32,903 nucleotides of DNA from Alphaproteobacteria bacterium (lineage in GTDB: Bacteria; Pseudomonadota; Alphaproteobacteria; Rickettsiales; UBA3002): NCBI GenBank assembly GCA_022841525.1, contig JALHRI010000022.1, forward strand, positions 1 to 32,903. The letters run 5' to 3'. Below the pieces are notes generated by a model. It ran no database searches. It was given only the letters and a program-made list of their open reading frames with translations, and was not told where the DNA came from. Each line of letters opens with the position of its first letter. Within the stretch, counting starts at the first letter, position 1. This document shows positions 1 to 32,903 of the stretch, piece by piece. Both the position numbers and the translations under genes were made by a program.

Positions 1-48
1 CCGTGCGGCCCCCGGCAACAGACCCCAGACACCAACTCCCCCACCGCC

Positions 49-144
49 ATGACCACGAGCATCCGCCAGAACGACCTGATCGAATCCGTCGCCGCCGCCC
101 TGCAGTACATCAGCTACTTTGCACTGGGTGAAAACACGTTATAA
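49..144 (+). pseudogene. Severed 5' end of the host class I fumarate hydratase gene
   Basis: This 31-codon reading frame begins MTTSIRQNDLIESVAAALQ and continues QYISY before entering phage DNA and stopping at TAA 142-144. The same QYISY segment reappears at the right end, followed by host sequence typical of the N-terminus of class I (iron-sulfur) fumarases. The GC-rich codons up to base 117 are host; the last eight codons are phage. It is therefore the original fumarase start, separated from the rest of the gene by the prophage. The resulting peptide is unlikely to function. The host promoter and leader stay on this side. Confidence 0.85.
100..118. other. attL core (left prophage junction)
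   Basis: CTGCAGTACATCAGCTACT is identical to 32786-32804; sequence diverges immediately on both sides. GC-rich coding DNA lies to the left and AT-rich phage DNA to the right. The core lies in frame within the fumarase N-terminus (codons for LQYISY). Confidence 0.9.
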
Positions 145-238
145 ATCAACAACTTACCAACGGCATTAATACTTTATATTAATACAATCGTTGGATATAA
201 TCGCAAGTAACGTAACTTGTTGATTTATAACGTGTTTT
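131..238. repeat. 22-bp perfect inverted repeat flanking a nested hairpin, beside attL
   Basis: Bases 131-152 and 217-238 are exact reverse complements over 22 bp (arm begins AAAACACGTTATAAATC). Between them lie a nested hairpin, CCAACG 157-162 with CGTTGG 189-194, and an inner ATTAATA 165-171 with TATTAAT 177-183. The position 13 bp inside the phage from the att core suggests integrase or excisionase binding, or a control site for the integrase promoter. There is no U-tract, so it is not a standard terminator. Confidence 0.7.
196..201 (+). promoter_or_regulatory. Possible -10 element of the integrase promoter
   Basis: A perfect TATAAT lies 182 bp upstream of the integrase start, between the two arms of the 22-bp inverted repeat. 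The hexamer at the expected -35 position (TTTATA, 173-178) is poor, so this is a weak prediction. If real, a protein bound to the inverted repeat would control integrase transcription. Confidence 0.3.
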
Positions 239-352
239 GCTGCCACAGTATATTACTTGCAGTATTATCAAACGCTGGTCACTACGACAATTTTAAGACA
301 GCGAAAAATTAGGTCGCTGATTTTCAGGATTGAAAGCACACTTAGCTCACAG

Positions 353-366
353 CACCTAAATAGGTG
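353..366. promoter_or_regulatory. Palindrome before the integrase ribosome-binding site
   Basis: CACCTAAATAGGTG is a 6-2-6 palindrome ending 3 bp before the AAGGAG Shine-Dalgarno sequence (370-375) of the integrase. It could be an operator or a hairpin that limits ribosome access. It also contains the TAAATA string that recurs at many gene boundaries in this phage. Confidence 0.4.
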
Positions 367-382
367 TTTAAGGAGCTAATAA

Positions 383-1429
383 ATGGCATTGATTAAGCGG
401 GGCGAAATTTGGCACGTACGACGCATGGTAGGCGGCGTGATGATTGCAAAGTCCACCAAAACTACCAACAAGCGACTGGCAGAACAACTTGAAGCTAAGT
501 GGGCTTCAGAAGTGCACTCGGAGGTTGTCGTCGCAGGACGCAAACCCATCACAGTTGAGAAAGCGATAGCTGAGTTTCTCAACAGCAGGCGGGGACAAGC
601 GGGCCACTCAAGCGCAGAGATAAAGCTGCGTCCCTTCCAAACCCTGAACACCAAAATGGTGCACGAAGTAACTCAAGCTGAGCTGCTGGAGGTTGCGCAC
701 GACATGATGGAGGAAGGGTATGCAGTCAACACCATCAACGTGAGCTTGGTGTACTGGAATGCTGTGCAGAACTACTGCACGACAGCGGGCTACACACCGG
801 GCAAAAAGACCAAGAAGCTCAAGGGCGGTGGCGTCAAAGTCCGTTTCCTCACAAACGAAGAGCAAGCTGCGTTGCTGGATGCACTTGATCCAAAGCAGCC
901 GTGGTTTCGTGAAAAGCGCAAAGCCCAGGACAACTACGATTTCGTCACCATGTTGCTGCACACAGGCGCACGTGAGCAGGAAATCGGCGGTATGCAACTC
1001 AGTCAAATCGACCAAGCGGCAGGCACTGTAACTGTCATCCGCAGCAAAGGTGGAAACGACACTACGCTGACCATGAGCAGGGCCGTTACAGAGGTGATTG
1101 CACGCAGGATGGTTGCAGCTGAAGCAGAGCCTGACCGTGGGGCTACGGGCTTGCATGGCCGAGTAGGTAATGGCTACCTTTTCCCCGAGCGTGCAGGTGC
1201 ACGTTACAACAACGAGTGGTTTATAAGGGCTTGCAAAAGGGCGAAGCTGAAGGACGTTACCTTGCACACTCTGCGTCACACGTTTGCAACCCGCATGTTG
1301 AAAGCCAGCTTGAGCTTGAACGAAGTGCAGCACTTGTTGGGACACAAAAACATCAGCTCAACAATGGTGTACGCGCACCTTGTGCCCAACTTAACTGCGA
1401 ACAGAGCAGCAGAGGTGCTGAACCAATAA
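383..1429 (+). CDS. int: Phage tyrosine recombinase (integrase)
   Basis: This 348-residue protein catalyses site-specific recombination between phage and host att sites. The C-terminal catalytic domain has the full tyrosine-recombinase set: Arg197 in HTGARE, Lys222 in SKGG, His295 and Arg298 in HTLRHTFA, His321 in LLGHKN and the nucleophile Tyr330 in MVYAHL. Residues 1-60 form a probable arm-binding domain and about 55-145 the SAM-like core-binding domain. The ATG has a good AAGGAG seven bases upstream. It is the first gene inside attL, transcribed into the prophage, and ends in a bidirectional terminator. The length is normal and all catalytic residues are present, so it should be active. 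It presumably recognises the fumarase att core and the arm sites at both ends. Confidence 0.96.
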   Translation: MALIKRGEIWHVRRMVGGVMIAKSTKTTNKRLAEQLEAKWASEVHSEVVVAGRKPITVEKAIAEFLNSRRGQAGHSSAEIKLRPFQTLNTKMVHEVTQAELLEVAHDMMEEGYAVNTINVSLVYWNAVQNYCTTAGYTPGKKTKKLKGGGVKVRFLTNEEQAALLDALDPKQPWFREKRKAQDNYDFVTMLLHTGAREQEIGGMQLSQIDQAAGTVTVIRSKGGNDTTLTMSRAVTEVIARRMVAAEAEPDRGATGLHGRVGNGYLFPERAGARYNNEWFIRACKRAKLKDVTLHTLRHTFATRMLKASLSLNEVQHLLGHKNISSTMVYAHLVPNLTANRAAEVLNQ

Positions 1430-1452
1430 AAAAAGCCCCTAGGGGCTTTTTT
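1429..1452. terminator. Bidirectional rho-independent terminator
   Basis: A 24-bp perfect palindrome (AAAAAAGCCCCT and its complement) overlaps the integrase stop codon. It gives a U-tract in both directions, so it would end the rightward integrase transcript and the leftward small-gene operon that ends at 1471. Confidence 0.9.
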
Positions 1453-1470
1453 GTTGAGTGTGTGCTTGTG

Positions 1471-1665
1471 TTATCTGCCGCGTTCTAGTTCTTCCAACGC
1501 AGCTTTCATCTGTGCAATGCCTTGCTCATGGCTGACCCTTGCCACTGTATATCGGATGAACGAGTTGTAGGTGTATTTGATAAATCTCACTGTTAGCTTG
1601 AAAACGATGTATGCCAGCAAAAGCACAACAACAATGAAACCAATAACAAAAGCAACTTCGCCCAT
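1471..1665 (-). CDS. Small single-pass membrane protein
   Basis: This 64-residue protein has a strongly hydrophobic stretch at about residues 4-24 (FVIGFIVVVLLLAYIVF), then a basic, partly amphipathic tail ending in a helical segment rich in Glu and Arg. The predicted orientation is membrane anchor with a cytoplasmic tail. Its ATG is preceded by AAGGAG at seven bases. It is the last gene of a leftward operon of five small genes. Function is not recognised; small membrane proteins in this position of temperate phages are often superinfection-exclusion or lysis-control factors, but nothing in the sequence settles that. Confidence 0.75.
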   Translation of the reverse strand: MGEVAFVIGFIVVVLLLAYIVFKLTVRFIKYTYNSFIRYTVARVSHEQGIAQMKAALEELERGR

Positions 1666-1683
1666 ATAAACTCCTTAGTTGCT

Positions 1684-1965
1684 TTATTGTATTTGGTCAG
1701 CAGCTAAAGGTCGATCATTCGGGGTTTGCTTCTCCAGCCATTCCACCCACTGTTTGAATGTGCAGTAGTTCTGAGCAAACATGCTTTTGAATAGAAACTC
1801 CTTCAGTAACAGTTCCGAGTGCTGCTTGAATTCTTCCTTCTCCCATCCTGCAATTTGCAACATACGCTCACGAACGTCTGCGTCATCGAAAAATACACAG
1901 CTATCAACCAGTGCTGAAAATGGCTGCTTACCTACCACATATTGTTTGTTCTTACTCTGCATCAT
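1684..1965 (-). CDS. Small cytoplasmic phage protein, function unknown
   Basis: This is a 93-residue protein beginning MMQSKNKQYVVGKQPF. The chosen ATG (1963-1965) has GGGGAG seven bases upstream; the longer frame would need a TTG without a good ribosome site. The sequence is soluble, aromatic-rich and acidic, with helical segments such as residues 42-65 and a KQWVEWLEKQ stretch near the C-terminus. No family is recognised. Its start overlaps the end of the 29-codon membrane peptide gene by 14 bases, so the two are probably translationally coupled. Confidence 0.7.
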   Translation of the reverse strand: MMQSKNKQYVVGKQPFSALVDSCVFFDDADVRERMLQIAGWEKEEFKQHSELLLKEFLFKSMFAQNYCTFKQWVEWLEKQTPNDRPLAADQIQ

Positions 1966-2041
1966 AATTATTCTCCCCTGCTGCAAGCTTCCATAAAATC
2001 AGTGTCAACACAATTACTGCCCAAATGCCAAATACGTTCAT
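1952..2041 (-). CDS. 29-residue membrane peptide
   Basis: This short frame starts with an ATG that overlaps the stop of the upstream gene as ATGA (2038-2041) and ends inside the next gene. The peptide begins MNVFGIWAVIVLTLILWKLA and finishes with a short acidic tail (ENNYDAE): one hydrophobic helix of about 17 residues with a Lys at its border. AAGGGA lies nine bases before the start. The perfect coupling on both sides and the clear transmembrane pattern argue that it is a real gene, although it is too short for most gene finders. Function is unknown. Confidence 0.6.
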   Translation of the reverse strand: MNVFGIWAVIVLTLILWKLAAGENNYDAE

Positions 2042-2250
2042 ATCTTTACGTCCCTTAGTTCTTTTCTTAGTTGTTTCATTATTTGCTTGAATTCTGCTAA
2101 CTCCATAGCTCCTTCGTTGCTAGCGTCCAATGCGCCCCTAGCGTCTTTGATGATTTGCGTAATCTGTGCATACGCGCTTAACTCACGCTCTTCGACACGC
2201 TGGTTGTGCTGTGCCCCTATGCGCTGTGCAATGCTTGCTGTTGTATTCAT
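2038..2250 (-). CDS. Small helical phage protein, function unknown
   Basis: This 70-residue protein begins MNTTASIAQRIGAQHNQ and is almost entirely predicted helix with a heptad-like C-terminal half (FKQIMKQLRKELRDVKI), which suggests a coiled coil or helical dimer. The ATG at 2248-2250 has a full AGGAGG eight bases upstream and overlaps the previous stop as ATGA, which fixes the start; a GTG three codons upstream lies inside the Shine-Dalgarno region. It could be a small regulator, but no DNA-binding motif is evident. Confidence 0.75.
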   Translation of the reverse strand: MNTTASIAQRIGAQHNQRVEERELSAYAQITQIIKDARGALDASNEGAMELAEFKQIMKQLRKELRDVKI

Positions 2251-2525
2251 CGCTTGCACCTCCTAGTGACTTGAGCTTGTCTGCCGTTGTGGCTCACGGT
2301 CTCCGGATACACATTGTCAATTGAATAAGGCCCACGGTCCCCAAAACGACACATAACGAATGCGTCTTTTGTTCTGCCCCTTTGCTCCCACTTCCCAGTA
2401 TCTATCCACCACTGCTTCCACTGTTCAAATTCAAATTGCCATGGAATGCGTCTGCGTTTTGCGTTATGTCTTTGGTCCATGTAGGCCAAAAGGAATTCAT
2501 CGAAGTTTCGACGGTTTGTTGTCAT
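2247..2525 (-). CDS. Small phage protein related to homing-endonuclease-like families
   Basis: This 92-residue basic protein begins MTTNRRNFDEFLLAYMDQ. The ATG has AAGGAG six bases upstream; an 18-codon upstream extension lacks a ribosome site. The C-terminal half contains the pattern CRFGDRGPYSIDNVYPETV, which I have seen in phage proteins that resemble HNH or AP2 homing-endonuclease accessory parts; this is recall, not a search. No complete HNH catalytic set is present. It is the first gene of the leftward operon. On the minus strand, TATAAATA (2561-2568) lies about 35 bases upstream and may be part of the operon's promoter. Confidence 0.7.
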   Translation of the reverse strand: MTTNRRNFDEFLLAYMDQRHNAKRRRIPWQFEFEQWKQWWIDTGKWEQRGRTKDAFVMCRFGDRGPYSIDNVYPETVSHNGRQAQVTRRCKR

Positions 2526-2560
2526 GTAACTCTCCTTGGGTGTTGTTTTCTTCCCAAATA

Positions 2561-2568
2561 TATTTATA
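2561..2568 (-). promoter_or_regulatory. TATAAATA box before the leftward operon
   Basis: On the minus strand this reads TATAAATA, 35 bases upstream of the first start codon of the leftward small-gene operon. It matches the NATAAATA pattern found repeatedly before other gene groups here. A standard -35/-10 pair is not clear. Confidence 0.35.
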
Positions 2569-2638
2569 ATTAAATACAAGAATAGAAGGGATACAGGCCA
2601 AAAAGAGGCTATTTTTTAATCACCCAAAGCACGCAACT

Positions 2639-2726
2639 GATAAATATATGCGTAAGAGAGCCGAAACTTTTACGCTAAATATAACGCCATTTATTTGCCC
2701 CTGAGATTACATCAAAGGGGTTTTTT
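2639..2726 (+). ncRNA. Candidate short RNA cassette A (GATAAATA to terminator)
   Basis: The cassette opens with GATAAATATATGCGTA (2639-2654) and ends with a hairpin, CCCCT 2698-2702 with AGGGG 2716-2720, followed by six T (2721-2726). Inside it GCGTAA 2651-2656 and TTACGC 2667-2672 can pair. There is no ATG-started frame of note. The opening motif recurs in cassettes B, C and D. The call as an RNA gene is inference from motif-plus-terminator architecture. Confidence 0.4.
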
Positions 2727-2747
2727 AATGGGCAAAAAAGCGTAGAT

Positions 2748-2832
2748 GATAAATAGTTGCGTAATTACTCCGATTATTACTTTGTTGTTAGTTCCTCGGC
2801 CCCGAGTCTGTTGTTGGATTCGGGGCTTTTTT
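2748..2832 (+). ncRNA. Candidate short RNA cassette B (GATAAATA to terminator)
   Basis: It opens with GATAAATAGTTGCGTA, identical to cassette A at 14 of 16 positions, and ends with a strong hairpin: GCCCCGAGTC 2799-2808 pairs with GATTCGGGGC 2817-2826, one G-U pair, then six T. No ATG occurs between motif and hairpin. The terminator shows that the helicase gene downstream does not begin before it. It could instead be a leader attenuator for the helicase gene. Confidence 0.45.
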
Positions 2833-2912
2833 GTGGCCGCGATGCTAAATACAAACATGCGTTTTTCAACGCTGCGTTACGCATAGTGCGTTACGAAATC
2901 GGAGCAACAACA

Positions 2913-4334
2913 ATGAACATCGACTTCTACGCCAATGGCTGCGGCACTGGCAAAACAACAAAGATCAAAGAGATTATCAGCAACACACCCCTTGCCTACT
3001 TCCTTGTAATTGTGCCAAGCAAGGAGCTGGCAAAGGAATATGCAGATGTGGGTGAAGTGGTCATCAGTGGTGACGTGGAGAGTAATACACCCAACGTGCA
3101 GAAGCGAATTACGCAGGCTACTGTAATGGATGACACCCGCGTATTGATAATCACACAAGCTGCCTTCATTAACTCCACTGACAAGCACCATTTGTGCAAA
3201 GACCGTATCGTTATACAAGACGAAGAGTTAAAGGTTTTCTCAAGCGAACGTTGGAAGATGAATAACCACAAAGAATGGCTTTCAATGTTCGACGTCAAGG
3301 CCTGTGCAGCTGATTGGTTCAGCACCAATATCAATAAGTCAATTGCGGAAGCGTTCTTGAAAGAAGTAGACGACCTTGATAATCCACGACAAGTCAAAGA
3401 CCTATTAGCCAGTCCTTACGATGTTTGGAGTAACAATAATAAGTTTGATGAATTCAGCCAGCTCTTCAAAGTAATGAAGCCTGAGGTGTACAAATCAGCC
3501 AATCGCGTAATCATTGCCTGTGCCAATTTCAAGCAAACATTTCAATATCAAATCTGGAAACACCTGTACTCGGTGAACTTCAATTGCAAGGCTGAGTTTG
3601 AAGGTTACTCCGGCACCAACACCATAATCCATCACGCTGACCAACCCATCAACAGCATCACCTACAACAAGGGTGATGGCAATGTGCGTGACGCCGTTAT
3701 TAAGTACGTTACAGACAATGCAGCAGGTGACAAGATCATTGGTGTGGACAATAAACGGTTTGAATTGCCTGCCACGTGGGTCCGTGTTGACCACAATTGC
3801 CACGGTGTTAATAGCCACAGGGACACCAAGCACATTGCCATCCTGAGTGCAATCAACTATGCCAACCTTGAGTCACTGTTTCTACAGAATATCTGCGGTT
3901 TGTCAAAGGATGCAATCTCCTTTGCACTCCTGGGTGAAACAGCCCATCAGGTTGTGATGCGTGGTGTGCTGCGAATGGATAACACCGCAGAGTGCCACAT
4001 TTATGTGATGGAGCAGCGCCTTGCCTTCTACTTGAAGATGGCCCTATTCCCTGATGCTGAACTGCTCACCATTGCAGGCACTGCACGAACTGAGAGCGCC
4101 CCGCGTAAGGCTGCACTGACACAGGTTGACCGTAACAAGGCAGCACATATCAGGAAGCAATGGCCTGCCTATGCGAACAAGTCTGCGGAGGACATCAAAG
4201 ACGAATTGATTTGGGATATCTGCGGGTCACGTGGTCGTATCCGTCCAGAGGTGTTAAAGGACTACAGTGCTGAGTACATTAGTGCCATGTTGAATCAGAA
4301 GGAGCCATTGATTGATCCCTTCCAGAACAGGTGA
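2913..4334 (+). CDS. SF2-like helicase / P-loop ATPase, probable replication gene
   Basis: This 473-residue protein has a Walker A motif very near its N-terminus (GCGTGKTT, residues 9-16), a motif-Ia-like VPSKELAKEY (34-43), a Walker B/DEAD-like VIQDEE (100-105) and, near residue 345, HQVVMRGVLR, which fits the arginine-bearing motif VI of superfamily 2 helicases. A conserved-looking CHGVNSHRDTKHIAIL block lies around 296-311. The protein probably unwinds or remodels nucleic acid during phage replication. The ATG at 2913 has GGAG at eight bases; the frame stays open 52 codons upstream but that part contains a terminator and no ribosome site. It resembles helicase-like proteins of plasmids and phages from memory. 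No primase or initiator is recognised next to it. Confidence 0.75.
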   Translation: MNIDFYANGCGTGKTTKIKEIISNTPLAYFLVIVPSKELAKEYADVGEVVISGDVESNTPNVQKRITQATVMDDTRVLIITQAAFINSTDKHHLCKDRIVIQDEELKVFSSERWKMNNHKEWLSMFDVKACAADWFSTNINKSIAEAFLKEVDDLDNPRQVKDLLASPYDVWSNNNKFDEFSQLFKVMKPEVYKSANRVIIACANFKQTFQYQIWKHLYSVNFNCKAEFEGYSGTNTIIHHADQPINSITYNKGDGNVRDAVIKYVTDNAAGDKIIGVDNKRFELPATWVRVDHNCHGVNSHRDTKHIAILSAINYANLESLFLQNICGLSKDAISFALLGETAHQVVMRGVLRMDNTAECHIYVMEQRLAFYLKMALFPDAELLTIAGTARTESAPRKAALTQVDRNKAAHIRKQWPAYANKSAEDIKDELIWDICGSRGRIRPEVLKDYSAEYISAMLNQKEPLIDPFQNR

Positions 4335-4382
4335 ATAGTGACTGTATTTTTCGCCCACTATATTGCTTGAATTATTTGTACT

Positions 4383-4477
4383 GTATTACGTTTTAGACTT
4401 ATACACTATAAGTAGGTTTCGTAATACACCTAGAGTCCATAATGCACAGTTTTAGTGCCCTTTAAGGGCTTATGGAC
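4383..4477. repeat. Two adjacent nested hairpins in the long intergenic region
   Basis: The first is concentric around base 4405: GTATTACG 4383-4390 with CGTAATAC 4420-4427, and CTTATA 4398-4403 with TATAAG 4407-4412. The second joins GTCCATAA 4435-4442 to TTATGGAC 4470-4477, with inner GCCC 4457-4460 and GGGC 4466-4469. Possible roles are a replication-origin element, operator cluster or structured RNA. Confidence 0.55.
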
Positions 4478-4774
4478 TGTTTAAATGGTTGAGTGTATGG
4501 AATTAACCTAATAGGGTGTTGAGATTACTGGATTGAACTGTTTCGGATAGGCACAGTGTTAAACAGTAATTCCTTAACGGTTCGGGTTAGGATGACTTCT
4601 CAAGTACCACAGTGGGCCGCAAATACACCTAACACCCGCAGACATTGACACGCATACACCCGCAAAGAGACACAGAGATTGAACACGACAACTGACTCTG
4701 TTCACCCAAGCAACAGGGTAATGTGAATAGATGATTACTGGGTTAATAGACTCAACAGCACAACTCAATTAAAA

Positions 4775-4804
4775 TACATACATGCGCTAAGTTGTTTAGC
4801 GCAA
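4775..4804. promoter_or_regulatory. Operator-like element shared with the H-NS gene upstream region
   Basis: TACATACATG (4775-4784) runs into an 8-bp inverted repeat, TGCGCTAA 4783-4790 with TTAGCGCA 4796-4803. The upstream region of the H-NS-like gene has TACATACATG directly followed by TTTAGCGCA (32094-32112). The element lies 17-46 bp before the next start codon and probably binds a common regulator. Confidence 0.5.
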
Positions 4805-4820
4805 CATACAGAAAGAATAT

Positions 4821-5141
4821 ATGGTGCTTATTGCTAAACAAGGTTTTATTACTCGCCTCTATGCTTCTTGCAATAACGGGGTCGTTCCCGGTATTGGCAA
4901 TTTCGAGGATAACGCTGAATGCTACACAATGCAGACATTGCTTGGAGAGCGCACTGGTGACGAGCATGGCGATATTATTGTTGTAGCTGGCAAGCATTGC
5001 ATCGAGAAAACATCGACCAATCGTTTTGTTGTTTGGTTCATGTGCAGCGATGATGCAGAGCCCTACAACAGTTACGACAATTGTGCCGAAGCCATGGATG
5101 CTGTAATGGAGATTGAGGAACTGAGTTTCTCTCAATCCTAA
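4821..5141 (+). CDS. Early phage protein, function unknown
   Basis: This 106-residue acidic protein begins MVLIAKQGFITRLYASCNNG. It contains four cysteines in its first 60 residues (C17, C34 and others) without a classic metal-binding spacing, and alternating beta-like segments (IIVVAGKHCIEKT, RFVVWFMCSDD). A long frame on the opposite strand covers the same DNA, but this strand has the shared operator-like element upstream, a purine-rich AGAAAGAA before the ATG and agrees with the direction of neighbouring early genes. No family is recognised. Confidence 0.65.
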   Translation: MVLIAKQGFITRLYASCNNGVVPGIGNFEDNAECYTMQTLLGERTGDEHGDIIVVAGKHCIEKTSTNRFVVWFMCSDDAEPYNSYDNCAEAMDAVMEIEELSFSQS

Positions 5142-5154
5142 GCCAAAACCTTTC

Positions 5155-5176
5155 ATTTGGGGTATATGCCCCCATT
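5155..5176 (+). terminator. Weak terminator-like hairpin
   Basis: TGGGG and CCCC flank TATATG (about 5158-5172) and are followed by a short T-rich run, CATTTTAT. It lies just after the unknown gene ending at 5141. The U-tract is imperfect. Confidence 0.35.
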
Positions 5177-5199
5177 TTATCAGTCAAAGCCTATAATGA

Positions 5200-5228
5200 T
5201 TGTATGATCCATAGGCAAATCCTATAAT
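5200..5228 (+). promoter_or_regulatory. Sigma70-type promoter before the HNH gene
   Basis: TTGTAT (5200-5205) and a perfect TATAAT (5223-5228) are separated by 17 bp. CCTATAATG also occurs 31 bp earlier (5190-5198). The -10 lies 26 bp before the GTG start of the HNH endonuclease. This is the best consensus promoter in the window. Confidence 0.6.
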
Positions 5229-5254
5229 GGTCAAAAGGGTTCCATAAATATTTC

Positions 5255-5686
5255 GTGAATTATGGAATCCTTTATCAACAACTGATTGAACGTGCGCAGA
5301 ACCGTCTACAAGCGCATAACTCAATTTCACTACCCACTGAGTCCCACCACATCATTCCACGCAGCTTAGGCGGTTCTAACGATGCACAGAACCTTGTACG
5401 CCTTACCGTTCGTGAACACTTCATTGCCCATTGCTTACTGTTCAAGATGGGTTTCACAACACAGATATACGGTGTAGAAGCGTTTCTAAAGGATTCCAAG
5501 GATCGAAGGAAGCCTAACCGTTACCTGCATCCTGATCTACGCTACAAGAGGTGGATACGCAAAGCTTTAGCCCATGAATCAGCCAGGATTGCAAGACAAC
5601 GGAACCGTTCAGCTGCATTGGCATTAACTGACGTAGATCATGACAAAGATTCGCCAAAAACAGGCGAAAAAAACACTGTACTTTGA
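5255..5686 (+). CDS. HNH homing-type endonuclease
   Basis: This 143-residue protein carries an HNH nuclease domain: ESHHIIPRSLGG (residues 29-40, with the metal-binding and catalytic His pair) followed by NLVRLTVREHFIAHCLL (46-62), where the Asn and the later histidines complete the beta-beta-alpha-metal site. The N-terminal YQQLIERAQNR fits the usual lead-in of free-standing phage HNH proteins. The C-terminus is basic and poorly conserved. It starts with GTG 5255; an in-frame stop 30 bp upstream rules out a longer protein, and the ribosome site is weak. It has its own promoter and no cotranscribed partner, in keeping with a selfish homing gene inserted between early genes. It could also assist phage DNA processing. 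Confidence 0.88.
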   Translation: MNYGILYQQLIERAQNRLQAHNSISLPTESHHIIPRSLGGSNDAQNLVRLTVREHFIAHCLLFKMGFTTQIYGVEAFLKDSKDRRKPNRYLHPDLRYKRWIRKALAHESARIARQRNRSAALALTDVDHDKDSPKTGEKNTVL

Positions 5687-6134
5687 CGGGTTAATACATG
5701 CAATGCTGACGTAATTGTGACAGTGCACAAAAGAAGGCTTTAAGTTGTTGATATCTATAGCCTTTTAGATACCGTGCAGTACGTGGTGTACTCAATGCTG
5801 TGTTGAATAGGCATTGTCTATTTGAATCTGGAATCCTTTTGAAATGTTTAGGTTGACAGGCTAGGATTTCTTTAGGAATTCAGAAGGGGGTGGGGTGAAT
5901 TGTAAACAAGAAAGCAAAATGGGTGGCTGTGATGCAGTGCAATGCTCATCACCTCAGACCTCTTCAAAAACCACCTACCCTATTGTTTAACCAGTTCGCT
6001 CATCACATCAGACCTCTTCAAAAACCACCTACCCTATTGTTTAACCAGTTCGCTCATTGCTGAAAATATCAGACCTCTATCAAAAGGGACTGTCCTTGTA
6101 ATTAACTAAATACAGTAGTAACAAAGGGAGAACA
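5687..6134. other. Intergenic region of 448 bp
   Basis: No gene is seen. The first 250 bp are unremarkable. The right half carries a 54-bp tandem repeat (5944-6051) and a partial third copy. TAAATAC (6107-6113) lies about 25 bp before the next GTG start. Confidence 0.5.
5944..6088. repeat. 54-bp tandem direct repeat with partial third copy
   Basis: Copy 1 (5944-5997) and copy 2 (5998-6051) differ at one base near their start. Each begins GCTCATCAC and includes CAGACCTCTTCAAAAACC. A degenerate third copy follows, keeping GCTCAT (6052-6057) and TCAGACCTCTATCAAAA. Candidate roles are origin iterons or binding sites for a phage protein. Confidence 0.85.
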
Positions 6135-6353
6135 GTGATAGACCTTACATCCATCATCACATCGGAAATGAACAGCTACACATCCAAGCTGACATTACTT
6201 GAATCACAGTATCAGATGCTTCATTCAAATCAAGCACTGGTCAACAACAACCTCACGCAGATAGAACGACTACGCGCAGAACTACCAGACGAAATACTGT
6301 GCTTCTACGATCAGCTGCGTGTGATCAACAAGCTTAAGGGAGACCAGGTATGA
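6135..6353 (+). CDS. Small coiled-coil phage protein, function unknown
   Basis: This 72-residue protein begins MIDLTSIITSEMNSYTSKL and is almost wholly helical with hydrophobic heptads (LTLLESQYQMLHSNQ, LTQIERLRAEL), suggesting a coiled-coil dimer. The GTG at 6135 has GGGAG close upstream. Its stop overlaps the ATG of the next gene as ATGA, so the pair form an operon. No family is recognised. Confidence 0.75.
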   Translation: MIDLTSIITSEMNSYTSKLTLLESQYQMLHSNQALVNNNLTQIERLRAELPDEILCFYDQLRVINKLKGDQV

Positions 6354-6613
6354 CCGAAGAAGAAACATTCAATCACCTCCGCCGTGCCCCATTCTCACAG
6401 TTCGTTAACGACTTTCAAGCGGACTGGCCACAGTTCCTAGTGAGCGACATTGCCACCAATGGCTACATGATGATGCTTGTGCAGCACAACCTACTTCAAG
6501 AGAAGCAGTACGGTTATCCACGTTGGTGGGCCGAGCGCAATGGGTGGGACTTTAACGAGTTCTGTGCACGGTGCGTTGAAACGTGGGGCACCGAAACACC
6601 TCAAGATAAATAA
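6350..6613 (+). CDS. Small phage protein, function unknown
   Basis: This 87-residue protein begins MTEEETFNHLRRAPFSQFV and is rich in Trp, Phe and Tyr (WPQFLV, YPRWWAERNGWDF). It is cytoplasmic, with no transmembrane segment or known motif. Translation is coupled to the upstream gene by an ATGA overlap. The last codons and stop (Asp-Lys-stop) are themselves written by the GATAAATA motif at 6605-6612 that opens cassette C. Confidence 0.75.
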   Translation: MTEEETFNHLRRAPFSQFVNDFQADWPQFLVSDIATNGYMMMLVQHNLLQEKQYGYPRWWAERNGWDFNEFCARCVETWGTETPQDK

Positions 6614-6684
6614 TTGCCTACACTTATTATTCCTTAATATTTCTGCCGTAGACTGCCCCATTGTTAACTCAGTGGGGCTTTTTT
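6605..6684 (+). ncRNA. Candidate short RNA cassette C (GATAAATA to terminator)
   Basis: It opens with GATAAATAATTGCCTA and closes with a hairpin, GCCCCA 6655-6660 with TGGGGC 6673-6678, followed by six T. The motif overlaps the stop codon of the preceding gene. No ATG frame lies within. It may simply be the 3' end and terminator of the upstream operon; the repeated opening sequence is what suggests a separate transcript. Confidence 0.4.
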
Positions 6685-6696
6685 ACGGGTGCAGAG

Positions 6697-6846
6697 GATA
6701 AATAAATTGCAGACCACATACGCTGTTTTCTAATTATTATCGTTGGCAAACTACCCGATTAGAAAGTCCTTAGCCGGAATTAACTATTTGACATAACTTA
6801 TTTTATAGATTAGAAAGCCCCGTTCTTAATCGTTCGGGGCTTTTTT
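6697..6846 (+). ncRNA. Candidate RNA cassette D with alternative pairing and terminator
   Basis: It opens with GATAAATAAATTGCAGA and has no ATG before its end. TTTCTAAT (6727-6734) can pair with ATTAGAAA at 6758-6765 or with the second copy at 6809-6816. The second copy overlaps the 5' arm of the terminator, AAAGCCCCG 6814-6822 with CGGGGCTTT 6835-6843, followed by more T. This could let the RNA switch between terminated and open states, or be a stable short RNA. Confidence 0.45.
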
Positions 6847-7000
6847 AATGGCCAGTTCCGTCATTTGCGGCATTGTTTTGCAGACCACGGCGTAATTTCT
6901 TCAATGAAATCAACGACTTACAAAGCCTCAAAAACGTTTTTCACGCTCAGCTACCCACATAGCTGGACAATGAATTAACCGACTCAAAACAGCTCCGTTT
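6847..7000. other. Non-coding gap after cassette D
   Basis: No gene is seen on either strand. TTGCAGACCAC (6879-6889) repeats the sequence just inside cassette D (6707-6717). The stretch separates convergent transcription from the left and from the leftward paralogue operon. Confidence 0.4.
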
Positions 7001-7312
7001 TTACTTTCGTAATTCAGCCCGCAAGGGTTTGCCTTTTGGAAATTCAGTGATGCTTTGCGAAGGGAAACCACCTGATACACTATCAGTCCAATTGAGTTCT
7101 GCCACTGTGTATCCACCATCCGGTCTAGCTTTGAAAACAACCTGATGCGGAATACCCGGCAGTTTAGCATTAGCACCAGCTTTATCTTCTACAGTTAGAA
7201 CGTGCAAGCCACGTCGCGGGCTGGCTTGCTTAATGGTGTATGTGAGCATGAATACAACCAAATCCTGTTGATCCGGAAAGTAGCTGCGAAAGTAACGCTC
7301 AATGCGGGTCAT
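7001..7312 (-). CDS. Paralogue 1 of a tandem unknown family (YFRSYF)
   Basis: This 103-residue protein begins MTRIERYFRSYFPDQQDLVV. Its N-terminal 25 residues align with the two genes upstream (pattern ExYFRSYFxDExxxxxFxxxY), and the rest keeps a similar beta-rich layout (LHVLTVEDKAGA, PHQVVFKARPDGGYTVAEL). It is the last of three tandem copies and its ATG overlaps the previous stop as ATGA. Sequence beyond the N-terminal block has diverged strongly, so the copies are old. Function is unknown; the position in an oppositely transcribed accessory island suggests a lysogenic-conversion or anti-competitor role, which is inference. Confidence 0.75.
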   Translation of the reverse strand: MTRIERYFRSYFPDQQDLVVFMLTYTIKQASPRRGLHVLTVEDKAGANAKLPGIPHQVVFKARPDGGYTVAELNWTDSVSGGFPSQSITEFPKGKPLRAELRK

Positions 7313-7608
7313 GGCGAAGCAATCAATCTAATTGGCACAGTAGGTAAATGATTCATATTCACGCGAACCTGTTTGCCTGCATTAGAAAACATCAGCGTGC
7401 ATTCATTAGCACCACGAAGACCACGCTTCCATTGGATTAGATAGGGCAAATCTTCTCCCGCATATGGCTGATCCTGATGATCCACTATTCGCAACGTGTA
7501 ATGCACGCGATGCTCTACGTGTGTTTCCAGTCGATAAGTCAGCAGGAAAGCAGTTAGATCAATCTCATCTGCAAAGTAACTGCGAAAATAGCTTTCAACT
7601 TCAGTCAT
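7309..7608 (-). CDS. Paralogue 2 of a tandem unknown family (YFRSYF)
   Basis: This 99-residue protein begins MTEVESYFRSYFADEIDLTA. The ATG at 7606-7608 has AAAGG seven bases upstream; a TTG two codons earlier is less likely. It overlaps the end of the upstream paralogue by eight bases. The shared YFRSYFADE block is followed by HYTLRIVDHQDQPYAGEDLPY, which matches the layout WQLQVTDSAGYPYRGNLYPH of paralogue 3 (beta strand, D-x-x-G/Q-x-P-Y turn, then a strand containing IxW). Function unknown; probably a small beta-sandwich-like fold. Confidence 0.75.
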   Translation of the reverse strand: MTEVESYFRSYFADEIDLTAFLLTYRLETHVEHRVHYTLRIVDHQDQPYAGEDLPYLIQWKRGLRGANECTLMFSNAGKQVRVNMNHLPTVPIRLIASP

Positions 7609-7942
7609 TTCCAACCTTTATGTAATATGGCCGTGTGGGCAGTTCACCCGTAATACTGATGGCAACTGATTCCTTACCTGCCCAAAAGAAAATATCGGCA
7701 AAGTCCTCATATTCATTTCCTTCTCGCCACAAGATAGCGTGCGGATAAAGATTACCCCTGTACGGATAGCCTGCTGAGTCTGTTACTTGTAGCTGCCAGT
7801 ATGTTTTTCCATCAACTGCCAAGCTCACATCTATCTTGTGGCTGCTCTGGAATGCAACCCACTCTGCTTCATCTGCAAAGTAACTACGAAAGTATTGCTC
7901 TACAGCGGTATCGAATAGGTTATAGGAAATTTTAGGTCGCAT
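7601..7942 (-). CDS. Paralogue 3 of a tandem unknown family (YFRSYF)
   Basis: This 113-residue protein is first in the operon and begins MRPKISYNLFDTAVEQYFRS. The YFRSYFADE block sits at residues 17-25. It shares the D-x-x-x-x-P-Y turn and a following ILWREG/IQWKRG strand with paralogue 2. The ribosome site is weak (AAGA), so an alternative start is possible. No signal peptide or transmembrane segment is seen in any of the three copies. Confidence 0.75.
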   Translation of the reverse strand: MRPKISYNLFDTAVEQYFRSYFADEAEWVAFQSSHKIDVSLAVDGKTYWQLQVTDSAGYPYRGNLYPHAILWREGNEYEDFADIFFWAGKESVAISITGELPTRPYYIKVGND

Positions 7943-7983
7943 GTAATTCTTAATGATTACAAAATAGTGGCTTGTTCAACAAG
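7943..7983. promoter_or_regulatory. Divergent control region with two palindromes
   Basis: The 49-bp gap between a leftward operon and a rightward gene carries GTAAT 7943-7947 with ATTAC 7956-7960, and a 6-1-6 palindrome CTTGTTCAACAAG (7971-7983) that touches the AAGGAGG ribosome site of the rightward gene. These may be operators acting on both directions. Confidence 0.4.
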
Positions 7984-7991
7984 GAGGCCAC

Positions 7992-8261
7992 ATGCCACTG
8001 TTTCCCCCAGGTCAGATCGTATCAACTGTAGCTGCTCGCGCAGCTTGCGAGCGTTTCAACACAGAGCCAATGGAGCTTGTTCGTCGTCATATCGGCGGGG
8101 ATTGGGGAGTCTTGAGCGAAAGCGACGTGCGCGCCAACCAAGACGCTGTCACGTACGGGGACCGAATCCTAAGCAAGTACCTAGTGGGCACTGTGTGGAT
8201 GTATGTAATAACCGAAGCAGACCGCAGTTCAACTTGCATTCTGCTCACGCACGAATACTAA
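7992..8261 (+). CDS. Mobile-element protein of the 'TILL' family, function unknown
   Basis: This 89-residue protein ends in WMYVITEADRSSTCILLTHEY, the signature of a small protein family frequent on plasmids, integrative elements and prophages of Proteobacteria (typical form IWIITEADRSSTTILLPEEY). Members carry the same GDWGxLxxxDxxAN segment, here at about residues 36-49. The family is often misnamed as a restriction subunit; its role is not established. The ATG has AAGGAGG at optimal spacing, stronger than most genes here. It is a single-gene unit, divergent from the paralogue operon and closed by its own terminator. Confidence 0.8.
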   Translation: MPLFPPGQIVSTVAARAACERFNTEPMELVRRHIGGDWGVLSESDVRANQDAVTYGDRILSKYLVGTVWMYVITEADRSSTCILLTHEY

Positions 8262-8275
8262 AAAGTCCAGACGTA

Positions 8276-8308
8276 AAAAAGCCCCGTGTGTTTCCACCGG
8301 GGCTTTTT
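8276..8308. terminator. Bidirectional rho-independent terminator
   Basis: AAAAAGCCCCG 8276-8286 pairs with CGGGGCTTTTT 8298-8308 around an 11-base loop. It serves the gene ending at 8261 and could also stop leftward transcription from 8408. Confidence 0.9.
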
Positions 8309-8407
8309 CTTTAGCACTACGCTGTTCTCCAACGTCTAGCAGTCCACCTACCTCTCTGCCGTGGCGCTCTCCACCGCACGCGCTCTGCTGCTATCCGCAC
8401 CTTACGC

Positions 8408-8623
8408 TTACGCACCGTAAATCAGCTCGTAGCACTTGCGTGACGTTTCAAAGTGCCTGCCCATAGCGTTGCGTCCAGCGCGTTTAACCATCGCTATTGC
8501 CTCGTCATCGTCCCCTGCAATCTCCAGCGCCTGCACATACACCTTGTACGCAGCAGCAAAGTCTCGCATTTGCTGTTCGCTCGTTGCAGTAAACCCTTCG
8601 TCAATTACCATTGCTCTTATCAT
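8408..8623 (-). CDS. Small helical accessory protein, function unknown
   Basis: This 71-residue protein begins MIRAMVIDEGFTATSEQQMR and looks all-helical with repeated Ala-rich segments (FAAAYKVYVQALEIAG, EAIAMVKRAGRNAMG). The second of two adjacent ATGs (8621-8623) is chosen because AGGAG then lies five bases upstream. The surrounding DNA is richer in G and C than the structural genes, consistent with later acquisition. No family is recognised. Confidence 0.65.
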   Translation of the reverse strand: MIRAMVIDEGFTATSEQQMRDFAAAYKVYVQALEIAGDDDEAIAMVKRAGRNAMGRHFETSRKCYELIYGA

Positions 8624-8849
8624 CATAACTCCTACATCGTCGCATGTATCGCAGACACAGCTATGCCCACTGTGGAATTACAGTGAGCAAGCTTGTACTT
8701 GGAGTTAAGTTGTTAAAGAACGAGTGGCTGCGATAAGCGACAGGTGCCACTATGACAGAGTAGGAATATCAAAGTCAAGAAAACCGCTTTTGCAGTTACT
8801 ACGAAAAACGTGCAAAAACGGAAAAGGGGCAAAGATAGTCAGACTATTT

Positions 8850-9293
8850 TCAGTCGTCTTCGTTTTTCAACTGATTTAGGCGAATCTCGGTGGCAGCACG
8901 CTCAGCGCTGGCGGTCATGCGGGCATCAGCTGCGCAACGTCGAATGCCACGTATCCACTCGCGGCGCATTGTTGCGTACTTTTCACCTATAGCTTGGTCG
9001 TACACACGGTGATGGAACCTGAGCGGACGCATCTCCTGCGCCAGTGGGTCCACAACCAAGCGGGGATCGGTGCAAGGCAGATTCTTGTAACCCTCCTTCT
9101 CCTCCCACTCCTTCCTTGCTGCACTCCACGGCAGGTTGCACCAGAACTCCGGCTCCTCCGCTTCCAGCCTGCGTAGCTCGGCCAGCTGTGCAGCGTGCCG
9201 CTCCTGTGCCTCTGCCCACTTCTCGTTGAAGTCGTCTTTAAGCATGGCAGGAGGCAGTCCCATGCGTCTGAATATTTGAGCCCATGTAGTCAT
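8850..9293 (-). CDS. GC-rich accessory protein, function unknown
   Basis: This 147-residue protein begins MTTWAQIFRRMGLPPAMLKD. Residues 20-50 form a charged helix likely to be a coiled coil (EKWAEAQERHAAQLAELRR), followed by Trp-rich segments (EFWCNLPWSAARKEWEEKEG) and a basic C-terminal helix. The DNA is clearly more GC-rich than the terminase genes beside it. It is divergent from the small terminase gene with only 48 bp between them. The ribosome site is poor. No known domain. Confidence 0.6.
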   Translation of the reverse strand: MTTWAQIFRRMGLPPAMLKDDFNEKWAEAQERHAAQLAELRRLEAEEPEFWCNLPWSAARKEWEEKEGYKNLPCTDPRLVVDPLAQEMRPLRFHHRVYDQAIGEKYATMRREWIRGIRRCAADARMTASAERAATEIRLNQLKNEDD

Positions 9294-9306
9294 CCTGTAT
9301 TTACTC

Positions 9307-9314
9307 GATAAATA
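9307..9314 (+). promoter_or_regulatory. GATAAATA motif before the late operon
   Basis: GATAAATA lies 28 bp before the terminase small-subunit start, inside a 48-bp divergent intergenic region. A gene on the opposite strand ends the available upstream space, so a late promoter must lie here or read through antisense. No clear sigma70 -35 is visible. Confidence 0.45.
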
Positions 9315-9341
9315 TCAGGAACCCACCTACCAAGGAGTTAC

Positions 9342-9779
9342 ATGGCGAATAAGAATCTCAAGAAGTTTAACGTGCCCAAGCTCACAGACGAGCAAGTAAG
9401 CCAGCTACAAAGCGACAACGAAGAGTTGAGGGAAATGTCACTACTGGCAATCCTAAACGAAACACTTCCAAACATACCCAAAGAACATATCTTCAAAATG
9501 CGTGAGCGCAGAACAGTAGAACTGGTTCATCACGCTACTTTTGAACTGATTGGCGGTGTGCCACGCATGACCAAATGGGCAGACGAAAACCCTACTGAGT
9601 TCTTCAAGCTGTACTCGCGCCTACTGCCACAAGAAAAGCAAGCACAGGCAAATACTCAAATCATTATCAACTCCAACGTAGGTAAAAGTCCGCTGGACAA
9701 CGTGCAAATCAACGGCGAAGTAGTTGATGCGGAAGTTCACTTGGATAAAGCAGCACCAAATGACGAGGATGAATATTGA
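9342..9779 (+). CDS. Terminase small subunit
   Basis: This 145-residue protein precedes the large terminase and should recognise phage DNA to start packaging. The segment GGVPRMTKWADENPTEFFKL (residues 65-84) followed by YSRLLPQE is typical of a widespread family of small terminase proteins. The N-terminus is basic, the C-terminus acidic (PNDEDEY). The ATG has AAGGAG six bases upstream. It opens the rightward late operon. Confidence 0.8.
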   Translation: MANKNLKKFNVPKLTDEQVSQLQSDNEELREMSLLAILNETLPNIPKEHIFKMRERRTVELVHHATFELIGGVPRMTKWADENPTEFFKLYSRLLPQEKQAQANTQIIINSNVGKSPLDNVQINGEVVDAEVHLDKAAPNDEDEY

Positions 9780-9907
9780 TGAGCAAAGGTAGCAAACAAA
9801 GACCAACGGATAGAGAGAAGTTCGGCCAGAACTACGACGCCATCTTTGGTAAGAAGAAGGTGCCTGCCGAAAAGGCAGCACAGAAAGAATGTCCGTCAAA
9901 GAAATAA
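9779..9907 (+). CDS. Conserved 42-residue protein between terminase subunits
   Basis: This short frame starts with an ATG that overlaps the small-terminase stop (TGATG) and ends 19 bases inside the large-terminase gene. It begins MSKGSKQRPTDREKFGQNY and continues DAIFGKKK. A small protein with this SKGSKQRPTD...F...IFGKK pattern is often found next to terminase genes in tailed phages of Proteobacteria, from memory. It is highly basic and may bind nucleic acid or packaging proteins. The tight coupling supports a real gene despite its size. Confidence 0.7.
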   Translation: MSKGSKQRPTDREKFGQNYDAIFGKKKVPAEKAAQKECPSKK

Positions 9908-11292
9908 CACTAGATTACGAACCAAGGGGTCCATTCAAAAGATTTCACTCTCGCGCTGAGCGTTTTGTCGTTATCGTCGCCCACCGACGAGCTGGCAAAA
10001 CAGTAGCAACCATCAACGACTTAGTTGAACGTGCACTTCAAACAGTCAAAGAAGACGCACAGTATGGTTATGTGTGCCCTACTTTCAGTCAGGCAAAGAA
10101 AGTAGCTTGGAAATACCTAAAGGCAGCAGTTGCCCCAATACCCGGCATCAAGATCAACGAGTCTGAATGTTCGGTTGTATTACCTAATCGCAGTCAAATA
10201 ACACTGTTCGGTGCAGACAACCCGGATTCACTTCGTGGTTTGTACTTTGACGGCATCGTACTGGACGAGTTTGGCGACATGAAGGGCCGTGTGTATTCGG
10301 AAGTTGTTCGTCCTGCTGTTTCAGACCGTGCAGGTTGGGTAGTTTTCATCGGCACACCAAGAGGCAAAAACACTTTCTACGAAAAGCGAGAGCAAGCCAG
10401 GATCAACAAGAGCGGCAAATGGCTGTACATGGAAATCAAAGCCAGTACATCGGGCTTACTGCGTGCGGAAGAAATGGCCGACATGCGGGAAGAACTGGAC
10501 GATGACGAGTGGCAAGCCGAGATGGAATGCAGCTTTGACGCTGCTATCAAGGGCAGTTACTACGGCAAGTGGATTGAGCGTATCAAAGATGCCGGTCAGA
10601 TCACTACTGTTCCACACATCAAAGGCTTAGACGTTCAAACAGCATGGGACTTAGGTAGAACTGATGCACTTGCTATTTGGTTCTTTCAAGTTTATGGCGG
10701 TCAGATACGCGTTATCAACCACTATGAAACGAGCCAGATGGACATTATCGAAGTCTTAGACGACTTTGAGAAAGAAATTGTTGAGCCACTTAACTATTCA
10801 CTTGGAACTGCATGGCTTCCACACGATGCGAAGGCTAAAACCATCGGTTCTAAGAAGAGTGTTATCGAGCAGTTATTAGATCGCGGCTTAGATTGCCGCA
10901 TTGTTGAAGAGCATAAGGTGCGTGACGGTATCAACGCAGTACGTCACACCCTGCCACTTTGCTACTTCGATGCTGAAAAGTGCTACGAAGGCGTAGAACA
11001 CTTGAAAAGCTACCAACGTGAGTACGACGCAGACAGGCAAGTGTTTGCAAATACCCCAAAGCACGACATTCACTCGCACACAGCAGATGCATTCCGGTAT
11101 CTAGCCATGGCTATTCGTGATGCTGAAGTAATTGCAACTGGAAAACAAGCAAACAAGAAGCAAACACCCGCGGAAGCTTATGCAAATTGGAACGAGCAAA
11201 GAGCGATAAATACCGTGACACCCAATACTTCATGGATTCTCGATGATCTATGGGACTCACGTAGCAGCTCAGCTGGTTACATAAGAATATAA
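9889..11292 (+). CDS. terL: Terminase large subunit (packaging ATPase-nuclease)
   Basis: This 467-residue motor protein pumps phage DNA into the prohead and cuts the concatemer. The ATPase domain shows a variant Walker A, HRRAGKT (residues 32-38), Walker B IVLDE (D126, catalytic E127) and the coupling motif GTPRG (155-159). The RNase-H-like nuclease domain follows, with probable metal ligands D254 (AWDLG), D313 (PHDAKA) and D400 (HTADAF). Length and domain order are normal. The start overlaps the preceding small gene. A GATAAATA copy falls inside the coding sequence at 11205. Confidence 0.95.
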   Translation: MSVKEITLDYEPRGPFKRFHSRAERFVVIVAHRRAGKTVATINDLVERALQTVKEDAQYGYVCPTFSQAKKVAWKYLKAAVAPIPGIKINESECSVVLPNRSQITLFGADNPDSLRGLYFDGIVLDEFGDMKGRVYSEVVRPAVSDRAGWVVFIGTPRGKNTFYEKREQARINKSGKWLYMEIKASTSGLLRAEEMADMREELDDDEWQAEMECSFDAAIKGSYYGKWIERIKDAGQITTVPHIKGLDVQTAWDLGRTDALAIWFFQVYGGQIRVINHYETSQMDIIEVLDDFEKEIVEPLNYSLGTAWLPHDAKAKTIGSKKSVIEQLLDRGLDCRIVEEHKVRDGINAVRHTLPLCYFDAEKCYEGVEHLKSYQREYDADRQVFANTPKHDIHSHTADAFRYLAMAIRDAEVIATGKQANKKQTPAEAYANWNEQRAINTVTPNTSWILDDLWDSRSSSAGYIRI

Positions 11293-11304
11293 GGACACCC
11301 CGGG

Positions 11305-13512
11305 ATGGATTATTTAGAAGACGAAGGCAAAAACCAAGGTTCAGACACAGTAACCCAACACCGCCGTTGGTTGAATGAAATTAAAGCTGCCAAAAAGGAG
11401 CTTACACCGTGGCAAGAACAGGGCAACAAGGTTGTTGACGTTTTCTTAGATAAGCGTTCAGACGGAGAGAAGTCTAGTCACAAATTCAACCTGTTTGCAG
11501 CAAACATTTCGATTCTCAGTTCAGCACTATTTGCCAAGATTCCGCGTCCAGACGTGGCAAGGCGCTTCAAAGACCCACAGGACCAAGTAGGCCGCGTTGC
11601 AGCAAACGTTCTTCAACGTGTGTTGGTCACAGAACTGGAAACCGAAGGCGATTTCGTACACACAGCTAGGCAAGTCATCCAAGACCGTCTAGTGCCAGGC
11701 GCAGGCGTGGCATGGGTTCGCTATGCACCGAAGGTCGAATACCCAGCTGAGCAGCCTTTACAGCTATCCAACGACGAGAACGACGAGCTACGTGAAGAGG
11801 AAGGCGCAAGCCCACTCATCACAGCTGAGAGCACACCCATTGAACACGTACTGTGGAGCGATGTGCTGTGGAGTCCATGCCGCAAGTGGGAAGAGTGCCG
11901 TTGGGTTGCACGCAAGGTGTACTTGTCAGCCGATGAACTGAAGGAACGCTTCGGAGAAGAAGCAGCAGAAGCCCTCTTGGCCACAGAACAGGAAGTGGCA
12001 GACGAACAAACAAAGAATCGCACCAGCAAAGAGAACAGCCCAAAGCACAACGTAATCGACACAGTATGTGTTTGGGAGATTTGGTGCAAGACAAGCAAGA
12101 AGGTTTACTTCTTGAGCGAGAACGCCAGTGACTTACTGGACTACAAGGACGATCCATTTGGCTTGCCCGACTTCTTCCCTACAGCAAAGCCACTACTAGC
12201 TAATACTTCCACTGGCAACATGATCCCACAGCCGGATTATGTTCGTATTCAAGACCAGTACGACGAACTGAACGTGATTAACTCACGTATTTCGAATCTA
12301 GTCAAAGCCTGTAAGGTAGCAGGTGCTTATGACAAGTCGAATGCTGGACTAAAGAACATCTTTGCTCCAAACACGCCTGAAACAGTTTTAGTCCCAGTTG
12401 ATAAGTGGGAAGCATTTGCAGAAAAGGGAGGAATTCGTGGCGGTATCGACTTTGTGCCTATCGATCAAATTGCCGCAGTTATTTCTCAGCTGCAAACGGC
12501 AGCAGAACGTATCAAACAGCAGATTTACGAGCTAACAGGTATCAGCGACATTATTCGTGGTGCTTCTAGTCCGTATGAAACAGCTAGTGCACAGAATATG
12601 AAGGCGCAGTACACAGGTCTACGTCTACAAACAAACCAGAACGAGCTTGCTGAGTATTTTTCAAGACTACTTCGCATCAAAGCCTTCCTGATTACGAAGT
12701 TCTACACGCCAGAAACAATCATGCAGAAGTGCGGCCAGCTTGTTGAAGCTGACATGGCACTACTTCCACAAGCCATCGACCTACTCAAGAACGAGCTACT
12801 GTCAAACACACACGTAGAAGTGTCTGTAGACAGCTTACAGCTTGCGGAATGGGGCAAGGACAACCAAGAGCGCAACGAAGCTATTTCCGCGCTTGCAAAC
12901 CTGCTGCGTGAAGCTATCCCGGCTGTTCGTGAAAACCCAGCAATGGGACCGTTCTTCCTGCACCTAATCAAGTTCCAGTTGTCCAGCTACAAAGGTGCCA
13001 GAGAAATCGAAGGTTTCATCGAGCAAGAACTTCAAAAGCTACTTGTGGCAGGCACAGAGCAAAAGCAGGACAAACCTGATCCAGCACAAATCCAAGCTGA
13101 CTCCCAAATCAAGATGAAGCAAGCTGACTTGCAAGCAGGCATGGAGAAAACCACTGCCGAACTACAAAGCAAGGAACGCATTGCTCAAGGCGATCAAGCA
13201 CTAGAAAGCAGGAAGCTTGATATTGAAGCAGCAAAGGTAAGACTAGAAGAACTCAAGTTAGCAAATGAAGGTGTTGATATCCGTGAGTTTGCGCTGTCAG
13301 CAGGCCAAGGTGTTGCTTCTGAACGAGTTACTAGAGAAGAGATTGAAATGCTTATGTCACAGCAACAGCAACAGAACATGGCGCTGATGCAGCAGATGTA
13401 TCAAAGCATAGTGGGTGAAATTACAAGGGTTGCAAACCAGCCTCTTCCACCTGCAAGAGTTGTTGTTAGACGTGATCCAGAGACAGGAACGCTGTCGGGA
13501 ACCATCCAATAA
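11305..13512 (+). CDS. Portal protein
   Basis: This 735-residue protein forms the dodecameric portal at the capsid vertex. Its length matches P22-type portals (about 725). The central part is mixed alpha-beta; residues 420-460 carry the ELTGISDIIRGASSPYETAS segment typical of podovirus portals, where the chain leads into the tunnel and crown. The C-terminal 130 residues are a long Gln/Glu-rich helix, equivalent to the P22 barrel. It lies 12 bp after the terminase. Assignment rests on position, size and these motifs. Confidence 0.88.
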   Translation: MDYLEDEGKNQGSDTVTQHRRWLNEIKAAKKELTPWQEQGNKVVDVFLDKRSDGEKSSHKFNLFAANISILSSALFAKIPRPDVARRFKDPQDQVGRVAANVLQRVLVTELETEGDFVHTARQVIQDRLVPGAGVAWVRYAPKVEYPAEQPLQLSNDENDELREEEGASPLITAESTPIEHVLWSDVLWSPCRKWEECRWVARKVYLSADELKERFGEEAAEALLATEQEVADEQTKNRTSKENSPKHNVIDTVCVWEIWCKTSKKVYFLSENASDLLDYKDDPFGLPDFFPTAKPLLANTSTGNMIPQPDYVRIQDQYDELNVINSRISNLVKACKVAGAYDKSNAGLKNIFAPNTPETVLVPVDKWEAFAEKGGIRGGIDFVPIDQIAAVISQLQTAAERIKQQIYELTGISDIIRGASSPYETASAQNMKAQYTGLRLQTNQNELAEYFSRLLRIKAFLITKFYTPETIMQKCGQLVEADMALLPQAIDLLKNELLSNTHVEVSVDSLQLAEWGKDNQERNEAISALANLLREAIPAVRENPAMGPFFLHLIKFQLSSYKGAREIEGFIEQELQKLLVAGTEQKQDKPDPAQIQADSQIKMKQADLQAGMEKTTAELQSKERIAQGDQALESRKLDIEAAKVRLEELKLANEGVDIREFALSAGQGVASERVTREEIEMLMSQQQQQNMALMQQMYQSIVGEITRVANQPLPPARVVVRRDPETGTLSGTIQ

Positions 13513-13534
13513 ATACTAACAACAAGGACCACTC

Positions 13535-13921
13535 ATGTACTCACTTTATGCAAGAAACAAAATGAATGAGCACGCACACGGAAAAAGTGCGTGGACTATG
13601 CCTACGGCGTACTTGGGAGCTTCAACCACTGCACCAGACGCTTCAGACGGAAACGTAACTGAGCCAGTGGGCAATGCTTATGCTCGTATCACAACATCTG
13701 CTGCCGACTGGGGTTCAAGTACAGCAGGGACTATTACAAACGCCCAGGTACTTTCATACCCTACTGCAACAGGCAGCTGGGGCACGGTTACTCATGTAGT
13801 CGCACACGATGCACCTACAGGCGGCAATTTACTTTGGTCTGCTTCCATCACCCCACAGTCAGTCAATGCAGGCGGAACTTTAAGCATTCCTATTGGTGAC
13901 GCTGACAGCAGCATCAACTAA
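13535..13921 (+). CDS. Phage structural protein of the small fibre/decoration type
   Basis: This 128-residue protein matches a family often labelled tail fibre in short- and long-tailed phages. Diagnostic parts are HAHGKSAWTMPTAYLGASTT (residues 13-32), GNAYARITTSAADW and the GSWGTVTHVVAHDAPTGGNL stretch followed by an LLWSASIT strand. It is a small beta-rich protein. It sits between portal and scaffold, so a head-fibre or decoration role is possible as well as a tail role. AATAAATA (13508-13515) occurs at the stop of the portal gene 20 bp upstream. Confidence 0.75.
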   Translation: MYSLYARNKMNEHAHGKSAWTMPTAYLGASTTAPDASDGNVTEPVGNAYARITTSAADWGSSTAGTITNAQVLSYPTATGSWGTVTHVVAHDAPTGGNLLWSASITPQSVNAGGTLSIPIGDADSSIN

Positions 13922-13929
13922 GGAATCAC

Positions 13930-15906
13930 ATGTCAAACGTTTACTTCGATAGGGTTAAAGAAACCACAACCACAACAGGCACTGGCACCATCACATTACT
14001 TGGCCCAGTAGTCGGCTTCCGCGACTTCGGAACCACAGTTATTGACTACGCAGCTACTTTCAACTACTGCATAGAAAACGGCACTGATTGGGAAGTGGGT
14101 GTAGGACACTTAGCTGATGATGGTGTTAGCTACCAAATCGTTCGTGACTCAGTTGTTGCTTCAAGCAACAGCAACGCACTGGTTAACTTTCCAGCTGGCA
14201 CAAAGACAGTGTTTCTCACACAGTCAGGCGCAGAGATACTTGATAGGACTTATTCGCAGATTACAGCTGATGGCACCGAATATAAGATTGAAGGCCTCTA
14301 TGCGTCAGACAGTGGCAGTGGCGGACAAGATATGTCATTACTTGCTGGTGATGCTGATCCAGCAACGTCAGCATCAGGCGGAAACCTGTATATCGAAGCT
14401 GGTCAAGGTGGTGCCGGACTTGGAGGTAACGTATCTATCAATGCAGGCGCTGCTACAGCACTTGGTGATTATGGCTCTGTCTCCATAGCTGGTAAGGATA
14501 TTGCGTTGACAGTGCTCAACGAATTGCAAGTCAACGCAGACCCAGGCACAAGCGGACAAGTATTAACAAGCCAAGGTACTGGCACACCGCCTGTATGGTC
14601 AACACCGAGCGCAGGCAGTACAAGCCCGCTGACAACTAAAGGTGATGTTTACACATATTCGACAGCAGATGCCAGATTAGCTGTAGGCACAGACGGTCAT
14701 GTATTAACTGCGGATAGTGCTGAAGCAACAGGCTTAAAGTGGTCTGCACCTGCTGGTGGTGGGGCATCTTACACACTAGAGCCAGTTAGGGTTGCAACAA
14801 CTGCAAACATTACTTTAACAAACACTCAAACCATCGACGGTGTTGCAGTGGTGGCAGGTAATAGAGTACTGGTGAAGAACCAATCTACAGCTTCACAGAA
14901 TGGTATCTACATTTGTGTATCGGGCGGATCTTGGACCCGTGCAACTGATTTTGATACTGGTGCATATCTGAATGACGGCATCCTTGTCCCAGTTCAACTA
15001 GGCACAGTAAGCAGCGGTTCTTTATGGCAATTAGTACAAAACGGTGGTGCAATCGGCAATAGTTTTCGATTCGCACCTGCAAACGGCGTGCAAGTTCAAG
15101 GATATGCCACCGGTGCAGTCTCAACTACAGCACTTGGATCAAATGCAATAGCAATAGGAAAGAGTGCGGCAGCCGGTGGTTCAAACTCAATACGTATATG
15201 TGGCACTGACGGCGGTTCTGGTGGTTCTTCAGGGTCTGACTCGATCGCAATCGGATCTACTATGGCAGCAGGCGGCTTGGCTGCAATTGCAATCGGGAGA
15301 AACGGCGGAACCAATGGGTCAAGAGCAATCCGAATTGGTGCTTCCGCTTCTACAAGTTCGGGTGCCAATAGCATCACCATTGGTCCAGCGGCATCGGCTG
15401 CACTTTCAAGAGTAATAAGCTTGTCATCAACTCAGGCAGACTCTGCAATAGTTGGATTTGACGGCATGATTCTATTGCAAACCGGAAACGGTATTTCTCA
15501 GAATCATGGAATAGCATTTATACCTCAATGGCAACAGACAACAACTGCAACTCCAGCAGTTATGGGTAATGCCGACTTTTCCAACAATCCTGCTAACAAT
15601 CTTGTTCTCACAAATAGCACAGTATATATATTCGATTGCGATATTGTTGCAAGAGAAAATGCAACAGGAGACACTTCTGCATGGACCTTAAAGTTTGCAA
15701 TTAAGAGAGGTGCAAACGCTGCTGCAACTGCATTAGTAGGAACTCCAGTACTGACATTAATCGGCCAAGACGCCGGAGCAGCGGCCTGGGATGTTTCCGT
15801 AACAGCAGACACTACAAATGGACGACCAAATATAACCGTGACTGGTGAAGCATCAAAAACAATTCGCTGGTCGTCCAATATAACCATGACTAGAGTAACA
15901 GGATAA
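13930..15906 (+). CDS. Large fibre-like appendage protein with YadA-type head repeats
   Basis: This 658-residue protein begins with a domain frequent at the N-terminus of phage fibres (FDRVKETTTTTGTGTITLLG, then the segment with RDSVVASSNSNALVNFPAGT, residues 73-92). The middle is Gly/Ser/Thr-rich. Around residues 398-490 lie repeats of the kind ALGSNAIAIG, DSIAIGS, LAAIAIGRN, RAIRIGASAS and NSITIGP, the hallmark of trimeric-adhesin (YadA/Hia) head beta-rolls. The C-terminal part (SNNPANNLVLTNSTVYIFD onward) looks like a compact beta-sandwich that could bind a receptor. It is probably a trimer on the virion surface. Its place between portal and capsid suggests a head or neck fibre; it may equally be a receptor-binding tail fibre. 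Confidence 0.75.
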   Translation: MSNVYFDRVKETTTTTGTGTITLLGPVVGFRDFGTTVIDYAATFNYCIENGTDWEVGVGHLADDGVSYQIVRDSVVASSNSNALVNFPAGTKTVFLTQSGAEILDRTYSQITADGTEYKIEGLYASDSGSGGQDMSLLAGDADPATSASGGNLYIEAGQGGAGLGGNVSINAGAATALGDYGSVSIAGKDIALTVLNELQVNADPGTSGQVLTSQGTGTPPVWSTPSAGSTSPLTTKGDVYTYSTADARLAVGTDGHVLTADSAEATGLKWSAPAGGGASYTLEPVRVATTANITLTNTQTIDGVAVVAGNRVLVKNQSTASQNGIYICVSGGSWTRATDFDTGAYLNDGILVPVQLGTVSSGSLWQLVQNGGAIGNSFRFAPANGVQVQGYATGAVSTTALGSNAIAIGKSAAAGGSNSIRICGTDGGSGGSSGSDSIAIGSTMAAGGLAAIAIGRNGGTNGSRAIRIGASASTSSGANSITIGPAASAALSRVISLSSTQADSAIVGFDGMILLQTGNGISQNHGIAFIPQWQQTTTATPAVMGNADFSNNPANNLVLTNSTVYIFDCDIVARENATGDTSAWTLKFAIKRGANAAATALVGTPVLTLIGQDAGAAAWDVSVTADTTNGRPNITVTGEASKTIRWSSNITMTRVTG

Positions 15907-15914
15907 GGATCAAT

Positions 15915-16175
15915 ATGGCATTACAAAAAGAATTTACAACCGCACAAGGGTTTCATGCTCCTTCTGCATACGCAAGGATCACACATTTCAGCGGGACAAA
16001 AGACGTTCTACAAGTTAATGTCGAAGTGCACAAAGACTTAGCAGCAAGAGAATTGGAATTGCAACCAATCGCACAATATACGCTCAGCCTCCCACTTACG
16101 CACGGCGCAACAATGTCAGATATGTACGCCGCAATCAAACTAGACAGTAACTTTCTAGACGCAACCGATTGCTAA
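15915..16175 (+). CDS. Small virion-module protein, function unknown
   Basis: This 86-residue protein begins MALQKEFTTAQGFHAPSAYA and resembles short beta-rich proteins found beside fibre genes in proteobacterial phages (MAL-KE--TAQG---P-AYHR type starts). It follows the fibre gene by eight bases with a ribosome site overlapping (AAGGATC). It may be a fibre-attachment or chaperone-like partner; this is inference from position. Confidence 0.65.
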   Translation: MALQKEFTTAQGFHAPSAYARITHFSGTKDVLQVNVEVHKDLAARELELQPIAQYTLSLPLTHGATMSDMYAAIKLDSNFLDATDC

Positions 16176-16195
16176 TCGCTAGAGCCTAACACTCA

Positions 16196-16732
16196 ATGCT
16201 TGGTCACAATGCAATCAGTGAAAGTCCAATTAGTGCATTAGCGGTTGCCGGTGTAGTCAGTGACATTTCATACTCAAATACAAACACTAGCATTCAAAGC
16301 TATGTAGCTACCTACGACGCCACAGTTAGCTACTCCAACGAAAACAGCACATCACAGAACTATCAAACAGTCCTACTGAGCAACATTCCACCTGACACAA
16401 CAGATGGTTGGTTGCCACCACAACCTATCTACCCACCATGGCAGATAGATGACGAAGAAGATAAGCCAGCAAAGCGCATCATCAAGCGCATTACAAAGAA
16501 GAAGAAACGCGAACTCACACCAGCTGAGTTAGAAGCAATCAAACAGGCATTGATACTTCGCTTGCCACTACCTATCGAAGTGGACTTCTCCGAACTTAGA
16601 AAGCTCATTGCAGCTGAGCAAGCACGCCTATTCATACTGCAACAAGAACGGGAAGAAGAGGAATTTGTTCTAAATCTTCTACTTGAATATCACTCAACAA
16701 AGCGAGGTGTATTTCATCGACTAAATAGCTGA
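16196..16732 (+). CDS. Structural-module protein, function unknown
   Basis: This 178-residue protein begins MLGHNAISESPISALAVAG, a start common to phage proteins of unknown role located in head-fibre modules. The first 80 residues are Ser/Thr/Asn-rich and beta-like; a Pro-rich linker (LPPQPIYPPW) leads to a highly basic block (KRIIKRITKKKKRE, residues 92-105), then a long charged helix. The basic block could contact DNA or membranes. The bases before the ATG lack a good ribosome site. Confidence 0.65.
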   Translation: MLGHNAISESPISALAVAGVVSDISYSNTNTSIQSYVATYDATVSYSNENSTSQNYQTVLLSNIPPDTTDGWLPPQPIYPPWQIDDEEDKPAKRIIKRITKKKKRELTPAELEAIKQALILRLPLPIEVDFSELRKLIAAEQARLFILQQEREEEEFVLNLLLEYHSTKRGVFHRLNS

Positions 16733-16759
16733 CTGCCATCAAAAAGGATTTGAACAGTT

Positions 16760-17119
16760 ATGCCAATTTATTCCATCAAATGCACTGAATGCGACGAGCA
16801 CGATACATTCGTTTCAAAGATAGCTGAACGCGATACAACGCCAGCTTGCCATCACTGCAATCACCCTACCGTTAGGACACTAGATGCTCCAATGGTTACA
16901 GCTATGGGTCTTTCTGACCACGCTGCTATTAAATCCTCAATCGACGGCAGCATGTTATATGGGCGTAGTGACTACTACAAACATCTACAAAAGCACGACG
17001 TTTTACCCGAGTCCGAAATGAAAGGCGAAGCTGCTCATCAAAAGAAGCAGATTGCAAAGAAAGACAAGGAACAGCGTAAAAAGACAATTAGCGACACCAT
17101 AGCCAAATTAGGAGCCTAA
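16760..17119 (+). CDS. Zinc-ribbon protein (FmdB-like N-terminus)
   Basis: This 119-residue protein begins MPIYSIKCTECDEHDTFVSK and has two CxxC knuckles, C8-C11 and C30-C33, matching the FmdB-type zinc ribbon. The middle part (GLSDHAAIKSSIDGSMLYGR) and the Lys-rich helical tail are found in phage versions near scaffold genes. It probably binds zinc and a protein or nucleic-acid partner; the function in virion assembly is not known. It precedes the scaffold gene by two bases, so both are likely cotranslated. Confidence 0.75.
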   Translation: MPIYSIKCTECDEHDTFVSKIAERDTTPACHHCNHPTVRTLDAPMVTAMGLSDHAAIKSSIDGSMLYGRSDYYKHLQKHDVLPESEMKGEAAHQKKQIAKKDKEQRKKTISDTIAKLGA

Positions 17120-17121
17120 AT

Positions 17122-18144
17122 ATGGATAACCAAAACGAATACGAAAGCGGCGAAAATATCGAAGACAACAATGAAATCGTTACTGAGGAAATTGTCGAAG
17201 AAGAAGTAGTTGAAACAAAGCCCAAGTCTCGCCGTGAAATGCTGGAAGCAGCATTCAAAGAGCCAAAAGAAGAAGCTGAGCCAGCTGCACCTGCCCCTGA
17301 AGCAAATGCCGCTGTAGCTGATCCAGCTGCACCCGCAGCACCTGTCAAGTTCACAGCACCGCAAAGCTGGACACCTGCTGCGAGGGAGAAGTTTGCTTCC
17401 CTGCCAAATGACGTGAAGCAGGAAGTGATGAAGCGTGAGACAGAAATCAACCGCAAGCTTGCTGACACAGCTACCGAGAGGAAGATTGCACAGGAGTTCA
17501 CCTCCGTTACGCAGCCATACGAAGCGCATTTCCGCAGTCTGGGTATCCACCCCGTAGCTGCCACAAAAGACCTGCTTAACACCGGCTACATCCTGCATAC
17601 GGGGTCGTCTAGTGCGAAGGCCCAGGTCATCGCCAACCTCGTGAAGAACTTCAAGATCGATATCAACGAGCTTGATGAAGTCCTGGCTGGTGTCGTGAAC
17701 CCCTCTTCCGCTCAGCCAAGCCGCGCACCACTGCCACCCGAGCTAGACGGTCGTTTGTCTGCCATCGAGCAACGCTTCCAACAAGAAGCACAGCAGCGCG
17801 AGCAAAGCCAAATGGCAGAAATCAACACCAAGATTGATGCATTTGCAAATAACCCAAAGAATGAGTTTTTCAAGGATGTGTATCAGAACATGATTGGACT
17901 ACTTAATTCCAATCAAGCACAAGACCTTGAAGATGCTTATGACCAAGCTTGCTGGAGCAATGCAAAGGTGCGCAAAGTGTTGTTAGATAGACAACAACAA
18001 AGCGCAGCTAGATTGAATGCGGCAAGTGGAACACTAAATAACAGAGGACCAAACACGAATAGTGGACTTGCCAACCTGCCAAATACAAAGAGCAGACGCG
18101 AGCTATTGGATTCAATGATCCCTAAAGACGCAGGAAGAATATGA
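17122..18144 (+). CDS. Probable capsid scaffolding protein
   Basis: This 340-residue protein has the features of a scaffold: directly upstream of the capsid gene, a very acidic N-terminus (residues 1-60), an Ala/Pro-rich linker (60-80), then extended helices with many Gln and Glu and a basic C-terminal segment (RRELLDSMIPKD) that could bind the coat protein. PQSWTPAAREKFASLPNDVK (residues 80-99) is a stretch I associate with phage scaffold-like proteins. The segment 17330-17780 is more GC-rich than the flanks, hinting at recombination. Scaffold assignment is from position and composition rather than a certain domain. Confidence 0.7.
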   Translation: MDNQNEYESGENIEDNNEIVTEEIVEEEVVETKPKSRREMLEAAFKEPKEEAEPAAPAPEANAAVADPAAPAAPVKFTAPQSWTPAAREKFASLPNDVKQEVMKRETEINRKLADTATERKIAQEFTSVTQPYEAHFRSLGIHPVAATKDLLNTGYILHTGSSSAKAQVIANLVKNFKIDINELDEVLAGVVNPSSAQPSRAPLPPELDGRLSAIEQRFQQEAQQREQSQMAEINTKIDAFANNPKNEFFKDVYQNMIGLLNSNQAQDLEDAYDQACWSNAKVRKVLLDRQQQSAARLNAASGTLNNRGPNTNSGLANLPNTKSRRELLDSMIPKDAGRI

Positions 18145-18311
18145 GCATTATATCTAGCATTGTTGTTAGCAACCTTCAAACTCCAAGGCCAGGCACAACC
18201 AATTTAGAGGTTAGGCAGGCACTTGAGGCAGCAAAGGCAGAGTCATCCAATGGAACTCAGCCAGAAGAAACTAACAGCAATGCAGATATTGCGGATTCAT
18301 CTGATAAATAA
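18141..18311 (+). CDS. 56-residue protein coupled to the scaffold gene
   Basis: The ATG overlaps the scaffold stop as ATGA (18141-18144). The protein begins MSIISSIVVSNLQTPRPGTT and ends in an acidic, disordered tail rich in Glu, Asn, Asp and Ser. The final codons and stop (Asp-Lys-stop) are written by a GATAAATA motif, just as at the gene ending at 6613. It is probably a small head-assembly factor, but no family is recognised. The tight start overlap and coherent frame support it. Confidence 0.6.
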   Translation: MSIISSIVVSNLQTPRPGTTNLEVRQALEAAKAESSNGTQPEETNSNADIADSSDK

Positions 18312-18528
18312 CTTTGAGCAGTAATGCTCATCCAAATTACTTGCTTTTGTCTATATGTGCCCAGCTAAACAGCAGCACAAAGAAATAGACAGTCGCAGTT
18401 CGAAAGCAAACGCAGGAGGCCAGACATAGCTCACCCTTTGTGTAGGTAGAACAGCATAAGAAATAACTGAATTGCATGGTGCAAAGCAGTTAAGAAAAAT
18501 TGATCTATTTATATAAGGTATAGCTATT
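18303..18528. promoter_or_regulatory. Non-coding leader of the capsid gene
   Basis: Between GATAAATA (18303-18310) and the capsid ATG lie 218 bp without a gene. The stretch holds a small hairpin, GAGCA/TGCTC (about 18316-18329), a 22-nt element at 18424-18445 that recurs near the right end of the prophage, and TATTTATA (TATAAATA on the minus strand) at 18506-18513 just before the weak AAGG ribosome site. It may be a promoter or a long 5' leader that sets capsid expression. Confidence 0.45.
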
Positions 18529-19503
18529 ATGGCATTTCCAAATTTAAGCGACATCGTCGCAACAACAATCGAAGCCCGTTCAAGAGAAGTAGCGGACAAC
18601 GTAACAAACCACAACGCACTATTGGCTCAGATGAAGTCTGTAGGCGGAGTTAAGACATTTTCCGGTGGTTCGGAAATCGTAGAAGAACTTTCGTTCGCTG
18701 TTAACGGCAACGCTGCATGGTATTCCGGTTACGACGCGCTTTCTACAGCCGCTCAAGACGTTATTTCCGCTGCAAAGTACTCGATCAAGCAGGCCGCAGT
18801 GCCAGTTTCGATCTCCGGTCTAGAAATGCTTCAGAACTCCGGTCGTGAAGCTTTCATCGACTTGCTAGACGCACGTTTAGACGTAGCTGAAAGCACACTG
18901 AAGAACCTTATCAGCTCGGGTATCTACTCGGACGGAACAGGCGCTTCTGGTAAGCAGTTAACCGGTCTACAAGCCGCTGTAACTATCGCTCCAGCAACAG
19001 GTGTGTACGGTGGTATTGACCGTGCTACATGGAACTTCTGGCGCAACAAGAAGCAGAAAGGTGCAGGTACAGACTTCGCTGGTGCCCTTACTGCTGCAAA
19101 CGTTCAGGCTGTTTTCCAAGCTATCTACTCCAAGCTAGTTCGTGGTCAAGACAAGCCAACAATCATTGTTGCTGACGAAAACTATTACAACGTATTCATG
19201 AGTTCGCTACAGCCACAACAACGTTTCACAGACAAGAAAATGGCTGCATTAGGATTTGACTCGATCATGTTCCAAAGCGCACCAGTTGTTATGGAATCCG
19301 TTGCATCCGGTATCAGCGCAAATACAGCTTACTTCCTGAACACAAAGTATCTGAAGCTTCGTCCACATGCCGACCGTAACATGGTTAGCTTGGACCCAAA
19401 GAAGCGTTACAGCGTTAACCAAGATGCTGAAACACAGATCATGGCATGGGCAGGTAACTTGACATGCTCGAACGCAGGTCTACAAGGTATCGTTCAAGAC
19501 TAA
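18529..19503 (+). CDS. Major capsid protein
   Basis: This 324-residue protein is the main shell subunit, probably of the HK97 fold. It begins MAFPNLSDIVATTIEARSRE, a start common to a podovirus capsid family, and contains the segments GNAAWYSGYDALSTAAQDVI (residues 64-83), SISGLEMLQNSGREAFIDLL and IIVADENYYNVFMSSLQPQQ with RFTDKKMAALGFDSIMF. Length, position after the scaffold and an isolated strong terminator after it all fit. Codon choice is highly uniform, as in strongly expressed genes. Confidence 0.9.
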   Translation: MAFPNLSDIVATTIEARSREVADNVTNHNALLAQMKSVGGVKTFSGGSEIVEELSFAVNGNAAWYSGYDALSTAAQDVISAAKYSIKQAAVPVSISGLEMLQNSGREAFIDLLDARLDVAESTLKNLISSGIYSDGTGASGKQLTGLQAAVTIAPATGVYGGIDRATWNFWRNKKQKGAGTDFAGALTAANVQAVFQAIYSKLVRGQDKPTIIVADENYYNVFMSSLQPQQRFTDKKMAALGFDSIMFQSAPVVMESVASGISANTAYFLNTKYLKLRPHADRNMVSLDPKKRYSVNQDAETQIMAWAGNLTCSNAGLQGIVQD

Positions 19504-19525
19504 TTGCGAAAGCAACCCCTAAACC

Positions 19526-19545
19526 CTCAGCTAAATACAGCTGAG
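19526..19545. other. Small hairpin after the capsid gene
   Basis: CTCAGCT 19526-19532 and AGCTGAG 19539-19545 form a 7-bp stem around AAATAC. It precedes the main terminator and could protect the capsid mRNA 3' end. Confidence 0.55.
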
Positions 19546-19556
19546 CGGTTGAATAC

Positions 19557-19587
19557 AAATAGCCGCTCAAGAAGCGGCTATTTTTTT
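19557..19587 (+). terminator. Rho-independent terminator after the capsid gene
   Basis: AAATAGCCGCT 19557-19567 pairs with AGCGGCTATTT 19573-19583, loop of five bases, seven T from 19581. It lies within the late operon between capsid and tail genes, so it must be partly read through, or the tail genes have their own promoter. Confidence 0.92.
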
Positions 19588-19609
19588 AACACTATTTAAG
19601 GAGCGACAT

Positions 19610-20209
19610 ATGTTTAATGCCACGCCCACCACAGATGAAATGTTTGGTTTCAACGACATGCTACCACGTGACTCAAGAGGAAGACTTCCCGGAGATGAAG
19701 GTTTGCACGTTAAGTTTTATACACGTCCAGTCAAGAATGCAATTAAGTCAGCGGAACAAAACCGCGACATTTACGACGATCTTACCTACGTAATGATTTT
19801 CGTACCCGGTGACGACAAACTCAAGATCGACATTATTGCAACAAGGCAATACTTTGATCGATTCCCAAATGAATACAAAGCCTTCCAGTCCAAAGCAGTT
19901 GTGACTGAGACAGGCACACCACTTGAAGCATGGGGCGCATTAGCACCTAGCTTGATTGCAGAGATGAAGTATCTACAGATTCATACCGTAGAAGCTCTTG
20001 CAGCAATGAGCGATAGCAATGCACAACGTTTTCAAGGTGCTCATGCACTGCGTCAAAAGGCGCAAACATGGCTCAAGGCAGCAGAAGGCACAGCTGAACT
20101 AGAACGCCAGCAAGGTGAACTAGCTAAACGTGATGCAGAGATTGCAGAGCTAAGAAAGATGGTTGAAGCAATTGGTGCAACAACTAAAGAAAAGGCAACA
20201 GCCAAATAA
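19610..20209 (+). CDS. Head-tail module protein of a conserved unknown family
   Basis: This 199-residue protein belongs to a phage family recognisable by VMIFVPGDDKLKIDIIATRQ (residues 56-75), RFPNEYKAFQ and TGTPLEAWGALAPSLIAEMK (104-123), then an HTVEALAAMSD segment that resembles a helix-hairpin-helix. The C-terminal 45 residues form a coiled coil (ELERQQGELAKRDAEIAELR). Such genes lie between capsid and adaptor genes; the role is not known. Start: ATG with AAGGAG six bases upstream. Confidence 0.75.
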   Translation: MFNATPTTDEMFGFNDMLPRDSRGRLPGDEGLHVKFYTRPVKNAIKSAEQNRDIYDDLTYVMIFVPGDDKLKIDIIATRQYFDRFPNEYKAFQSKAVVTETGTPLEAWGALAPSLIAEMKYLQIHTVEALAAMSDSNAQRFQGAHALRQKAQTWLKAAEGTAELERQQGELAKRDAEIAELRKMVEAIGATTKEKATAK

Positions 20210-20230
20210 AAATCGTAAGGGAGACAGCAG

Positions 20231-20941
20231 ATGGCAAAAACATTATTAGACATTGTTCAAGCAGTAGCAGGAGAGTTGCTACTCACAGTGCCACCTGCTG
20301 TGTTGGCAAGTCAAGACCGTACAGTTAAACAGATACTGGCGCTCACGCTTGCAGCTTGCGACGAATTGGTGGGAATGCATGACTGGCAACAACTTCAGAA
20401 GACCTATGCGTTTGATACTGAAGTTGGTGTCGATCAGTATGCTCCACCTCCAGATTATCAAAGATACATTTCAGACACTGCTTGGGATACAAGTAACAAC
20501 TGGGTACTGGGTGGACCTTCAACACCACAGAACTGGAATGCATCTAATTATGGAACTGTATATACAGGCCCATATGCCAAGTTTCGACTAAGACAGAACA
20601 AGATCACCCTGCTTCCTGTTCCACAGTCGGTTAGAACAATCGCAATCGACTACATCAGTAATTTCTATGTAGTGGACGTAAACACAGGGCTGACTAAGCG
20701 TGTTTTCGACAACGACTCCGACACCACACTATTCGATGACAGGTTGCTTATCAACTTCGTCAAACTGAAGTGGTTGCAGAACAAGGGTTTCGACACTCTG
20801 TCTGTTCTACAAGATTACAACTCAAGCCTAGAGGTAGCAAGAGGCACAGATACTCCTTCTGCTTCGTTGTTCATGTCATCGTCAAGCTTTGACGGTTTGA
20901 TCGGTGCACACAATGTCCCTGATGGCAATTACGGAGCTTAA
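20231..20941 (+). CDS. Tail adaptor / head-completion protein (P22 gp4 or T7 gp11 type)
   Basis: This 236-residue protein is probably the ring that joins portal and tail. It begins MAKTLLDIVQAVAGELLLTV, has the early helical domain (LALTLAACDELVGMHDWQQL, residues 35-54) and the beta domain with KFRLRQNKITLLPVPQSVRT (117-136) and IDYISNF that mark podovirus tail-tubular A-like proteins. It is placed directly before the tail hub gene. The assignment is by motif pattern and gene order. Confidence 0.78.
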   Translation: MAKTLLDIVQAVAGELLLTVPPAVLASQDRTVKQILALTLAACDELVGMHDWQQLQKTYAFDTEVGVDQYAPPPDYQRYISDTAWDTSNNWVLGGPSTPQNWNASNYGTVYTGPYAKFRLRQNKITLLPVPQSVRTIAIDYISNFYVVDVNTGLTKRVFDNDSDTTLFDDRLLINFVKLKWLQNKGFDTLSVLQDYNSSLEVARGTDTPSASLFMSSSSFDGLIGAHNVPDGNYGA

Positions 20942-20943
20942 TC

Positions 20944-22533
20944 ATGGCCCGTATTCCAGACAAGAAGTACGCAGCTAAGAAGAAGGCAGTTTCCTACACA
21001 ACAGTTGCACCCACAGGCGGACTCAATACACGTGATCCGTATGCGTTGATGGACCCTATCTATGCCATCAACTTAACCAACTTCATAGCATCCCCACAAG
21101 GCGTAGAAGTACGCAAGGGCAACAGAGCATGGGCAACTGGTTTACCGGGCGACGTAGACAGCCTTATGGCCTATGCAGGACAGTCCGCAACAGACAAGCT
21201 ATTTGCAGCATCCAGCAACGCGATCTATGACGTGACAGCAGGTGGTGCAGTAGGTGCAGCCGTAATAAGTGGTTTGTCATCTACACAGTTTTCAAGAACA
21301 AACTTTGCAGCGGCAGCAGGCACTTATCTAGTGGTTGCAAACGGCATTGATCCTGTTATGCATTACAACGGCATCAACTGGACAACATGGACCACAGCCG
21401 CTGTGCCAAGTTCGCCTGGACAGATTAGTGGTGTTGCACCAAACGTAATTCATCAAGTTATCACGCACCAACGCAGACTTTGGTTTGTTCAAACTACATC
21501 AACTAAGGCATGGTATACACCTGTCAACGCTGTAGGTGGTGCCTTAGCTTCATTTGACTTTGGTCCATTATTTTCACGTGGTGGATCACTCGTTGCACTA
21601 GGTAGCTGGACAGTTAACAACAGCACAGGACCATCCAACAGGTTGGTTGCTATAAGCAGCGAAGGTGACGTAGCTATCTATGATGGCACTGACCCTAGTT
21701 CTGCAACTGCATGGAGCCTTGCAGGTACTTGGAAGCTAGGTAGACCAGTGGGCAACAACTGCCTACTGAACTATGGCGGTGACTTGCTGTACATGAGCAG
21801 TGACGGTTTAGTTCCACTCTCTCAGTACCTACAAACCACATCTACCACACCTGCTATTTCAGACACCATTCGAAGTGTTCTAAGTAGCTTGACAATGAGT
21901 CAGGCAAGTTTGCCGGGTTGGGTGTTGCAGGATTATCTAAGCAACAACCTACTGATTGTGAACGTGCCACAGGCATCTAGTGCCAACAACATTCAATTCG
22001 TCTACAACACGATCACACGTGGTTGGAGCGTATTCACTGGTTGGCCTGCACTTTGTTGGGAAACACTCAACAGCGAAATCTACTTTGGAACAGATGGCGA
22101 AGTACGCCTTGCTTTCACTGGCTACAAAGACAACGCGGAAGTTGATGGCACAGGCGGTGACATTTACACAGCTAGTGCGCAGACTGCGTTCAACTACTTT
22201 GAAGATCGCGCTAGAACCAAGCGATTCCAAATGGCACGTATCAACATACTGACACGCGCAGGTGATCCAAGCATCAGCATTGGTGTTAATACAGACTTCA
22301 ACATCACTCCACCTAGTGACATAGGTAGTGCCATCACTTCAACAGGTAGCTTGTGGAACACAGCTATTTGGGGTGTAGGTATTTGGAACGGCGGTATTGC
22401 TAACTTGAACGATTGGCAATCTGTCACAGGTGTTGGCTACTGCGGAAGTATTTCAATTGCACTATCTGTGACAAGTGAGACCGTTTGGGTATCTACAGAC
22501 TGGATTCTTGAGCAAGGTGGAATGATTGGCTAA
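20944..22533 (+). CDS. Tail hub protein (tail tubular B / P22 gp10-like)
   Basis: This 529-residue protein begins MARIPDKKYAAKKKAVSYTT followed by VAPTGGLNTRDPYALMDPIY (residues 22-41), typical of podovirus tail proteins that form a beta-propeller-like stump. Repeated blocks such as LFAASSNAIYDVTAGG, RLVAISSEGDVAIYDGTDP and EIYFGTDGEVRLAF fit propeller blades. It should complete the short tail under the adaptor ring. It starts two bases after the adaptor gene and overlaps the acetyltransferase gene. Confidence 0.8.
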   Translation: MARIPDKKYAAKKKAVSYTTVAPTGGLNTRDPYALMDPIYAINLTNFIASPQGVEVRKGNRAWATGLPGDVDSLMAYAGQSATDKLFAASSNAIYDVTAGGAVGAAVISGLSSTQFSRTNFAAAAGTYLVVANGIDPVMHYNGINWTTWTTAAVPSSPGQISGVAPNVIHQVITHQRRLWFVQTTSTKAWYTPVNAVGGALASFDFGPLFSRGGSLVALGSWTVNNSTGPSNRLVAISSEGDVAIYDGTDPSSATAWSLAGTWKLGRPVGNNCLLNYGGDLLYMSSDGLVPLSQYLQTTSTTPAISDTIRSVLSSLTMSQASLPGWVLQDYLSNNLLIVNVPQASSANNIQFVYNTITRGWSVFTGWPALCWETLNSEIYFGTDGEVRLAFTGYKDNAEVDGTGGDIYTASAQTAFNYFEDRARTKRFQMARINILTRAGDPSISIGVNTDFNITPPSDIGSAITSTGSLWNTAIWGVGIWNGGIANLNDWQSVTGVGYCGSISIALSVTSETVWVSTDWILEQGGMIG

Positions 22534-23035
22534 CACTGTTATTCGTGGTGTAAATCATCCTGCAATACTCAAGTTCGCTGAAGACAACTTCGAATACTTG
22601 GCTGGCACTGGTTGTTTCAAACCCGAGACAACCCGCTGCGTCGCCATGCTAGGAAAGAACGCAGAGATTATCAGTGTGCTTGCACTAGATAACTGGACTG
22701 CACACCAAGTAGAAGCAACCATCGCAACAGATGGCACAAAGCGTTGGGCAAGTAAGGAATTCATACAGGTTTCCTACGACTATGTATTCAACTACTGCAA
22801 CATAAATCGCATGACTATGGTCACGGCAATATCCAACACTGCGGCGATAAATATGCACAAGGCGCTCGGACACCACAACGAAGGAACGCTTCGTGATTGG
22901 TTTGGAGTAGATAAGCCAGCATACATATACGGGTTTACAAAAAAAGACTGGGAGCAGAGCAAGTTCAATCCTGCATCCCGCAAAAAGGGAGAACAACATG
23001 GGAAAGAGCTCACCAGCAGCACCACCACCACCTGA
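22526..23035 (+). CDS. GNAT-family acetyltransferase
   Basis: This 169-residue protein is probably an acetyl-CoA-dependent N-acetyltransferase. The region around residues 104-120 (NTAAINMHKALGHHNEG) fits the GNAT helix after the acetyl-CoA loop, and DWFGVDKPAYIYGFTKKDW (124-142) is the typical terminal strand. The start is TTG at 22526, overlapping the tail-gene stop, with AGGTGG five bases upstream. The C-terminus overlaps the next gene in another frame for 38 bp. Related acetyltransferases occur in tail modules of other podoviruses; the substrate is unknown. Confidence 0.72.
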   Translation: MANTVIRGVNHPAILKFAEDNFEYLAGTGCFKPETTRCVAMLGKNAEIISVLALDNWTAHQVEATIATDGTKRWASKEFIQVSYDYVFNYCNINRMTMVTAISNTAAINMHKALGHHNEGTLRDWFGVDKPAYIYGFTKKDWEQSKFNPASRKKGEQHGKELTSSTTTT

Positions 23036-24494
23036 CTACGTAGGTGCTGCCAATGCGACAGCAGCAGCGAATATGGAGATGGCCAAGTACGCAACTGAGG
23101 CCAACAGAATCAACCAAAACAACCCATATGGCTCACTTTCGTACAGCCAGGACGGTAATGGTAGATGGACTCAGACAGAAACACTTGATCCACGGATTCA
23201 GGAGGCACTGAATAGTCAGATCAAAGTCCAGACGGATCGAAGTCAGTACGCATCTGACCTACTGGGCGAAGTAAAAAGCAGCTACGCAACACCGTTCAAT
23301 CCAAACAGGCTTGAAAGCTATCTAAGTGGCGTAAACAACGTAAACCAAGACAGCTTAGGGCGTGCAGGCAACTTCAATTCGAATGCTTCCATCAACACAG
23401 GCACACCTACTGCGAATGAGCTGAATACACAGTTTGGACAATTCAATGGTGGACCACAGCAGAACTTAAACGCACCCAGCTATGACCCATCTAGGGCGCA
23501 GGAGTATGCAAACAAAGCCTTTGAAAGTCAGATGGCTTTGCTTTCACCTGAAATGGAGCGTTATGACACTTCGCTTAGAAACAGCCTAGCACTCCAAGGT
23601 CTAACACCCGGCACAGAAGCATCTACAAATGCACTTACTTCCTACGAGCTAGGTCGTGCAGGACAGATGAACAGTCTTGCAGCAAGTTCTTATCTAACAG
23701 GTAACGAAGCTGCAAACCGTGACTATTCAAGCCAGTTGAACGCATACAACAGCCAGAACAACGCTGCAAATACACAGTTTGGGAACAACCTACAGCAGTT
23801 TGGTGCCAACACAGAAGCTCAGCGTATGGGCAACGACGCGAACACGCAGAACTTCACAAACCAGCTGCAAAGCTACTTGCAAGGCAATCAAGCGCAGTTA
23901 CAGCAGTTTGGTATGGATCAAGCAAGCTACGACAACCAACTACGTGGACTCAGTGCAAATGCTGGACTACAGCAGGCAGAAAACGACTCCCAGTCGCAAG
24001 CCTACAGCCAAGCACTTTCAGAGTACGGCACAAACTGGCAGCAAGACCAAACACTTCGCAACTTGCCACTGAACGAGTTGAATGCGTTGATGAGTGGACA
24101 GCAAGTGCAGAACCCCGAGTTCAAGAATTATTACTTGCAGAATCAAACTGCTGGTGCTGATTATCTTGGCGCTGCTAGTTCGCAAGGTGACTGGGATAGA
24201 GGCATTTACAACGCACAAGCCGCAGAGGCTTCAAGTGGAAACGCTGCACTAGGAAACCTAGCAAGTGCGGCAATGATGATGTTTGCCATGTCTGACGAAA
24301 GACTTAAGAAGAACATTGAAAAGGTTGGTGAAACACCGGGCGGAACTAACGTCTATCAGTGGGACTGGAACACGAAAGGTAAGAAGATTGCTGGCAATCA
24401 ACCTACTGTCGGTGTTATCGCTCAAGAGAACCCACACGCAGCTAAGAAGACCTCTACAGGTTACTTAGGCGTTGACTACAGCAAGATCAAATAA
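22998..24494 (+). CDS. Virion ejection-type protein with S74 chaperone domain
   Basis: This 498-residue protein begins MGKSSPAAPPPPDYVGAANA, an N-terminus common among podovirus internal virion proteins. Residues 90-400 are long Gln/Asn/Ala-rich helices suited to a DNA-ejection conduit. At the C-terminus SDERLKKNIEKVGE (from Ser432) and VGVIAQENPHA form an intramolecular chaperone domain of the S74 peptidase type, with Ser432 and the nearby Lys as probable self-cleavage dyad. S74 domains usually end trimeric fibres, so finding one here is notable. It starts with GGGAG six bases before the ATG. Confidence 0.75.
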   Translation: MGKSSPAAPPPPDYVGAANATAAANMEMAKYATEANRINQNNPYGSLSYSQDGNGRWTQTETLDPRIQEALNSQIKVQTDRSQYASDLLGEVKSSYATPFNPNRLESYLSGVNNVNQDSLGRAGNFNSNASINTGTPTANELNTQFGQFNGGPQQNLNAPSYDPSRAQEYANKAFESQMALLSPEMERYDTSLRNSLALQGLTPGTEASTNALTSYELGRAGQMNSLAASSYLTGNEAANRDYSSQLNAYNSQNNAANTQFGNNLQQFGANTEAQRMGNDANTQNFTNQLQSYLQGNQAQLQQFGMDQASYDNQLRGLSANAGLQQAENDSQSQAYSQALSEYGTNWQQDQTLRNLPLNELNALMSGQQVQNPEFKNYYLQNQTAGADYLGAASSQGDWDRGIYNAQAAEASSGNAALGNLASAAMMMFAMSDERLKKNIEKVGETPGGTNVYQWDWNTKGKKIAGNQPTVGVIAQENPHAAKKTSTGYLGVDYSKIK

Positions 24495-24502
24495 GGACGA
24501 AT

Positions 24503-24751
24503 ATGGGAAGACAAGCAAACACAAATCCACCCGCTGCAATGCCACAGCAAGCAGGCGCAATGCCACAGCAAAACGCCATTGCTATGCAAGAAGAAGCGAA
24601 GAAGAGAATGCTATTGCAAGCAATGATGCAGAACCTAAGCTCCAACAAAGAAGCTGACAAAGCTACTGGTGCTGGTGGCACTGCCAACATGCTTGCAAAA
24701 GGCATTCAGGGCTATGCACAAGGCCAATCAATGAACAAAAACGTAAGGTAA
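24503..24751 (+). CDS. Small Gln/Met-rich virion-module protein
   Basis: This 82-residue protein begins MGRQANTNPPAAMPQQAGAM and is rich in Gln, Met and Ala, with a central helix (EEAKKRMLLQAMMQNLSSN). It lies between two ejection-protein genes, nine bases after the first, and is probably a minor internal virion component. AAGGACG lies before the ATG. No family is recognised. Confidence 0.7.
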   Translation: MGRQANTNPPAAMPQQAGAMPQQNAIAMQEEAKKRMLLQAMMQNLSSNKEADKATGAGGTANMLAKGIQGYAQGQSMNKNVR

Positions 24752-24760
24752 GGGGAAGCT

Positions 24761-26383
24761 ATGTCATTTTTTAATCCAAACATTCGGTTCGATCCAAACA
24801 ATCCACAAGGTTTGGATTATGAGAATGAGCAACTTCGTCTTGCCCGCCAGCGTGAGCTAGCTAAGGCAATGGCAGTGAAGTCCAAAGGTGGACAAATGGT
24901 GGGCGACTGGTATGCACCAACAGGCAACAAGGAAGGCATTGCTAACTTGCTTTCTAACGCCCTTGCAGCTTACTCAACCTACAAGACAAACGGTGCGGAC
25001 AAAGAGCTTACGAAGGCTGGAAACGATCAGTACGACTACTACGAGAACGAGTATTCACGTGGCATCGATCGTGAAGCAGTCAAGAAAGAACAGGACGCAA
25101 TTCAAGCTTACAGCTACACCTATGCAAATCCTCAAGAAGTTGGGCCACAAGACCCGAATGCCGCTAGGTCCATGGCTGTTCCTCCACAGAGCAACATTCA
25201 AGGCTCGATGTTGCCTGCTGCCTCAGCTGCGACTCGTCCTGCTGCACAGCAAGGCCCTGCCCTGCCACCTACAGGCGCTGGTGCTGGCCGTGGCTTCGTG
25301 AACGAAGTGCCAGGCGTGCGCGAACGCTACATGAACACCCCTCCGGGTGCGCGTGCAGTCGGTGAAGCGATGAACAACAGCCAGCGTGCCGATCCTCGTA
25401 TTGCTCCACAACCTGCTGCACCTGCTGCAATGCCTCAAAACGCCCCTACAGCGTTGAATATCCCTCAAGCGCCAGCTATGCCGCAGGTCGCACCTGTTGC
25501 AGCTCCTACAGCAGCACCTGTTCAGAGCGATTTCATCATTGACGCAGAAGCAGAGGCAGCAGCAGGACAACAACGCCAGAGCGTGCTTCGTCGTGCAGTG
25601 GAAGGAAACCAGTCACGTAGAAGCAATGCAATTCGTCAACTTGAGCGTGGCAACAGTGACGCAAGAGCACTGGCAAGAACACTACGCGCTTCCGCTCTAC
25701 GTGATGGAAAGATTACTACTGGCAAGCCGGGTGAATACTTGCTGCGTGACGGTGAAGTAATCGGCCAGCTACCAGACAACGGTGTAGGCACAAAGCCAAA
25801 CATTCAAACTGTAAATGGAATGCCATATGAAGTAGTTCAAGGCCCAAATGGTCCACAGCTACGCCCAATGAGTTCCACAGATGGTTCAAGCATTACTGAT
25901 CCAAAGGTTGCAGCAGAAGCAAGAGAGAAAGCTGAAGCACAACAAAGACAAGCCATCACATTAGGTCGCGTTACTTCCGATATCGACAAGATACTAGGTA
26001 GTGATGACCCTGAAAATGCATCCGGTCTGTATGCCAGAATTACAAGCGGCATCACAAATAGCACTGGATTCGTCACAGATGCAAGTGAAGCAAGGGCAAG
26101 GATTGACGGTATCAGCAGCCAAGCTATTCAAGCGATGGTTGCAAACCTATCCGCTGCTGGCGTTTCACCTACACAGCTTGCTAACACTGAAACTGAAGCT
26201 AAGAGGCTTGCTGCTTCCGTGTTCAACGTGGACTACAACCGCATGAGTGCAGCTGAGATTAGAAACCAGATGAACATCTTCAGGAATCAACTCACAGACC
26301 TTGCACAGAAGAACCTTTCTGTCACACAGCCAGCAGGTGTAGCAAACATCAATGGAATCCAGTTTAGGAAGGCACCACAATGA
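24761..26383 (+). CDS. Probable internal virion (DNA-ejection) protein
   Basis: This 540-residue protein begins MSFFNPNIRFDPNNPQGLDY. It has a helical N-terminal part (LRLARQRELAKAMAVKSKGG), a Pro/Ala-rich disordered middle (residues 130-245) and a helical C-terminal part (residues 380-520). Size, low-complexity composition and place between other ejection-protein genes suggest an internal virion protein released into the cell at infection. The stop overlaps the next ATG as ATGA. Confidence 0.7.
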   Translation: MSFFNPNIRFDPNNPQGLDYENEQLRLARQRELAKAMAVKSKGGQMVGDWYAPTGNKEGIANLLSNALAAYSTYKTNGADKELTKAGNDQYDYYENEYSRGIDREAVKKEQDAIQAYSYTYANPQEVGPQDPNAARSMAVPPQSNIQGSMLPAASAATRPAAQQGPALPPTGAGAGRGFVNEVPGVRERYMNTPPGARAVGEAMNNSQRADPRIAPQPAAPAAMPQNAPTALNIPQAPAMPQVAPVAAPTAAPVQSDFIIDAEAEAAAGQQRQSVLRRAVEGNQSRRSNAIRQLERGNSDARALARTLRASALRDGKITTGKPGEYLLRDGEVIGQLPDNGVGTKPNIQTVNGMPYEVVQGPNGPQLRPMSSTDGSSITDPKVAAEAREKAEAQQRQAITLGRVTSDIDKILGSDDPENASGLYARITSGITNSTGFVTDASEARARIDGISSQAIQAMVANLSAAGVSPTQLANTETEAKRLAASVFNVDYNRMSAAEIRNQMNIFRNQLTDLAQKNLSVTQPAGVANINGIQFRKAPQ

Positions 26384-28515
26384 ACCCAAATTTAGACACA
26401 TTCCTAGCTGGCCTAGCACAGCTTGAAACTGCTGGTGGAAAGAAGTCTATCAAGGGTCCAAACGGAGAAGACAGCTTCAACTACTACAACATCAAGGACT
26501 TCTCGGATGCAGGCACAGGTTATCGTGCATTCGACAAGGCTGAGAAAAGCAACCACAGATACAGAGTCTACAAAGACCCGGAAGAAAGCAAGCGTGATGT
26601 AATTGACCTACTTTCGCGCAAGTATCCCGGTGCCGTAGATGCACAAAGTCCTGAAGACTTTGCAAATGCACTTGTAAAGGGTGGATATGCCACTGATCCT
26701 GAGTACTTCAACAAGCTAACTGGCGTCATCAAATCAAAGGCTGGTGCTGCACCAGTTGCAGCCACAGCAGCAAGTATCGATCTAGCTCCGTACTTGGAGA
26801 AAGGTTGGGGTCCACATATTGAACAAGCAAAGCAGCAAGGATTCACTGATAACGATATCAAGTTTTCAATCGACGAATATGCAAAGGGTTTGCAAGGCAA
26901 ATCAGACAAGCTAGCTGAAGTAGATCGTAGCTACGCAGCAGGTGACGACATAAGCAAGCAAATCGCCCTACTCCGTACTGGCGGTTATGCAGATGCGATC
27001 GAACAAGCTAAGAAGCAAGGGTTTTCAGATGAAGACATTTTGTACTCCATCAACCCCGAAGGCTACGAGAAGGCCAAAGCAGCAAAGGCACTGACAGAAA
27101 AACGTGGTGTCGTAGGCAACCTGTTTGAAGGTGCCAAAGACAGGGTTCAAGACCTCGGAATGGCTGGTAGACAGATCGAAAGCCGTATCACTGGCAATGA
27201 CGCTGAACTAGCTCAAGAACAAGCTGAACAGCAAGCCACAGCGCAAAGCCTAGAGCGTGCTGCTACAGGTGGCACAACATCGGGAAAGATCGGTGGTTTC
27301 TTGCCGGATGTTGCAGCCGGTATCGCTACGCTGCCAGTAGGTGGACCAATCACAGGACAGCTTGCCAAGGCAGCAGGAAGCAAGGTGCTGGGAAGAACGC
27401 TGGGTGGTGCTGGTGCAGGTGCTACCTACGGTGCTTCTACGCCTACTACAGCTGACGGACAGTTCGCAGACAACATCGCATTGGGTGCCGCAGTGGGTGG
27501 TGGTGCAGCGTTGATTCCAGGACTGGCAAGTGGCACAGCAAGCGCCTACAAAGCCGGTGGAAAAGCGGCCGAAGACCTTAAAGGCCGTGTCACGCAACGT
27601 GGTGCTGTCGAGGCCGAAGAAAACACGCTTTTTGCACGTGAAGTTACACGCCGCGCTGGCAATGAAAGTGACACGCTGGACAGCAACTGGGTAGCTGAAA
27701 CAAAGGCTCAGCTTGGAAAGACCTTCGATGACGCCTACAAGGGCTTAGACGTTGAAATTCCTACCAAGCTAACAGACGACGTTTTAGACCTTACTACATC
27801 AGGAAGACTGCCAAGTGAGTACAGACGAGAACTGACACGTTTACTGTACACACGTAGTGATAACGGGCTTGCACCTAAATCTGTAGTGTCTGCTGAGGAT
27901 TTCAACAGAATCATTCGTTCGGCAGAGAAAGACATTTCTAGTCAGTCCATCAGCGCATTCAAGCGCGAGGCAATCAGTGAACTAATCGAGAAGGTCAAAC
28001 CTACATTCGATGAAGCACTAGAAAAGACAACTAAAGCAGGTGAACTAAGAGCAGCTAGAGAAGCTTATAGGCACTTTGTTGCTGCACGTGACATGGTTGC
28101 AAAGAGTGGCGATTCCGTAGGCACACAAGGTGTTGAAAAGTCAGCCAAGATGCTAAAGCAAACCATCAAAGGTGGCAAGAACAAGACACGCTTTGCTGAA
28201 GGTCGTGCTCCGTATCAAGACTTGGTGAAACGACTGGAAGAGATCGAAGGCAAACCAGATACTTCATTCATTCCACAAGATATCAAAGACAAAGCAATTG
28301 CAAAACTAGGCTCATTGCTGGGCGTGCCTATTCCTGCATTAAGGTTTGCAGCCGCACCCCTGCGCAGACTACTTCAAAGTGGTGATCCAAAGGTGCGTGA
28401 AGTCTTCTATCAACTATCACCTGTTGAACAAAACGCAGTGCTTCGTTCTGCAAGTGAATTTGCACCAAACGAGAAGCTAGCAGCAGCAATTAGAACCAAA
28501 GCAGAAAGTAAGTAA
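26380..28515 (+). CDS. Internal virion protein with GH73-like lysozyme domain
   Basis: This 711-residue protein carries an N-terminal peptidoglycan-hydrolase domain (residues 1-125): the probable catalytic Glu16 in QLETAGGKKS, then NYYNIKDF (the NLFGIK position), YRVYKDPEESKRDVIDLL and GGYATDPEYFNKL, all in the order of GH73 glucosaminidases. Two short helical repeats follow (QGFTDNDIKFSIDEYAKG; QGFSDEDILYSINPEGYEKA). Residues 305-400 are Gly/Ala-rich and hydrophobic, able to insert in membranes. The rest is helical. It likely opens the cell wall locally and forms part of the ejection channel. Start is coupled to the previous stop (ATGA). Confidence 0.8.
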   Translation: MNPNLDTFLAGLAQLETAGGKKSIKGPNGEDSFNYYNIKDFSDAGTGYRAFDKAEKSNHRYRVYKDPEESKRDVIDLLSRKYPGAVDAQSPEDFANALVKGGYATDPEYFNKLTGVIKSKAGAAPVAATAASIDLAPYLEKGWGPHIEQAKQQGFTDNDIKFSIDEYAKGLQGKSDKLAEVDRSYAAGDDISKQIALLRTGGYADAIEQAKKQGFSDEDILYSINPEGYEKAKAAKALTEKRGVVGNLFEGAKDRVQDLGMAGRQIESRITGNDAELAQEQAEQQATAQSLERAATGGTTSGKIGGFLPDVAAGIATLPVGGPITGQLAKAAGSKVLGRTLGGAGAGATYGASTPTTADGQFADNIALGAAVGGGAALIPGLASGTASAYKAGGKAAEDLKGRVTQRGAVEAEENTLFAREVTRRAGNESDTLDSNWVAETKAQLGKTFDDAYKGLDVEIPTKLTDDVLDLTTSGRLPSEYRRELTRLLYTRSDNGLAPKSVVSAEDFNRIIRSAEKDISSQSISAFKREAISELIEKVKPTFDEALEKTTKAGELRAAREAYRHFVAARDMVAKSGDSVGTQGVEKSAKMLKQTIKGGKNKTRFAEGRAPYQDLVKRLEEIEGKPDTSFIPQDIKDKAIAKLGSLLGVPIPALRFAAAPLRRLLQSGDPKVREVFYQLSPVEQNAVLRSASEFAPNEKLAAAIRTKAESK

Positions 28516-28533
28516 CTCCCTGCATTTAAACAC

Positions 28534-28541
28534 GATAAATA
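28534..28541 (+). promoter_or_regulatory. GATAAATA motif before the tail-fibre operon
   Basis: GATAAATA lies 23 bp before the tail-fibre start in the 48-bp gap after the ejection-protein gene; AGGGAG follows at 28550-28555 as ribosome site. It may mark a promoter for the fibre and lysis genes. Confidence 0.4.
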
Positions 28542-28563
28542 TAAGAACATAGGGAGTCAAATT

Positions 28564-29790
28564 ATGGCAAGGAACGGAACAGGGACGTATGTCCTACCAG
28601 CAGGTAACCCAGTAGTAGCGGGAACCACAATCGATTCAACGTGGGCAAATCCTACACTGAGTGACATTGCATCTGCATTAACAGGCAGCTTGCCACGTGA
28701 TGGACAGGCCGGAATGACAGGCCCATTCAAACTAGCAGACGGTAATGCTTCGTTCCCTGCTTTTGGTTTCAACGGTGACGCAAGTACTGGACTATTCAGG
28801 CCAGCTGCTGGAACTATTGGTATCAGCGTTTTAGCAGGTGAAAAGCTACGTATTAACTCGGCCGGTAACGTAATGATTGGTTCTACTTCAGACTTTGGTG
28901 AAAAGCTGCAAGTAACAGGAACCACAAGGCTAAACGGTGCTACCTCCCTTCTTAGCACGCTTGCTGTAACTGGAGCCACAACACTTTCAAGCACATTGGG
29001 TGTAACTGGTGCCACAACACTTTCAAGCACACTCAACGTAACTGGCCTTTCTACTCTATCTACCCTAAACGTAACTGGTGCCACAGCGTTCTCAGGTGCA
29101 TTGAACGTAGTTGGAAACCTTAGCGTCGATACAAACAAATTCGTTGTTCTAGCTGCCTCTGGAAACACTACGGTGGGTGGCACAATGAACGTTGCTGGTG
29201 CAACAGCCATTGCAGGCCAATTAACTGCGACTGGAAACTTTGCAGTTAACGTAAACAAATTCAACGTCACTGCCGCAACCGGCAACACAGCGATTGCAGG
29301 CACATTGGGTGTTGCTGGCTTAACAACGATTTCAAACGTCTTACAGGTAACAGATAACTTGAACGTGGGTGCTGGAAACTTTGTCGTAACCGCATCAAAC
29401 GGCAGTGCAGCACTTACAGGAACATTGACAGTAGGCAGTGCAGCAACAATGTCGAGCACATTGGCTGTAACTGGCGAAGTAACAGCACCTAGCTTCAATG
29501 CCACATCAACAGGCAAGCTAAAGAAGAATCAAAAGAAGCTTCCTGCTTCATACCTCGTTGATTTCAACAAGCTCACTCCAAAGCAGTTTGTTTGGAAGAA
29601 AGGTGCGTACAAAGCTGGCTTAACTGACTTTGGCTTTATTGCTGAAGAAGTTGCAATGATCTATCCCGAAGCAGTTGGAAAGGACGTTCAAGGCAATGCA
29701 ACTGGTATTGACTACGGAAAGTTAACAACAATTCTCACAGCCAAAATACAAGAGCTGGAAGCAAGACTGCAAACACTTGAGGGTAAATAA
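28564..29790 (+). CDS. Tail fibre with 12-residue repeats and S74 chaperone domain
   Basis: This 408-residue protein begins with a virion-attachment-like segment (GTYVLPAGNPVVAGTTIDST, residues 5-24), then GDASTGLFRPAAGTIGIS, a usual fibre junction. Residues 120-305 consist of VTGATTLSSTL-type repeats predicted to form a triple beta-helix shaft. The C-terminal 94 residues are an S74 intramolecular chaperone: Ser315 in STGKLKKN replaces the usual SDxRLKxN, keeping Ser and Lys, followed by FGFIAEEVAMIYPEAVG and a trimerising coiled coil. It probably acts as receptor-binding or support fibre after self-cleavage. Confidence 0.88.
   Translation: MARNGTGTYVLPAGNPVVAGTTIDSTWANPTLSDIASALTGSLPRDGQAGMTGPFKLADGNASFPAFGFNGDASTGLFRPAAGTIGISVLAGEKLRINSAGNVMIGSTSDFGEKLQVTGTTRLNGATSLLSTLAVTGATTLSSTLGVTGATTLSSTLNVTGLSTLSTLNVTGATAFSGALNVVGNLSVDTNKFVVLAASGNTTVGGTMNVAGATAIAGQLTATGNFAVNVNKFNVTAATGNTAIAGTLGVAGLTTISNVLQVTDNLNVGAGNFVVTASNGSAALTGTLTVGSAATMSSTLAVTGEVTAPSFNATSTGKLKKNQKKLPASYLVDFNKLTPKQFVWKKGAYKAGLTDFGFIAEEVAMIYPEAVGKDVQGNATGIDYGKLTTILTAKIQELEARLQTLEGK
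28966..29031 (+). repeat. 36-bp repeats in the fibre shaft
   Basis: Bases 28966-28995 and 29002-29031 are nearly identical 30-bp blocks (one difference) set 36 bp apart; both contain GCCACAACACTTTCAAGCAC. More degenerate copies follow. They encode the 12-residue shaft repeat and could expand or contract by slippage. Confidence 0.75.
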
Positions 29791-30572
29791 TGCCTTCAAA
29801 TATCAAAGCAAACGGAGTTGACCTAGACACGTTATTTGCACCTCATGTAGTGAATGACGCTGCCTATGCAACTGGCTACAAGGTAGGTGGCGTAGACATA
29901 AGCAACAGGTATGACCCGCTTGCCAACGCTGCCAACCAGAACAAGGGTTCGCGGATTCCTGCACTTGGGATCAAGACTACAAATAGCTCATGGCCGGATA
30001 ACACTGACCTAGCTTCGATCTTCTGCGGCAACATACTGCAATACTCAACTGCCGCTTCTCTCACATCTAGCACAACAACTGGGTGGGGTTCTATCTCGCA
30101 GTTAATACATGAAGTGTCTGTAACCTTCGCAACTGCACAAGCAAGATCGGATTTCTTTTTCTTTGGGGGGAGAATTATCCTGTCTGCATCACGCACAGGC
30201 GGAACTGTTTCAGCTAACAACACTGCATTTTCAAACATGCTTGCCAATGCTGGAATGATTAACTTCTACGATGCAGGCACATACGCAACAGGCACTGGAA
30301 CAGTGGCTGCGTCAATTGGTAATTCCAGCTTAACCAGCTCTTTCCAACAGATTTATTTCACGACAAGTAGCGCATTATATTCAAACGATTATTACAAGAT
30401 TGAAGGTAGAACAAGTTCATCCAATGTTCTGCTCTTTAGAATGACGTTTCAAAACGGTGGAGCAGGCTTTGTAGCCGATACGCTCAACGGCACACTTACG
30501 TCAAACGTAGCGCATAGAAGATACCCGGCGCAAGCTGCGCCAGCAGTGGCAAACACCATTCCATTGCCATAA
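29790..30572 (+). CDS. Tail-tip or fibre-associated protein, function unknown
   Basis: This 260-residue protein begins MPSNIKANGVDLDTLFAPHV and continues with repeated VNGVDI-like turns (GYKVGGVDISNRYDPLAN), a start seen in tail proteins that dock onto fibres. The remainder is a beta-rich, Ser/Thr-rich sequence (FFFFGGRIILSASRTGGTVS, residues 122-141) resembling a virion surface protein. Its ATG overlaps the fibre stop by one base (TAATG), so both are made together. It may form the receptor-binding tip. Confidence 0.7.
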   Translation: MPSNIKANGVDLDTLFAPHVVNDAAYATGYKVGGVDISNRYDPLANAANQNKGSRIPALGIKTTNSSWPDNTDLASIFCGNILQYSTAASLTSSTTTGWGSISQLIHEVSVTFATAQARSDFFFFGGRIILSASRTGGTVSANNTAFSNMLANAGMINFYDAGTYATGTGTVAASIGNSSLTSSFQQIYFTTSSALYSNDYYKIEGRTSSSNVLLFRMTFQNGGAGFVADTLNGTLTSNVAHRRYPAQAAPAVANTIPLP

Positions 30573-30592
30573 ATAGAATAAAAGGATGAAAC

Positions 30593-30997
30593 ATGGAACC
30601 CATAACTTTTTGGACTGCGGCAGCAGTCATTGTTGCTATTTGCGGAGGAATCATATCGCTTGTTAGAAATTCAGACAAAGATGCTGATATTGCTGACAAG
30701 GAAAAAATCATTGGCAACGTTAAATCTGTCGAAGGTGATCTTGCAACGCTAAAGAATGATGTGCAAACAAAAGCCCACAGGGATGACATTAGGCGTGTGG
30801 AAGATCGAATGGACAAAGAATTCACCAATGTCCGAGCTGACTTCAGGGCCGGTATTGCCGACATTAAGCAAGACAACGGACGAAGCACAGCTGAACTGAA
30901 GGCTGATAATGCACGTTTAGCAGCGGATTCAAAAGTGGAAATGAAGGACATGAAACAAGAACTCATGGCCGCAATTAACAATAATCAGTCCAAATGA
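30593..30997 (+). CDS. Membrane-anchored coiled-coil protein, possibly lysis-related
   Basis: This 134-residue protein has one N-terminal transmembrane helix (TFWTAAAVIVAICGGIISLV, residues 5-24) and then a long charged coiled coil up to the C-terminus. The ATG is preceded by AAAGGATG. It overlaps the next gene by four bases. The location after fibre genes and the topology fit a holin partner or an i-spanin-like protein, but no lipoprotein or endolysin gene accompanies it, so the function stays open. Confidence 0.6.
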   Translation: MEPITFWTAAAVIVAICGGIISLVRNSDKDADIADKEKIIGNVKSVEGDLATLKNDVQTKAHRDDIRRVEDRMDKEFTNVRADFRAGIADIKQDNGRSTAELKADNARLAADSKVEMKDMKQELMAAINNNQSK

Positions 30998-31221
30998 AGT
31001 TTCTAAACGATATCTTCACCGATGACGACAACGACTTTGATATTGTCAGCGTGTTGGCTGCAATATCATGTGCCGTGTTCATTGGGTTAACTGTCTACAC
31101 AGTTATTTGGAAGGATGCACCACTTGATGGTGTTGATTATGGCATTGCAGTAGGCAGCTTGATCGGCACGCTAGGTGGAGCGTACAGACTCAAACGCAAC
31201 GATAAAGCCAAAGTGGAATAA
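30994..31221 (+). CDS. Small two-helix membrane protein, possible holin
   Basis: This 75-residue protein has two hydrophobic segments, about residues 18-38 (VSVLAAISCAVFIGLTVYTV) and 48-65 (YGIAVGSLIGTLGGAYRL), an acidic N-terminus and a Lys-rich C-terminus, a class II holin-like layout. It is coupled to the coiled-coil gene by ATGA and closes the late operon before a strong terminator. A holin would form membrane lesions to time lysis; there is no direct proof. Confidence 0.65.
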   Translation: MKFLNDIFTDDDNDFDIVSVLAAISCAVFIGLTVYTVIWKDAPLDGVDYGIAVGSLIGTLGGAYRLKRNDKAKVE

Positions 31222-31222
31222 T

Positions 31223-31247
31223 AAAAGCCCCATTTAAGGGGCTTTTT
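31223..31247. terminator. Bidirectional rho-independent terminator
   Basis: AAAAGCCCC 31223-31231 pairs with GGGGCTTTT 31238-31246 around a six-base loop, between the rightward late operon and a convergent leftward gene that ends at 31249. Confidence 0.9.
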
Positions 31248-31248
31248 G

Positions 31249-31608
31249 TTACCTACTCATTATCAAACAAGATGAGTTTGCAAGGCTTGAAACTTCATCT
31301 GCAGGGAAGCTTACGGGCCACTTGAATGCAGCTTCAATGGCTTTTATGTTTGCCTCTTTCATCCGATCTTGCGTTGCTTTCGATGATTTGTTCTCTTCGA
31401 TTATCTTATTCAGTCTCGCTTGTGTATAGGCCAGTGCCGATCCACTATCTGACATTTCGGGTGCGCCACTTTGGCGCATATTCTGCAGAATACCTGCTAA
31501 ACGTGCAATCGAACCACATTGCATTAATGCCTCTGTATTTGCAGAAGCTGTCGTGTGTGTTGAAAGTGCTGCCAGTGTCAGTGCACCAATTAAGATAAGT
31601 TTTTTCAA
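31249..31608 (-). CDS. Secreted or periplasmic protein, function unknown
   Basis: This 119-residue protein has a signal peptide: KKLILIGALTLAALSTHTTA with a likely cleavage after SAN or ASA near residue 23. The mature part has two cysteines (near the start in MQCGSIARLA and near the end in NSSCLIMSR) that may form a disulfide, and a helical middle. The start is TTG at 31606-31608 with AGGGGA six bases upstream. It resembles small secreted proteins carried as accessory genes by prophages. No lysozyme motif is present. Confidence 0.7.
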   Translation of the reverse strand: MKKLILIGALTLAALSTHTTASANTEALMQCGSIARLAGILQNMRQSGAPEMSDSGSALAYTQARLNKIIEENKSSKATQDRMKEANIKAIEAAFKWPVSFPADEVSSLANSSCLIMSR

Positions 31609-31634
31609 GTAAATCCCCTGTTGTTAGTTCTATT

Positions 31635-32003
31635 TTATTTGTTGTCGTTTGTATTTGCGACCGGCTCCAAGTATCTCCAGCCTGCCCATTTTGGTTTCTC
31701 GCTGCGCGTGCGATTACTAATAGTGGCTGGAGACAACCCATAATGCTTTGCACATTCACCACGCGACTCAAATATGCCATCGGGGGTTTGGACACGGATC
31801 TTTTGATCTTCGTTTGCTTGGTTGTAATAGCCTTCAAATTTCCTCTTAGCCCAAACTGCACTCATTGAGGCTGACTGTTTTTCCTTGGCTTCCTCGCTTA
31901 CCCTATACCCCAATCGACGACCTACTTGGCTCTGACGGCTTTGCTTTTTCTCAGTCACTTTCGGTTTCTCAACTGAGTACACACCAACAACAGTTATTTT
32001 CAT
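31635..32003 (-). CDS. NUMOD-type DNA-binding protein lacking a nuclease domain
   Basis: This 122-residue basic protein combines modules otherwise appended to homing endonucleases. Residues 28-55 (GRRLGYRVSEEAKEKQSASM then WAKRK) fit the NUMOD3-like pattern; residues 70-112 (VQTPDGIFESRGECAKHYGL, SPATISNRTR, KWAGWRYL) fit a NUMOD1-like helix-turn-helix. No GIY-YIG or HNH catalytic motif is present. It may be a remnant of a homing endonuclease or a stand-alone regulator. The ATG has AAGGAGAG three bases upstream, and CATAAATA (minus strand, 32024-32031) lies about 20 bp before the start. Confidence 0.7.
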   Translation of the reverse strand: MKITVVGVYSVEKPKVTEKKQSRQSQVGRRLGYRVSEEAKEKQSASMSAVWAKRKFEGYYNQANEDQKIRVQTPDGIFESRGECAKHYGLSPATISNRTRSEKPKWAGWRYLEPVANTNDNK

Positions 32004-32093
32004 GATCTCTCCTTGTATTTAACTATTTATGTTTAGTCAAATACCCGGCTTGCTAAAAATAGTGGTCGCACAAGTGTTTTCTCGAAACTACAG

Positions 32094-32112
32094 TACATAC
32101 ATGTTTAGCGCA
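32094..32112. promoter_or_regulatory. Operator-like element upstream of the H-NS gene
   Basis: TACATACATG followed directly by TTTAGCGCA. The same two blocks occur before the gene at 4821 with a 10-bp insertion between them. A similar TTTAGGCGCAT also lies at 32134-32144, just before the ATG. Confidence 0.45.
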
Positions 32113-32147
32113 TGGTGCACTGGACATATCAACTTTAGGCGCATACG

Positions 32148-32546
32148 ATGACTACTTCACCCAAACCCAAGGAGCAATCTGTGGAAGCTACCGATCTGAA
32201 GAAACTTACCTATGTCCAACTCAAGAAGCTTGCTGAGGATGCAACTGCACAGCTTGAAAGCAAGCGGGACGAGGAACTGAAGGTGCTTGCAGACGGGTAT
32301 GCAAAAAAGCTGGAACAAGCGGGTTTCACTATCAACGAAGGGGTAGCTGCACTTGGCCCTTACAAACCAGCTAAAACAGCGCGAAAAGCGCGTGTAGCGC
32401 GTGCGGACAAGGGTGTAGCAGCAGAGCCAAAGTACAAGGGACCGAACGGCGAGCTTTGGTCAGGCCGTGGACAAGCGCCAAAATGGATGAAGCCCTTGAT
32501 CGCAGCAGGCAAGAAAAAAGCGGACTTCCTCATCACAGAAGCCTAA
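32148..32546 (+). CDS. H-NS-like xenogeneic silencer
   Basis: This 132-residue protein ends with the H-NS DNA-binding motif: YKGPNGELWSGRGQAPKWMK (residues 96-115), where SGRGQAP enters the minor groove of AT-rich DNA. The N-terminal 65 residues form helices for oligomerisation (LKKLTYVQLKKLAEDATAQL), and a Lys/Ala-rich linker connects both (KTARKARVARADKG). The type is that of Burkholderiales H-NS family proteins. Here it sits near attR in an AT-rich prophage, so it may silence phage genes in the lysogen, affect host genes, or replace host H-NS. It has a shared operator-like site upstream and an efficient terminator about 90 bp downstream. Confidence 0.9.
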   Translation: MTTSPKPKEQSVEATDLKKLTYVQLKKLAEDATAQLESKRDEELKVLADGYAKKLEQAGFTINEGVAALGPYKPAKTARKARVARADKGVAAEPKYKGPNGELWSGRGQAPKWMKPLIAAGKKKADFLITEA

Positions 32547-32584
32547 ATAGCAGGAAAGAACACGCTAGGAGCTGTGACAGCGAA

Positions 32585-32606
32585 ACAGAGCTAACCCTAT
32601 GTGCAG
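32585..32606 (+). repeat. 22-nt element shared with the capsid leader
   Basis: It matches 18424-18445 at 18 of 22 positions (shared core AGCTxACCCTxTGTG). Both copies lie in non-coding DNA downstream of an (A/C)TAAATA string and an ACGC-AGGAG string. Confidence 0.5.
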
Positions 32607-32633
32607 CAAGTAAAATTCGCTGTCACTACTCCC

Positions 32634-32670
32634 AAACCCACTGTGACATTTTTCGTACAGTGGGTTTTTT
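32634..32670 (+). terminator. Rho-independent terminator at the right end of the prophage
   Basis: AAACCCACTGT 32634-32644 pairs with ACAGTGGGTTT 32657-32667 around a 12-base loop, with six T at 32665-32670. It isolates the replacement fumarase start from H-NS and late transcription, so the rebuilt gene needs a promoter between 32671 and about 32725. Confidence 0.9.
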
Positions 32671-32737
32671 GTTCGTCGTCGCTGTCACACCACAGTATTT
32701 GCGACAGTAAAAGTTGTTGAAAATCAAGGGCTTACAG

Positions 32738-32903
32738 ATGGTTTCGATCAAATACGCAGATTTAGTTGAGTCAATTGCAGCGTCTCTGCAGTACATCAGC
32801 TACTACCACCCGGCCGACTACATCGCCCACCTCGCCCGCGCCTACGAGCGTGAGCAAAGCGCCGCCGCCAAGGACGCCATTGCGCAGATCCTGACCAACA
32901 GCA
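32738..32903 (+). CDS. Fumarate hydratase class I, rebuilt with phage-encoded N-terminus (partial)
   Basis: Fumarase converts fumarate and water to malate in the TCA cycle. The visible N-terminal 55 residues include QYISYYHPADYIAHLARAYE and AAKDAIAQILTNS, the standard start of the class I, oxygen-sensitive iron-sulfur fumarases. The frame runs off the window. The first 16 codons (MVSIKYADLVESIAAS) are phage DNA, AT-rich and different in sequence from the severed host start (MTTSIRQNDLIESVAAA) but equivalent in protein. ATG 32738 has AAGGG seven bases upstream, also from the phage. The prophage thereby conserves a working enzyme after inserting in its gene, but places it under new leader and promoter sequence. 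Confidence 0.9.
   Translation, partial: MVSIKYADLVESIAASLQYISYYHPADYIAHLARAYEREQSAAAKDAIAQILTNS
32786..32804. other. attR core (right prophage junction)
   Basis: The second copy of CTGCAGTACATCAGCTACT lies in frame at codons 17-22 of the rebuilt fumarase. AT-rich phage DNA lies on its left, GC-rich host coding DNA on its right. Confidence 0.9.

Follow-up and report, generated by a model that had tools for sequence, protein, structure and literature searches.

The window, that is, the whole stretch of 32,903 nucleotides that was analysed, is an entire contig and holds a prophage bounded by two copies of a 19-bp core, CTGCAGTACATCAGCTACT. The features at its two ends are the following:

49–144, + strand: 5′ end of the host class I fumarase gene, severed by integration (from the translation)
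100–118, + strand: att core at attL, 19 bp, exact duplicate of the copy at 32786–32804
383–1429, + strand: tyrosine integrase ORF, int (PF00589, E = 1e-29; phrog_1, integrase)
32738–32903, + strand: phage-supplied fumarase start, MVSIKYADLVESIAASLQYISYYHP..., with its ATG at 32738–32740 (from the translation)
32786–32804, + strand: att core at attR, 19 bp, exact duplicate of the copy at 100–118

The att core is positioned at the 5′ end of the gene of a class I fumarase, a family that was assigned on the gene of the relative L047 (500 residues, PF05681 and PF05683). At the left end, the host ATG at 49 opens a frame that translates MTTSIRQNDLIESVAAALQYISYFALGENTL, enters phage DNA and terminates at a stop codon (142–144) inside the left arm of the inverted repeat described below. 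At the right end, the start provided by the phage is in frame with the remainder of the host gene, which leaves the contig end. As in a lambda-type attP, the tyrosine integrase gene adjoins the duplicated 19-bp core; its reading direction is away from the core. No tRNA genes were detected in the window. In Xylella, one report (PMC2605562) places elements between the genes of fumarate hydratase and of a glucose inhibited division protein, near tRNA-Cys.

The GC content is 68–69% in the flanks, 47% in the whole window and 51–57% in five 12-kb stretches of other contigs. Close relatives of the integrase belong to records of Rhizobacter, Burkholderiales and Sapientia, with none in the 342 other genomes of the assembly's order, and the contig may not belong to this bin. 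Elsewhere in the window, an H-NS-type protein gene is located near attR (32148–32546; PF00816, E = 2e-11; phrog_10171), two ORFs resemble homing endonucleases (5255–5686, phrog_655, E = 9e-27; 31635–32003, phrog_314, E = 2e-8), and a 54-bp tandem duplication with copies 98% alike (5944–6051) lies upstream of the ORF at 6135.

The comparisons were based on five intact close relatives of the integrase, that is, L004, L005 (71% identity), L006 (61%), L007 (56%) and L175 (E = 1e-126), L006 and L007 being from one genome. Four relatives came from a search of genome contigs. L175 and a set of weaker relatives were retrieved from samples of three larger groups: the family of the Sapientia genome G092 (392 genomes), the order of G092 (399) and the family of G090 (399). 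Ten of the weaker or broken relatives were kept outside the main counts (L040–L045, with 31–37% identity; L172, L173 and L177, with E values of 8.8e-48 to 5.3e-50; and L176). Viral contigs gave one short match to the integrase (L008, left out) and none to the alignment A1. Phages and plasmids gave only matches below 60% identity (for plasmids, among the matches listed, 5000 records), and 90 related genomes together with 343 of the window's order contained no close integrase relative besides the window itself.

A truncated fumarase 5′ end precedes the integrase in four of the five close relatives (L004, L005, L006 and L175) as it does in the window, and L007 is located elsewhere. A phage-supplied fumarase start is also found on the right side in L031, which belongs to the L006 element, and in L047, probably of the L005 element. 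The members of this integrase group examined here are thus mostly inserted at the beginning of a gene of central metabolism, to which they give a new start. The weaker relative L176 (1501–2520), which carries one in-frame stop, also adjoins a fumarase start.

The interval between the att core (100–118) and int (383–1429) is occupied by a long perfect inverted repeat, exactly where the original prediction had placed it. Its arms (131–152 and 217–238) are complementary at 22 of 22 positions, and when prolonged to 131–157 and 212–238 they still agree at 26 of 27 bp, far beyond chance. The repeat is indeed close to the core, although the distance is 12 bp and not the 13 bp that had been claimed. 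Stretch 125–245 folds with z = −6.6 as DNA and z = −6.2 as RNA (−38 kcal/mol), and none of 200 dinucleotide shuffles folded as well in either case. The nested inner hairpins of that prediction (CCAACG...CGTTGG and ATTAATA...TATTAAT) are present, and its TATAAT in the central part was found at 196–201. A search with 100–382 over the 2.34-Mb assembly returned three matches (E ≤ 0.001), namely its own place and the arms matching each other, and Rfam gave no match in the window at the gathering threshold.

The arms and the interior of the repeat, together with a third site in the opposite att arm and a promoter match, are as follows:

131–157, + strand: left arm, IHF-type site 1 (A-tract 131–134, AT-rich spacer, AATCAACAACTTA at 144–156)
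158–211, + strand: spacer with the inner hairpins (from the fold)
173–201, + strand: candidate int promoter, TTTATA-17-TATAAT, sigma-70-like (10 of 12 matches)
212–238, − strand: right arm, IHF-type site 2, inverted (AATCAACAAGTTA at 225–213, A-tract 238–235)
32709–32734, + strand: IHF-type site 3, in the attR arm (AAAA 32709–32712, AATCAAGGGCTTA at 32722–32734)

The 13-bp consensus of integration host factor (IHF), a DNA-bending protein widespread in bacteria, is WATCAANNNNTTR; this consensus and the AT-rich part on its 5′ side were taken from PMC7581858. The consensus is matched with zero mismatches at 144–156 (+), 213–225 (−) and 32722–32734 (+), and the 16 positions ahead of it contain 11, 11 and 12 A/T in sites 1, 2 and 3, respectively. 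Each 27-bp arm extends from an A-tract, as in lambda H′, to one base beyond the consensus and consists of one full IHF-type site and little else. IHF-type sites are therefore present in both att arms of the window, with their centres at +41, +110 and −67 from the core centre.

On both strands of the 32.9-kb window there are five perfect matches to WATCAANNNNTTR, against one for the reversed-pattern control. The two remaining matches are far from the att arms (5741–5753, − strand; 6908–6920, + strand). That three of the five should fall within the att arms (approximately 474 bp) has a binomial probability of 2.9e-5, a value that depends on the bounds of this span as set by the analyst; none of 2000 shuffles of the two att arms reached three perfect sites. 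In an unguided count, AATCAAC was one of the two 7-mers shared most widely (6 of 9 arms), and 6 of 100 shuffle sets also reached at least 6. A single match means little, because even under the stricter pattern AATCAANNNNTTA G092 contains 136 matches (control 47). As for the protein, the IHF alpha and beta genes of G092 score above the curated cut-offs (154.3 and 125.2 bits), and IHF-like alpha and beta genes of the window's own assembly remain just below them (116.8 against 120.25 and 109.6 against 119.95). If the contig is foreign to the bin, the latter genes are not those of its host.

These matches make it very probable that the inverted repeat represents two near-identical IHF sites facing each other in the int-side att arm, which would help the phage to insert into the host chromosome and to leave it again. 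The repeat does belong to the att/int control region as had been proposed, but its arms probably correspond to a pair of inverted IHF-type sites instead of forming one novel element. It is most likely an ordinary functional part of an attachment site, judged from its sequence, in an uncommon inverted and near-identical arrangement. A conspicuous repeat would in this way be explained by a known protein, with the caution that a long inverted repeat beside an att core may consist of two IHF sites, and not be a terminator or a new operator. The similarity of the arms exceeds what IHF should need, since they are also alike where this protein is not choosy (CACGTTAT and CAA). The IHF reading alone gives no explanation for this extra identity; either both arms approach a single optimum, the site at 5741 being partly similar to them, or one arm arose as a copy of the other.

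Within 5720–5770, a perfect IHF consensus site stands beside GTGACAGTGCACAAAAG, which resembles candidate arm-type words of the relatives. Site 3 shares positions with the probable ribosome-binding site of the fumarase start that the phage provides (32722–32740), a layout also seen in L031 (AATCAAGAGGTTACAATG). The arms of the repeat had also been considered as arm-type sites of the integrase, an option that was dropped once they fitted the IHF consensus.

Conservation of the arms among phages with the same integrase, on which the original prediction depended, gave a divided result: none of the five close relatives has a comparable long inverted repeat at the corresponding place, but the inverted IHF pair with its gap of 56 bp is found in two of them. 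In detail, the pair has zero mismatches in L007 and two in L006, in both without the long arms or the hairpin of the repeat, and is missing from L004, L005 and L175 (7 mismatches each at this gap). L005 had been considered as a third keeper of the spacing and was rejected on these 7 mismatches. Over the window, L005, L006 and L007 (0, 7, 2 and 0 mismatches), 56 bp was the best of 151 gaps, and none of 300 shuffle sets did as well at any gap. The 56-bp spacers agree, ungapped, at 21 of 56 positions between L006 and L007, at 19 between the window and L006 and at 12 between the window and L007.

Single sites are also met among the relatives. L005 has only the right site, with one mismatch, and L175 one perfect site at +39 in the opposite orientation. 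At the right end of the L006 element (L031, same contig), a perfect site (1483–1495) lies at −66 from the core, just before the phage-supplied fumarase start, and L047, probably the right end of the L005 element, shows only a match with two mismatches there. The ten more distant or broken relatives lack the pair at gap 56 (0 of 10; 6–7 mismatches each), and one of them, L043, has one perfect IHF-type site. Repeats of other kinds occur in three close relatives, that is, a 23-bp palindrome in the fumarase stub of L005, an 18-bp pair in the int leader of L007 and a 13-bp pair in L175 with its copies 121 bp apart.

A scan of viral contigs for inverted pairs showed no peak at gap 56 (1 of 130 among the matches listed). 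A 305-kb viral contig, IMGVR_UViG_3300033498_000048 (L094, L100, L105, L117 and L121), contains many inverted pairs of AATCAANNNNTTA, nearly all at a gap of 42 bp among the matches listed, and these may represent a repeated element.

The same scan was applied to the attP of lambda (L191, 200–640) as a yardstick. Relative to the centre of the core, it recovered three perfect sites (−119, −41 and +39), which we take to be H1, H2 and H′, and two matches with one mismatch (+77 and +84). The names are those used in PMC4880445. The window is similar to lambda in having three perfect consensus sites around the core, in how far the core-proximal site lies from the core (41 bp, against 39 and 41 bp in lambda) and in the polarity of this site, whose A-tract or AT-rich side faces the core. 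It differs in that the two sites of the same arm are inverted, 69 bp apart and near-identical, whereas those of lambda face the same way and are 78 bp apart. It differs also in that int points away from the core and not towards it, and in that the phage inserts into the 5′ end of a protein-coding gene.

Other attachment sites share parts of this plan. HP1 and P2 likewise have IHF sites near the core (annotated at 24324–24357 in P2; the HP1 core was set at the midpoint of its annotated attP), in both as matches with one mismatch. In contrast to the window, neither has a perfect consensus site or, at one mismatch, an inverted IHF pair in one arm. In KplE1 and HK620 int is likewise oriented away from the core, which would place a promoter of its own within attL (PMC2951348). 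HK620, unlike the window, shows only IHF matches with one mismatch and no inverted repeat of at least 12 bp in 1150–1700 of its record. Inverted repeats of at least 12 bp were absent from the stretches of HP1 and HK620 that were searched, and lambda and P2 have one imperfect repeat each that is not an IHF match, the one of P2 located in its annotated Cox region. Sites known to use IHF need not match perfectly, as HP1, P2 and HK620 have only matches with one mismatch, and by the same token a perfect match is no proof.

In lambda, bends that IHF makes at H2 and H′ steer the arms towards the integrase tetramer (PMC4880445; PMC4111918 is a further basis for this step). By analogy, IHF would introduce a sharp bend at each of the two sites and so turn the int-side arm back on itself. 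This would bring integrase attached to arm-type sites farther out within reach of the core, and the second, inverted bend would presumably shape the arm. That IHF binds and bends this DNA, and is needed, we infer from the sites themselves. An inverted pair at a fixed spacing would be a testable variation on the attachment-site plan of lambda.

An additional effect of binding on an int promoter located between the two sites is less certain. A rather doubtful alternative is that the IHF pair chiefly regulates int, with the promoter at 173–201 helped or closed by the flanking bends and by the integrase, in the manner of KplE1 or HK620. The match at 10 of 12 positions is placed between the IHF-type sites, with site 2 just past the expected transcription start; a promoter belonging to int must be situated between the core and int, since transcription of the gene runs away from the core; and KplE1 offers a precedent, its int promoter overlapping attL and being repressed by the integrase and its directionality factor (PMC2951348). 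Against this, positions 1–1500 have two such matches, of which 173–201 is the better, where shuffles give 0.9 (sd 1.1), and the same scan detected no match in either L006 or L007, nor at the corresponding place in L005. Elsewhere, it gave only matches at 9 of 12 positions, in L005 and in L004, the latter without the pair and with two matches further on. The proposed link between the repeat and integrase expression therefore keeps the promoter match between the sites, but this is near the chance rate and is unseen at that place in the relatives; such a link is possible, and conservation does not support it. Regulation of int is compatible with the IHF reading and the two are not exclusive.

A combined scheme, in which the facing IHF sites and the int promoter enclosed by them would act together as an IHF-controlled switch, appears unlikely on the whole. 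IHF at both sites would hold the arm in a recombination-ready fold with int off, and without IHF int would be made. If this were the case, the arms would be kept alike so as to make both bends equally strong.

It is quite improbable that the repeat acts as RNA, that is, as a large hairpin in transcripts from the promoter of the severed fumarase gene which stops or blocks unwanted int expression. The RNA fold is very stable, as given above, the fumarase stub lies directly upstream in the same direction, and L005 has its own terminator-like hairpin near this place (2672–2691; fold z = −3.2). However, the repeat has no U-tract, its arms coincide with IHF-type sites, and in four of the five close relatives the corresponding stretch shows no folding beyond expectation (z = −1.1 in L006, +0.8 in L007, −0.5 in L004 and +0.2 in L175), so that the fold of the spacer region is not kept there.

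Very improbable indeed is an operator pair for another protein, such as an excisionase, a repressor or the phage H-NS-like protein. The spacer is AT-rich and the H-NS-type gene lies close to attR, but the motif has no mismatch to the IHF consensus and recurs in the opposite att arm at almost the same position in the window (−67) and in the L006 element (−66). Moreover, the ORFs scanned, a subset of those of the window, included no recognisable excisionase or repressor.

An intrinsic terminator, which the original prediction had already thought a poor fit, was rejected on the missing U-tract, none being found after the repeat on the + strand, and on the absence of the fold from four of the five relatives; none of the three terminators (GC-rich stem and U-tract) called in 1–1500 falls within 131–245.

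A literature search on the IHF consensus, arrangements of IHF sites, fumarase integration and sequestered int starts, covering mostly non-subscription sources and returning partly loose matches, yielded no description of this site.

A smaller structure is found immediately before the integrase gene:

342–379, + strand: int leader hairpin with loop TAAATA, its outer stem over part of the ribosome-binding site AAGGAG at 370–375 (RNA fold z = −3.0)

A hairpin over the ribosome-binding site of int is present in five of six loci (the window and L004–L007, with differing stem sequences) and not in L175. The z values of the leader folds are −3.0 in the window, −4.2, −2.9, −4.7 and −1.5 in L004–L007 and +0.25 in L175; for L007, 18 of 200 shuffles fold as well. 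With the site placed by script, the mean unpaired probability of the ribosome-binding site is 0.31, 0.00, 0.04, 0.45 and 0.17 in the window and L004–L007, respectively. The native pairing of 5′ and 3′ arms was the best of 120 permutations over the five loci (−97.7, the next being −93.0), and 2 of 20 foreign pairings equal the weakest native one in strength. RNAalifold on a MAFFT alignment of the int leaders gave no pairs. The leader hairpin could silence int on transcripts entering from the fumarase promoter. A further idea, that transcription of int from inside the leader loop frees the ribosome-binding site, fails in the window, where the unpaired probability is 0.31 with or without the 5′ arm.

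Candidates for the arm-type sites of the integrase were also noted. The best shared candidate, the word GTACAAAA, is found in four of nine arms (L005 right, L006 left and right, L175 left) and in none of the window, and 31 of 100 shuffle sets reach at least four. In the attR arm of the window, a 17-nt inverted repeat (88%) surrounds GTGACAGCGAA at 32568–32632. Another candidate is ACAGCGAA, which also occurs in the attL arm and in that of L004.

Follow-up and report, generated by a model that had tools for sequence, protein, structure and literature searches.

Gene organization and transcription unit

According to our analysis, the window, which is the entire contig of 32,903 bases, carries between positions 7001 and 7942 a compact leftward operon of three small genes, here called A, B, and C, whose products begin with a common N-terminal block (the head). 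The features of this locus and of the contig ends are as follows.

7601 to 7942, minus strand: gene A, first gene of the operon, 113 amino acids (aa); head VEQYFRSYFADE; predicted pI 4.8
7309 to 7608, minus strand: gene B, 99 aa; head VESYFRSYFADE; predicted pI 6.2; paralogue of A over its full length
7001 to 7312, minus strand: gene C, 103 aa; head IERYFRSYFPDQ; predicted pI 9.8; only the head detectably common with A and B
7565 to 7590, minus strand: 26-nucleotide (nt) head-coding DNA repeat, copy in gene B (reference)
7869 to 7894, minus strand: the same repeat, copy in gene A, 92% identical to the B copy
7269 to 7294, minus strand: the same repeat, copy in gene C, 81% identical to the B copy
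6806 to 6843, minus strand: hairpin terminator past gene C (AAGCCCCG..CGGGGCTTT), z = -4.1 against shuffled sequences
7971 to 7983, no strand assigned: 13-nt palindrome without mismatch, CTTGTTCAACAAG, in the 49 nt that separate A from the divergent gene, candidate operator
7992 to 8261, plus strand: divergent neighbor gene, 89 aa, with relatives in 168 plasmid records at no more than 51% identity
100 to 118 and 32786 to 32804, at both contig ends: att-like direct repeat of the 19-mer CTGCAGTACATCAGCTACT

The three overlapping leftward genes of the original prediction were recovered as minus-strand open reading frames (7601 to 7942, 7309 to 7614, and 7001 to 7312). The second of these, as listed by the open reading frame finder, begins at a TTG at position 7614; the ATG at 7608 is the more likely start of gene B, and from this codon B overlaps the end of A by 8 nt. 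The overlap between B and C is 4 nt (ATGA), the ATG of C lying on the stop codon of B, and overlaps of this kind, judged from the sequence, are the usual arrangement for translationally coupled genes. All three reading frames are intact, as are the starts and the terminator, and recognized membrane or enzyme motifs are absent from the three products. The DNA coding for the head is a threefold direct repeat of 26 nt.

The hairpin at 6843 to 6806 is stable and is followed by a T-rich tract, while a convergent rightward unit (6135 to 6613) has its own terminator near 6655 to 6686. Ahead of gene A, no sigma-70-like promoter was found with the sigma-70 consensus, which may not be that of the host, and the palindrome at 7971 to 7983 has no second exact copy. 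Some of the plasmid relatives of the divergent neighbor form part of DUF6094 proteins. The genes had been described as lying within an accessory island opposed to the structural genes; their placement was borne out, but the "island" rather resembles a transcription unit of its own, made up of three genes, within an essentially complete prophage. A, B, and C make up one apparent transcription unit, a separate accessory unit opposed to the late genes.

Prophage context and integration site

The window encodes a tyrosine integrase (383 to 1429), an HNH homing endonuclease, and terminase, portal, capsid, tail, and lysis proteins. The 19-mer repeats lie where a class I fumarase gene (Pfam Fumerase, over cut-off) codes for the N terminus of its product. 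At the left end, the fumarase start codon is at position 49 and the frame stops shortly past the repeat. On the right, another start (ATG 32738) with another N terminus reads in frame into the fumarase body. In the 51 nt upstream of both repeats, only 20 positions match in an ungapped comparison, although the encoded proteins are alike. The integrase and the repeats in the split fumarase gene point to carriage by a temperate phage, and we read the contig as an essentially complete prophage, about 32.7 kb long, which is inserted in the fumarase gene and replaces the 5' end of that gene.

Several other genes of the prophage attracted our attention. The product of 32148 to 32546, by the right prophage end, contains an H-NS C-terminal DNA-binding domain (Pfam PF00816, E = 2e-11) and is a possible phage-borne silencer. 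The 525-aa protein encoded at 2757 to 4334 belongs to PHROG 2467 (unknown function) and has a weak DEAD-helicase match, and it is likely a replication protein. Among the late genes, 24761 to 26383 encodes a 540-aa protein with no PHROG or Pfam match.

Relationship of the three proteins

The shared head block is firmly supported, with pairwise BLASTP E values of 3e-17 (A and B), 1e-11 (B and C), and 1e-8 (A and C) and full-protein Smith-Waterman scores 12 to 24 standard deviations over 1,000 shuffles, none of which scored as high. The N-terminal ExYFRSYFxD head common to A, B, and C, as measured by these alignments, is far beyond chance. Pairwise identity amounts to 52 to 65% in the head (to alignment column 33) and to 16 to 21% in the remainder, in agreement with the earlier view of the genes as old paralogues, with the qualification that no relationship to the others can be detected for the body of C. 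When the head is removed, A and B are still clearly related (z = 11.1, E = 1.5e-8) and are thus recognizable as full-length paralogues, whereas C against A or B gives z values of about 1, with 161 and 196 of 1,000 shuffles scoring as high; its remaining approximately 80 residues align with those of A and B no better than shuffled sequence does. Since C detectably shares only the head, it would be either a very old copy or the same head on a different body, and its body may not be homologous to those of A and B at all.

Codon sharing also differs between the two parts. Of 38 identical residues in the head, 23 have the same codon against 16 expected from codon usage, compared to 13 same-codon identical residues against 14.5 expected in the rest of the proteins, counts that come in both cases from pairs that are not independent. 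The excess in the head is no more than suggestive of a constraint at the DNA level and is weak evidence that the head was exchanged or recently converted.

Predicted fold

The model of A (pLDDT 82.7, pTM 0.77), built on an alignment of three sequences only, has two helices (residues 13 to 19 and 25 to 34) and five strands, and YFRSYF takes in the last part of the first helix and the loop that follows. Up to residue 74, two helices and four strands succeed one another in the model of C as they do in that of A. The similar beta-rich layout proposed for all three proteins holds for A and B, while for C it depends on a model of middling confidence (pLDDT 67, the last 26 residues below 50), the alignment for which contained A and B. 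Unrelated folds had been named as an outcome that would count against the family; A and C are predicted to have compatible folds, but the C model is weak and is not independent of A and B.

Foldseek returned nothing significant for A (best E = 0.43 among viral structures and 0.54 in the PDB) or for C (best E = 0.06, viral), and VIA-align gave Z scores of at most 5.7 for A and C (actin-capping protein), under the level that is meaningful for this tool. Matches to RNA-phage coat proteins at Z of about 4 were dropped as reflecting a common sheet arrangement. For these models, the missing matches are no demonstration of a new fold.

Search for relatives and comparison with known systems

As originally proposed, the family is unrecognized and shows no known domain. 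There was no match for A, B, or C in Pfam, PHROGs (best E = 0.12), NCBIfam, or PADLOC and no relative among PDB sequences (best E = 0.35). Queries with single proteins and with alignments found no relative in IMG/VR, nor was any found in phage and plasmid records, in GTDB contigs, in approximately 1,000 whole genomes including those of the host's relatives, in 18 related virus records (some of them fragments), or at the loci of related terminases. The absence from the host's order says little, because the portal and the integrase of the prophage are absent there too. The host assembly has exactly three copies, all in the window, and the family profile used as a positive control recovers A, B, and C there. 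An exact degenerate DNA query of IMG/VR for E.YFRSYF (CGN arginine codons) gave four matches, which were rejected as lying in unrelated or very short frames. A search of the literature turned up no paper with the motif. The three genes are therefore an unrecognized orphan family; their arrangement is of an already known kind, and the family is new.

Prophage moron loci resemble the operon in forming a separate unit with its own terminator, in encoding small proteins, in lying on the strand opposed to the late genes, and in not being found in related phages; the protein family of the operon differs in being unrecognized. Homogeneous polyimmunity loci (PMC3482391) also consist of tandem, co-oriented, closely spaced, distant paralogues with no intervening toxin gene; A, B, and C differ in lying in a prophage and in having no known immunity family and no identified toxin partner. 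In the Selenomonadales element L138, an array of small paralogues (704 to 2257) is found just upstream of terS/terL. It differs in having four copies that are 50 to 70% identical, in their N-terminal hydrophobic segment, in lying on the strand of terL, and in its unrelated sequence, but with four small tandem paralogues near a terminase it shows that the arrangement of A, B, and C is not unique. The Mx8-like phages (Myxococcus Mx8 and Mx9, Stenotrophomonas BUCT555, and Bradyrhizobium ppBjS10J-1) have related portals (33 to 34% identity over 81 to 87%) and, in annotated records, the same terL-portal-capsid order as this prophage; they differ in that no relative of A, B, or C was found in the phage collection.

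Interpretation of the operon

The reading that we favor, at a probability of roughly 35%, is that A, B, and C form an accessory ("moron") operon of the lysogeny type, carried by a temperate podovirus-like phage, and that the products of the operon bind and block different partners and so protect the prophage or its lysogen. A single transcript would start in or near the gap at 7943 to 7991 and end at the hairpin near 6843 to 6806, and coupled translation would yield three small soluble cytoplasmic proteins. The two-helix head may serve all three proteins for folding or docking, divergence among them would lie in the faces of the beta-sheet, and each protein would bind and block a partner of its own, either a host defense factor or a component of a superinfecting phage; the cassette could thus act in counter-defense or superinfection interference. 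We infer partner binding from the small size of the proteins, the lack of recognized membrane or enzyme motifs, the spread of their predicted pI values, the orientation of their genes against the late genes, and a location like that of morons. The operon also adjoins a gene of a plasmid-wide accessory family (7992 to 8261), which favors the moron reading. There are precedents for prophage accessory loci with high expression (PMC7067206) and for small phage genes that overlap and act in exclusion (PMC9936078). None of the three proteins showed homology to a structural, replication, or lysis family in Pfam, PHROGs, PADLOC, or NCBIfam, and no link to defense or exclusion systems emerged by family, fold, or guilt by association. 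The same four libraries, which are not dedicated to anti-CRISPR proteins, gave no anti-CRISPR match. Cas1 was not found in the host assembly, and this speaks against a role directed at CRISPR in this host, although a target in another host is possible.

The main rival to the moron reading, doubtful in our estimate, is that A, B, and C are subunits of one hetero-oligomer, in which the two-helix head would be the interface, the charges would be complementary, and coupling would ensure equal amounts. The overlapping, coupled genes, the conservation of the head while the bodies diverged, and the presence of acidic, neutral, and basic members are all consistent with such a complex, but no relation between the body of C and those of A and B was detected. 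This same dissimilarity, together with the failure to find relatives outside one prophage, would suit duplicated genes drifting without a current selected function. Because each of the three frames is still open although the proteins have diverged widely, every protein keeps the head, and neither the starts nor the terminator are damaged, we consider drift unlikely. An array like the polyimmunity loci, each paralogue neutralizing another of the toxins or effectors that the lysogen encounters, would account for the tandem, co-oriented, closely spaced, and distant paralogues with no toxin gene between them (PMC3482391) and would agree with the alpha+beta fold predicted for A. That class was defined in bacteria carrying polymorphic toxins, however, and Pfam, NCBIfam, and PADLOC contain no immunity family that matches, so we hold this explanation, too, to have a small chance of being right.

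It is improbable that the three genes encode minor virion or morphogenesis proteins, such as decoration proteins or chaperones, that are out of place. The proteins are beta-rich and A has a weak similarity to a cyanophage structural protein, but at E = 3 this similarity is at chance level and was discarded; the genes lie on the strand opposite to the late genes with a separate terminator, and no relative was found in the loci of related phages. A routine structural component, homology to which had been put forward as evidence against the original prediction, was not found by PHROGs or Pfam.

Selection for diversity among the three proteins is plausible, and the roles first suggested for it, in host takeover, immunity to other phages, or target variation, are hypothetical. 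A bolder reading, to which we give little credence, is a modular interceptor array in which a conserved two-helix head, encoded by the 26-nt repeat, carries diverging or exchanged bodies, A and B being of one body type and C of another, with recombination at the head repeats giving rise to new target specificities.

Significance

The operon is real and unrecognized and is probably a prophage accessory cassette of small protein-binding proteins; at present it is one further orphan accessory cassette. It offers an unrecognized protein family, represented in a single phage by three natural variants, in a compact operon small enough for synthesis and direct testing on phage and defense panels. If the combination of a constant head with a variable body proves true, the cassette would illustrate the way in which phages generate diversity among small inhibitor proteins.
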